Source: Rickettsiales bacterium (GTDB lineage: Bacteria; Pseudomonadota; Alphaproteobacteria; Methylaequorales; Methylaequoraceae). Taken from it: 42,674 bases of DNA. The DNA lies in NCBI GenBank assembly GCA_002691145.1, contig NZHE01000014.1:209830-252503 (forward strand), given 5' to 3'. Shown here one piece after another: positions 1 through 42,674 of this stretch (positions within the stretch are counted from its first letter, which is position 1; the number at the start of each line of letters is the position of its first letter). Both the position numbers and the translations under genes were made by a program. The notes below the pieces were generated by a model. The model had not been told where the DNA came from, made no database searches, and was given only the letters and a program-made list of their open reading frames with translations.

Positions 1-2
1 AA

Positions 3-965
3 AATAATGCTCCTTCCCTTGTAAACACATTCGAAGCAAGTATCTTTTGGTTAAGCGATAAAATGTTAAATTTAGAGAAAAAGTATACAATCATGCTTGG
101 AACTTCAACGAGTAGGGTTGAATTTAAAAAAATTCAATGGATATTAGATACTGATACGCTTTTAAAAAAAAAAACAAATGTTGTGCGAAAAAATGATGTA
201 TCGGAGGTAATCATTAATTCAAGTAGTCTAATTTCAGCAGATAATTTTTGTGAAAATGAGAATTTAGGTAGATTTAAGATACTAGACGGTTATGAAACCG
301 TAGGAGGTGGAATTTTAAATTTATCAAACTTCCCTAATCAAAGAAAATTCTTAGAAAAAAAAAATAAAAAAATAATACCATTCGATTTTTCAGTAACTGA
401 GGTAGATCGTACCTTAAAACTAAATCATAGATCAGGTATAATTTGGCTTACAGGTTTATCTGGTTCAGGAAAAAGTACTATAGCAAGCGAGGTTCAGAAA
501 AGGCTATTTATAAAGGGTTGCAATGTATTTGTTTTAGATGGTTATAATCTGAGGAATGGATTAAACAAAGACTTAGACTTTAGCCCTGGAGATAGGATGG
601 AGAATATAAGAAGAACGTCAGAGGTAGCATCTTTATTCTCTTCAGCAGGTTTTATAGTAATTGCATCTCTCATTTCCCCTTATAAAAGTGAAAGGCAGAA
701 AGCTAGATCAATCCGCCCTGAAATATTTAAAGAGATTTTTATTAAAGCCTCTGTTAAAGAATGTATTAATAGAGATACTAAAGGTTTGTACGCACTGGCA
801 AGGCAAGGAAAAATAAAAAACTTTACAGGGATAGATGCTCCTTATGAGGAACCAGAAAATCCAGATCTAATTTTAGATACTGAAAAGTGTTCAATTATTG
901 AAACAGCAGATAAGTTGGAAAATTTTATAAAAGAAGAATTTATTATAACAAAAAAAAGTAGTTGA
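3..965 (+). CDS. cysNC: CysN/CysC bifunctional sulfate adenylyltransferase subunit / APS kinase, 5' partial
   Basis: The reading frame is open to the left edge, so only the end of the CysN part is present, followed by a full adenylylsulfate kinase (CysC) domain. The first visible residues resemble the last beta-barrel domain of the EF-Tu-like CysN GTPase (EASIFWLSD). The kinase P-loop GLSGSGKST lies at about 453-479, followed by the conserved region around DGYNLRNGLNKDL, the ENIRR stretch, ISPY, and the GIDAPYEEPENPD tail. Known role of the family: sulfate is activated to APS by CysN with CysD, then CysC phosphorylates it to PAPS for sulfate assimilation. One oddity is that the usual DGDN motif reads DGYN here. 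An in-frame ATG at 63 is internal to the CysN domain and is not a credible start. The stop codon overlaps the groES promoter. The CysN/CysC fusion is recognised with good confidence. Confidence 0.92.
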   Translation, partial: NNAPSLVNTFEASIFWLSDKMLNLEKKYTIMLGTSTSRVEFKKIQWILDTDTLLKKKTNVVRKNDVSEVIINSSSLISADNFCENENLGRFKILDGYETVGGGILNLSNFPNQRKFLEKKNKKIIPFDFSVTEVDRTLKLNHRSGIIWLTGLSGSGKSTIASEVQKRLFIKGCNVFVLDGYNLRNGLNKDLDFSPGDRMENIRRTSEVASLFSSAGFIVIASLISPYKSERQKARSIRPEIFKEIFIKASVKECINRDTKGLYALARQGKIKNFTGIDAPYEEPENPDLILDTEKCSIIETADKLENFIKEEFIITKKSS

Positions 966-990
966 CATTGATTTATCTTCGCTTTATTTT
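962..990 (+). promoter_or_regulatory. Vegetative-type promoter of groESL
   Basis: A TTGACA -35 box at 962-967 is followed by a 17-base spacer and a TATTTT -10 box at 985-990. The -35 box overlaps the cysNC stop codon, and the -10 box runs into the CIRCE operator. The predicted transcription start is near 997, about 70 bases before groES. Confidence 0.75.
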
Positions 991-1015
991 AGCACTCATC
1001 ATAATCAAGTGCTAA
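989..1015 (+). promoter_or_regulatory. CIRCE operator (HrcA binding site) upstream of groES
   Basis: The sequence reads TTAGCACTC, nine bases, then AAGTGCTAA. This matches the CIRCE consensus TTAGCACTC-N9-GAGTGCTAA with one mismatch. HrcA is known to bind CIRCE and repress chaperonin genes until heat stress. The site overlaps the -10 box and predicted start, as expected for a repressor. hrcA is not in the window. Confidence 0.93.
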
Positions 1016-1067
1016 CAAGGCTTGCTAATATTAACATGAATTGTCTAAATTAAAAAGGAGATTCTAC

Positions 1068-1355
1068 ATGAAATTCAAACCGTTACATGATCGAGTTGTA
1101 GTAAAACGAATTGAGAGTGACCAAAAAACATCTGGAGGAATAATTATTCCAGATACAGCAAAAGAAAAACCAAGTGAAGGTGAAATTCTGTCAGTTGGGC
1201 CTGGAGAAGTTGGAGAAGACGGAAAGGTCAAACCTATGGGTGTCAAAACTGGTGATAAAGTTTTATTTGGAAAATGGTCTGGTACCGAAGTTAAATTAGA
1301 TGGACAAGATCTACTAATAATGAAGGAATCAGATATTATGGGAATCATAGAATAA
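1068..1355 (+). CDS. groES: Co-chaperonin GroES
   Basis: A 95-residue GroES (Hsp10), the lid of the GroEL folding chamber in the cytoplasm. It starts with the family-typical [14 protein letters not shown], contains the mobile loop around [16 protein letters not shown], and ends with the usual SDIMGIIE. The start at 1068 is chosen because it has an AAGGAG ribosome-binding site at 1055-1060 and matches the family N-terminus. An in-frame TTG at 1041 would add nine unconserved residues. groEL follows after 18 bases with its own ribosome-binding site, so the two form an operon under the CIRCE promoter. Length and sequence are entirely ordinary for the family. Confidence 0.98.
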
Positions 1356-3050
<1,695 letters not shown>

Positions 3051-3074
3051 CGCAAGCCAAAATTTATTAAAAAT

Positions 3075-3100
3075 TCGAACCCCTAAAATTAGGGGTTCGA
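3075..3100 (-). terminator. Rho-independent terminator between groEL and the cysI operon
   Basis: A perfect 12-base inverted repeat (TCGAACCCCTAA and its complement at 3089-3100) with a very short loop. Read leftward it begins just after the DUF934 stop codon and is followed by a run of five T's, which is the classical terminator form for the leftward operon. On the groEL side no T run follows, so it may act less well or only as an mRNA end-protecting hairpin for groESL. Confidence 0.85.
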
Positions 3101-3101
3101 C

Positions 3102-3557
3102 CTAATCAAAGTTAGTTTGTTGATAATGCGAGGTAATAGAGTATTTTATTACCTTTTCCCATGTTTTTTTTTCGCTTGTGTTTATTTCGAAACTGCTAAA
3201 ACCGCACCTTATCATAAAATGATATTGATCTGGAAGAACATGGCCCGTAGCCCTTATATCTTTTTTAAATTTATAATCTTCTCTCAGCTTTCTTGCAAGA
3301 GTAAAGCCTCTTCCATTTTTAAATGTATCAAATTTTATTTTGATTAAGTCAAATAATTTATAATTTAGATTTAATTCTTCTAACGAAAGTTCCGCATTAA
3401 TTATTATACCAATATATTTTTTTGAGGAAATGATTCTGTTCTTGTGTTCTTTCCAAAAATCTAAGTCGAAACATATATTTTTAAGATTTTCAAACTCCAT
3501 GATATTATCAATTTTTTTAAATTGAATTTTGTGTTTATTTTTACCAATTATTGTCAT
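3102..3557 (-). CDS. DUF934 family protein, sulfite-reduction associated
   Basis: A 151-residue protein of the DUF934 family. It is recognised by the conserved block GRGFTLARKLRE near the middle, followed by TGHVLPDQYHFMIRCGFSSFE. Family members are nearly always encoded beside an assimilatory sulfite/nitrite reductase and have been annotated as probably involved in sulfite reduction, but no reaction is firmly established. Its start overlaps the end of cysI by 17 bases, so it is translationally coupled and last in the DUF2849-cysI-DUF934 operon. The N-terminal half is lysine-rich and poorly conserved. A strong terminator hairpin follows two bases after the stop. Confidence 0.85.
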   Translation of the reverse strand: MTIIGKNKHKIQFKKIDNIMEFENLKNICFDLDFWKEHKNRIISSKKYIGIIINAELSLEELNLNYKLFDLIKIKFDTFKNGRGFTLARKLREDYKFKKDIRATGHVLPDQYHFMIRCGFSSFEINTSEKKTWEKVIKYSITSHYQQTNFD

Positions 3558-5187
3558 AAAGAGCTTTTTTAAAGGGATGAATACTTATTCTATTGAGTGT
3601 TTTAAGAAAACTTTCACTTTTATCTATTCTATTTTTTAAATAAACATCAATTATTATTTTTATTGCTGGGATAATTTTATCTGAAGAAAATGAGGGGCCT
3701 ACAATTTTTCCTATTGATGAGTTTTCTTTTGCAGAGCCACCTAAAGTTATTTGATAATATTCTTCTCCATTCCTATCAAGTCCTAAAATTCCTATATTCC
3801 CGACATGATGATGTCCGCAAGCGTTAATACAACCAGAAATTTTAATTTTCATTTCTCCGATAAGATCTTGTATTTTGAAATCATCAAAAAATTTTGAAAT
3901 TTTTTGAGAAATTGGTATTGATCTAGCAGTTGCAAGTGCACAATAATCCATACCTGGACAACAAATTATATCTGTAATGCTTCCAATGTTTGAGGTCGCA
4001 AGATTACATTCTTTGAGTTTATCCCAAAGTTCGAAAAGTTTTTCATTTTTTACGTGAGGCAATATTAAGTTTTGCTCGTGCGAAACCCTTATCTCTCCAT
4101 ATGAATACTTTTCAGATAGTTTAGATAAATTTTTCATCTGTAGATATGTCATATCTCCAGGCGGTTTTCCCTTAGATTTAAGAGAAATATGTACAATTCT
4201 AAAGCCTCTAATTTTATGCTTAAGTGTATTTTTCTCATACCATTTTGAAAATTCAGAGTTATGCAAATTTTTTACTTTTGAATTAAGACTTTTTACCAAT
4301 TTAGGAAGTTTGAAAAATTTTTTTATCTCACCGATTTCATTTTTATTCAAAATAAAATAGTTTTTTTTTATCTTTTTCCATTCTCGATCTACAGCTTTTC
4401 TAAATTTTTCAATTCCCATTTCATTAACTAAAATTTTTATTCTTGCTTTATAAATATTATCTCTTCTTCCGAGTTCGTTATAAACTCTCAAAATTGATTC
4501 CAAGTATGAAAGAATATATTTTTTATCGATAAATTTATTTATTTTTTTGGCGATGACTGGGGTTCGTCCTTGACCACCTCCAACAAAAACTTCAAATCCA
4601 ATATTTTTATTATATTTAATTAACCTAAGTCCGATGTCATGTAATTCTATTGCTGCTCTATCATTTTTTGAGCCAGTAACAGCTATTTTAAATTTCCTAG
4701 GCAAAAAGGAAAATTCAGGATGAAACGTCGACCATTTTCTTATAATTTCACACCAGGGTCTTGGATCTTCAACTTCTTCTAAATTTATTCCTGCAAGATG
4801 ATCAGAGGAAATATTTCTTATACAATTTCCAGATGTTTGAATTGCATGCATTTCTACTTTCGAAAGCTCATCTAAGATTTTTGGTATGTCAATTAGTTTA
4901 GGCCAATTTATTTGAATATTTTGTCGCGTTGTAAAATGTCCATAACCTCTATCAAACTTTTTTGTTATATTGGCAAGACTTCGTAGTTGAAAACTTGATA
5001 ATTCTCCATAAGGAATGGCAATTCGAAGCATGTAGGCGTGAAGCTGAAGATAAACACCATTCATTAATCTTAAGGGTTTAAATTCTTCCTCTGAGAGTTT
5101 TCCATTCAATCTTCTGGATACTTGTTCTTTGAATTGTTCAACTCTATCAGCTACAATCTTTTTATCTGTTTCATTATATTTATACAT
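3541..5187 (-). CDS. cysI: Assimilatory sulfite reductase hemoprotein (nitrite/sulfite reductase family)
   Basis: A 548-residue siroheme and [4Fe-4S] reductase. The cluster/siroheme cysteines are visible as C410-x5-C416 (CPGMDYC) and C453-x3-C457 (CINACGHHHVGN). The substrate-side motif GYGHFTTRQNIQINWP lies near residue 81, and the two ferredoxin-like half-domains typical of the family are present. It would reduce sulfite to sulfide for cysteine synthesis. A nitrite reductase of the same family is the main alternative, but the DUF2849 and DUF934 neighbours and the nearby cysNC favour sulfite. It overlaps DUF2849 by 8 bases and DUF934 by 17 bases. No flavoprotein subunit is seen, so the electron donor is probably ferredoxin or a separately encoded protein. 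Confidence 0.93.
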   Translation of the reverse strand: MYKYNETDKKIVADRVEQFKEQVSRRLNGKLSEEEFKPLRLMNGVYLQLHAYMLRIAIPYGELSSFQLRSLANITKKFDRGYGHFTTRQNIQINWPKLIDIPKILDELSKVEMHAIQTSGNCIRNISSDHLAGINLEEVEDPRPWCEIIRKWSTFHPEFSFLPRKFKIAVTGSKNDRAAIELHDIGLRLIKYNKNIGFEVFVGGGQGRTPVIAKKINKFIDKKYILSYLESILRVYNELGRRDNIYKARIKILVNEMGIEKFRKAVDREWKKIKKNYFILNKNEIGEIKKFFKLPKLVKSLNSKVKNLHNSEFSKWYEKNTLKHKIRGFRIVHISLKSKGKPPGDMTYLQMKNLSKLSEKYSYGEIRVSHEQNLILPHVKNEKLFELWDKLKECNLATSNIGSITDIICCPGMDYCALATARSIPISQKISKFFDDFKIQDLIGEMKIKISGCINACGHHHVGNIGILGLDRNGEEYYQITLGGSAKENSSIGKIVGPSFSSDKIIPAIKIIIDVYLKNRIDKSESFLKTLNRISIHPFKKALYDNNW

Positions 5188-5470
5188 TTAATCTGCTTAA
5201 AATATTTTCTTTTTCTAATCTGATTTTCTCTCTTAATTTTAAAATATTACCATTTTTATCAATTTCAATTAAATAAGGCCCGATTATATTTTTTGATGAT
5301 TTGTCGAGTTCGATAAAATTTTCAAACTTTTTAATTGAGGCTTTGAATATTTTTGATGCTTTTTTAGCATCAGCCTGCCATCCAATTTTTTTTGAAAAAT
5401 AAACTGTTCTCCCTGTTTCAAGATCATTCGCAGAATATAAAAATATTTCTCCTTTTAAAACTTTTCCCAT
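5180..5470 (-). CDS. DUF2849 family protein
   Basis: A 96-residue protein of the DUF2849 family, first gene of the leftward sulfite reductase operon. The N-terminal pattern (KGEIFLYSANDLETGRTVYF), then a W near residue 31, matches the family as found in alphaproteobacteria directly before cysI. Its biochemical role is unknown. The constant pairing with sulfite reductase suggests a role in delivery, assembly or regulation in sulfite reduction. The start ATG at 5470 is the first in frame. A possible leftward promoter lies just upstream. Confidence 0.8.
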   Translation of the reverse strand: MGKVLKGEIFLYSANDLETGRTVYFSKKIGWQADAKKASKIFKASIKKFENFIELDKSSKNIIGPYLIEIDKNGNILKLREKIRLEKENILSRLNV

Positions 5471-5498
5471 AATAATTTTATATAAAAATTTGTCCTTT

Positions 5499-5526
5499 AA
5501 TATACTATAAAATATTGTTATTACAA
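5499..5526 (-). promoter_or_regulatory. Possible promoter of the DUF2849-cysI-DUF934 operon
   Basis: Read leftward, TTGTAA at 5521-5526 is followed by a 16-base spacer and TATATT at 5499-5504, about 30 bases before the DUF2849 start. The region is very AT-rich, so chance matches are likely. The whole 134-base gap (5471-5604) also has to hold the rightward promoter of lysS, which I could not pin down. Confidence 0.4.
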
Positions 5527-5604
5527 TAATTTATACAAATAAAATATGTAATTTATTTTTTTAAATTAAATTGTTATCAATTCTTAAATTTAATTTTCTA
5601 ACAA

Positions 5605-7173
5605 ATGAATAAATTAAAAATTAACAATAGTACAATTTGGCCCTTTGCTGAGGCAGAAAAGCTGGAGAAAAGATTTAAAGATTTTGAGATTAGCAAAGAA
5701 TTTTGTATTTTTCAAACTGGATATGGACCGTCAGGTTTGCCACATATAGGAACATTTGCAGAGGTTTTAAGAACAAGCATGGTCATAAAGGCCTTTAAAG
5801 AAATATCTGATATGAAAACGAAGTTATACGTTTTTTCAGATGATTTGGATGGACTTAGAAAAGTCCCAGAAAACATTCCAAATAAAGGCTTAGTAGAAAA
5901 AAATCTTTTTAAATCTCTCTCCTCAATCCCAGATCCTTTTGAGAAGTATGATAGTTTTGCTGAACATAATAACTCAAAACTAGTTGAATTTTTAAATAGG
6001 TTTGATTTTGATTTTGAATTTAAATCAGCAACTAGTTTATATAAATCAGGAAAATTTAATGACGGATTAACAAAAATTCTAGAAAATTATGAAAAGATAA
6101 ATAATGTAATATTACCAACATTAGGGAAAGAAAGAAGACAAACTTATTCTCCATTTCTCCCCATATGTCCAGAGACAAAGCACGTTTTACAAGTAAAAAT
6201 TATTGAAACAGATTTAAAAAATAAAAAAATCTTATACTTTAATCCGTTTCTAAAATCCGAAATTGAAACTTCTATTTTGGACGGGAATTGCAAATTGCAG
6301 TGGAAAGTAGACTGGGCGATGAGATGGAGTGAACTAAATGTAGATTATGAAATGAACGGAAAAGATCTTATAGAATCTTTTCAACTTTCGAGTAAAATAA
6401 ATAAAATTATCGGAGGAAGACCACCTAATAATTTTACTTATGAGCTTTTTTTGGATCATAACGGTGAAAAAATCTCTAAATCCATTGGAAATGGGATCTC
6501 AGTTGATGAATGGTTAAACTTTGCACCCAGAGAGAGTTTAGAATTATTTATGTTTCAATCTCCGAGAAAAGCTAAAAGACTATTTTTTGACGTGATTCCT
6601 AAAGTCACAGATGAATTCATTAAATTCAAAAATGATTTCTTTCTAAATAACGAAAATAACAAATTAGAGAATCCTGTTTGGTTTATTAATCAAAAATCGG
6701 ACGTTGTAATCCCAAATAATCTAACTTTTAATATGATATTAAATTTAGCAAGTGTATGTCGCGCAGAAAATACTAAAATACTATGGGGATTTATTGAAAA
6801 CTATTATCCCAAAATTAATAGCGATGAGCAAATATTTTTGAACGAATTACTAGAATATGGTGTAAATTATTATCAAAAATTCATTGAGCCTAATAAAAGT
6901 TATAGAATGCCAAATGATAAGGAGAGAGTTGGATTTTTAAATTTGATTGAAATGTTGAAAAAATTAGAAGGAAATGAAAAAGGTGAAGAAATTCAGAAGA
7001 AAATATATGAGATTGGAAAACAACTTGATTTTGAAAATTTAAGAGATTGGTTTGTAGCTTTTTATGAAGTAATTTTAGGTCAAAGAGAAGGACCAAGGTT
7101 AGGTTCTTTCATAAAGTTATACGGAATCTCAAAAACAATTAAATTAATTGAAGAAAAAATTGAAATTATATGA
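5605..7173 (+). CDS. lysS: Lysyl-tRNA synthetase, class I
   Basis: A 522-residue class I lysine-tRNA ligase, the archaeal/alphaproteobacterial type unrelated to the class II LysRS of E. coli. The ATP-binding HIGH-type motif appears as SGLPHIGT near residue 44, and the KMSKS-type loop as KISKSIG near residue 295, both class I signatures. It charges tRNA(Lys) in the cytoplasm. The start at 5605 gives the expected family N-terminus. No clear Shine-Dalgarno sequence precedes it, which is common for first genes in AT-rich genomes. The stop overlaps the start of the DUF952 gene (ATGA), so it heads an operon continuing through pyrD and the HAD gene. Confidence 0.95.
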   Translation: MNKLKINNSTIWPFAEAEKLEKRFKDFEISKEFCIFQTGYGPSGLPHIGTFAEVLRTSMVIKAFKEISDMKTKLYVFSDDLDGLRKVPENIPNKGLVEKNLFKSLSSIPDPFEKYDSFAEHNNSKLVEFLNRFDFDFEFKSATSLYKSGKFNDGLTKILENYEKINNVILPTLGKERRQTYSPFLPICPETKHVLQVKIIETDLKNKKILYFNPFLKSEIETSILDGNCKLQWKVDWAMRWSELNVDYEMNGKDLIESFQLSSKINKIIGGRPPNNFTYELFLDHNGEKISKSIGNGISVDEWLNFAPRESLELFMFQSPRKAKRLFFDVIPKVTDEFIKFKNDFFLNNENNKLENPVWFINQKSDVVIPNNLTFNMILNLASVCRAENTKILWGFIENYYPKINSDEQIFLNELLEYGVNYYQKFIEPNKSYRMPNDKERVGFLNLIEMLKKLEGNEKGEEIQKKIYEIGKQLDFENLRDWFVAFYEVILGQREGPRLGSFIKLYGISKTIKLIEEKIEII

Positions 7174-7514
7174 AAAAATATGTATTCAAAATTTTAACTT
7201 TAAATGAATGGAAACAGTTTAAAGAAAATAAAATTTTTAAAGGTAGTAAACTAGATTTAATATCTGGTTTTATTCATTTATCATCAAAAGAACAATTAGA
7301 AGAAACTCTAAATATTCACTATTTGAATGAAAATAATTTAGTAATTGTCAAGCTAATGGCATATTTTTTAAAAAAAAACCTTAAATGGGAGAGATCAAGA
7401 AATAACCAATTATTCCCGCACTTATTTGATGTGTTGAATTTTAGGTATGTATCAAACTTTTTATTTTTAAATATGCACAAATTTAGGAATTATTCTTATT
7501 TGGACATATCATGA
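7170..7514 (+). CDS. DUF952 family protein
   Basis: A 114-residue protein of the DUF952 family. It shows the conserved pattern of an N-terminal KILTLNEWKQF, then GSKLDLISGFIHLSS near residue 25, and a C-terminal WERSRNNQLFPHLF. The family is small and uncharacterised. Alphaproteobacterial members are often found directly before pyrD, as here. ATGA overlaps link it to lysS upstream and pyrD downstream, so it is co-translated in this operon. No membrane segment or signal peptide is seen. Function unknown. Confidence 0.82.
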   Translation: MKKYVFKILTLNEWKQFKENKIFKGSKLDLISGFIHLSSKEQLEETLNIHYLNENNLVIVKLMAYFLKKNLKWERSRNNQLFPHLFDVLNFRYVSNFLFLNMHKFRNYSYLDIS

Positions 7515-8572
7515 GATTTGAATATCTTTCAAAACTTACCAATTTTATATCTCCTGAGTTATTACATAAATTTTTTATTTTTTTATTAAGAACTAAATTA
7601 ATTAAAAATTCAATAAATAGTTCAAGATTAAAAATTAATCTTTGGGATATTGAGTTTCAAAACCCTCTGGGATTAGCGGCAGGATTTGATAAGAATGCAG
7701 AAGTAATTAAAGGTTGCTTAGATCTTGGTTTCGGATTTGTAGAAGTTGGCACTGTTACTCCTAAGCCTCAAATTGGAAATAATAAACCGAGAATTTTTAA
7801 GATACCTGAATTTCAGGCAGTGATTCAAAGATTAGGTTTTAACAATTTAGGAGTTAAAAATTTTACACAAAATATTAAGAATTATAGAAATTTTAATGAG
7901 CCCGGAATTGTAGGTTCAAATATAGGTAAAAATAAAAGTACTATTAGCGAGGTTGAAGATTATTTAAGTTTATTAGACGACTGCATACATCTATCAGATT
8001 ACATAGTCATTAATGTATCATCACCCAATACACCAGGTTTAAGAAATCTTCAAAAAAAAGAAAATATAACAAAAATTTTAAAAAATATTAATTTAAGAAA
8101 AACAAAAAGTGTCCCTATACTTTTGAAAATTTCTCCTGACATTGAAGAAAATGATCTAGAATATATTTGTGAAATAGCTCTTAAAAAAAAATGGCTCGAT
8201 GGTTTAATTGTTTCAAATACAACCATTTTAAGGGATATGTTAAAAAAAAAACCAATCAAAAATTCATGGAAAATTGAAGAAGAGGGCGGTCTATCAGGTC
8301 CTCCTCTTTTTCAAAAATCAACTGAAATTTTAAAAAAAACATTTTTTTTAACAAAAGGAAAAGTTCCAATAATTGGTGTGGGTGGTATTTCTAATAGTGA
8401 GGAAGCATTTGAAAAAATATTATCTGGAGCAAGCTTAATTCAAATTTATACCTCTATGATTTATAATGGTCCAAATATAGTTATAAAGATTTTAAATGGG
8501 CTTGATAAAAAGTTAAAGAAAAATGGTTTTAAAAATATCAGTGAAGCTATAGGACAGAAAGTAAAGTTGTAA
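7511..8572 (+). CDS. pyrD: Dihydroorotate dehydrogenase (quinone), class 2
   Basis: A 353-residue FMN enzyme that oxidises dihydroorotate to orotate in pyrimidine synthesis and passes electrons to membrane quinone. Class 2 is indicated by the N-terminal amphipathic helices (about residues 1-40) before the barrel, then NPLGLAAGFDKNAE, GFVEVGTVTPKPQ, the catalytic-serine region NVSSPNTPGLR, and the phosphate-binding GVGGISN and GASLIQIYT motifs near the end. It starts inside an ATGA overlap with DUF952 and its stop overlaps the next start by one base. Several A runs of up to ten bases sit in the gene without breaking the frame. Confidence 0.97.
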   Translation: MRFEYLSKLTNFISPELLHKFFIFLLRTKLIKNSINSSRLKINLWDIEFQNPLGLAAGFDKNAEVIKGCLDLGFGFVEVGTVTPKPQIGNNKPRIFKIPEFQAVIQRLGFNNLGVKNFTQNIKNYRNFNEPGIVGSNIGKNKSTISEVEDYLSLLDDCIHLSDYIVINVSSPNTPGLRNLQKKENITKILKNINLRKTKSVPILLKISPDIEENDLEYICEIALKKKWLDGLIVSNTTILRDMLKKKPIKNSWKIEEEGGLSGPPLFQKSTEILKKTFFLTKGKVPIIGVGGISNSEEAFEKILSGASLIQIYTSMIYNGPNIVIKILNGLDKKLKKNGFKNISEAIGQKVKL

Positions 8573-9435
8573 TGAAAAAAAAAATAAAAATATTGCAAAA
8601 TTTTTCTCAAATTATTGAAAATTACAGTTCTTTTTTGATTGATTTATGGGGTGTAATTCATAATGGAGTGAATATTTTTCCTGGAGTTAATAATGTTTTA
8701 AAAAAAATAAAAGAAATTAACAAAGAGGTAATATTTGTAACCAATGCTCCAAGAAGAATTGATGTGATTAAGCAACAATTATTTGATTTTGGCTTAGATG
8801 ATGATTTATATAATCACGTAATGTCTTCAGGAGAATTGACCTGGCTAAATATAAATAGAAAAATTAAAAAGGAAAAAAGATGTCTAAGTTGCTATCACAT
8901 CGGTCCGGATAGAGATAATCATCTTATGAAAAATCTGAAATTAAGTTTAGTCAATGACGTTTCTAAGGCAGATTTTATATTAAACACAGGACCTTGGGGC
9001 GATAATGATATACTTGAAAACTATAAAAATATTTTAAACAATGGAGTTAAATACGATTTAGATATGATATGTTCAAATCCGGACAAAAGAGTAATTAGAG
9101 GTAATGATTTTATGATTTGTGCTGGATTATTAGCTGAATATTATGAGAGCATTAAAGGAAAAGTTGTATACTTTGGGAAACCTTATAACGAAATTTATGA
9201 AGAATGTTTTAAAAAATTAAAACAAAAAGAAAAAAAAGAGATCTTAATTATAGGAGATTCTATGGAAAATGACATTAAAGGTGCTAATAATATGAACATT
9301 GAAAGTTTGTTAATAACGTCAGGAGTTCATAGAGAAGTAAATATTAATAACAATATTGATATTGATAAATTAAATGATTTAATGATGGAAAATAATGTTT
9401 GTCCTACATATGTTATAAAGGAGTTGATTTTATAA
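8572..9435 (+). CDS. HAD-superfamily class IIA hydrolase (TIGR01459-like)
   Basis: A 287-residue haloacid-dehalogenase-fold protein. Motif I reads LIDLWGVIHNG, with the nucleophile Asp kept but the usual second Asp replaced by Trp; this is typical of the alphaproteobacterial TIGR01459 group rather than a local defect. Motif II is FVTNAPRR near residue 56. The C-terminal motifs are GKPYNEIYEE and the acidic GDSMENDIKGANN near residue 222. NagD-like relatives are phosphatases of unknown or broad substrate. The start overlaps the pyrD stop by one base, so it is part of the same operon. The physiological substrate cannot be told from the sequence. Confidence 0.85.
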   Translation: MKKKIKILQNFSQIIENYSSFLIDLWGVIHNGVNIFPGVNNVLKKIKEINKEVIFVTNAPRRIDVIKQQLFDFGLDDDLYNHVMSSGELTWLNINRKIKKEKRCLSCYHIGPDRDNHLMKNLKLSLVNDVSKADFILNTGPWGDNDILENYKNILNNGVKYDLDMICSNPDKRVIRGNDFMICAGLLAEYYESIKGKVVYFGKPYNEIYEECFKKLKQKEKKEILIIGDSMENDIKGANNMNIESLLITSGVHREVNINNNIDIDKLNDLMMENNVCPTYVIKELIL

Positions 9436-9450
9436 ATTAAAGGAAATGAT

Positions 9451-11574
9451 TTGAAAAAAAAATATACACATAAAGATTGGATTAACCTTGTTGAAAAAGA
9501 ACTCAAAGGTAAAAAAGAATCCACTCTCAATTGGGAGACGCCAGAAGGTATTAAAGTAAAACCACTATACACAGAAGATGATCTCTCAAATTTAGAGCAC
9601 TTAAACGGTTTTCCTGGATTTCCACCATACACCAGAGGTCCTAGAGCTACAATGTATTCAAATAGACCTTGGACAATAAGACAATACGCTGGATTTTCAA
9701 CAGCTGCAGAATCAAATGCTTTTTATAAAGAAGGTTTAAAGAATGGAGTAATGGGTTTGTCCGTTGCTTTTGATTTAGCAACACACAGAGGGTATGATTC
9801 TGACCATCCTCGGGTCGTAGCAGATGTTGGTAATGCTGGGGTAGCGATAGACTCTGTCGAAGACATGAACGCTCTATTTGATGGAATTCCACTTGATAAA
9901 ATGAGCGTCTCAATGACGATGAATGGTGCAGTAATCCCTGTTTTAGCTTGCTTCATTGCAGCTGGAGAACAACAAGGTTGCAAAAAAGAGGAACTTACAG
10001 GGACTATTCAAAATGATATTCTAAAAGAATTTATGGTCAGAAATACATTTATTTATCCTCCTAAAGCAAGTATGAGAATAGTTGCAGATATTATCGAATA
10101 TACGTCAAAACATATGCCAAAATTTAACTCTATTTCTATCAGTGGCTACCACATGCAAGAGGCTGGGGCGAATCAAGTACAGGAGCTAGCATATACACTG
10201 TGCGATGGACTAGAATATGTAAAGGTAGCTATTGAAAGAGGGCTTGAAATAGACGAGTTTGCTCCCAGATTATCTTTTTTTTGGTCAATCGGTATGAATT
10301 TTTTTATGGAGATTGCGAAAATGAGGGCAGCCAGATTTATGTGGTCTGAAATTATTTCAGAATTTGAACCAGTAAACTTAAAGAGTTTGGCTTTAAGAAC
10401 CCACTGCCAAACTTCAGGTGTTTCACTTACTGAGCAAGATGCTTACAATAATGTTGTTAGAACAACGGTTGAGGCGATGGCAGCTGTGCTAGGTGGAACG
10501 CAATCATTACATACAAATAGCTTTGATGAAGCGTTAGCTCTTCCAACCTCACAATCAGCAAGAATTGCAAGAAATACACAATTAATTTTAGCTGAAGAAA
10601 CTGGAATAACCAATGTTATAGACCCACTTGCTGGTTCTTTTTATATCGAAAGTCTGACGTCAGAAATAATAAAAGAGGCCAAAAAATTAATGAAAGAGGT
10701 TTCTGATGCGGGTGGAATGGTGAAAGCTATAGAATTGGGGATTCCAAAAATGAGAATTGAAGAAAGTTCAGCAAAAAAACAGGCAAGAATTGACTCAGGA
10801 GAAGAAACGATAGTTGGTGTTAATAAATATAAGCCAACAGAAAAGCAGGACATAAAAATATTGTCAATAGATAATGAGCAAACTAGAAAGGAACAAGTCA
10901 GGCAATTATCTCAAATTAAAAAAAATAGAGATTCAAAGAAAGTAGATGAAAGTCTTAAGAAAATTGAAAATGCGGCTAAAAATAATCATGGCAATCTTTT
11001 AGAACTTTCAGTAGAAGCGGCACATAATAAGTGCACTATTGGAGAAATAACCTTAGCTATGGAAAAAGTATTTGGCAGACATAAACTTTCATCAAAAACT
11101 ATTTCCGGTGTATATGCTAGCTCGAGTAAAAATAACATGAAGTTTGATGAGGTCAAAAAAGAAATCGAAATATTTTCTGAAAAAGAAGGAAGAAGACCCA
11201 GACTACTTGTTGTAAAAATGGGTCAAGATGGTCATGATAGAGGTTCAAAGCTTATAGCTACAGCCTTTGCAGATTTAGGTTTTGATGTAGATGTTGGTCC
11301 TTTATTCCAAACTCCAGAGGAGGCAGCAAAACAAGCGGTTGAAAATGATGTGCATATAATAGGAGTTTCTACATTAGCTGCTGGGCACAAAACTTTAGTG
11401 CCAATACTTATGGAAGAATTAAAAAAATACGATTCTGAATCTATTAAAGTTATTTGTGGAGGAGTAATCCCTCCTCAAGACTATAATTTTTTATATGATA
11501 TTGGGGTAACGAAAGTATTTGGACCGGGAACTAGTATTCCCAAAGCAGCTATTGAAGTTCTGAAATTAATATAA
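9451..11574 (+). CDS. scpA: Methylmalonyl-CoA mutase
   Basis: A 707-residue adenosylcobalamin-dependent mutase interconverting (R)-methylmalonyl-CoA and succinyl-CoA. The N-terminal barrel begins with the substrate-binding stretch [17 protein letters not shown] and continues with [15 protein letters not shown]. The C-terminal B12 domain (about residues 575-705) has the base-off motif GQDGHDRG with its cobalt-ligating His, then STLAAGHK and CGGVIPPQD. The start is a TTG, chosen because an AGGA ribosome-binding site at 9441-9444 lies six bases upstream and no later start keeps the conserved N-terminus. A two-codon ATG-ATT-TGA sits across this start. The meaB-like gene follows, which supports a propionyl-CoA catabolic role. 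Confidence 0.97.
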
Positions 11575-11598
11575 TATAGTTATCCATATTGGTTAATT

Positions 11599-12807
11599 AT
11601 GGATTTATTGAGCTTTTTAAAGTACAAAAAAATTACTGCAAAAAAATTCGCTAAATTAGTTGGTGTTTCTAATGTTACTATTTCTAGGTATATAAATGGT
11701 TCAAGAATACCCAATAAAAATATTTTAAAAAAAATTTTATTTCATACCGAAGAATTAGTTACAGCAAATGATTTTCATGACCTTAAGAAAAAAACAAAGT
11801 CTACAAATGAGTTACAAAAAGCAGACAAAAGATTTATAAAACAGTTTATAAATAAGATAAAATCTGGCTCTAGAAAATATTTAGCTAAATCAATAACATT
11901 GATAGAGTCAAACAAAATTAAAGATCAAAAATTAGCAGAGGAGTTAGTTTCTCAGATAAAAAAGAACCACAAAACAATAAGAATAGGAATTTCTGGAGTT
12001 CCAGGTGTTGGAAAGTCAACTTTTATTGAATCATTTGGTCTTTCACTGATAAACAAGGGATATAAAGTTGCTGTTCTAGCAGTCGATCCATCTTCAGTAA
12101 GAACAGGAGGCTCGATTTTAGGAGACAAAACTAGGATGGAAAAACTATCAGTTGAGAAAAAAGCTTTTATAAGACCTAGTGCAAACGCCGGACACCTTGG
12201 AGGAGTTACAAAGAAAACTAGAGAATCCATTCTATGTCTAGAATTAGCGGGTTACGAATTTATCTTCATTGAAACAATGGGTGTTGGTCAAGCAGAGACC
12301 GAAGTTTATAATATGGTTGATATTTTTCTTGTATTGTTATTACCCGCTGGAGGAGATGATCTCCAAGGAATAAAAAAAGGCATTATTGAATTGGCTGATC
12401 TCCTAGTAGTTAATAAAGCAGACGAGTCATTGTCTAAGATTGCAAATATCACTGTTAATGATTATCAAAATGCTTTATCAATAATTAGTTCATCCAGAAA
12501 TGGTTGGCAACCTAAAGCTTTAAAATGTTCTTCAAAAGAATCCACTGGTATCGAAAAGATATTTGAAGAAATAATGAGTTTTATAAAAATAATGCAAAAT
12601 AATGGAGATTTTTTTGAGACTAGAAAAAAACAAAATATAAATTGGCTTTGGGAAATGACAGAAAATAAAATAAATAATTATGTAAAATATAATATTAAAA
12701 ATAAGAAATATATAAACTATATTAAGGATGAACTTTTAAAAGAAAATATAGACGTTAATTATGCCTCAAATAAGATTTTAACCAATTATTTAAAAAATTT
12801 TAAATGA
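11599..12807 (+). CDS. meaB: HTH-MeaB fusion: methylmalonyl-CoA mutase-associated GTPase with N-terminal XRE-like domain
   Basis: A 402-residue protein. Residues from about 76 on form a full-length MeaB/ArgK-type G3E GTPase: P-loop GVPGVGKST at 133-141, the AVDPSSVRTGGSILGDKTRM region, the GHLGG motif, FIETMGVGQAE, and the base-specificity motif NKAD. MeaB loads and protects the B12 cofactor of methylmalonyl-CoA mutase, encoded just upstream. Residues 1-66 are an added helix-turn-helix of the XRE/Cro type (KKFAKLVGVSNVTISRYING, then a VTANDF ending as seen in small alphaproteobacterial HTH proteins). The frame is unbroken, and no in-frame ATG or other credible start lies between the domains, so the fusion looks real. 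DNA binding is inferred only. Confidence 0.93.
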   Translation: MDLLSFLKYKKITAKKFAKLVGVSNVTISRYINGSRIPNKNILKKILFHTEELVTANDFHDLKKKTKSTNELQKADKRFIKQFINKIKSGSRKYLAKSITLIESNKIKDQKLAEELVSQIKKNHKTIRIGISGVPGVGKSTFIESFGLSLINKGYKVAVLAVDPSSVRTGGSILGDKTRMEKLSVEKKAFIRPSANAGHLGGVTKKTRESILCLELAGYEFIFIETMGVGQAETEVYNMVDIFLVLLLPAGGDDLQGIKKGIIELADLLVVNKADESLSKIANITVNDYQNALSIISSSRNGWQPKALKCSSKESTGIEKIFEEIMSFIKIMQNNGDFFETRKKQNINWLWEMTENKINNYVKYNIKNKKYINYIKDELLKENIDVNYASNKILTNYLKNFK

Positions 12808-12856
12808 GACTTGATTTTATTACCAAATGCAATAGAAATATAAATCGGAGAGTATA

Positions 12857-13138
12857 ATGTCAAAAAAATGCATGATAACAAATAAGAAGCCTTTATCTGG
12901 TCACAATGTTAGTAAAGCAATTAACAAGACAAAGAGAAAGTTTTTACCTAACCTTCAAATGGTTTCTTTTTTTTCTGAAACTCTTGGTAAGAAAATAAAA
13001 CTTAAAGTTACTGCAAGAGGTATTAAATCAGTTGAACATAATGGTGGAATAGATAACTATATCCTTTCATTAAAAAGTAAAAATCATACTTCTGAAACCA
13101 AAAATATAAAAAAATTTATCTTATCAAATAAACCCTAA
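12857..13138 (+). CDS. rpmB: 50S ribosomal protein L28
   Basis: A 93-residue L28 of the large ribosomal subunit. It has the typical start MSKKCMITNKKPLSGHNVS and the conserved KRKFLPNLQ and KLKVTARGIKSVEHNGG segments. It lacks the four-cysteine zinc version of the protein. A GGAG ribosome-binding site at 12847-12850 lies six bases upstream of the ATG. Its stop codon overlaps the cobT stop on the other strand by four bases. rpmB beside cobT/cobS is a familiar alphaproteobacterial arrangement. Confidence 0.97.
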   Translation: MSKKCMITNKKPLSGHNVSKAINKTKRKFLPNLQMVSFFSETLGKKIKLKVTARGIKSVEHNGGIDNYILSLKSKNHTSETKNIKKFILSNKP

Positions 13139-14856
13139 TTTTTATTAGTAAATAATTCTGTCAATTCCTCTAATAGAACTTGTGCAAGTTTGTCCACGTT
13201 CTCAATTGTGATTGCTCTATCATAATACTTTGAAACATCATGTCCAATTCCGATAGCTAACAGATCAATTTTTTTTGCTGATTGAATTTTTCCTACTACT
13301 TCGGTCAAGTGTTTTTCCAGAATATTTGAATTATTTGCAGAAAGAGTTGAATCATCAACTGGAGCCCCATCTGAAACCACAATAAGAATTTTCCTTTTTT
13401 CTTCTTTCAAAATTAATCTTTTATAAGCCCAAATGATTGCCTCTCCATCTATGTTTTCTTTGAGTAATCCATCTTTTAGCAATAGTCCGAGATTTTTATA
13501 ACAGTTTTTCCAATTTTTTTGCGAATCTTTATAAACAATATGTAATAGATCATTTAATCTTCCCGGCTTATCAATTTTACCATTTTCTTTCCAGTAAATT
13601 TTTGATTTACCTCCTTTCCACTCTCTAGTCGTAAATCCTAAAATTTCAATTTTAATACCACACTTTTCTAGAGTTTTTGTAATGATTTCTGCAGCATTAG
13701 CAGCAACTATTATCGGTCTCCCCCTCATTGAACCTGAATTATCAATTAGTAATGTTACCACAGTATTTTTTGACTTATTTCTTGTCTCTTTTTTAAAAGA
13801 TAAATTATTTGAGGGATTATAAATTACTCTTGTTAGTTTAGAAGAGTCAAGGATGCCCTCTTCTAAATCAAATTTCCAAAATCTTTCTTGATAGGAAATT
13901 AATTTTTTCTCGAGTTTTTTTGCTAGTTTATTTACAAGATAGTTATGCCGTGGAGATTCATTATCCAATTTTTTTCGTAATTCACCCAATTCCTCTGATT
14001 TTGCTAGTTTATTTGCATTTGATATAAGATCAAATTTTTTAGTAAAAGATTTATAATTTTCTGATACTTTTGTTGCATAATTTAAATCAGATTGATTATT
14101 ATTTATTGATGAACTTTCTTTTTCTTGGGAACTTTCAATAACTTTAGTTAATTTTATTTTGAATTTTTTTTTGTAATCTTGACTATATTTTTGCTGCTCA
14201 CTAACATTATCTTCTTGCTTATTGTTATTATTTTTCAATTTTTGATTTTCCTCATTCTCATCGTTTTTTTTGGTTTTATTCGATGGCAATAAACAAAATT
14301 TATTAGCATAAAATGAAAATTTTTGTTTATTAAAGAAAAATTTTTTTAGTAATAGTAATATTTTTTCTTCTTCATTACTAAAGCTAATTTTAATATTGTC
14401 ATTAGATATTTTAGAGTTATAAAAATATTCAACTAGAAAAATGTAGAAGTCTTTTTCCTCCTCGCTGCCTATTTGAAAGTTACTTTTATGATTTTTTAAA
14501 AAATCTGTGATATTCTTTAATGAGCCCGGAAAAGAATATAAACCAATAACTGTGGAGTATGAATAATGAATTAATTCGTAAATTCTTTTTTGTTCGTTTT
14601 TTTTTGGTAAATATTTTTTGTGATACCTGCTTGATATGAATCGTCTCTTGTAACAGGCTAAGTCTATTTTTCCTCTGACCGCATCCTCCAGTATATCTTT
14701 AAAGAAATCGATGTATATTAAGTTTTCACTGATTTTATACTCTTCAGAATCTGTATCTACAAATTTAACTTTTAAATCCTTATTTTTAGAAAGTGATTTA
14801 GCTGCAGCAGTTGAAACATCAGATAGTAAGTTTTTCTTGTTATCAAGATTATTCAT
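13135..14856 (-). CDS. cobT: Cobaltochelatase subunit CobT (von Willebrand A domain)
   Basis: A 573-residue CobT, the large non-catalytic subunit of the aerobic CobNST cobaltochelatase that inserts cobalt into hydrogenobyrinate a,c-diamide for vitamin B12. The C-terminal third is a von Willebrand A domain with the metal site LLIDNSGSM near residue 373 and a later VSDGAPVDDSTL. The middle (about residues 200-260) is a low-complexity Lys/Glu/Asn/Gln region typical of the acidic linker of CobT. The start overlaps the end of cobS by eight bases, so the two are coupled. CobN is not in the window. CobS and CobT form an AAA+/VWA chaperone pair that remodels CobN. It ends in a four-base convergent overlap with rpmB. 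Confidence 0.93.
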   Translation of the reverse strand: MNNLDNKKNLLSDVSTAAAKSLSKNKDLKVKFVDTDSEEYKISENLIYIDFFKDILEDAVRGKIDLACYKRRFISSRYHKKYLPKKNEQKRIYELIHYSYSTVIGLYSFPGSLKNITDFLKNHKSNFQIGSEEEKDFYIFLVEYFYNSKISNDNIKISFSNEEEKILLLLKKFFFNKQKFSFYANKFCLLPSNKTKKNDENEENQKLKNNNNKQEDNVSEQQKYSQDYKKKFKIKLTKVIESSQEKESSSINNNQSDLNYATKVSENYKSFTKKFDLISNANKLAKSEELGELRKKLDNESPRHNYLVNKLAKKLEKKLISYQERFWKFDLEEGILDSSKLTRVIYNPSNNLSFKKETRNKSKNTVVTLLIDNSGSMRGRPIIVAANAAEIITKTLEKCGIKIEILGFTTREWKGGKSKIYWKENGKIDKPGRLNDLLHIVYKDSQKNWKNCYKNLGLLLKDGLLKENIDGEAIIWAYKRLILKEEKRKILIVVSDGAPVDDSTLSANNSNILEKHLTEVVGKIQSAKKIDLLAIGIGHDVSKYYDRAITIENVDKLAQVLLEELTELFTNKN

Positions 14857-15817
14857 ATTGTAAAATTTCTATTCCAAAACATCTTTGATAATATTCATTT
14901 ATGACTAACTTGTCATTTTCTTCACATTTATTTAAAAATGTAAGAATAAATGCTCTATGAATATCATCAAAAAGTTCTGCATTTTCAGCCCATGTAATTG
15001 AAGTCCTTGGAGACATTAATAACGATAAGTCTGAGTTTTTAAAACCATCTCTAGTCAAGTTTGCCATTTTGACCATTTGTGCAATAGTACTTTTGTTGTT
15101 TTTTGAAAATTTTTTAACTCTTTTTCTAATTATCATTTGTTCAATTTCTGGGGTTAAATAATTTAAGCTTGAGACAATATTCCATCTGTCAAGCTGTCCT
15201 TGGTTGATTTGTTGGGTTCCGTGGTAGATACCCGAATTGTCTCCTAGACCTACAGTATTACAAGTACCAAAGATTCTTGATAATTTATGTGGATTAATAA
15301 TTTTATTTTGATCTAATAAAGTAAGTTTACCAGATGATTCTAGAATTCTTTGTATAACGAACATTATATCAGGTCTTCCTGCATCATATTCATCGAAAAC
15401 AAGAATAATAGGATTTTGAATACTCCATGGAAGAACCCCCTCTTTAAAGGATGTGACTTGCTTGTCATTTTTTAGAATTATTGTATCTTTTCCCAAAAGG
15501 TCTATTCGACTGATATGTCCATCTAAATTTATTCTTACACACGGCCAATTAAGTCTCGCCGCGACTTGTTCAATATGTGTCGACTTACCAGTACCATGTA
15601 AACCCTGGATTAATACTTTTTTATTATTTATTAAACCTATTAAAATTGATAACGTGGTCTGCTTATCAAAAACATAATTTGGATCAATTTCAGGTACTAG
15701 TGATGTTTTCTTTGAAAAAAAAGGAACATCAAAATCTTTATCAATATTAAATAATTTTTTTGAAGATTTTGTAGAATCTAATTTTAAATCGGTTAAGTCT
15801 TCTTTTTCAATAAACAT
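14849..15817 (-). CDS. cobS: Cobaltochelatase AAA+ ATPase subunit CobS
   Basis: A 322-residue AAA+ ATPase of the aerobic cobaltochelatase. Walker A reads GLHGTGKST near residue 93 and Walker B LVFDEYDAGRPD near residue 139. Further on are the sensor-type GTCNTVGLGDNSG and GQLDRW arginine-finger region, all typical of CobS. It works with CobT to drive CobN in cobalt insertion. It is preceded by the J-domain gene with a six-base gap and overlaps cobT by eight bases, so the three form a leftward operon. B12 made this way would supply the methylmalonyl-CoA mutase encoded 4 kb away. Confidence 0.95.
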   Translation of the reverse strand: MFIEKEDLTDLKLDSTKSSKKLFNIDKDFDVPFFSKKTSLVPEIDPNYVFDKQTTLSILIGLINNKKVLIQGLHGTGKSTHIEQVAARLNWPCVRINLDGHISRIDLLGKDTIILKNDKQVTSFKEGVLPWSIQNPIILVFDEYDAGRPDIMFVIQRILESSGKLTLLDQNKIINPHKLSRIFGTCNTVGLGDNSGIYHGTQQINQGQLDRWNIVSSLNYLTPEIEQMIIRKRVKKFSKNNKSTIAQMVKMANLTRDGFKNSDLSLLMSPRTSITWAENAELFDDIHRAFILTFLNKCEENDKLVINEYYQRCFGIEILQYE

Positions 15818-15823
15818 TTCGAA

Positions 15824-16351
15824 TTAATTAGCAATTTTTTGAAGGATTTTGTAGTAGTTATTTATTTTTTTTAAAAGAGATTCCTTACCTTTATCTCCAG
15901 CATGAAGATCGGGATGATTTGCTTTAACTAAGACATTATATTTTTCTTTTAATGATTTTTTGTTGAAGGGTACTTTTAAATTAAAGAGTTTCAAGGCTCT
16001 TTCCAAATTATTATCATTTGAAGGATTAAATGTTTTTTTTTCTTCATTTAAAAAGTCAAAAACAAATTCAAAGTCAATTTTTGATTTAATCTTTTCAGAC
16101 ATGGGCCTTGTTGGTTTATTGAGATATGTTTCATTTTTAAGGTAGCAATAAATTTCTTCTTGAGATTTTCCAGCAAAAAAATTCCATCTTTTATTATACA
16201 ATTTTACATGTTCTAAACAAAAATTATATTTTTCATCTGAATTAGTTGATTTTGGGGCTTGATACTCAGCAAAATTCTTACAATTATATTGGTCACATAA
16301 TTTTCTTGATGAATCTTTTTCCCAAGGATAATTAATTTTTATTTTTTTCAT
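15824..16351 (-). CDS. J-domain (DnaJ-like) protein with N-terminal Cys/His motif
   Basis: A 175-residue protein with a C-terminal J domain (about residues 118-173) carrying the HPD signature in KANHPDLHAGDKGKES. J domains stimulate the ATPase of DnaK-type chaperones. The N-terminal region has C19-x4-C24 and C45-x2-H48, spaced like a small zinc site, and the family-typical FCLEHVKLYNKRWNFFAG. This is the alphaproteobacterial J-domain family usually found directly before cobS. Its placement first in the cobS-cobT operon suggests, but does not prove, a chaperone role for cobaltochelatase. The bolA gene is divergent, with starts about 40 bases apart. Confidence 0.88.
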   Translation of the reverse strand: MKKIKINYPWEKDSSRKLCDQYNCKNFAEYQAPKSTNSDEKYNFCLEHVKLYNKRWNFFAGKSQEEIYCYLKNETYLNKPTRPMSEKIKSKIDFEFVFDFLNEEKKTFNPSNDNNLERALKLFNLKVPFNKKSLKEKYNVLVKANHPDLHAGDKGKESLLKKINNYYKILQKIAN

Positions 16352-16392
16352 TACTATTATATATGTATCATATAAAAAATTTTAATAAAATT

Positions 16393-16647
16393 ATGCAAGC
16401 TAAAATCATAAAGAAATTAAAAGATTATTTTAATCCTATCATATTAGATGTAATAAATGAATCTGAACTGCATGTAGGTCATGAAGGTAGTCCAAATACT
16501 GGAAATTCCCATTTTTTCATTAAGATGAGATCAAAAAAGCTTAACAATCTTTCCAGAGTTGAGAAACAAAGATTAGTTTATTACGTTTTAAAGGAAGAAA
16601 TAAAAAATGGTGTTCATGCAATACGCATGGATGTTGAAGGCATTTAA
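16393..16647 (+). CDS. bolA: BolA family protein
   Basis: An 84-residue BolA-like protein if started at 16393, where MQAKIIKKLKDYF matches the family N-terminus. An in-frame ATG at 16363 would add ten unconserved residues. The core shows INESELHVGHEG, the SHFFIKMRSKKL segment and the C-terminal GVHAIRMDVEG, the expected alpha-beta fold including the conserved GxH near the end. BolA proteins pair with monothiol glutaredoxins to bind Fe-S clusters and influence iron handling and morphology. bolA near aroB/aroK and a CNNM protein is a conserved alphaproteobacterial neighbourhood. No clear ribosome-binding site precedes either start. Confidence 0.92.
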   Translation: MQAKIIKKLKDYFNPIILDVINESELHVGHEGSPNTGNSHFFIKMRSKKLNNLSRVEKQRLVYYVLKEEIKNGVHAIRMDVEGI

Positions 16648-16653
16648 ACTATT

Positions 16654-17109
16654 TTACGCACCATATCCTGTTCCATACAAAAATTCTTGATGTTGTTTTA
16701 GTGAATCTTGTAATTGATTATTAGCAACAGCGTACAAGTCTCTCATAGATAAAATGCCAATTACATTTTTATTAGAAACTACTGGAAGATGTCTATAGCC
16801 TTTAGTTTTCATTTGGTTTATAGCGTCTAAAGTTGTTTTAGTCTCTTCGATAGTATCAACATTTTTTGTCATTATGTTTAAGATTTTTGTTTCAGATGGT
16901 TGCAAATTTTTGGGAATTACTCTAAATGCAAGATCTCTTTCAGTAATAATCCCAGTTAATGATTTATTTTTATTACTTTTACAAACTAATAAAGCCCCAC
17001 ACCTATGCTTTACCATATATTTGGCTGCATCGTAAGCACTTTTATTCTCTTCTATAAAAAAGAGTTTTTGAACACCTATAATATTATCAATGAGTTGTTT
17101 TATTAACAT
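16654..17109 (-). CDS. CBS-domain pair protein
   Basis: A 151-residue protein consisting of two CBS motifs: the first ends GALLVCKSNKNKSLTGIITERDL, split here around residue 50, and the second has GYRHLPVVSNKNVIGILSMRDL. CBS pairs bind adenine nucleotides and sense energy state. Stand-alone proteins like this have no fixed function. It has an unusually strong GGGGAGG ribosome-binding site at 17117-17123, seven bases before the start, in a region where most genes lack one. The stop is six bases from the bolA stop on the other strand. Target protein unknown. Confidence 0.9.
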   Translation of the reverse strand: MLIKQLIDNIIGVQKLFFIEENKSAYDAAKYMVKHRCGALLVCKSNKNKSLTGIITERDLAFRVIPKNLQPSETKILNIMTKNVDTIEETKTTLDAINQMKTKGYRHLPVVSNKNVIGILSMRDLYAVANNQLQDSLKQHQEFLYGTGYGA

Positions 17110-17170
17110 TATACAACCTCCCCAAGTATATCTAATTATAATATAATTTGTATTTTTTCAAAATTGTTTT

Positions 17171-18439
17171 TTAAATTTTTGAAATTTTAAGCAAAGTTAT
17201 TTGGTTATTTTTTTTTCCTAAAACTTCAAATTTAAAACCATAAAACTGAAATATTTGTCCTATGTTAGGTATTGTTCTGCTCTCGTGTAAAACTAATCCT
17301 GCAATCGTTGAAGCATTCTTGTCAGGTAATGACCAACCCAATTCTCTGTTTAAATCTCTAATACTTACTGTTCCTTGTATATCAAATTTATTTAAACTCT
17401 TTTGCTTTACACCTTTAATTTTTTTTCTTATTTTTTGAACATCTAATTCATCGTCTATATCTCCAACTATTTCTTCTAAAATATCTTCTAAAGTTACTAT
17501 ACCTAAAAACTCACCATACTCGTCAACAACAATAGCAAAGTGCTCTTTTTTTTTTTTAAACTCCATAAGCTGATTAGCAAGAGATGCAGACTCTGGAATA
17601 AACCAGGGTTTTATACAAACATTTTTTATACTAAAGTTTTTATCAATTTTCTCTTCAATAAGACTTCTTACATGGAATACTCCGATAATATTTTCAGGAT
17701 TTTTATCCCATACTGGGATTCTACTGTGAGGGGTGGATTTCACTCTAGATAGTAAATCTTCATAACTAATATTTACAGGAAAACTATAAATATTTTTTCT
17801 GGGAATCATAATAGAACCCACAGTAACATCATCTAAATCTAAAATAGATTTAAGCATTTCTTTTTCATTTTTCTCTTTGGTATTCTCACTATGAAGCTCT
17901 ATTGCGCCTCTTAATTCTTCTTCGCTTTCTGCCTGAGTATCAGTTATATTTTTTTCAAGAGTTTTTATTCCAAAAATTTTTATTAAAATAACAACTAAAA
18001 AATTTAATGCACGAGTGATTGGATAAAAAATAAATGTTAGAAAGTTAAAAATAGGTGATATTTTCAGTGCTATGATGTCTGCTTTAAAAAGAGCGATTGT
18101 TTTTGGAAGCAGTTCTCCAAATAATAATATCATTAAAGTCATAATTACAGTTACATAAAGGATTCCCTCATTTTCAAAAATTTTAACCAAAAGAGTTGTT
18201 GCTAGTGCTGAAGCTAGTACATTAACTAAATTATTAGCTAACAAAATTGTACAAATAAGAGTTTCTTTTTGTTTTAAAAGTTTTTCGTATAATGCAGCAT
18301 TCTTATTTCCAGATTTAGCAAGCGTTCTTAACCTAGCTTTTGAAGCCGCAGTTAAAGAAGTTTCTGAACCCGAGAAAAAACCTGACAAAACAATGAGACC
18401 TATTATAGAACCAACTAATAAACCTATCGACGCGTCCAT
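17171..18439 (-). CDS. CNNM/CorC-HlyC family membrane protein (hemolysin-like)
   Basis: A 422-residue inner-membrane protein. The N-terminal DUF21/CNNM transmembrane domain (about residues 1-160) includes GFFSGSETSLTAASKARL and LLFGELLPKT. Two CBS domains follow (about 190-325) with IGVFHVRSLIEE and FLGIVTLEDILEEIVGDIDDE, then a C-terminal CorC_HlyC domain. Family members are implicated in magnesium/cobalt efflux; the old hemolysin name rests on distant homologues. It is the third gene of a leftward aroK-aroB-CNNM operon, five bases after aroB. A 12-base T/A run in the CBS part does not disturb the frame. Confidence 0.93.
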   Translation of the reverse strand: MDASIGLLVGSIIGLIVLSGFFSGSETSLTAASKARLRTLAKSGNKNAALYEKLLKQKETLICTILLANNLVNVLASALATTLLVKIFENEGILYVTVIMTLMILLFGELLPKTIALFKADIIALKISPIFNFLTFIFYPITRALNFLVVILIKIFGIKTLEKNITDTQAESEEELRGAIELHSENTKEKNEKEMLKSILDLDDVTVGSIMIPRKNIYSFPVNISYEDLLSRVKSTPHSRIPVWDKNPENIIGVFHVRSLIEEKIDKNFSIKNVCIKPWFIPESASLANQLMEFKKKKEHFAIVVDEYGEFLGIVTLEDILEEIVGDIDDELDVQKIRKKIKGVKQKSLNKFDIQGTVSIRDLNRELGWSLPDKNASTIAGLVLHESRTIPNIGQIFQFYGFKFEVLGKKNNQITLLKISKI

Positions 18440-18444
18440 TTATT

Positions 18445-19548
18445 TTAAAAAGCCTTTTCTTTTAAAAAATTATTTAACAATCTATCACTCACAGAATTAC
18501 ATATTACACCATTACCTATGTCTTTAAGAAGAATAAAATTTATTTTATTTTTTTTAACTTTTTTATCAAATTTTAATAAAGGTAAGAATTTTTTTACAGA
18601 CAGTTTAAGTCCAAATTCTCTCACATTCATTTTTAAACTTAGGCTTTTAAAATGTTCTATTATTGAATTAAAACATTTTTCTCTGAGAAAGTTTTTTTCT
18701 ACGGATAGTTTTGAAGCCATCACCATTCCAAGTAAGACAGCTTCACCATGGTTTATTTTTTTTGAATAATTATTTATTTTTTCGATTGCATGTCCAAATG
18801 TGTGTCCAAAATTTAGTAAAGCTCTTACACCCTCCTCTTTTTCATCCCTTTCAACAATCTTAGATTTAATCAAACAACTTTTTTTAATAGAATAAAGACA
18901 GGCGTCATAATTTTTATTTAATATAGATCTGCCATTTTTTTGAAGCCAATAAAAAAATTTTTTATCTTTAATTAATGAATACTTAATAATTTCAGAATAA
19001 CCAGAATTGATTTCTCTTTGATTGAGAGTTTTAAGAGTATTTAAAGACGTAATCACGCACTCAGGTTGTTTAAAAGTACCTACTAAATTCTTACCCTGTC
19101 CGGTATTAATAGCGGTTTTACCTCCTACAGAACTATCTACTTGAGCTAATAAAGTTGTTGGTATTTGAATGAAGGGAACACCCCTTAAAAGAATGCTAGA
19201 TACAAAACCAACTAAATCGCCAATTACCCCCCCGCCTAATGCAATTAAAAGACAATTTCTATCGACTTTGAACTTTAAAATTTTATCAACTAAAAATTTT
19301 AGATAGAAAAAACTTTTTGTTTTTTCACCTGAAGGTAGTGAGATTATTTCTATATAATTAAAATACTTGGCGAGAGATTTTTTCGTATCTTTTGCGTATA
19401 TTTTAGATACATTTTTATCTGATATAACTATAACTTTACTAAAATTTCCAAAATCATTAATAATTTTCCCACAATCATAAAGAATTTCCTCGCCAATAAA
19501 TATTGGATACATTCGATTTTTTAATTTTACTAAAATTTTTTCAGTCAT
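18445..19548 (-). CDS. aroB: 3-dehydroquinate synthase
   Basis: A 367-residue NAD-dependent enzyme converting DAHP to 3-dehydroquinate in the shikimate pathway. Diagnostic motifs include SLPSGEKTKSF, the nucleotide-binding ALGGGVIGDLVGFVSS near residue 104, IQIPTTLLAQVDSSVGGKT, and the zinc-binding NFGHTFGHAIE near residue 249. Length fits the family. It overlaps the end of aroK by eight bases, so the two enzymes of aromatic amino-acid synthesis are translationally coupled, a common bacterial arrangement. Confidence 0.97.
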   Translation of the reverse strand: MTEKILVKLKNRMYPIFIGEEILYDCGKIINDFGNFSKVIVISDKNVSKIYAKDTKKSLAKYFNYIEIISLPSGEKTKSFFYLKFLVDKILKFKVDRNCLLIALGGGVIGDLVGFVSSILLRGVPFIQIPTTLLAQVDSSVGGKTAINTGQGKNLVGTFKQPECVITSLNTLKTLNQREINSGYSEIIKYSLIKDKKFFYWLQKNGRSILNKNYDACLYSIKKSCLIKSKIVERDEKEEGVRALLNFGHTFGHAIEKINNYSKKINHGEAVLLGMVMASKLSVEKNFLREKCFNSIIEHFKSLSLKMNVREFGLKLSVKKFLPLLKFDKKVKKNKINFILLKDIGNGVICNSVSDRLLNNFLKEKAF

Positions 19549-20077
19549 TTCTAAATTTTTCTATTTTATAAATTATATCTTTTGTAATTTGAGTTATCAT
19601 ATTTTTGTTTACATCTACATTAAGGTGAGCCAGTTTATAATAGTTTTCTCTTAAATTTATCAATTCTTCTAGTCTTTTTTCAAAATTATAACCATTAAAT
19701 AAAGGTCGCGATTTATGGTTATATTTTAATCTAGCGTAAAGTGTATTATAATTTGCATTTAACCATATAGAAATTGTCGATTCATTAATTTTTTTTCTAA
19801 GATTATTATTTATAAAAGTTCCACCTCCAACTGAAAGAATAACATTTGTTTTGGTTTTTAAGATTCGTGCTAAGATTTTTTCTTCTCCAATGCGAAAGTA
19901 TTTTTCTCCAAATTTATCAAAAATTTCGGCGATGCTATATCCGGCGGCTTTTGAAACTTCTAAATCTAAGTCATAAAACTTTCTTTTTAATTTAAGAGAT
20001 AATGCTTTTCCAATAGTAGTCTTGCCAGATCCCATCATCCCAACTAAAACTATATTTTTATCACTTTTATTTTCCAT
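19541..20077 (-). CDS. aroK: Shikimate kinase
   Basis: A 178-residue P-loop kinase phosphorylating shikimate. Walker A is GMMGSGKTT near residue 13. The shikimate-binding DLD motif (FYDLDLEVSKAAG), the FRIGEEKIL region with its Arg, the SVGGGTF motif near residue 82, and the lid with SRPLF are all present. It is first in the leftward aroK-aroB-CNNM operon. Apart from being AT-rich it is ordinary. Confidence 0.96.
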   Translation of the reverse strand: MENKSDKNIVLVGMMGSGKTTIGKALSLKLKRKFYDLDLEVSKAAGYSIAEIFDKFGEKYFRIGEEKILARILKTKTNVILSVGGGTFINNNLRKKINESTISIWLNANYNTLYARLKYNHKSRPLFNGYNFEKRLEELINLRENYYKLAHLNVDVNKNMITQITKDIIYKIEKFRND

Positions 20078-20191
20078 TTTATGTTTTAAGATTAAATTGC
20101 AATCTAAAAATGAAATTAATCATGTTGATTATGTTATATATTTCAGTTAAAGATTTAATATTTAAAATAACAAAATTAGAAAGATTTTGGA

Positions 20192-20329
20192 ATGAATAAA
20201 ATATTATTGGGTTTTTTAATTTCTTTAATTTCAATTTTTTTATTTTTGATAATTTATATTGGAACCACAGAAGTTATTATTTCACCAAAAGTTATTGAAA
20301 AAGAATTAAATATTGATTATGAGATATAG
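20192..20329 (+). CDS. Small single-pass membrane protein, 45 residues
   Basis: An ORF of 45 codons from ATG at 20192 to TAG at 20327-20329. Residues 4-23 form one strongly hydrophobic segment (ILLGFLISLISIFLFLIIYI), followed by a short polar, probably periplasmic tail containing SPKVIEKE. Its end overlaps the start of the exported orphan by 11 bases, which suggests translational coupling. AGAAAG lies upstream at about 20179-20184 as a weak ribosome-binding site. The gap before it (20078-20191) holds a TAATCA-N3-TGATTA palindrome at 20117-20131 and otherwise nothing clear. I recognise no family. AT-rich DNA can give hydrophobic ORFs by chance, so support comes mainly from the overlap and position. 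Confidence 0.5.
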   Translation: MNKILLGFLISLISIFLFLIIYIGTTEVIISPKVIEKELNIDYEI

Positions 20330-22019
20330 ATTTTTTTTAATTTGTTTTTTAACTATCTTTCCTTTTTTTTTAAAAAGCCAGAATCTTATTGAAAATGAAA
20401 TCCCAAATAAACAAGGTATTATTTTAGAAAAACTAGTTGAAGAAAATGAAAACATTATTCTTTTTTCTGTTGGTTCAAAAAGAAAAGAGTTTGATTATAA
20501 TTTTAAAGAAATATTTAAAAATAAGAATTTTGAGCAGATTAAAAAATTCTTGATTGATTTGCCGATTAACAATGATAATTTAATAGTTCAAAAGCTTGTT
20601 TACAAAATCCTAACCTCAGAATTTTTAATTGAAGATGATAAACTGACGAGGGAGCAGGATTTAGAACTATTTACAATTAAAATTAATAAATTATTTCAGA
20701 CCGCAAGATTTTCAGATATAGATGAAATTTATTCAAAAACTTCTTTAAACTTTGTCAATGAAAATCTAAATCTAAAAAGAATAGAAGGTTATTTTTTAAG
20801 AAATGAATATAAAAATGCTTGTAGTTTACTAAATAAAAAATCTTTTGTTAAATCATACAAGTTTGGGAAATTTGAAATCATTTGTAATATCATTGAGCAA
20901 AAATTCGAAAAGGCTAGATTTAATCTTTCTTTACTTAAAGAAAGAAATGAACCAGGTGATAGCTTATTCATAGATCTTTGTTACAGTATTATAGGTGATC
21001 TTAAAATTTCAAAATCAAAAGTTCTATCTGATAATAAAAATGAGATTGCCTCTTTAAATCCAATATTATTATCATCTTTACAATTAGCAGAAATTTCACC
21101 TAAATTTGAGCACGTTAAAGATACATCACCAAGTATTTTAACCTTCATTCTTTTGAGTCCATCCTCAGATGTTGACATAAAATTATACACCGCAGAACTA
21201 TTAGTTAAGCAAGAAAGAATTGATAAACCAATGTTGGCGGATATTTACCAATTAAGTTCTTTTACGACTGAGGAGCTTGAGAATGCAATTAGAGATTACA
21301 AAAAATTGTCCCCACTTCAATCAAGGTCATTGCTATATCAGTCTTTAATAAGAGAAAATAATAATGAAATAAAATTCGAATTAGCTAAAACTCTTCTTAG
21401 ACAGGCAGATAAAGATGGTCTTTTTACTCATATTGCTTATCTAATAAAAGATTCAATTGATTACAAAAAAATACAAAACCTAAGCGAAAAAGAGGTTCAA
21501 TTAATATTTAAGATTTATTTATCTGTTAAAAAAATTGACGAAGCAGAAATATTTATAAATTCACTGAATGAATCTCAAAACCAAAAAAAATATTTACTCT
21601 TATTAAATTTATTTAAGTTTTTAGATAATGGTATTTTTTTCGATAAGGAAATATTTAATGATTATTTTGACTCGAAAAAAAAAGAAGATGAATTAATTAA
21701 TAAAAAAAATATTTATATAACAATCGTTTCTCAGGTCCTTTTTAAAGAAGAAATTGATTTTTCCACTATATTACTTGATTCAAGTGAAGACATTGATGAA
21801 ATAAAAGTAAATTCTTTAAATATGATTGCTTTAATTGATGTCATTGAAAATAGGAATTATTTTAATTCATTCAGAGTAATTTTTAAAACTTTAAAAGGCA
21901 AAAACTTTGATGAATTAAATATCTTTGAGAAAATACTCATAATAAAAGTTTTATTAAAACTAGACATGAATGATGAATTTAAAATTTTTGCCAAAAATAT
22001 TTTGCTTTCAATATTATGA
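20319..22019 (+). CDS. Exported hypothetical protein, helical-repeat-like, upstream of xerD
   Basis: A 566-residue protein with an N-terminal signal peptide (RYRFFLICFLTIFPFFLKS), so likely periplasmic or membrane-tethered. The rest is rich in Leu, Lys, Glu and short helices without cysteine clusters or recognisable catalytic motifs, which suggests an alpha-solenoid or TPR-like structure. I do not recognise the family. ATG at 20319 is preferred; a TTG two codons earlier is less likely. It overlaps the small membrane ORF before it and xerD after it (ATGA at 22016), so it lies in an operon with xerD. Function unknown. A link to the cell envelope is an inference from the signal peptide. Confidence 0.8.
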   Translation: MRYRFFLICFLTIFPFFLKSQNLIENEIPNKQGIILEKLVEENENIILFSVGSKRKEFDYNFKEIFKNKNFEQIKKFLIDLPINNDNLIVQKLVYKILTSEFLIEDDKLTREQDLELFTIKINKLFQTARFSDIDEIYSKTSLNFVNENLNLKRIEGYFLRNEYKNACSLLNKKSFVKSYKFGKFEIICNIIEQKFEKARFNLSLLKERNEPGDSLFIDLCYSIIGDLKISKSKVLSDNKNEIASLNPILLSSLQLAEISPKFEHVKDTSPSILTFILLSPSSDVDIKLYTAELLVKQERIDKPMLADIYQLSSFTTEELENAIRDYKKLSPLQSRSLLYQSLIRENNNEIKFELAKTLLRQADKDGLFTHIAYLIKDSIDYKKIQNLSEKEVQLIFKIYLSVKKIDEAEIFINSLNESQNQKKYLLLLNLFKFLDNGIFFDKEIFNDYFDSKKKEDELINKKNIYITIVSQVLFKEEIDFSTILLDSSEDIDEIKVNSLNMIALIDVIENRNYFNSFRVIFKTLKGKNFDELNIFEKILIIKVLLKLDMNDEFKIFAKNILLSIL

Positions 22020-22948
22020 GAAAAAAAACTAATTTAATCTTAGAGGAATTCCATGAATTTTTGTTTGCTCAAAAAAATCTATCTGAAAATACATGCAAAT
22101 CTTACATAGGTGATTTAAAAATCTTCTTCCAATTTCTTAATATGAAAAATATTTCTGATATTAACGGTAGTGATCTGAAAAAGTACGTTGATTATTTATC
22201 TTCGAAATTTTCCGTGACCACACACTCCAGAAAACTATCCTCTCTAAAACAATTCTTTTATTTTTTGATGATTGATCAAAAAATAAAGATCAACCCTACA
22301 CTTAATATTGATTTTCCGAAATTAGAGAGGAGTTTACCAAAGGTTTTAAATGAAAAAGAAATAAAACTATTGATTGACTCGACCTATAATGATGTTTCGG
22401 ATTCAGGTATAAGATTCACAGCAATGCTAGAAATTATGTATGCTACTGGAATAAGGGTAACAGAACTTGTAAGCTTGAAAATGAACTATTTCAAAGATGA
22501 TTTTTCTAGTATCTTTATTCTGGGTAAAGGTAAAAAAGAGAGATTTGTTCCTCTTACCCAAACAGCCAAAAATGCAGTTCTGAAATATTTAAAGGTAAGA
22601 AAAAAATTCTTAAAAAAAAGAATAAGTTCTGAAAAAAATCTTTTTTTATTTCCGTCAAACTCTTGTTCAGAACACATAACAAGAAACCGATTTTTTCAAT
22701 TATTGAAAGAGCATGCCAATAAAATTAATTTTTCATTCAAAAATTTATCACCACATGTAATAAGGCATTCTTTTGCATCACACTTACTTGGAAGAGGAGT
22801 TGATTTAAGAACAATTCAAACCTCATTAGGACACTCAGATATTGGAACTACTCAGATATATACACATGTTCAAACAAGTAAATTTAAAAAAATATTAGAG
22901 AAAAAACATCCCTTAAAAAAAAATATTAATAAATTTTCTAAGTTTTAA
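22016..22948 (+). CDS. xerD: Tyrosine recombinase XerD
   Basis: A 310-residue tyrosine recombinase. The catalytic residues are visible: Arg in ATGIRVTEL near residue 147, Lys in GKGKKER, His and Arg in HVIRHSFASH, His in LGHSDIGTT, and the nucleophile Tyr in QIYTHVQ. The N-terminal SAM-like DNA-binding domain has NLSENTCKSYIGDLKIF. With XerC it resolves chromosome dimers at dif during division. XerD rather than XerC is preferred because of its adjacency to the aro genes and accA, but the assignment between the two is not fully certain from motifs. It starts in an ATGA overlap with the exported orphan. Confidence 0.9.
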   Translation: MRKKTNLILEEFHEFLFAQKNLSENTCKSYIGDLKIFFQFLNMKNISDINGSDLKKYVDYLSSKFSVTTHSRKLSSLKQFFYFLMIDQKIKINPTLNIDFPKLERSLPKVLNEKEIKLLIDSTYNDVSDSGIRFTAMLEIMYATGIRVTELVSLKMNYFKDDFSSIFILGKGKKERFVPLTQTAKNAVLKYLKVRKKFLKKRISSEKNLFLFPSNSCSEHITRNRFFQLLKEHANKINFSFKNLSPHVIRHSFASHLLGRGVDLRTIQTSLGHSDIGTTQIYTHVQTSKFKKILEKKHPLKKNINKFSKF

Positions 22949-23021
22949 AATTTTATTAGTTTAAAATTGCCTAAATCTATAGTAAAAGATTTAAACTTAA
23001 CTAAAAAACATAGGATATGAA

Positions 23022-23999
23022 ATGAGTTTTAAAATTATTGAACAAGCGAGACCAAGACTAAACAGAAGTGAATTAGCAGTTCCTGGGAGTAACCCAGCAT
23101 TATTTGAAAAAGCAGCAAAAAGCAAAGTAGATGTTATTTTTCTTGATCTCGAGGATGCAGTAGCTCCTGACGAAAAAGAGCAAGCAAGAAAAAATATTAT
23201 AGAGGGACTTAATGATATCGATTGGAATACAAAGACAATGTCGGTGAGAATAAATGGATTAGACACTCACTACATGTACAAAGATGTTGTAGAATTAATT
23301 GAAAAAGCGCCAGGTAAATTAGATATGATAATGATTCCCAAGGTAGGAACTATTTCAGATGTTTATGCTCTTGATATGTTGTGTACTCAAGTTGAGGACA
23401 ACATGCAACTTGAAAAAAAGCTAGGTTTTGAATTAATAATTGAGACTGCTCTGGGTATGCAAAATGTAAACGAAATTGCGTCATATAATCGAAGATTAGA
23501 ATCATTACATTTTGGAGTTGCAGATTATGCTGCTTCAACGAAGGCTAAAACAACAGTAATTGGAGGTCCAAATCCTAATTACCATGTATTGACTGATATT
23601 GACGGCGACAAAGTTAGGGAAAAACATTGGGGTGACATGTGGCATCATGCTGTTTCCAAAATGGTAATTGCAGCACGAGCAAACGGATTGAGACCCATAG
23701 ATGGACCTTTCGGTGATTTTGGAGATCCAGATGGATATAGGGCTCAAGCAAACAGATCAGCTACACTCGGTTGTGAGGGTAAGTGGGCAATTCACCCAAG
23801 TCAAATAGAGCTTGCAAATGAAGTTATGAGTCCAAGTGAAAAAGAAATTAATCAAGCAAAAAGAATTCTTGAAGCGATGGATGAGGCAAAAAAAGCTGGA
23901 AAAGGAGCTGTATCCCTGGATGGAAGGTTAATTGATATAGCTTCCATTAGACAAGCTGAAGTTTTGGTTGAAAAAGCTAAATTAATACAAGGTAAATAA
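23022..23999 (+). CDS. mcl: L-malyl-CoA / beta-methylmalyl-CoA lyase (HpcH/HpaI-CitE family)
   Basis: A 325-residue lyase closely resembling Rhodobacter Mcl1. Matching features are the early LAVPGSNPALFEKAAKS, DVIFLDLEDAVAPDEKEQAR with the acidic metal-binding residues, SVRINGLDT with the catalytic Arg, IMIPKVG, IETALGMQN, DGPFGDFGDPDG, and GKWAIHPSQIELAN. Mcl1 cleaves malyl-CoA to acetyl-CoA and glyoxylate, and beta-methylmalyl-CoA to propionyl-CoA and glyoxylate. Propionyl-CoA would feed the methylmalonyl-CoA mutase also in this window. An AGGA ribosome-binding site six bases upstream fixes the start. An ATG-AAA-TGA two-codon ORF overlaps it. Malyl-CoA thioesterase paralogues are the main alternative. 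Confidence 0.9.
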   Translation: MSFKIIEQARPRLNRSELAVPGSNPALFEKAAKSKVDVIFLDLEDAVAPDEKEQARKNIIEGLNDIDWNTKTMSVRINGLDTHYMYKDVVELIEKAPGKLDMIMIPKVGTISDVYALDMLCTQVEDNMQLEKKLGFELIIETALGMQNVNEIASYNRRLESLHFGVADYAASTKAKTTVIGGPNPNYHVLTDIDGDKVREKHWGDMWHHAVSKMVIAARANGLRPIDGPFGDFGDPDGYRAQANRSATLGCEGKWAIHPSQIELANEVMSPSEKEINQAKRILEAMDEAKKAGKGAVSLDGRLIDIASIRQAEVLVEKAKLIQGK

Positions 24000-24007
24000 T
24001 TTTCTAA

Positions 24008-24964
24008 ATGCAAAACTTTCTTGATTTTGAGAAACCCTTATTGGACATTAGAACCAAAATAGAGGAGCTCAGGCACCTTAAGGATGATAGTAAGAACATA
24101 GCTAATGAATTGTCCTCACTTCAAGATAAATTTGATAAAATTCTTGAAGATATATATCATAATTTGACTCCTTGGCAAAAGGTAAAAGTTTCGAGACACC
24201 AAGATAGGCCAAAATTTCATGATTATATTAATTATGTTTTTGAAGAATATATTGATTTATCCGGAGACAGGTTATTTGGTGATGATTTTGCATTAAGAGG
24301 AGGCATTGCTAAATTTGAGGGAAAAACCTGTGTTGCTCTTGGTAATGACAAGGGTAATGGAATAGAGTCTAGGGTTAAAAATAATTTTGGCATGTCCAAA
24401 CCAGAAGGTTACAGAAAAGCAATCAGATTAATGAATTTAGCTAACAAATTTAGTTTTCCCGTTGTTACATTTATTGACACACCTGGCGCGTTTCCAGGGG
24501 TAGATGCCGAGGATAGAGGTCAGTCAGAGGCAATAGCTAGTTCAATCAAAAGTTGTCTTAATTTAAAAGTTCCTATCTTTTCTTACATCATTGGTGAAGG
24601 GGGTTCAGGTGGTGCGATAGCACTTGCCACTGGGAATAGAGTAGTAATGTTGGAGCACTCAATATATTCAGTTATTTCACCAGAAGGTTGTGCCTCTATT
24701 TTATGGAGAAATACAGATCTTTCTGAGGATGCAGCAGAATCTCTCAAACTTACAGCTCAAGATTTATTGAGCATGAATGTAATTGATGAGATTATTTCAG
24801 AACCTTTAGGTGGTGCTCATAGAAATGTAAAATTTACTTGTGAATCAGTAAAAAAATCAATTGCTGAATATTTTGAAATGTTTAAAGAAAAATCAAGTGA
24901 TGAAATAATTAAAGAAAGAGAGAAAAAGTATTTAGGAATAGGAAAGAATTTAATAGAAAATTAA
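24008..24964 (+). CDS. accA: Acetyl-CoA carboxylase carboxyltransferase subunit alpha
   Basis: A 318-residue alpha subunit of acetyl-CoA carboxyltransferase, which makes malonyl-CoA for fatty acid synthesis together with AccD. Characteristic segments are LTPWQKVKVSRHQDRPK, LSGDRLFGDD, TFIDTPGAFPGVDAEDRGQSE split around residue 165, GEGGSGGAIALATG and YSVISPEGCASILW. The N-terminal coiled coil (about residues 1-50) is typical. It follows mcl by eight bases and its stop lies one base from the secA stop on the other strand. AccD is not here. Confidence 0.97.
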   Translation: MQNFLDFEKPLLDIRTKIEELRHLKDDSKNIANELSSLQDKFDKILEDIYHNLTPWQKVKVSRHQDRPKFHDYINYVFEEYIDLSGDRLFGDDFALRGGIAKFEGKTCVALGNDKGNGIESRVKNNFGMSKPEGYRKAIRLMNLANKFSFPVVTFIDTPGAFPGVDAEDRGQSEAIASSIKSCLNLKVPIFSYIIGEGGSGGAIALATGNRVVMLEHSIYSVISPEGCASILWRNTDLSEDAAESLKLTAQDLLSMNVIDEIISEPLGGAHRNVKFTCESVKKSIAEYFEMFKEKSSDEIIKEREKKYLGIGKNLIEN

Positions 24965-24965
24965 C

Positions 24966-27521
24966 TTAAAATTTTCCACAACAATTCTTAAACTTTTTCC
25001 CAGAACCACAAGGGCATTTGGCATTTCTTGCGACTTTCGTGAATTTATCTTTTCCATTTATATTTTTATTAGATATACGTTCACTGCCGTAGCTGTTTTT
25101 TGGTTCAGTAGGAAGTTCATTTTTTATTTCAATAAAACTAATTAATCTAGAGAAGTTTTCTTTGATTTTTGACATCATATCTTCAAACATAATGAAAGCT
25201 TCGTGTTTATATTCACTGAGAGGATCCCTCTGTCCATAGGCTCTTAAAGATATCCCTTGTCTGAGGTGATCTAGTGAAAGAAGGTGTTCTCTCCAACTTT
25301 GGTCTATAATTTGTAGAAGAATACTTTTCTCAGCAACTGAAAAAACTTCACTAGTATAATTTGTTTTTTTTATATTTATGTGGTTATCTGAAAGTCCAGT
25401 TACTTCATTTACAATGTCGCTTAGGTTCAAATTTTGATATTTTTTTAAAATAGTCGGTTCAAAGTTTATATTTAAATTTTTCTTACAGTCATTTTTTAAT
25501 TTTTTCTCACTCTGTTCGTCAAAGTTTTCAATGTTATCAACATTTGCCTCAACTAAATTATTTATGTAATCATGACGCATATCAATTAAAAGTTCACTAA
25601 TATCAATATCCATTATTATTTCTTTTCTTTGAGAATATATGATTTTTCTTTGTTCATTCATTACATCGTCAAACTTAAGTAAACTTTTTCTTATCTCAAA
25701 ATTTCTTGCCTCCACTTTTTTTTGAGCCCTTTCTAGGGCTTTACTGATCCATGGGTGTTGAATGGATTCATTCTCTTCTAGTCCTAATTTTTGTAGTACA
25801 GAATCAAGTTTATCTGATCCAAAAATTCTCATTAAATCATCTTCTAAAGATAAAAAGAATTTTGATGACCCAGGGTCACCTTGTCTACCAGCTCGACCTC
25901 TTAGTTGATTATCAATTCTTCTTGACTCATGTCTTTCGGTTCCAATAATAAATAGACCTCCGGATTTAAGAACATGATTTCTTAAATTATTATCATTACC
26001 ATTACCTATTCCGCCTAACTGGATGTCAGTTCCTCTTCCTGCCATGTTTGTTGCAATAGTAACTTTGCTTGCTAAGCCAGCATTAGATATTATCTCAGCT
26101 TCTTCTTTATGATATTTCGCGTTTAACACTTTATGTTCAATTTTTTCTTTCTTTAAAAGCTTTGATAAAAACTCTGAATTCTCTATTGAAATTGTACCAA
26201 CGAGGCACGGCTGCTTTTTTTTTTGACATTCCTTTATTAATTTAATAATCGAGTTAAATTTCTCTTTTGATGTTCTATAAATTTCGTCTTCAAAATCTTG
26301 CCTTATCATTATTTGATTAGTTGGGACTTCTACAACTTCTAATTTGTATATATCAAAAAATTCTGTAGCTTCCGTTTTAGCAGTACCCGTCATTCCTGAT
26401 AACTTTTTGTATAGTCGAAAATAGTTTTGATAAGTAATGGACGCTAAGGTTTGATTTTCAAGTTGAACTTCAAGATTTTCTTTGGCTTCAAGTGCTTGAT
26501 GTAAACCATCTGAAAATCTTCTTCCCTCCATTGCTCTTCCTGTAAATTCATCAACAATTAAGACCATTCCGTCTTGTACTAAATAATCAACATCTTTTGT
26601 AAATAAAAATCTAGCTTTGAGGGCTTGATTAATGTGGTGGACAATTGAAACATTATTAATATCGTAAAGATTACCTTCTTTGAGTAGCCCCGCATCCTTA
26701 AAAATTGTTTCAACTTTTTCTATAGATTTTTCCTTGATAGACACTGTTTTTGATTTTTCATCTTTTTCACAATCCTCTTCAGATAAGTGTTCAATTATTT
26801 TATCAACCTTTTTGTACAAATCAGATGAAGTTTCTGCTGGCCCGGAAATCACTAGAGGAGTTCTAGCCTCATCAATTAAAATTGAATCTACCTCGTCTAC
26901 AATTGCAAAATTAAAGTCTCGTTGAACAATACCAGTTTTAGAATACTTCATATTATCTCTAAGATAATCAAAGCCAAATTCATTATTTGTTCCATAAGTG
27001 ATATCAGCTTCATATGCAATTTTTCTCTCATCATCATTTAAATCATTTGTTATGTAACCAGTTTTCATTCCAAGTTTTGCAAAAACTTTTCCCATCCACT
27101 CTGCGTCTCTTTTTGCAAGATAATCATTTACAGTAACAATATGCACACTCTTACCGTTTAATGAATTTAAATATGCCGCTAATGTTGCAACTAAAGTTTT
27201 ACCTTCTCCTGTTTTCATTTCAGAAATCATACCTTTATGAAGAATTATTCCACCAATAAGTTGAACATCGAAATGTCTTTGATTTAATGATCTTTTTGCG
27301 GCCTCTCTTACATTTGCAAAAGCCTCGGGTAAAATATCATCTAGCTCTTTTCCATCCTTAATTAAATCTTTAAATTCTCTAGTTTTATCAATAAGTTGCT
27401 CATCCTTTAGTTTTTCAAAATCTTTTTCTAATAGATTTATCTTCTGAACAATAGGATTCAAAGATTTTAATATTCTATCATTAGATGTGCCAAATATTTT
27501 TTTTGTTATTAATTCAAACAT
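24966..27521 (-). CDS. secA: Preprotein translocase ATPase SecA
   Basis: An 851-residue SecA motor that pushes preproteins through SecYEG. The nucleotide-binding domain has MKTGEGKTLVATL (Walker A) near residue 100 and the DEVDSILIDEARTPL Walker B region. The preprotein cross-linking domain and the second motor domain with TNMAGRGTDIQLGG and RGRAGRQGDPGSSKFFLSL follow. The C-terminal zinc tail CPCGSGKKFKNCCG (the SEC-C motif that contacts SecB) is intact. Length is close to E. coli SecA. It is transcribed alone, leftward, and divergent from argJ with a 73-base AT-rich gap. Confidence 0.98.
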   Translation of the reverse strand: MFELITKKIFGTSNDRILKSLNPIVQKINLLEKDFEKLKDEQLIDKTREFKDLIKDGKELDDILPEAFANVREAAKRSLNQRHFDVQLIGGIILHKGMISEMKTGEGKTLVATLAAYLNSLNGKSVHIVTVNDYLAKRDAEWMGKVFAKLGMKTGYITNDLNDDERKIAYEADITYGTNNEFGFDYLRDNMKYSKTGIVQRDFNFAIVDEVDSILIDEARTPLVISGPAETSSDLYKKVDKIIEHLSEEDCEKDEKSKTVSIKEKSIEKVETIFKDAGLLKEGNLYDINNVSIVHHINQALKARFLFTKDVDYLVQDGMVLIVDEFTGRAMEGRRFSDGLHQALEAKENLEVQLENQTLASITYQNYFRLYKKLSGMTGTAKTEATEFFDIYKLEVVEVPTNQIMIRQDFEDEIYRTSKEKFNSIIKLIKECQKKKQPCLVGTISIENSEFLSKLLKKEKIEHKVLNAKYHKEEAEIISNAGLASKVTIATNMAGRGTDIQLGGIGNGNDNNLRNHVLKSGGLFIIGTERHESRRIDNQLRGRAGRQGDPGSSKFFLSLEDDLMRIFGSDKLDSVLQKLGLEENESIQHPWISKALERAQKKVEARNFEIRKSLLKFDDVMNEQRKIIYSQRKEIIMDIDISELLIDMRHDYINNLVEANVDNIENFDEQSEKKLKNDCKKNLNINFEPTILKKYQNLNLSDIVNEVTGLSDNHINIKKTNYTSEVFSVAEKSILLQIIDQSWREHLLSLDHLRQGISLRAYGQRDPLSEYKHEAFIMFEDMMSKIKENFSRLISFIEIKNELPTEPKNSYGSERISNKNINGKDKFTKVARNAKCPCGSGKKFKNCCGKF

Positions 27522-27594
27522 TATAATTTTTCTATATAAATAAATATTTTATAAACTATAAATTAAAAATAAAAAAATTATATAAAAAACTTTT

Positions 27595-28821
27595 ATGAAA
27601 AATATTTCTCCATTTGCTCCTTCCTCTTACAAAATAACTCCAAAGATTAAAGGTGTAAAAATAAGTGTTATAAATTGTGGTTTGAAAAAGAACCAAAAAA
27701 ACGATTTAGTTCTTATTAAACTAGATAAACCAAGCAATATTTTTGGTTTGTTTACTAATTCGCATGCTCCTGGTGAGCCAATAAAATGGAATAGAAAAAT
27801 AATAAAATTTGGAAAAATTTCTGCTTTAATAATAAATTCTGGCAATGCAAACGTTTTTACAGGTGATAAAGGTCAGATAGCTATTGAAAAAATTGTTAAT
27901 GAGCTCTCAAAAGAGCTTGGAGTCTCAAAAAAAGAAATATATGTGGCCTCAACTGGAATAATAGGAGAGCAATTAGATTACAGGAAAATTCTAAATAAAA
28001 TAAAAATTTTAAATAATAATTTAAATGAAAACTCAATTAACTGGTTCAATGCAGCTGATGCAATAAGAACTACCGATACATTTCCTAAGTTAGATTTTAG
28101 GAAAATAACTATCAACAAAAAAAAAGTTATTATAAATGGAATTGCTAAAGGTTCAGGGATGATTGCGCCTAATATGGCGACAATGTTAAGTTTTATTTTT
28201 TCGAATGTGGATATAAAAAATAATCAATATTTTCCCAAGTTTAAAAATGCTGTTGACGATACATTTAATTCAATTACTGTTGACAGTGATACATCTACAA
28301 GTGATATGGTCTTGTTCATTTGTGTTAACGATAAAAACAGTGTTAAAATTAAAAAAAAAGAATCTAATTTATTTTTTGAAGAACTTCAAAAACTGATGAA
28401 AAATCTAGCTCTGCAAATCGTTAAAGATGGAGAAGGAGCATCAAAATTTATTGAAGTTGAAGTTAAGGGATGCAAAAAAAAAACAATTGCAAAAGAAATT
28501 GCTTTATCAGTGGCAAATTCACCACTTGTTAAAACTGCAATTTCTGGGGAGAATTCAAATTGGGGTAGGATCATAATGGCAATTGGTAAAGTAAAATCTA
28601 AAATTGATTTAACTGAAATTTCATTGTCTTTTGGTATCAATAAAATAATTGATTTAGGAAAAGTAATTAAAACTTTGAATGAAAAAAAAATTCAAAAGTA
28701 TCTAAAAAGTAAAGAAATTAAAATCATTATTGATCTAAACAAAGGAAATGCTAAGAGTATAATCTGGACTTGCGATTATACCAAAGATTACATAAACATA
28801 AATGCAAATTATAAAACTTAG
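27595..28821 (+). CDS. argJ: Glutamate N-acetyltransferase / amino-acid acetyltransferase ArgJ
   Basis: A 408-residue ornithine acetyltransferase that recycles the acetyl group in arginine synthesis. The self-cleavage site lies in KGSGMIAPNMATMLSF near residue 189, where the chain is cut before the Thr to make alpha and beta subunits and expose the nucleophile. Other conserved stretches are NSGNANVFTG, the ASTGIIGEQ region, TVDSDTSTSDM and ISGENSNWGRI. Bifunctionality (also acetylating glutamate) cannot be judged here. mutT follows after two bases, the usual alphaproteobacterial argJ-mutT pair. The peptidyl-prolyl isomerase gene often found between secA and argJ in the class is absent. Confidence 0.96.
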   Translation: MKNISPFAPSSYKITPKIKGVKISVINCGLKKNQKNDLVLIKLDKPSNIFGLFTNSHAPGEPIKWNRKIIKFGKISALIINSGNANVFTGDKGQIAIEKIVNELSKELGVSKKEIYVASTGIIGEQLDYRKILNKIKILNNNLNENSINWFNAADAIRTTDTFPKLDFRKITINKKKVIINGIAKGSGMIAPNMATMLSFIFSNVDIKNNQYFPKFKNAVDDTFNSITVDSDTSTSDMVLFICVNDKNSVKIKKKESNLFFEELQKLMKNLALQIVKDGEGASKFIEVEVKGCKKKTIAKEIALSVANSPLVKTAISGENSNWGRIIMAIGKVKSKIDLTEISLSFGINKIIDLGKVIKTLNEKKIQKYLKSKEIKIIIDLNKGNAKSIIWTCDYTKDYININANYKT

Positions 28822-28823
28822 TA

Positions 28824-29225
28824 ATGACAGTTAAAGTTGTTGCTTGCATTTTTATAAAACAGAAGAAGTTTTTAATTTGTTCTCGACCTAAAGATAAAAG
28901 TTTTGCAGGTTTTTGGGAGTTTCCCGGTGGTAAAATCGAAAAAGGAGAAATAAAAATAAAAGCTCTTGAAAGAGAAATTTATGAGGAATTATCTGTAAAA
29001 ATTAATAAAGAAACAACTTTTTTTTTTGAAAAGTATTTTGTGCAAATGGATGAAATTAAAATTGAAATAAACTTCTTTATCTGTGAAAAATGGTATGGAG
29101 AATTTTATCCCATGGAGAAGCAGAAGATAATGTGGATAGGAAAAAAGCAAATAAAAGATTTTATCTTTCTTAAATCAAATTCAAAAATATTAAAATTAAT
29201 AGAGAAATTTAAATTTTCCACATAA
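28824..29225 (+). CDS. mutT: 8-oxo-dGTP diphosphatase MutT (Nudix hydrolase)
   Basis: A 133-residue Nudix hydrolase. The Nudix box runs from GGKIEKGE through REIYEEL, near residues 36-57, with all metal-binding glutamates. The WEFPGGK lead-in and the short length match MutT, which removes oxidised dGTP to prevent A:T to C:G mutations. It directly follows argJ. Its last 17 bases overlap the end of the methyltransferase gene on the other strand. Another Nudix substrate is possible but the context supports MutT. Confidence 0.92.
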   Translation: MTVKVVACIFIKQKKFLICSRPKDKSFAGFWEFPGGKIEKGEIKIKALEREIYEELSVKINKETTFFFEKYFVQMDEIKIEINFFICEKWYGEFYPMEKQKIMWIGKKQIKDFIFLKSNSKILKLIEKFKFST

Positions 29226-30012
29226 CCAAATAAATTGTTTCACACGTGAGCTTTAGTTTATTATCACTGGTCAAAAATTTTTTTTTATAATTTATTTCTA
29301 ACTGATCAATAAAATTTTTAGTTATCAAGCCTTTAAATTTTTCTGTGAGACAAGAATTTTCTCCCATACCTTTGATATCTTCTAATATTTTTTTGACATT
29401 TGTATATTTTAAATTATATTTAGTCTTATCTGAAACAATTTCTATAAAACCTATTTTATTATGAATATTTACCGCATCAACCATGTCAATAAAAGGAATA
29501 ACTCTTTGAAATATTTTATTTCTAATTTGATCATCAGTTTGAATTAAACTTTCTCTTAATTCATTAAGACTTCTTCCGCCAAAATAAGAACAAAAATATA
29601 AACCATTCTTTGTTAATAATTTTTTAATTGAATTTGTGAAATTCATTATATCATTTACTCTATGTAAACATAAATTAGAAATAACGAGGTCAAAAGATTC
29701 TTCAAATCTTTTGCTATTAAAAATTTTTGGCAATTCGGAAAAATCGTAATTTTTAGACTCTTTTAATCTTTTATTTTCAAAATAACTCACAATTATTATT
29801 GAATCAAACTTCAAATTAAAGATTTTCGATAATAGTTCGTCCTTATCAGAGGTAATTAAAAGTATATTTTTATAACTATCTTTAATCTCAGTAATTTTTT
29901 CTAGTACAGAATCAGATATATTATTGAAGAGAAAATTATGACTATTCCAGTCTTTAAAAGCTCTTTTTTTTGAAATAATTGTTGCTTTTGTATCAAAAAT
30001 TTTTAATTTCAT
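29209..30012 (-). CDS. BioC/NDUFAF5-like SAM methyltransferase-fold protein with degenerate motif I
   Basis: A 267-residue protein resembling the alphaproteobacterial family related to BioC and the mitochondrial complex I factor NDUFAF5. The recognisable parts are FDLVISNLCLHRVNDI near residue 109, the GLYFCSYFGGRSLNELRESL motif, and a later LEDIKGMGENSCL. The usual glycine-rich SAM-binding motif I is not evident: the expected position reads NILLITSDKDELLSKI with no GxGxG. That could mean loss of catalysis or simple divergence. NDUFAF5 is known to hydroxylate rather than methylate, so the family tolerates departures. It is single and leftward, overlapping mutT by 17 bases at its end and divergent from grxC by 23 bases. 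Confidence 0.75.
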   Translation of the reverse strand: MKLKIFDTKATIISKKRAFKDWNSHNFLFNNISDSVLEKITEIKDSYKNILLITSDKDELLSKIFNLKFDSIIIVSYFENKRLKESKNYDFSELPKIFNSKRFEESFDLVISNLCLHRVNDIMNFTNSIKKLLTKNGLYFCSYFGGRSLNELRESLIQTDDQIRNKIFQRVIPFIDMVDAVNIHNKIGFIEIVSDKTKYNLKYTNVKKILEDIKGMGENSCLTEKFKGLITKNFIDQLEINYKKKFLTSDNKLKLTCETIYLVMWKI

Positions 30013-30035
30013 AAGTTATAAGTTTTAAGTTTGAT

Positions 30036-30296
30036 ATGAAAAAAATAAGTATTTTTACTTCCTTAATATGTCCATATTGTACAACTGCAAAAAAAGTGTT
30101 AGTTGAACAAGGTCATGATTACAGGGAAATAATAGTAGATGGCGATCAAAATTCAAAGAATATAATGATTAAAAAGTCTGGAGGTAGAAAAACTGTTCCT
30201 CAAATATTTATTGATGATTTTCATATTGGAGGTTGTGAAGATCTAATTAATGCAGTTAATACTGGTTTTTTTGATAAAAAAATTAATGAAAAATAA
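30036..30296 (+). CDS. grxC: Glutaredoxin 3
   Basis: An 86-residue dithiol glutaredoxin with the active-site CPYC near residue 13, the TVPQIFIDDFHIGGCEDL segment carrying the cis-proline and the glutathione-binding GG, and nothing extra. It reduces disulfides using glutathione. It overlaps the next gene, a nitrilase-family hydrolase, by 11 bases, an arrangement common in alphaproteobacteria. No ribosome-binding site stands out. Confidence 0.95.
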   Translation: MKKISIFTSLICPYCTTAKKVLVEQGHDYREIIVDGDQNSKNIMIKKSGGRKTVPQIFIDDFHIGGCEDLINAVNTGFFDKKINEK

Positions 30297-31089
30297 ACAG
30301 GAATTTATAGTTTCATGTATCCAAACTAACTCATCTGAGAATGAAGATAAAAATATAAATCAGGTAAATGAACTTTTAGTTGAGGCAGTAAAACTTAAAA
30401 GTGAGGTTGTTTTTTTACCAGAATGTGTTGGAATTTTTTCAGATTCGGTAGAGTTATTAAACAAATTTTCAAAAAGTATGAAATTTTTGCAATTTATTAT
30501 TAAATGTGCAGTCAAATACAAGATTTTTATTTCAATAGGTTCATTACCATTTAAAACAAAAAATAAAAAATTTTTAAATCGTTCATATGTGATTAATCCT
30601 GTTGGCAAAGTATTAGAGACTTACGACAAAATTAATTTATTTGATGTTTATCTATCTGAAAAAGAAAATTATTTAGAATCCAAAAACTATGATGCTGGAA
30701 AAGTGATTAAAACATGTAAACTACCATGGGGTAAGTTAGGATTATCGATTTGTTATGATCTAAGGTTTCCTTCAATTTACAAAAAACTTTCGAAACAAGG
30801 AGCTAGGTTTCTTTCAATACCAGCAGCTTTTACTAAAACTACAGGCAAAGTTCATTGGCATCCGCTTGTAAAAAGTAGAGCAATTGAAAATGGTTGCTTT
30901 GTATTTGCAGCATGTCAATGTGGTAAACATGATAATGGAAGAGAAACGTTTGGTCATTCAGTCATAATTGATCCATGGGGAAATACTCTAGCTGAAGGTA
31001 AGGATAATCCAGAAGTTATTTCAGCGAAAATTGATTTAAAGTTAGTTGAGATTGCAAGGAGAAAAATACCTTCAATGACAAAGTATTAA
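30286..31089 (+). CDS. Carbon-nitrogen hydrolase (nitrilase family, Nit1-like)
   Basis: A 267-residue nitrilase-superfamily amidohydrolase if started at ATG 30286, which gives the usual KQEFIVSCIQTNS beginning. An upstream in-frame ATG at 30250 would overlap grxC by 47 bases and add unconserved residues. The catalytic triad is visible as Glu in VFLPECVG, Lys in YDKINLFDV, and Cys in GLSICYDLRFPS. Relatives of the Nit1 type hydrolyse deaminated glutathione, a repair reaction that fits the coupling to glutaredoxin, but the substrate is inferred. It converges on ubiG with a 22-base gap and no clear terminator. Confidence 0.9.
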   Translation: MKNKQEFIVSCIQTNSSENEDKNINQVNELLVEAVKLKSEVVFLPECVGIFSDSVELLNKFSKSMKFLQFIIKCAVKYKIFISIGSLPFKTKNKKFLNRSYVINPVGKVLETYDKINLFDVYLSEKENYLESKNYDAGKVIKTCKLPWGKLGLSICYDLRFPSIYKKLSKQGARFLSIPAAFTKTTGKVHWHPLVKSRAIENGCFVFAACQCGKHDNGRETFGHSVIIDPWGNTLAEGKDNPEVISAKIDLKLVEIARRKIPSMTKY

Positions 31090-31111
31090 AAACATATCGC
31101 TTTAATAAGTT

Positions 31112-31846
31112 TTATTCTCTTGCAGAAAAAAAATAATTTATGTTTTTTGAAAAGTTATAATACCAATTTTCATTTATGGGATTAAAAATAGAACCTTTAA
31201 AAAAAGTATTTTTAAAACCAGATAAAAGTAGTTTTGACTCTAATTCAATTGGTTTAATGAATTTTTTCCAGTCATGAGTGCCTCTCGGTAAAAGTTTCAA
31301 AAATTTTTCTGCTACATGAATTGCAAACACGTAAGAGCTAATAGTTCTATTAATGGTTGAGCCAATTAATACGCCATTGGGCTTTAATCTACTTAATACA
31401 CATTCTAAAAAAAAATCTATGTTATCAATATGTTCTAAAACCTCCATGCATATAATTACATCAAATTTTTCTAAAACATTTAAATCTGATAATTCACAAC
31501 ATAGGTAATTGATTTTAAGTTTGTTTTGCTCTGAATGGGATTTCGCTATGCTAATGGCCTTTTTACTTGTATCAATACCAGTGACGAAGCCACCCATAGC
31601 TGCTAGGGGCTCAGATAAAATTCCACCACCGCATCCTACATCTAATATTTTTAGCCCTTTAAATTCTTTATCAGGACTAACTTTACCAAGAAAGATTTGT
31701 GATTTAATAAAATTAATTCTTAGTTCATTAAAATTGTGAAGTGGTTTAAATGGGCCATTTAAATCCCACCATTCATTATAAAAATAATCAAATTTTTTAT
31801 TTTCTTTTAAATTGCGTGAAGATGGATTATTAATTTTTTTTGTCAT
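31112..31846 (-). CDS. ubiG: Ubiquinone biosynthesis O-methyltransferase UbiG
   Basis: A 244-residue SAM methyltransferase performing the two O-methylations in ubiquinone synthesis. The intact SAM motif LDVGCGGGILSEPLA lies near residue 69, followed by VTGIDTSK and the family marks CMEVLEHIDN and STINRTISSYVFAIHVAE. The N-terminal YNEWWDLNGPFKPLHNFN is diagnostic for UbiG. It is divergent from lysC with a 52-base gap, an arrangement conserved in alphaproteobacteria. Length is normal. Confidence 0.96.
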   Translation of the reverse strand: MTKKINNPSSRNLKENKKFDYFYNEWWDLNGPFKPLHNFNELRINFIKSQIFLGKVSPDKEFKGLKILDVGCGGGILSEPLAAMGGFVTGIDTSKKAISIAKSHSEQNKLKINYLCCELSDLNVLEKFDVIICMEVLEHIDNIDFFLECVLSRLKPNGVLIGSTINRTISSYVFAIHVAEKFLKLLPRGTHDWKKFIKPIELESKLLLSGFKNTFFKGSIFNPINENWYYNFSKNINYFFSARE

Positions 31847-31898
31847 ATTATAAAAATAATTTTTTATTATTGTTTGATATTAATCTAATAAGTCATTT

Positions 31899-33110
31899 AT
31901 GGAAATAGCAGTTTTAAAATTTGGTGGAACTTCTTTAAGTACTTTTGAAAAAATAAAGAATATTTCAAAAATTATAACTCAAAGATTGAAGAAAATAAAT
32001 AAAGTTATTGTTGTAGTTTCAGCTATGGGTAATAATACGAATAAATTAATTGAAAAGTTTTTAATTTATAATAATGATCATTTTAATGCAGAATTTGACA
32101 CTGTAATATCATCAGGAGAACAAGTTTCATCTGGTTTGGTTGCAGCATATTTAAATAAAAGAAAAATTAAAGCCCGTTCAGTTTTAGGTTGGCAGATACC
32201 TATAGAAACAGATCAGCAATATGGAAAATCAAAGATTAAAAAAATTCATAATAATAATTTAATTTCTATGCTACGTGAATATGATGTCTTGGTCATTGGG
32301 GGATTTCAGGGATTAAATAAATTTAATAGAATTTCAACCTTAGGCAGGGGAGGTTCTGATACAAGTGCAGTTGCTATTGCCGCGTCAATAAAAGCCCCAG
32401 TCTGTGAAATTTTTACTGATGTTGAAGGAGTTTATACCTCTGATCCAAGAGTTGTCTCAAATGCGAAGAAAATTAATACTATTAGTTATGAAGAAATATT
32501 AGAAATGTCCTCTCTTGGATCAAAAGTTCTTCATCCTAGATCAGTTGAATTAGCTATGAAATATGATATTAAGATTCATGTAAGAAGTTCCTTTATTAAA
32601 AAAAAAGGAACATTAGTTGTAAAAGAAAGTAAAGATTTGGAAAAAGAGTTAGTTACTGGCATATCATCATCTGACGAAGATGCTAAGATAACATTAATTG
32701 GTATCCCCGATAAACCAGGTATTGCGTACAAAATATTTAGTTCTTTAGCTGCAAAAAATTTAAATATTGATATGATAGTACAAAATATCACAGACGATGG
32801 GAAATTAACTAGCTTAACATTTACTATGAACAAAAATGAAGTAAATGTTGCTGAGAAAGCTTTGAAAGGTTCAAGAATAAACTTCAATGCAATGCATATT
32901 GATAAGAAAATTTGTAAAATATCAGTTGTTGGACTAGGTATGAAGAGCCATATTGGAGTAGCAAAGAAAATGTTTGAAACCCTGGCAAAAAATAAAATAA
33001 ACATACAAGTGATTTCAACATCTGAAATAAAAATAAGTGTACTAATCCTTAAATCAAAAAAGAACATTGCTCTCAAGGAACTTCATAAAGCATATAGATT
33101 AGATAAATGA
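31899..33110 (+). CDS. lysC: Aspartate kinase
   Basis: A 403-residue aspartokinase, first enzyme of the lysine, threonine and methionine branch. The kinase domain starts with VLKFGGTSL and has STLGRGGSDTSAVAIAA near residue 146 and FTDVEGVYTSDPR. Two C-terminal ACT domains (about residues 265-400) with IPDKPGIAYKIFSSLA and VGLGMKSHIGVAKKMFETLA give feedback control by amino acids. It is about the size of the alpha subunit form. The next gene starts within an ATGA overlap with its stop, heading a rightward run that continues to DUF4167. Confidence 0.97.
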   Translation: MEIAVLKFGGTSLSTFEKIKNISKIITQRLKKINKVIVVVSAMGNNTNKLIEKFLIYNNDHFNAEFDTVISSGEQVSSGLVAAYLNKRKIKARSVLGWQIPIETDQQYGKSKIKKIHNNNLISMLREYDVLVIGGFQGLNKFNRISTLGRGGSDTSAVAIAASIKAPVCEIFTDVEGVYTSDPRVVSNAKKINTISYEEILEMSSLGSKVLHPRSVELAMKYDIKIHVRSSFIKKKGTLVVKESKDLEKELVTGISSSDEDAKITLIGIPDKPGIAYKIFSSLAAKNLNIDMIVQNITDDGKLTSLTFTMNKNEVNVAEKALKGSRINFNAMHIDKKICKISVVGLGMKSHIGVAKKMFETLAKNKINIQVISTSEIKISVLILKSKKNIALKELHKAYRLDK

Positions 33111-34141
33111 CGGATTTACAAAATATCGTTAACCAAAGATTTACTACAATTATTGAAAAAGGAAATGAATTTTTAGATTGTAGATATCCAATTATGGGCG
33201 GTGCTATGACCTGGTTATCCGAAAATAACCTTGTTTCTGCAATCTCGAATGCGGGTGCATTTGGAATTATAGCTTGTGGCTCAATGAACCCTTCAGAATT
33301 AAAGTATGAGATAAAACAAACTCAGATTAAAACTAAATATAATTTTGGCGTAAACCTGATATTGATGCATCCTGAACTTCAAAAACTTTTAGATATTTGT
33401 ATTGAAACAGATGTAAAATATGTAGTTTTTGCTGGTGGATTTCCTAAAAAGAGTCAAATTTTATATTTAAAAAATAATAATATAAAAACTATAGGGTTTG
33501 CGACATCTTTGAGAATAGCTAAGAAATTAGAAGCAAATGGAATTGATGCTTTAATAATTGAGGGTAGTGAAGCTGGTGGTCACGTTGGTCCTGTTTCTAC
33601 TGGTGTTTTAGTTCAAGAAATATTACCCTTTATTAATGAAATTCCCATTTTTATTGCAGGAGGAATAGGTAGGGGAGAGAGTTTTTTAAATTATTTGCAA
33701 CAGGGTGCGTCTGGATGCCAAATTGGAACTAGATTTGTATGTGCTAATGAATCTATTGCTCATGAAAATTTCAAGAATATTTTCATTAGGTCTGAGTCAA
33801 GGAATGCACAAATATCCTCGCAACTCGATGATAGATTGCCTGTAATTCCAGTTCGTGCTATTACAAATAAAGCGACAAAACTTTTTTGGGAGGAGCAAAA
33901 AAAAGTTCTATTAGAGCTTGAAAATAAGAGAGTTTCCCTAAGAGAAGCACAATTAAAAATAGAAAAATTTTGGGCAGGTTCATTAAAAAAAGCAGTAATA
34001 GATGGAGATGTAGATAATGGTTCTTTGATGGCAGGGCAAAGTGTGTCAATGGTAAAAAAAATTCAGAGTGTTGAGGAAATCATTAATGAAATTGTTTTTC
34101 AAGCAAAAGAAGGACTATTAAAACAATTTAAAAATAAATAA
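33107..34141 (+). CDS. Nitronate monooxygenase-like FMN protein (COG2070)
   Basis: A 344-residue TIM-barrel flavoprotein of the nitronate monooxygenase / FabK family. It shows YPIMGGAMTWLSENNLVSA near residue 28, IIEGSEAGGHVGP near residue 150, and the FMN phosphate-binding IFIAGGIGRGESFLNYLQQG then GCQIGTRF. Such proteins oxidise alkyl nitronates or reduce enoyl-ACP, and the two are hard to separate by eye. The YPIMGGAM start favours the nitronate monooxygenase-like group. It shares an ATGA overlap with lysC, so it is translationally coupled to an amino-acid biosynthesis gene, and is followed after one base by the rodZ-like gene. Substrate unknown. Confidence 0.88.
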   Translation: MTDLQNIVNQRFTTIIEKGNEFLDCRYPIMGGAMTWLSENNLVSAISNAGAFGIIACGSMNPSELKYEIKQTQIKTKYNFGVNLILMHPELQKLLDICIETDVKYVVFAGGFPKKSQILYLKNNNIKTIGFATSLRIAKKLEANGIDALIIEGSEAGGHVGPVSTGVLVQEILPFINEIPIFIAGGIGRGESFLNYLQQGASGCQIGTRFVCANESIAHENFKNIFIRSESRNAQISSQLDDRLPVIPVRAITNKATKLFWEEQKKVLLELENKRVSLREAQLKIEKFWAGSLKKAVIDGDVDNGSLMAGQSVSMVKKIQSVEEIINEIVFQAKEGLLKQFKNK

Positions 34142-34142
34142 T

Positions 34143-35003
34143 ATGAACCCAGAATTACCAAAATCTTTTGAGTCTAACTTTGAAATTATAATAAAAAATA
34201 TCGGAAGAAAAATATGCGATGCCAGAAAATTTAAAAAAATAAAAATTGAAACTGTTTCCAAGAGTTTGAGGATAAGAGGAAGTTATCTTTTAGCAATTGA
34301 GGGTGGAAAAATTGAAGCTTTGCCCGATTATGTTTATTTAAAAGGTTTTATTAAATGTTATGCAAACTATTTTGAATTAAAGATTAATGACGATTTAAAT
34401 TTATTACACGAAGAATATAACAAGCTGAATCTTAGAAATATTCCTCGTATTGAAGAAAAAAATAATTTTTCTAAAAACAAATTTTTTTTATCTTTAATTT
34501 TTGCGTCCTTGGTAAGTTTAATTATTATTTTAGTAATTTACATGGGCTATAGTATTAATCAAAACATAACTGTTGATTCAACTGAACAGGTTGTCGATAA
34601 AACTCAAGTTGTAAAAATAATTCAAGAGTCGCCTAAAAATGTACTTATCTTAGACGAAAATTTTTTGAAAGATACTTTTTCAGAGTTTGAAACATCAAAT
34701 GATATAAAAACTCAAAATTCTAATAGTCTTTCAACTAAAATTTTTGTAGTAAAATTTATAGATGAAACTTGGTTTCAGGTTGAATCAGTTGATGGTAATA
34801 TAATTGAATCAAAAGTTTTTAATGAAGGCGAGACAATTTCTTTAGTCATTGACAAAATAAATCCAAATTTTTTTATTCATACTGGTAATGCAGGTGGTTT
34901 TATTTTATTATTGAATGATAAAGCTCTTCCTAAATTGGGAACAAAAGGGTCTGTAAAAAAAAATGTATCATTATTAGAATATTCAAGTTTAGCGATTGAT
35001 TAA
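34143..35003 (+). CDS. RodZ-like helix-turn-helix membrane protein (DUF4115)
   Basis: A 286-residue protein with a cytoplasmic helix-turn-helix domain (about residues 15-90; KIETVSKSLRIRGSYLLAIE and the PDYVYLKGFIKCYA end), one transmembrane helix (about 116-138, SLIFASLVSLIIILVIYMGY) and a periplasmic DUF4115 domain at the C-terminus (FVVKFIDETWFQVES). This layout is that of RodZ, the MreB-binding morphology protein. In alphaproteobacteria this gene commonly lies directly before ispG, as here. The HTH in RodZ binds MreB rather than DNA. mreB is not in the window. Confidence 0.88.
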   Translation: MNPELPKSFESNFEIIIKNIGRKICDARKFKKIKIETVSKSLRIRGSYLLAIEGGKIEALPDYVYLKGFIKCYANYFELKINDDLNLLHEEYNKLNLRNIPRIEEKNNFSKNKFFLSLIFASLVSLIIILVIYMGYSINQNITVDSTEQVVDKTQVVKIIQESPKNVLILDENFLKDTFSEFETSNDIKTQNSNSLSTKIFVVKFIDETWFQVESVDGNIIESKVFNEGETISLVIDKINPNFFIHTGNAGGFILLLNDKALPKLGTKGSVKKNVSLLEYSSLAID

Positions 35004-35020
35004 TTTTAAGGAATAAGTAA

Positions 35021-36121
35021 ATGAGTTTAAGACCTTGGAGAAATATACAAAGAAAAAAAACTAAACAGATTTTGGTTGGAAACGTAAAAATTGGTGGAGA
35101 TTCACCGATAACTGTTCAGTCTATGACAAACACTCTCACAACAGATATACAATCAACAATAAATCAGATTCGTTCTCTTGAGGATGTAGGAGCAGATCTT
35201 GTGAGGGTTTCATGTCCTGATGAAGAATCCACTTTAGCTTTAAAACAAATTGTTAAAAACACAAATATTCCAATTATTGCAGATATTCATTTCCATTATA
35301 AAAGAGCAATAGAAGCAGCTGAATCTGGGGCTGCATGTTTAAGAATTAACCCTGGAAATATTGGGAAGATCGCGAAAGTGAAAGAAGTAATTAAAGCTGC
35401 AAAAAATAATAATTGTTCTATGAGAATTGGAGTTAATGCTGGTAGTTTGGAAAAAGAACTTCTTGAAAAATATGGAGAACCCTGTCCTGAAGCTATGGTT
35501 GAATCGGCATTGAATCATGTGAAGATTTTAGAGGATAATGATTTTTTTGAATTCAAAATTAGTTGCAAAGCTTCTGATGTTTTTCTCGCAGTAGCTGCGT
35601 ATTATGGTATTTCTGATGCATGCAATTATCCTATTCATTTAGGTATAACAGAGGCTGGTGGCTTAATTCCCGGAACAATAAAATCCTCAATTGGAATGGG
35701 TTCTTTATTGTGGGCGGGAATTGGGGATACTATAAGAGTATCACTTTCTGCAGATCCGGTTGAGGAAATTAAAGTTGGTTTTAATATACTAAAATCGCTA
35801 AATCTTAGACATAGGGGAGTAAATATAATTTCTTGTCCGTCTTGTGCTAGGCAGCAATATAATGTCATCGAAACAGTTCAAGAGCTTGAAAGAAGGCTTG
35901 AGCATATTACTAGTCCAATGACTTTGTCTGTAATTGGTTGTGTGGTAAACGGACCCGGTGAAGCAAAAGAGACGGATATAGGGATTACAGGAGGTAAAGT
36001 ACACCAAGTTTATTTAAATGGGCAAAAGCATCACATACTCAGAGATGGCGATATGATACAACATCTTGTGGATTTATGTGAACAAAAAGAAATTGAATTA
36101 CATAAAAACTCTGATGTTTGA
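35021..36121 (+). CDS. ispG: 4-hydroxy-3-methylbut-2-enyl-diphosphate synthase (IspG/GcpE)
   Basis: A 366-residue [4Fe-4S] enzyme of the MEP isoprenoid pathway that converts MEcPP to HMBPP. Cluster cysteines lie in [11 protein letters not shown] and [18 protein letters not shown]. The barrel part has [23 protein letters not shown] and [10 protein letters not shown]. The start has an AAGGAA ribosome-binding site at 35008-35013, seven bases upstream. Length matches short bacterial IspG without the plant-type insert. It overlaps the hisS start by four bases. Confidence 0.97.
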
Positions 36122-37392
36122 AAATATTACAATTGAGCAAAATTAGAACAGTTAAAGGAACTCATGATATTTTAGAAGAAGAACTATATTCTTTTGATAA
36201 TATAATATCTAAAGCAACAAATCTTTGTAGACATTTAAATTATAAAAAAATTCAAACACCGATTTTAGAGTTTTCAGACCTGTTTTCTAAAACTCTTGGT
36301 CTTACATCTGATGTAGTTTCAAAAGAAATGTTTGCATTTATAGATCAAGGGCAAGAAAATTTGACATTGAGACCTGAAGGAACAGCCCCGATGGCAAGAG
36401 CTTTAGTAAGCAATTCGTTGTATGAAAAACAAAATCAAAAATTTTTTTATCACGGTCCAATGTTTCGAAGAGAAAAGCCTCAAGCCGGAAGGTTAAGACA
36501 ATTTAATCAATTCGGTGTAGAATATTTCAATCAACCATCTTTTTTTTGTGATTTAGAAGTAATCTTCTTGGCTGATCAGTTGATGCAAAGTTTGGACATA
36601 TCAAAGTATGTAAAACTTGAAATTAATACGATTGGAAACTTAAAATCACGACAAAAATACAAAGAAAAACTCATCCAATATTTGGAGCCGTATGAGAGCG
36701 AACTCTCAATTGAGAGCAAAAGTAGGTTAGAAAAAAATCCATTAAGAATTTTAGACTCAAAAAATGAAACAGATAAAAAGATTTTATTAAGTGCTCCTAA
36801 AATAAAAGATTCGTTGGATAAAGATTCACTGATATTTTATGAAAATTTAAAGGAATTTTTAATAAGTTTAAAAGTAGATTTCACTGAAAATTTTAAACTT
36901 GTAAGAGGGCTTGATTATTATAATCATTCAGTATTTGAATTTGTTTCAAAAGAAAAAAAATCGCAAAATACTTTGCTTGCAGGTGGAAGATATGATGGGT
37001 TGGTAGAGAAAATAAGCGGAAAGGATATTTGTGGAGTTGGATGGGCTGCAGGTGTAGAAAGAATCCAATTATTGACTAATCAGAGCAAACTGAAAAAAAA
37101 TATTATCTCGATAATTTCAACATCTAGAAATAATAATAATATGATCTTTGAGTTATTAAAAAAATTAATCAAGTTTAAAGATGTTTCGTTTCATGGTATT
37201 TATGACGGAAATATTAAAAAAAAATTTGTCAAAGCAAACAAATTAAATTCTAAGGGCGTAATTATTATAGGTGAACAGGAAATTAAAGATAACAAATTAT
37301 TATACAAAGACTTTATTACTGGAGTGCAAGAAGTAATTGAAGTTGAACAAATTAAAGATTTTTTTATAAGCAAATTTAAAAAAAACAATTAA
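36118..37392 (+). CDS. hisS: Histidyl-tRNA synthetase
   Basis: A 424-residue class II synthetase. Conserved parts are [12 protein letters not shown] near the start, [14 protein letters not shown], the motif 2 loop [20 protein letters not shown], the histidine-binding [15 protein letters not shown], and [16 protein letters not shown], followed by an anticodon-binding domain. The start is uncertain: TTG at 36118 overlaps the ispG stop in a TTGA, and another in-frame TTG lies at 36133. Neither has a ribosome-binding site and no ATG fits. Coupling to ispG favours 36118. It continues the rightward operon. Confidence 0.95.
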
Positions 37393-37396
37393 TCTC

Positions 37397-38047
37397 ATGG
37401 TTGATTTCTTATTCTCATCAAAGCCAGAGCAAATTGCTCAGTCTGCATTAGTAATAGCAAAAAGAATATTTGGAGATGTAAGATTTCAGAAAATATTATT
37501 AGTTGGAAAAAATGAAATTTCTGGCACAATATTGAAAAATTTTCGAAATGAAAATATAATTTCAGAATCAAGTTTACTAAATAAAAAGCAGAAAAATAAT
37601 TTTTTAAATAATCTAAAGTACTATTTCAAATCTTTTGATATTATCATTACAAGTTTTAAGTCTGATAAGATTTTGATTAAGAAAGAACAGATTATAGAGG
37701 GTTTAAAATACAGGAAACAAAAACCAATTTTTTTGATAGATTCAAATATACCAGGGAATATTGAACTTGATTCAGGTTCAATTGATAATTGTTTTTTATT
37801 TGATTTAAATGATCTAGAGCAATTTAATCAAAAAGAGTCACCTGAATTCTTGAATAACAATCTATATTCAAATGATGAATTTTTTGATAATTTAGATAAG
37901 GTCATGCCAGAAATCTCAAGACTATTTAATTTGAAACCTGAAAAGATGATTTTTTTGGAAAAGAAAATTAATGAATATGTCAAACTTGAGAAGTCTAACA
38001 GTAAAGAAATTGAACTTTATAATTTTTTTAAATTTTTGATAAAGTGA
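37397..38047 (+). CDS. Truncated glutamyl-tRNA reductase-like (HemA-like) protein
   Basis: A 216-residue protein aligning with the nucleotide-binding part of glutamyl-tRNA reductase: SALVIAKRIFGDVRFQKILL, then FDIIITSFKSDKILIKKEQI, KQKPIFLIDSNIPGNIELD and NCFLFDLNDLEQF. All of these follow the order and wording of the family's Rossmann domain. The N-terminal catalytic domain with the active-site Cys is absent, and the GxGxxG dinucleotide motif is replaced by LLVGKNEISG. It starts four bases after hisS, so no upstream coding is hidden. Alphaproteobacteria normally make aminolevulinate by the C4 route, so GluTR activity is not needed. It lies directly before prfA-prmC, where hemA lies in gammaproteobacteria. 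Function unknown, probably not a reductase. Confidence 0.78.
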   Translation: MVDFLFSSKPEQIAQSALVIAKRIFGDVRFQKILLVGKNEISGTILKNFRNENIISESSLLNKKQKNNFLNNLKYYFKSFDIIITSFKSDKILIKKEQIIEGLKYRKQKPIFLIDSNIPGNIELDSGSIDNCFLFDLNDLEQFNQKESPEFLNNNLYSNDEFFDNLDKVMPEISRLFNLKPEKMIFLEKKINEYVKLEKSNSKEIELYNFFKFLIK

Positions 38048-38053
38048 TTATTT

Positions 38054-39124
38054 ATGTCTTTTGAATTAAGGTTGACGAATATTTTAATTAACTACAAGAA
38101 AATTGAACAAGAACTCTCTGAAGGAAATATTTCAGATAATAACAAATTTGCTAAACTTTCAAAAGAGTTTGCCGATTTGACTCCCTTAGCAGCAAAAATA
38201 AAGTTACGTAATAAGTTAAGCCAAGAATTAGATGATTTAACAGAAATATTCAATTCTGATGATAATGAATTAATAGAAGAAGCAAAGCTTGAAAAAGATT
38301 CAATTCAAATTAAATTGTCAGAAATTGAAAAAGAGATAAAAATCTTGTTAATACCAAAAGATGAGTCTGATGAAAAGAATGCAATTATTGAAATTAGAGC
38401 TGGAACAGGTGGAGAGGAAGCTGCACTGTTTGCTTCCGAACTTTTCAGAATGTATAATAAATATGCTGAACTCCATAATTGGAGTACTGAGTTAATTGAT
38501 ATTTCTGAAACCGATCACGATGGAATAAAAGAGGTTATTATTAATGTAACGGGAAAGAGTGTATTTGGAAAATTAAAATATGAATCAGGAACTCACAGAG
38601 TTCAGAGAGTGCCTGAAACAGAATCAGGAGGTAGAATACATACTTCTGCTGCAACGGTAGCAGTGCTTCCAGAGGCTAGTGATATTGATATAAATATTAA
38701 TGAAAAAGATTTAAGAATAGATATTTTTAGATCTAGTGGACCTGGTGGGCAATCTGTAAATACTACAGATAGTGCAGTTAGGATAACTCACATTCCTTCA
38801 GGTATTATCTCTCAATGTCAGGACGAAAAATCTCAACATAAGAATAAGGCTAAAGCAATGACAGTTCTACGGTCAAGAATATTTGAGTCTGAGAGAATAA
38901 AGAAAGAAAAAGAAAGAGCCCTTGACAGAAAAACTCAGGTTGGAAGTGGTGATAGATCAGAAAGAATAAGGACTTATAATTATCCACAGGGAAGGGTCAC
39001 TGACCATAGAATATCGTTGACTCTATACAAACTTGAACAAATTTTAAAGGGTGAATCTCTAGATGAAATAATAATTGCTCTTAGGTCAGACGATAACGCA
39101 AAAAAATTAGCTACGATAAATTAA
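38054..39124 (+). CDS. prfA: Peptide chain release factor 1
   Basis: A 356-residue RF1 that ends translation at UAA and UAG. The peptidyl-hydrolysis motif is in [18 protein letters not shown], and the codon-recognition tripeptide appears as PET in [14 protein letters not shown]. The [10 protein letters not shown] motif and the long N-terminal helical domain are normal. It directly precedes prmC, which methylates the GGQ glutamine, the classical pair. The HemA-like gene ends six bases upstream. Confidence 0.98.
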
Positions 39125-39125
39125 A

Positions 39126-40006
39126 ATGACAGATACATCGGTAAGAAAAATTCATAATTTTGCATCAAATTTACTTAAATTAAGAAATATTGGAAGACCT
39201 AGGCATGAAGCAAGATTAATTTTATCAAAAGTTCTAAAAAAAAATTGCTTATCGCTCTTAATTAATAAAAACATTTTCATTTCGCAAAAAAAACTGAAAA
39301 AGTTTTTTAAAATGATTTACTTTAGATGTCATGGAAAGCCAATATCAAGAATTTATGGAGTAAAAGAGTTTTATTCAAGAAAATTTCTAATCAACAAGTT
39401 TACTTTAGATCCCAGACCTGACAGTGAGATTATAATTGAAACAATAAAACATTTCATTTTCAAATTAAAAAAAAAAAAAAAATTAAAATTTTAGATTTAG
39501 GGACAGGAACAGGTTGCCTATTAATTACTTTGATTCTTGAACTAAACAAGATATCTAATAAAAAATTTTTAGGCGTTGGGCTTGATTTGTCAACTGAGGC
39601 TCTAAATATTGCAAAAAAAAATGCAGACAGGTTTAAGATAAAAGATAGTATTAGATTTATAAAAAGTAATTGGTTTGAGAATATAAATGAAAAGTTTGAT
39701 ATAATAATCTCAAATCCTCCATACATTCCACTTAAACAAATAAAAAACCTAGAATCTGAAGTTAAAGATTATGATCCTTTCATGGCACTTAATGGAGGTG
39801 AGTCTGGAGTTCATCATTATTTAGAAATTTCCAAGAATGCAAAGTTTTTTCTTAATAAAAATAGTTTTTTATGTGTTGAGATATATTCTAATAATTACAA
39901 AAAAATAAGAGATATTTTTTTAGCAGATGGTTTTCTTCAAATAGGTACTTTTAAAGATCTAAATGGGAGTATAAGAAATATAGTATTTAGTTTAAAGAAA
40001 AAATAA
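39126..40006 (+). pseudogene. prmC: prmC (protein-(glutamine-N5) methyltransferase), split by a frameshift in an A16 run
   Basis: Two frames together encode a complete PrmC/HemK of about 293 residues. The first frame (39126-39494) holds the helical N-terminal domain and the LDPRPDSEIIIE stretch, then stops. The second frame (from about 39482 to 40006) begins with KILDLGTGTGCLL, the SAM motif I, and includes the substrate-binding SNPPYIP and the PFMALNGGESG region. The frames meet inside sixteen consecutive A's at 39467-39482; one extra A (or two fewer) would restore a single ORF. PrmC methylates the GGQ glutamine of release factors and is important for growth. Both halves are fully conserved, so this could be a homopolymer sequencing error, a slippage-rescued gene, or a very recent loss. 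I cannot tell which. Confidence 0.85.
39467..39482 (+). other. prmC: A16 homopolymer, site of the prmC frame change
   Basis: Sixteen consecutive A's, by eye the longest single-base run in the window. The upstream prmC frame enters it as AAA codons, and the downstream frame leaves it shifted by -1. Transcriptional slippage adding one A, or ribosomal -1 slippage on A-AAA-AAA, would join the halves. Confidence 0.9.
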
Positions 40007-40034
40007 TTTGAATAATTTTTTTATTATGGTAATT

Positions 40035-40063
40035 TTGAATATCCTTATATTAAATGCTATATA
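40035..40063 (+). promoter_or_regulatory. Possible promoter of the DUF4167 gene
   Basis: TTGAAT at 40035-40040, a 17-base spacer and TATATA at 40058-40063, in the 81-base gap between prmC and the DUF4167 start. The surroundings are AT-rich, so this is a weak prediction. Confidence 0.35.
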
Positions 40064-40087
40064 TTAGCTGTAAAATTATATTTAAAA

Positions 40088-40561
40088 TTGATAACTAGAA
40101 GAACAACAAATTCAAATCATAAGAGAAGAAATCGTAATACTGCAAGGAAAAACGGTTTCAATAGGATTTTTGATAATTCCTCAAATCTATCTAAGCCAAG
40201 AGGTAGCGTTCCCAAAATACTGGAAAAATATTTAGCTTTAGCTCAAGATGCTTCTTCTAATGGAGACAGGATTAAAGCCGAAGGTTATTTTCAGCATGCA
40301 GAGCATTATCAAAGAGTGATTAACTCATCAAGCTCGAATGGTGAATTACAGGTTAAGAAAGTTTTAGATGTAAAAAATGAAGGTTTTAACCAGTCGAATA
40401 ACTTTTCAGATGATAAAAAACCCTCGAGAACGCAAAGAGCTGAATTCCAAAAAAATAAAAGAATAGAGTCTAAGGAGGAGGGTAAAGACAAAAAAATTTC
40501 TGTTACAACCGATGGAGTTGAGGCTTTAAAGGCATTCAATGGCGGATTAACTGATGAATAG
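40088..40561 (+). CDS. DUF4167 domain protein
   Basis: A 157-residue basic protein of the DUF4167 family. The conserved N-terminal domain has RNRNTARKNGFNRIFDNSS, RGSVPKILEKYLALAQDA and GDRIKAEGYFQHAEHYQRV (about residues 10-78). The rest is a polar, low-complexity, Lys/Ser-rich tail, probably disordered. The family is widespread in alphaproteobacteria directly downstream of prmC and has no established function; its Arg-rich start suggests nucleic-acid binding, which is inference. The start is a TTG at 40088; no in-frame ATG lies between the prmC stop and the conserved region. It ends directly against the M23 peptidase stop on the other strand. Confidence 0.85.
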   Translation: MITRRTTNSNHKRRNRNTARKNGFNRIFDNSSNLSKPRGSVPKILEKYLALAQDASSNGDRIKAEGYFQHAEHYQRVINSSSSNGELQVKKVLDVKNEGFNQSNNFSDDKKPSRTQRAEFQKNKRIESKEEGKDKKISVTTDGVEALKAFNGGLTDE

Positions 40562-42046
40562 TTATTCTCTCGCAAAAATAGATTTTTTATCAGAAATTGG
40601 AGTTGTGGATAGTCTTTCACGCATGAGCGAAACATTTGCATAAAAATTTGGCATCTCTTCATCAATAACCTCTATCCTTGATGGAAGTTTCAAAGTCATT
40701 GGGTTAATTATCCTATTTTTATGTTTTACCTCATAATGAAGATGAGAGCCTGTGCTTCTACCAGTATTTCCCACATACCCTACGATTTGCCCTTGCTTAA
40801 CAATTTTACCTTTTTTAATACCTTTTGCAAATTTATGCAAATGTCCATATCGTGTGCTAAATCCGTTTAGATGTCTTATCTCTAAAAATTTTCCATAAGA
40901 ACCGTTTCTTCCTGCAAATGAAACTCTTCCATCACCAGCTGACATTATTGGGGTACCTTTTCTTGCAGCAAAGTCTACACCCCTATGCATTTTGCTGTAT
41001 CCAAGTATTGGGTGTTTTCTCATTCCAAAACGTGAAGATAATCTCGCTCCGCTTATTGGTGTTCTCATAATAGATTTTCGTATACTTTTACCTGAGGAAT
41101 CAAAGTAATCTATTTTTCCATTCGATAATTTGTATCTAAAAAGTTCAATTTTATGATTGTTTAAACTCATTGAAGCATAAAGCAACTCTGGTTTGCCCAC
41201 AAGATGATTATTTTTGGTGTAGTTAGCCTCATAAAGAATTTCGAGGATGTCACCCTCATTAATATCTCTTTGAAAGTCAACACTGAAACTAAATTGGTTG
41301 ATAAATGTATCTCTTATAACCTTTGGAAGCTTTATGTTATTTAAACTTGAACTAATATTATTTAATACAATGAGTTTATTTCTAACTATTTTTCTTTCAG
41401 TCGGTGCTCTTACAAATTGACTTATGAATTCACCGAATGTGTTTCTACGAATATTCACCTCATGAAGATTATTTTTAAAAACTGAAATTTCTGACAAAAT
41501 TTCTGAACCATTTATTTTCGAAAAAGAAACTTTTAAATTATCACTGACCTTAAAGTTAATTTCTTCTTTAACTAAATTTAAAATTCTTCGTTCCTCGTGT
41601 ATATCAGAAGAAACATGATTAATAAATTGCTGAAGTTCCTTTGAGTTTTTGAGCGATGCTGAGTAATGTTTTGTATAATTATTTATTTGTGGCATCGGCT
41701 TTGATTTGGGAATAGGTATTCCTGAAAAAAGAATTTTTTCACCAACAGGTATCAAATCATCATTTGTAATACTTTCTTGAAATTCTGAGTCAGAAAAAAA
41801 ATCAGGAGATGAGAATTTTGCAATTTCAATTTTTTTTTCAACTATTTTTTCAGTAATAATTTTTTTTGTTAGTTGCCTATTGCTGGAATTATTTTCTGTA
41901 ATAGATATTTTATCCTTTTTACTAACCTTTGTTCCTGAATCAATGGAATCTTTAAAAAGGGTAAATTGTTCTAATCCAGTATACGAAATGTACATAAAAA
42001 GAATCAATAGCAACTGATTGAAATTTTTTTTAAATAGATTAAACAT
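40562..42046 (-). CDS. M23 family (LytM) peptidoglycan metallopeptidase, membrane-anchored
   Basis: A 494-residue envelope protein with an N-terminal membrane anchor or signal (about residues 10-30, FNQLLLILFMYISYTG), a long middle region, and a C-terminal LytM/M23 zinc domain. Zinc ligands are visible in KMHRGVDFAA (HxxxD) and GSHLHYEVKH (HxH), with the family's YGKFLEIRHLNGFSTRYGHL between. Both motifs are intact, so it is likely an active endopeptidase cutting peptidoglycan cross-links, unlike inactive EnvC-type activators. The middle has an OapA/LysM-like region (INEGDILEILYEAN). It is single, leftward and divergent from the rRNA operon. Its start and its own promoter lie in the 42047-42120 AT-rich stretch. 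Confidence 0.92.
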   Translation of the reverse strand: MFNLFKKNFNQLLLILFMYISYTGLEQFTLFKDSIDSGTKVSKKDKISITENNSSNRQLTKKIITEKIVEKKIEIAKFSSPDFFSDSEFQESITNDDLIPVGEKILFSGIPIPKSKPMPQINNYTKHYSASLKNSKELQQFINHVSSDIHEERRILNLVKEEINFKVSDNLKVSFSKINGSEILSEISVFKNNLHEVNIRRNTFGEFISQFVRAPTERKIVRNKLIVLNNISSSLNNIKLPKVIRDTFINQFSFSVDFQRDINEGDILEILYEANYTKNNHLVGKPELLYASMSLNNHKIELFRYKLSNGKIDYFDSSGKSIRKSIMRTPISGARLSSRFGMRKHPILGYSKMHRGVDFAARKGTPIMSAGDGRVSFAGRNGSYGKFLEIRHLNGFSTRYGHLHKFAKGIKKGKIVKQGQIVGYVGNTGRSTGSHLHYEVKHKNRIINPMTLKLPSRIEVIDEEMPNFYANVSLMRERLSTTPISDKKSIFARE

Positions 42047-42117
42047 AAAATATTATAAATTTATATAGCATTAAATATGTTTTGGAAATTTTTTAATAAA
42101 AAAAATTGAAAAAATGA

Positions 42118-42146
42118 TTGACCACTAGCAATAATAAGCATATAAG
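42118..42146 (+). promoter_or_regulatory. rRNA operon promoter
   Basis: TTGACC at 42118-42123, a 17-base spacer, and TATAAG at 42141-42146. This is near-consensus spacing and sequence, about 160 bases before the mature 16S 5' end, as expected for a strong rrn promoter. Start of transcription is predicted near 42153. Confidence 0.8.
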
Positions 42147-42174
42147 AATTCTCCGTACATATGTTATTTGTACA

Positions 42175-42186
42175 TGCTATTTGAAA
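42175..42186 (+). promoter_or_regulatory. boxA-like antitermination element in the rRNA leader
   Basis: TGCTATTTGAAA resembles the boxA consensus TGCTCTTTGACA with two mismatches. It lies about 22 bases after the predicted transcription start, where Nus-factor antitermination sites lie in rRNA leaders. Moderate support only. Confidence 0.45.
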
Positions 42187-42229
42187 ATTAAATATTTTTT
42201 AAGGGATGTGTAGGTGGTGACACAAACTA

Positions 42230-42305
42230 CCAACACATTCAACACGTAAGTTATTATAACTTATATGTCAGTTGTGTTGGGTCAAAATTACAATTTTTTG
42301 TAATT
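42230..42305 (+). other. Structured 16S leader: nested and tandem hairpins
   Basis: CCAACACA (42230-42237) pairs with TGTGTTGG (42273-42280), enclosing a second 7-bp hairpin TAAGTTA/TAACTTA (42247-42253 with 42257-42263). A further 8-bp hairpin AATTACAA/TTGTAATT (42286-42293 with 42298-42305) ends just before the 16S start. These may be part of the processing stalk, whose 3' partner lies beyond the window. Confidence 0.65.
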
Positions 42306-42308
42306 ATA

Positions 42309-42674
<366 letters not shown>

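Follow-up and report, generated by a model that had tools for sequence, protein, structure and literature searches.

An XRE-type helix-turn-helix domain fused to the MeaB GTPase: a putative autogenous regulator with a conserved palindrome before its own start codon

The HTH-meaB gene and its genomic context

The window, that is, the whole stretch of 42,674 nucleotides analysed, carries a methylmalonyl-CoA mutase gene followed directly by a gene in which a complete MeaB GTPase is joined to an N-terminal XRE-type helix-turn-helix (HTH) domain. The features of this region are as follows.

9451..11574, + strand: methylmalonyl-CoA mutase gene, scpA type, presumed client, directly upstream of the fusion (Pfam; listed start TTG)
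11552..11580, + strand: possible promoter TTGAAG-N17-TATAGT, overlapping the palindrome (weak evidence)
11580..11596, no strand: palindrome TTATCC-atatt-GGTTAA, predicted operator, 2 nt before the ATG
11599..12807, + strand: HTH-MeaB fusion gene, ATG start, 402 amino acids, one continuous frame
11599..11778, + strand: XRE/Cro-type HTH domain, residues 1-60 (Pfam HTH_3, AlphaFold helices, conservation)
11671-11697, + strand: recognition helix of the HTH, about residues 25-33
11764..11862, + strand: linking helix, sequence-variable, residues 56-88 (AlphaFold, entropy)
11869..12804, + strand: complete MeaB GTPase part including the C-terminal helices, residues 91-402

The GTPase part belongs to the MeaB family, and the N-terminal part is an XRE-type HTH. 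Pfam placed a MeaB domain at residues 95-364 (E=1e-97) and HTH_3 at residues 10-46 of the full-length protein (E=2e-8); residues 1-80 searched alone matched HTH_3 as well (E=3e-9), and the HTH_3 scores of 34.5 to 37.2 bits lay above the gathering cut-off of 23 for the XRE/Cro profile. The protein also exceeded both NCBIfam cut-offs for MeaB equivalogs (PRK09435, 415.9 against 329; TIGR00750, 309.6 against 240.75). The GTPase motifs were all present, namely the P-loop GVPGVGKST (residues 133-141), NKAD (272-275) and switch III (D253/Q256/K259), and residues K139, S140, D253, Q256, K259, K273 and D275 were invariant in an alignment of 25 sequences. The predicted role of this part is to hydrolyse GTP and to load AdoCbl into the mutase.

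A preliminary description of this DNA had proposed such a fusion, likening its N-terminal part to small alphaproteobacterial XRE proteins and pointing out that no in-frame ATG separates the two parts. Stand-alone XRE relatives of residues 1-60 were indeed found outside the family of the source organism, and the frame of the window contains zero ATG, GTG or TTG codons from residue 4 to residue 101, so that an HTH-less MeaB made from a standard start within this interval is excluded in the window. An ATG near residue 80 is present in several relatives of the fusion.

The structure prediction suggested in the same description gave a five-helix HTH fold ahead of MeaB. In the AlphaFold model the helices span residues 3-10, 14-21, 25-33 and 40-49, followed by a long helix (56-88) that runs into MeaB. 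The HTH block had a pLDDT of 84 to 93 in the full-length model, a monomer built on a shallow alignment, and the N-terminal 80 residues modelled alone reached a mean of 92.5, with 95 to 98 over residues 1-60. In Foldseek, the N-terminal part resembled repressors and antitoxins of the XRE type (P22 c2, HigA and others) with a probability of 1.0 and a TM score of about 0.6, at weak E-values (best, 9e-3), and MeaB and MMAA structures were the closest PDB folds of the whole model. As modelled, the N-terminal domain has a lambda-repressor-like helical fold.

The same domain order was found throughout the related genomes that carry the gene. The fusion aligned from residue 1 to 3 in 24 of the 32 genomes of the family, as one continuous frame in each of these 24 genomes, which span 10 genera; complete copies were 49 to 58% identical. 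This continuity rules out a frameshift or assembly artefact, and a two-gene arrangement, also considered and rejected on the same 24 frames, was not seen. Neither the lack of an HTH, nor separate genes, nor a translation start after residue 75, named beforehand as observations that would speak against the fusion, was encountered. Summed dN/dS values were 0.090 for the HTH, 0.165 for the linker, 0.042 for the GTPase and 0.141 for the C-terminus, and entropy was 0.82 in the recognition helix versus 1.96 in the linker (residues 61-90). Judged by these substitution patterns, the HTH is under purifying selection.

An scpA-type mutase was present in 25 family genomes, and in 24 of them the fusion lies directly behind it; in the 25th (G003) the contig stops inside the mutase. 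The 7 family genomes without this mutase, several of which are incomplete, were also without the fusion. The mutase of the window scored 1224.4 bits with NCBIfam PRK09426 (cut-off, 876), and the linkage to an AdoCbl-dependent acyl-CoA mutase that characterizes MeaB was found at the fusion loci, the mutase gene being directly upstream. The neighbouring genes keep one order in the window and in the six fusion loci set against it: they include pyrD-like, HAD hydrolase, mutase, HTH-meaB and rpmB-like genes and, on the opposite strand, CobT- and CobS-like ones (NCBIfam supplied the names HAD, mutase, CobT and CobS; pyrD-like and rpmB-like were named by eye). The CobT-/CobS-like genes of the window (13135-15817, - strand), opposite to the mutase genes, both scored below the curated equivalog cut-offs.

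Other members of these protein families were also observed. In the two loci compared, glyQ/glyS-like genes (named by eye) adjoin a further MeaB, about 300 residues long and lacking an HTH. The genome of the window itself encodes a second MeaB-like GTPase without an HTH (L165:9204-10118, - strand), below the MeaB equivalog cut-offs, and a second acyl-CoA mutase of about 650 residues (L199:2368-4311, - strand), below the methylmalonyl-CoA mutase equivalog cut-off.

The matches listed for 385 sampled genomes of the class included no HTH-MeaB from outside the family. Within the best 80 loci of the contig search, alignment from residue 1 was restricted to two contigs of the MAG 'Rickettsiales bacterium isolate SP101', and a few loci aligned from residues 19 to 49. 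The MeaBs listed from outside the family, as well as the solved MeaB structures, matched only from about residue 80 onward.

The palindrome between mutase and fusion

The distance from the mutase stop codon to the fusion ATG is 22 to 27 nt in the 24 genomes, and in all 24 a palindrome fills most of this gap. Its family consensus is TTAACC-RNNNY-GGTTAA (that is, TTAACC-N5-GGTTAA), 17 bp long and situated 1 to 8 nt before the ATG; the left arm in the window (TTATCC) deviates from it by one mismatch. The exact palindrome was present in 19 of the 32 family genomes, as one copy per genome, and all 19 copies were at the meaB gap. A specific, conserved site at its own gene, as expected of an autogenous regulator, was thus found. 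At least 8 of the 12 arm positions were invariant (2.00 bits), while three central positions showed 0.5 to 0.7 bits and the flanks mostly 0.4 to 1.1, as calculated from 16 genomes selected to reduce the weight of close relatives. Because the 24 sites have a common ancestry, they do not represent 24 independent events.

The exact palindrome was not found upstream of the mutase gene. Sites with one mismatch amounted to a few more per genome, in numbers no higher than those of a control pattern, and 14 of the 15 inspected for context sit inside open frames of at least 100 codons. A wider regulon was accordingly rejected. Between positions 5000 and 17000, no RNA family or cobalamin riboswitch was matched in Rfam up to E=0.5.

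An internal promoter near the 3' end of scpA is possible. The best-matching sigma-70-like sequence ahead of the fusion has its hexamers 17 nt apart, the second of them ending 1 to 2 nt inside the palindrome in 21 of the 24 genomes. These matches averaged 9.0 of 12 positions versus 7.4 in mononucleotide shuffles; the first hexamer falls in conserved mutase codons, and a promoter scan of the window gave 2 sites versus 1.8 expected, no excess over chance.

Similar sites before HTH relatives in other families

Outside the family, the HTH has XRE proteins as its nearest relatives, of which some are stand-alone (small proteins of other alphaproteobacteria) and others are joined to further domains. 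A matrix built from the family sites was scanned over the 80 nt preceding 26 non-family genes for HTH relatives, and the scores were compared with those of dinucleotide shuffles. A site at p<0.05 was observed before 7 of the 26 genes, with a combined Fisher p of 4.5e-6 (1e-5 in a repeat run), the set of 26 being not fully independent and including the first examples, which had been spotted by eye before the test. Seventeen of the 26 had no significant site (p>0.09). The controls rendered values of 0.73 inside genes, 0.39 at 220 to 300 nt upstream and 0.12 with the reversed matrix. Examples of the sites are TTACCCgaaatGGGTAA (L204), GTATCCaaattGGATAC (L206) and TTATCCacagtGGCTAA (L205), three clear ones, and TTTACCaaatcGGTAAT (L203). 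That the operator travels with the HTH domain is, on these comparisons, the favoured reading.

Several of these XRE domains front enzymes. At L203 (G220) the same domain is joined to an enzyme of the aspartate/ornithine carbamoyltransferase family (387 amino acids), and TTTACCaaatcGGTAAT lies 26 nt before the start. It precedes glutamine-synthetase-like enzymes at L208, L212, L216, L220, L221, L222 and L255 (assigned by Pfam for L212 and judged by eye from the sequence for the other six), with operator-like sites before two of them (L208, p=0.002; L212, p=0.07), and RibBA-type riboflavin enzymes of 431 to 437 amino acids at L252 (Pfam), L253 and L254. This occurrence suggests that the HTH is a recurrent self-regulation module; a like self-regulation of the other enzyme fusions is partly supported.

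Two further frames were observed. At L211 (G350) the XRE domain is in frame with a 2-oxoglutarate dehydrogenase E1, though translation could also begin separately at an internal ATG, and at L215 (G255) it is in frame with a nitrate-reductase-delta-like protein.

Tentatively, a 60-residue XRE domain and a palindrome before the gene may form a portable module, joined more than once, in different families of the alphaproteobacteria, to the front of metabolic proteins (MeaB, RibBA, aspartate carbamoyltransferase, glutamine-synthetase-like and nitrate-reductase-delta-like), each of which would regulate itself, with the state of client or substrate read via dimer geometry. We regard this generalization as possible rather than probable.

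Proposed self-control of meaB and relation to known systems

We consider it probable that HTH-MeaB is an autogenous regulator, most likely a repressor, of its own meaB gene, acting via the palindrome before the start codon. Binding of the HTH to the palindrome is strongly supported by the comparative data, and the effect on meaB is likely repression. As a dimer, MeaB would bring two HTH domains to the 17-bp palindrome immediately ahead of its ATG; once bound, it would lower meaB transcription either by masking a possible internal promoter near the 3' end of scpA or by stopping RNA polymerase that arrives from scpA. Such a feedback would set the amount of the chaperone. The preliminary description had suggested that the fused protein could control its own operon: putative DNA binding and self-regulation gain strong indirect support from the conserved palindrome before the fusion ATG, whereas the extension to scpA probably does not apply, since the palindrome follows the mutase gene and the likely target is meaB itself. 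For the same reason, no direct effect on the mutase is expected. Binding of the client could in turn change operator binding, and the switch III residues, which are tied to the client-binding mechanism, are conserved in the fusion; that mutase binding or the GTP state alters DNA binding, and with it the suggested sensing of mutase or B12 state, is nevertheless speculative.

The same palindrome could act as an RNA hairpin by the start codon that tunes meaB translation, the HTH having another role or target. In the genomes folded, the stretch does fold as RNA (-5 to -14 kcal/mol), with a stem that reaches the start codon in some, and G008 and G016 carry matching changes in the two arms (ATAACC/GGTTAT). 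The arm sequence, however, is nearly invariant, beyond what pairing alone needs; central positions 7 and 11 keep a purine and a pyrimidine yet are often unpaired; the site stands anywhere between 1 and 8 nt from the ATG; and similar sites precede HTH relatives of other families at varied distances. Because sequence rather than pairing alone is conserved in the arms, and in view of the matrix test on the non-family relatives, a DNA operator is favoured and the hairpin appears unlikely.

Two other readings keep the palindrome as a DNA site. The link between HTH and palindrome is itself a prediction from sequence, which would leave room for a separate regulator on the palindrome, with the HTH of the fusion as a mere protein-interaction or structural extension; but the exact palindrome occurs only in fusion-bearing genomes and only beside the fusion, and HTH relatives of other families carry similar sites before their own genes, which makes a separate regulator very unlikely. 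Alternatively, HTH-MeaB might activate meaB transcription, or its target might be the entire operon, mutase included. There are activators among the XRE-type proteins, for instance controllers of restriction-modification systems, and a C.BclI-type fold was among the PDB matches of the HTH. However, the site is located at or downstream of any promoter able to serve meaB, 1 to 8 nt before the ATG, a position typical of repression, and its exact form is absent upstream of the mutase, so that activation or whole-operon action is very unlikely. Repression of meaB by its own product is the reading retained.

No description of an HTH-MeaB fusion was found in the open-access literature, most subscription journals being outside the search. 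With G-protein metallochaperone and DNA-binding domain physically joined in one protein, and just one site predicted for it, autogenous feedback and a possible read-out of mutase loading become directly testable. If a unit of domain and palindrome also governs the other enzyme fusions, it would constitute a simple and general route to self-regulated enzymes.

Compared with MeaB and MMAA (TIGR00750, PRK09435; PDB 2QM8, 8DPB and 8GJU), HTH-MeaB shares the complete GTPase, the gene position directly behind methylmalonyl-CoA mutase and the closest PDB fold, and differs in its 75 to 80 or so extra N-terminal residues with the HTH. Short XRE/Cro-type repressors (HTH_3; structures of P22 c2, HigA and C.BclI) have in common with it the fold and a dyad site near their own start, but they are regulators by themselves, whereas here the HTH sits on an enzyme accessory protein. 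IcmF, the fused isobutyryl-CoA mutase/GTPase, is also a natural fusion with a MeaB-type GTPase; there the chaperone is joined to the mutase, while here it is joined to a DNA-binding domain and the mutase is separate. PutA, BirA and NadR are trigger enzymes with autogenous control (PMC8249747). By analogy, HTH-MeaB would act in the manner of a trigger enzyme: like PutA, which represses its own locus as its single target, it is a metabolic protein with a DNA-binding domain. It differs from these three in having a GTPase metallochaperone as the fusion partner and a predicted site located between the genes of client and chaperone.
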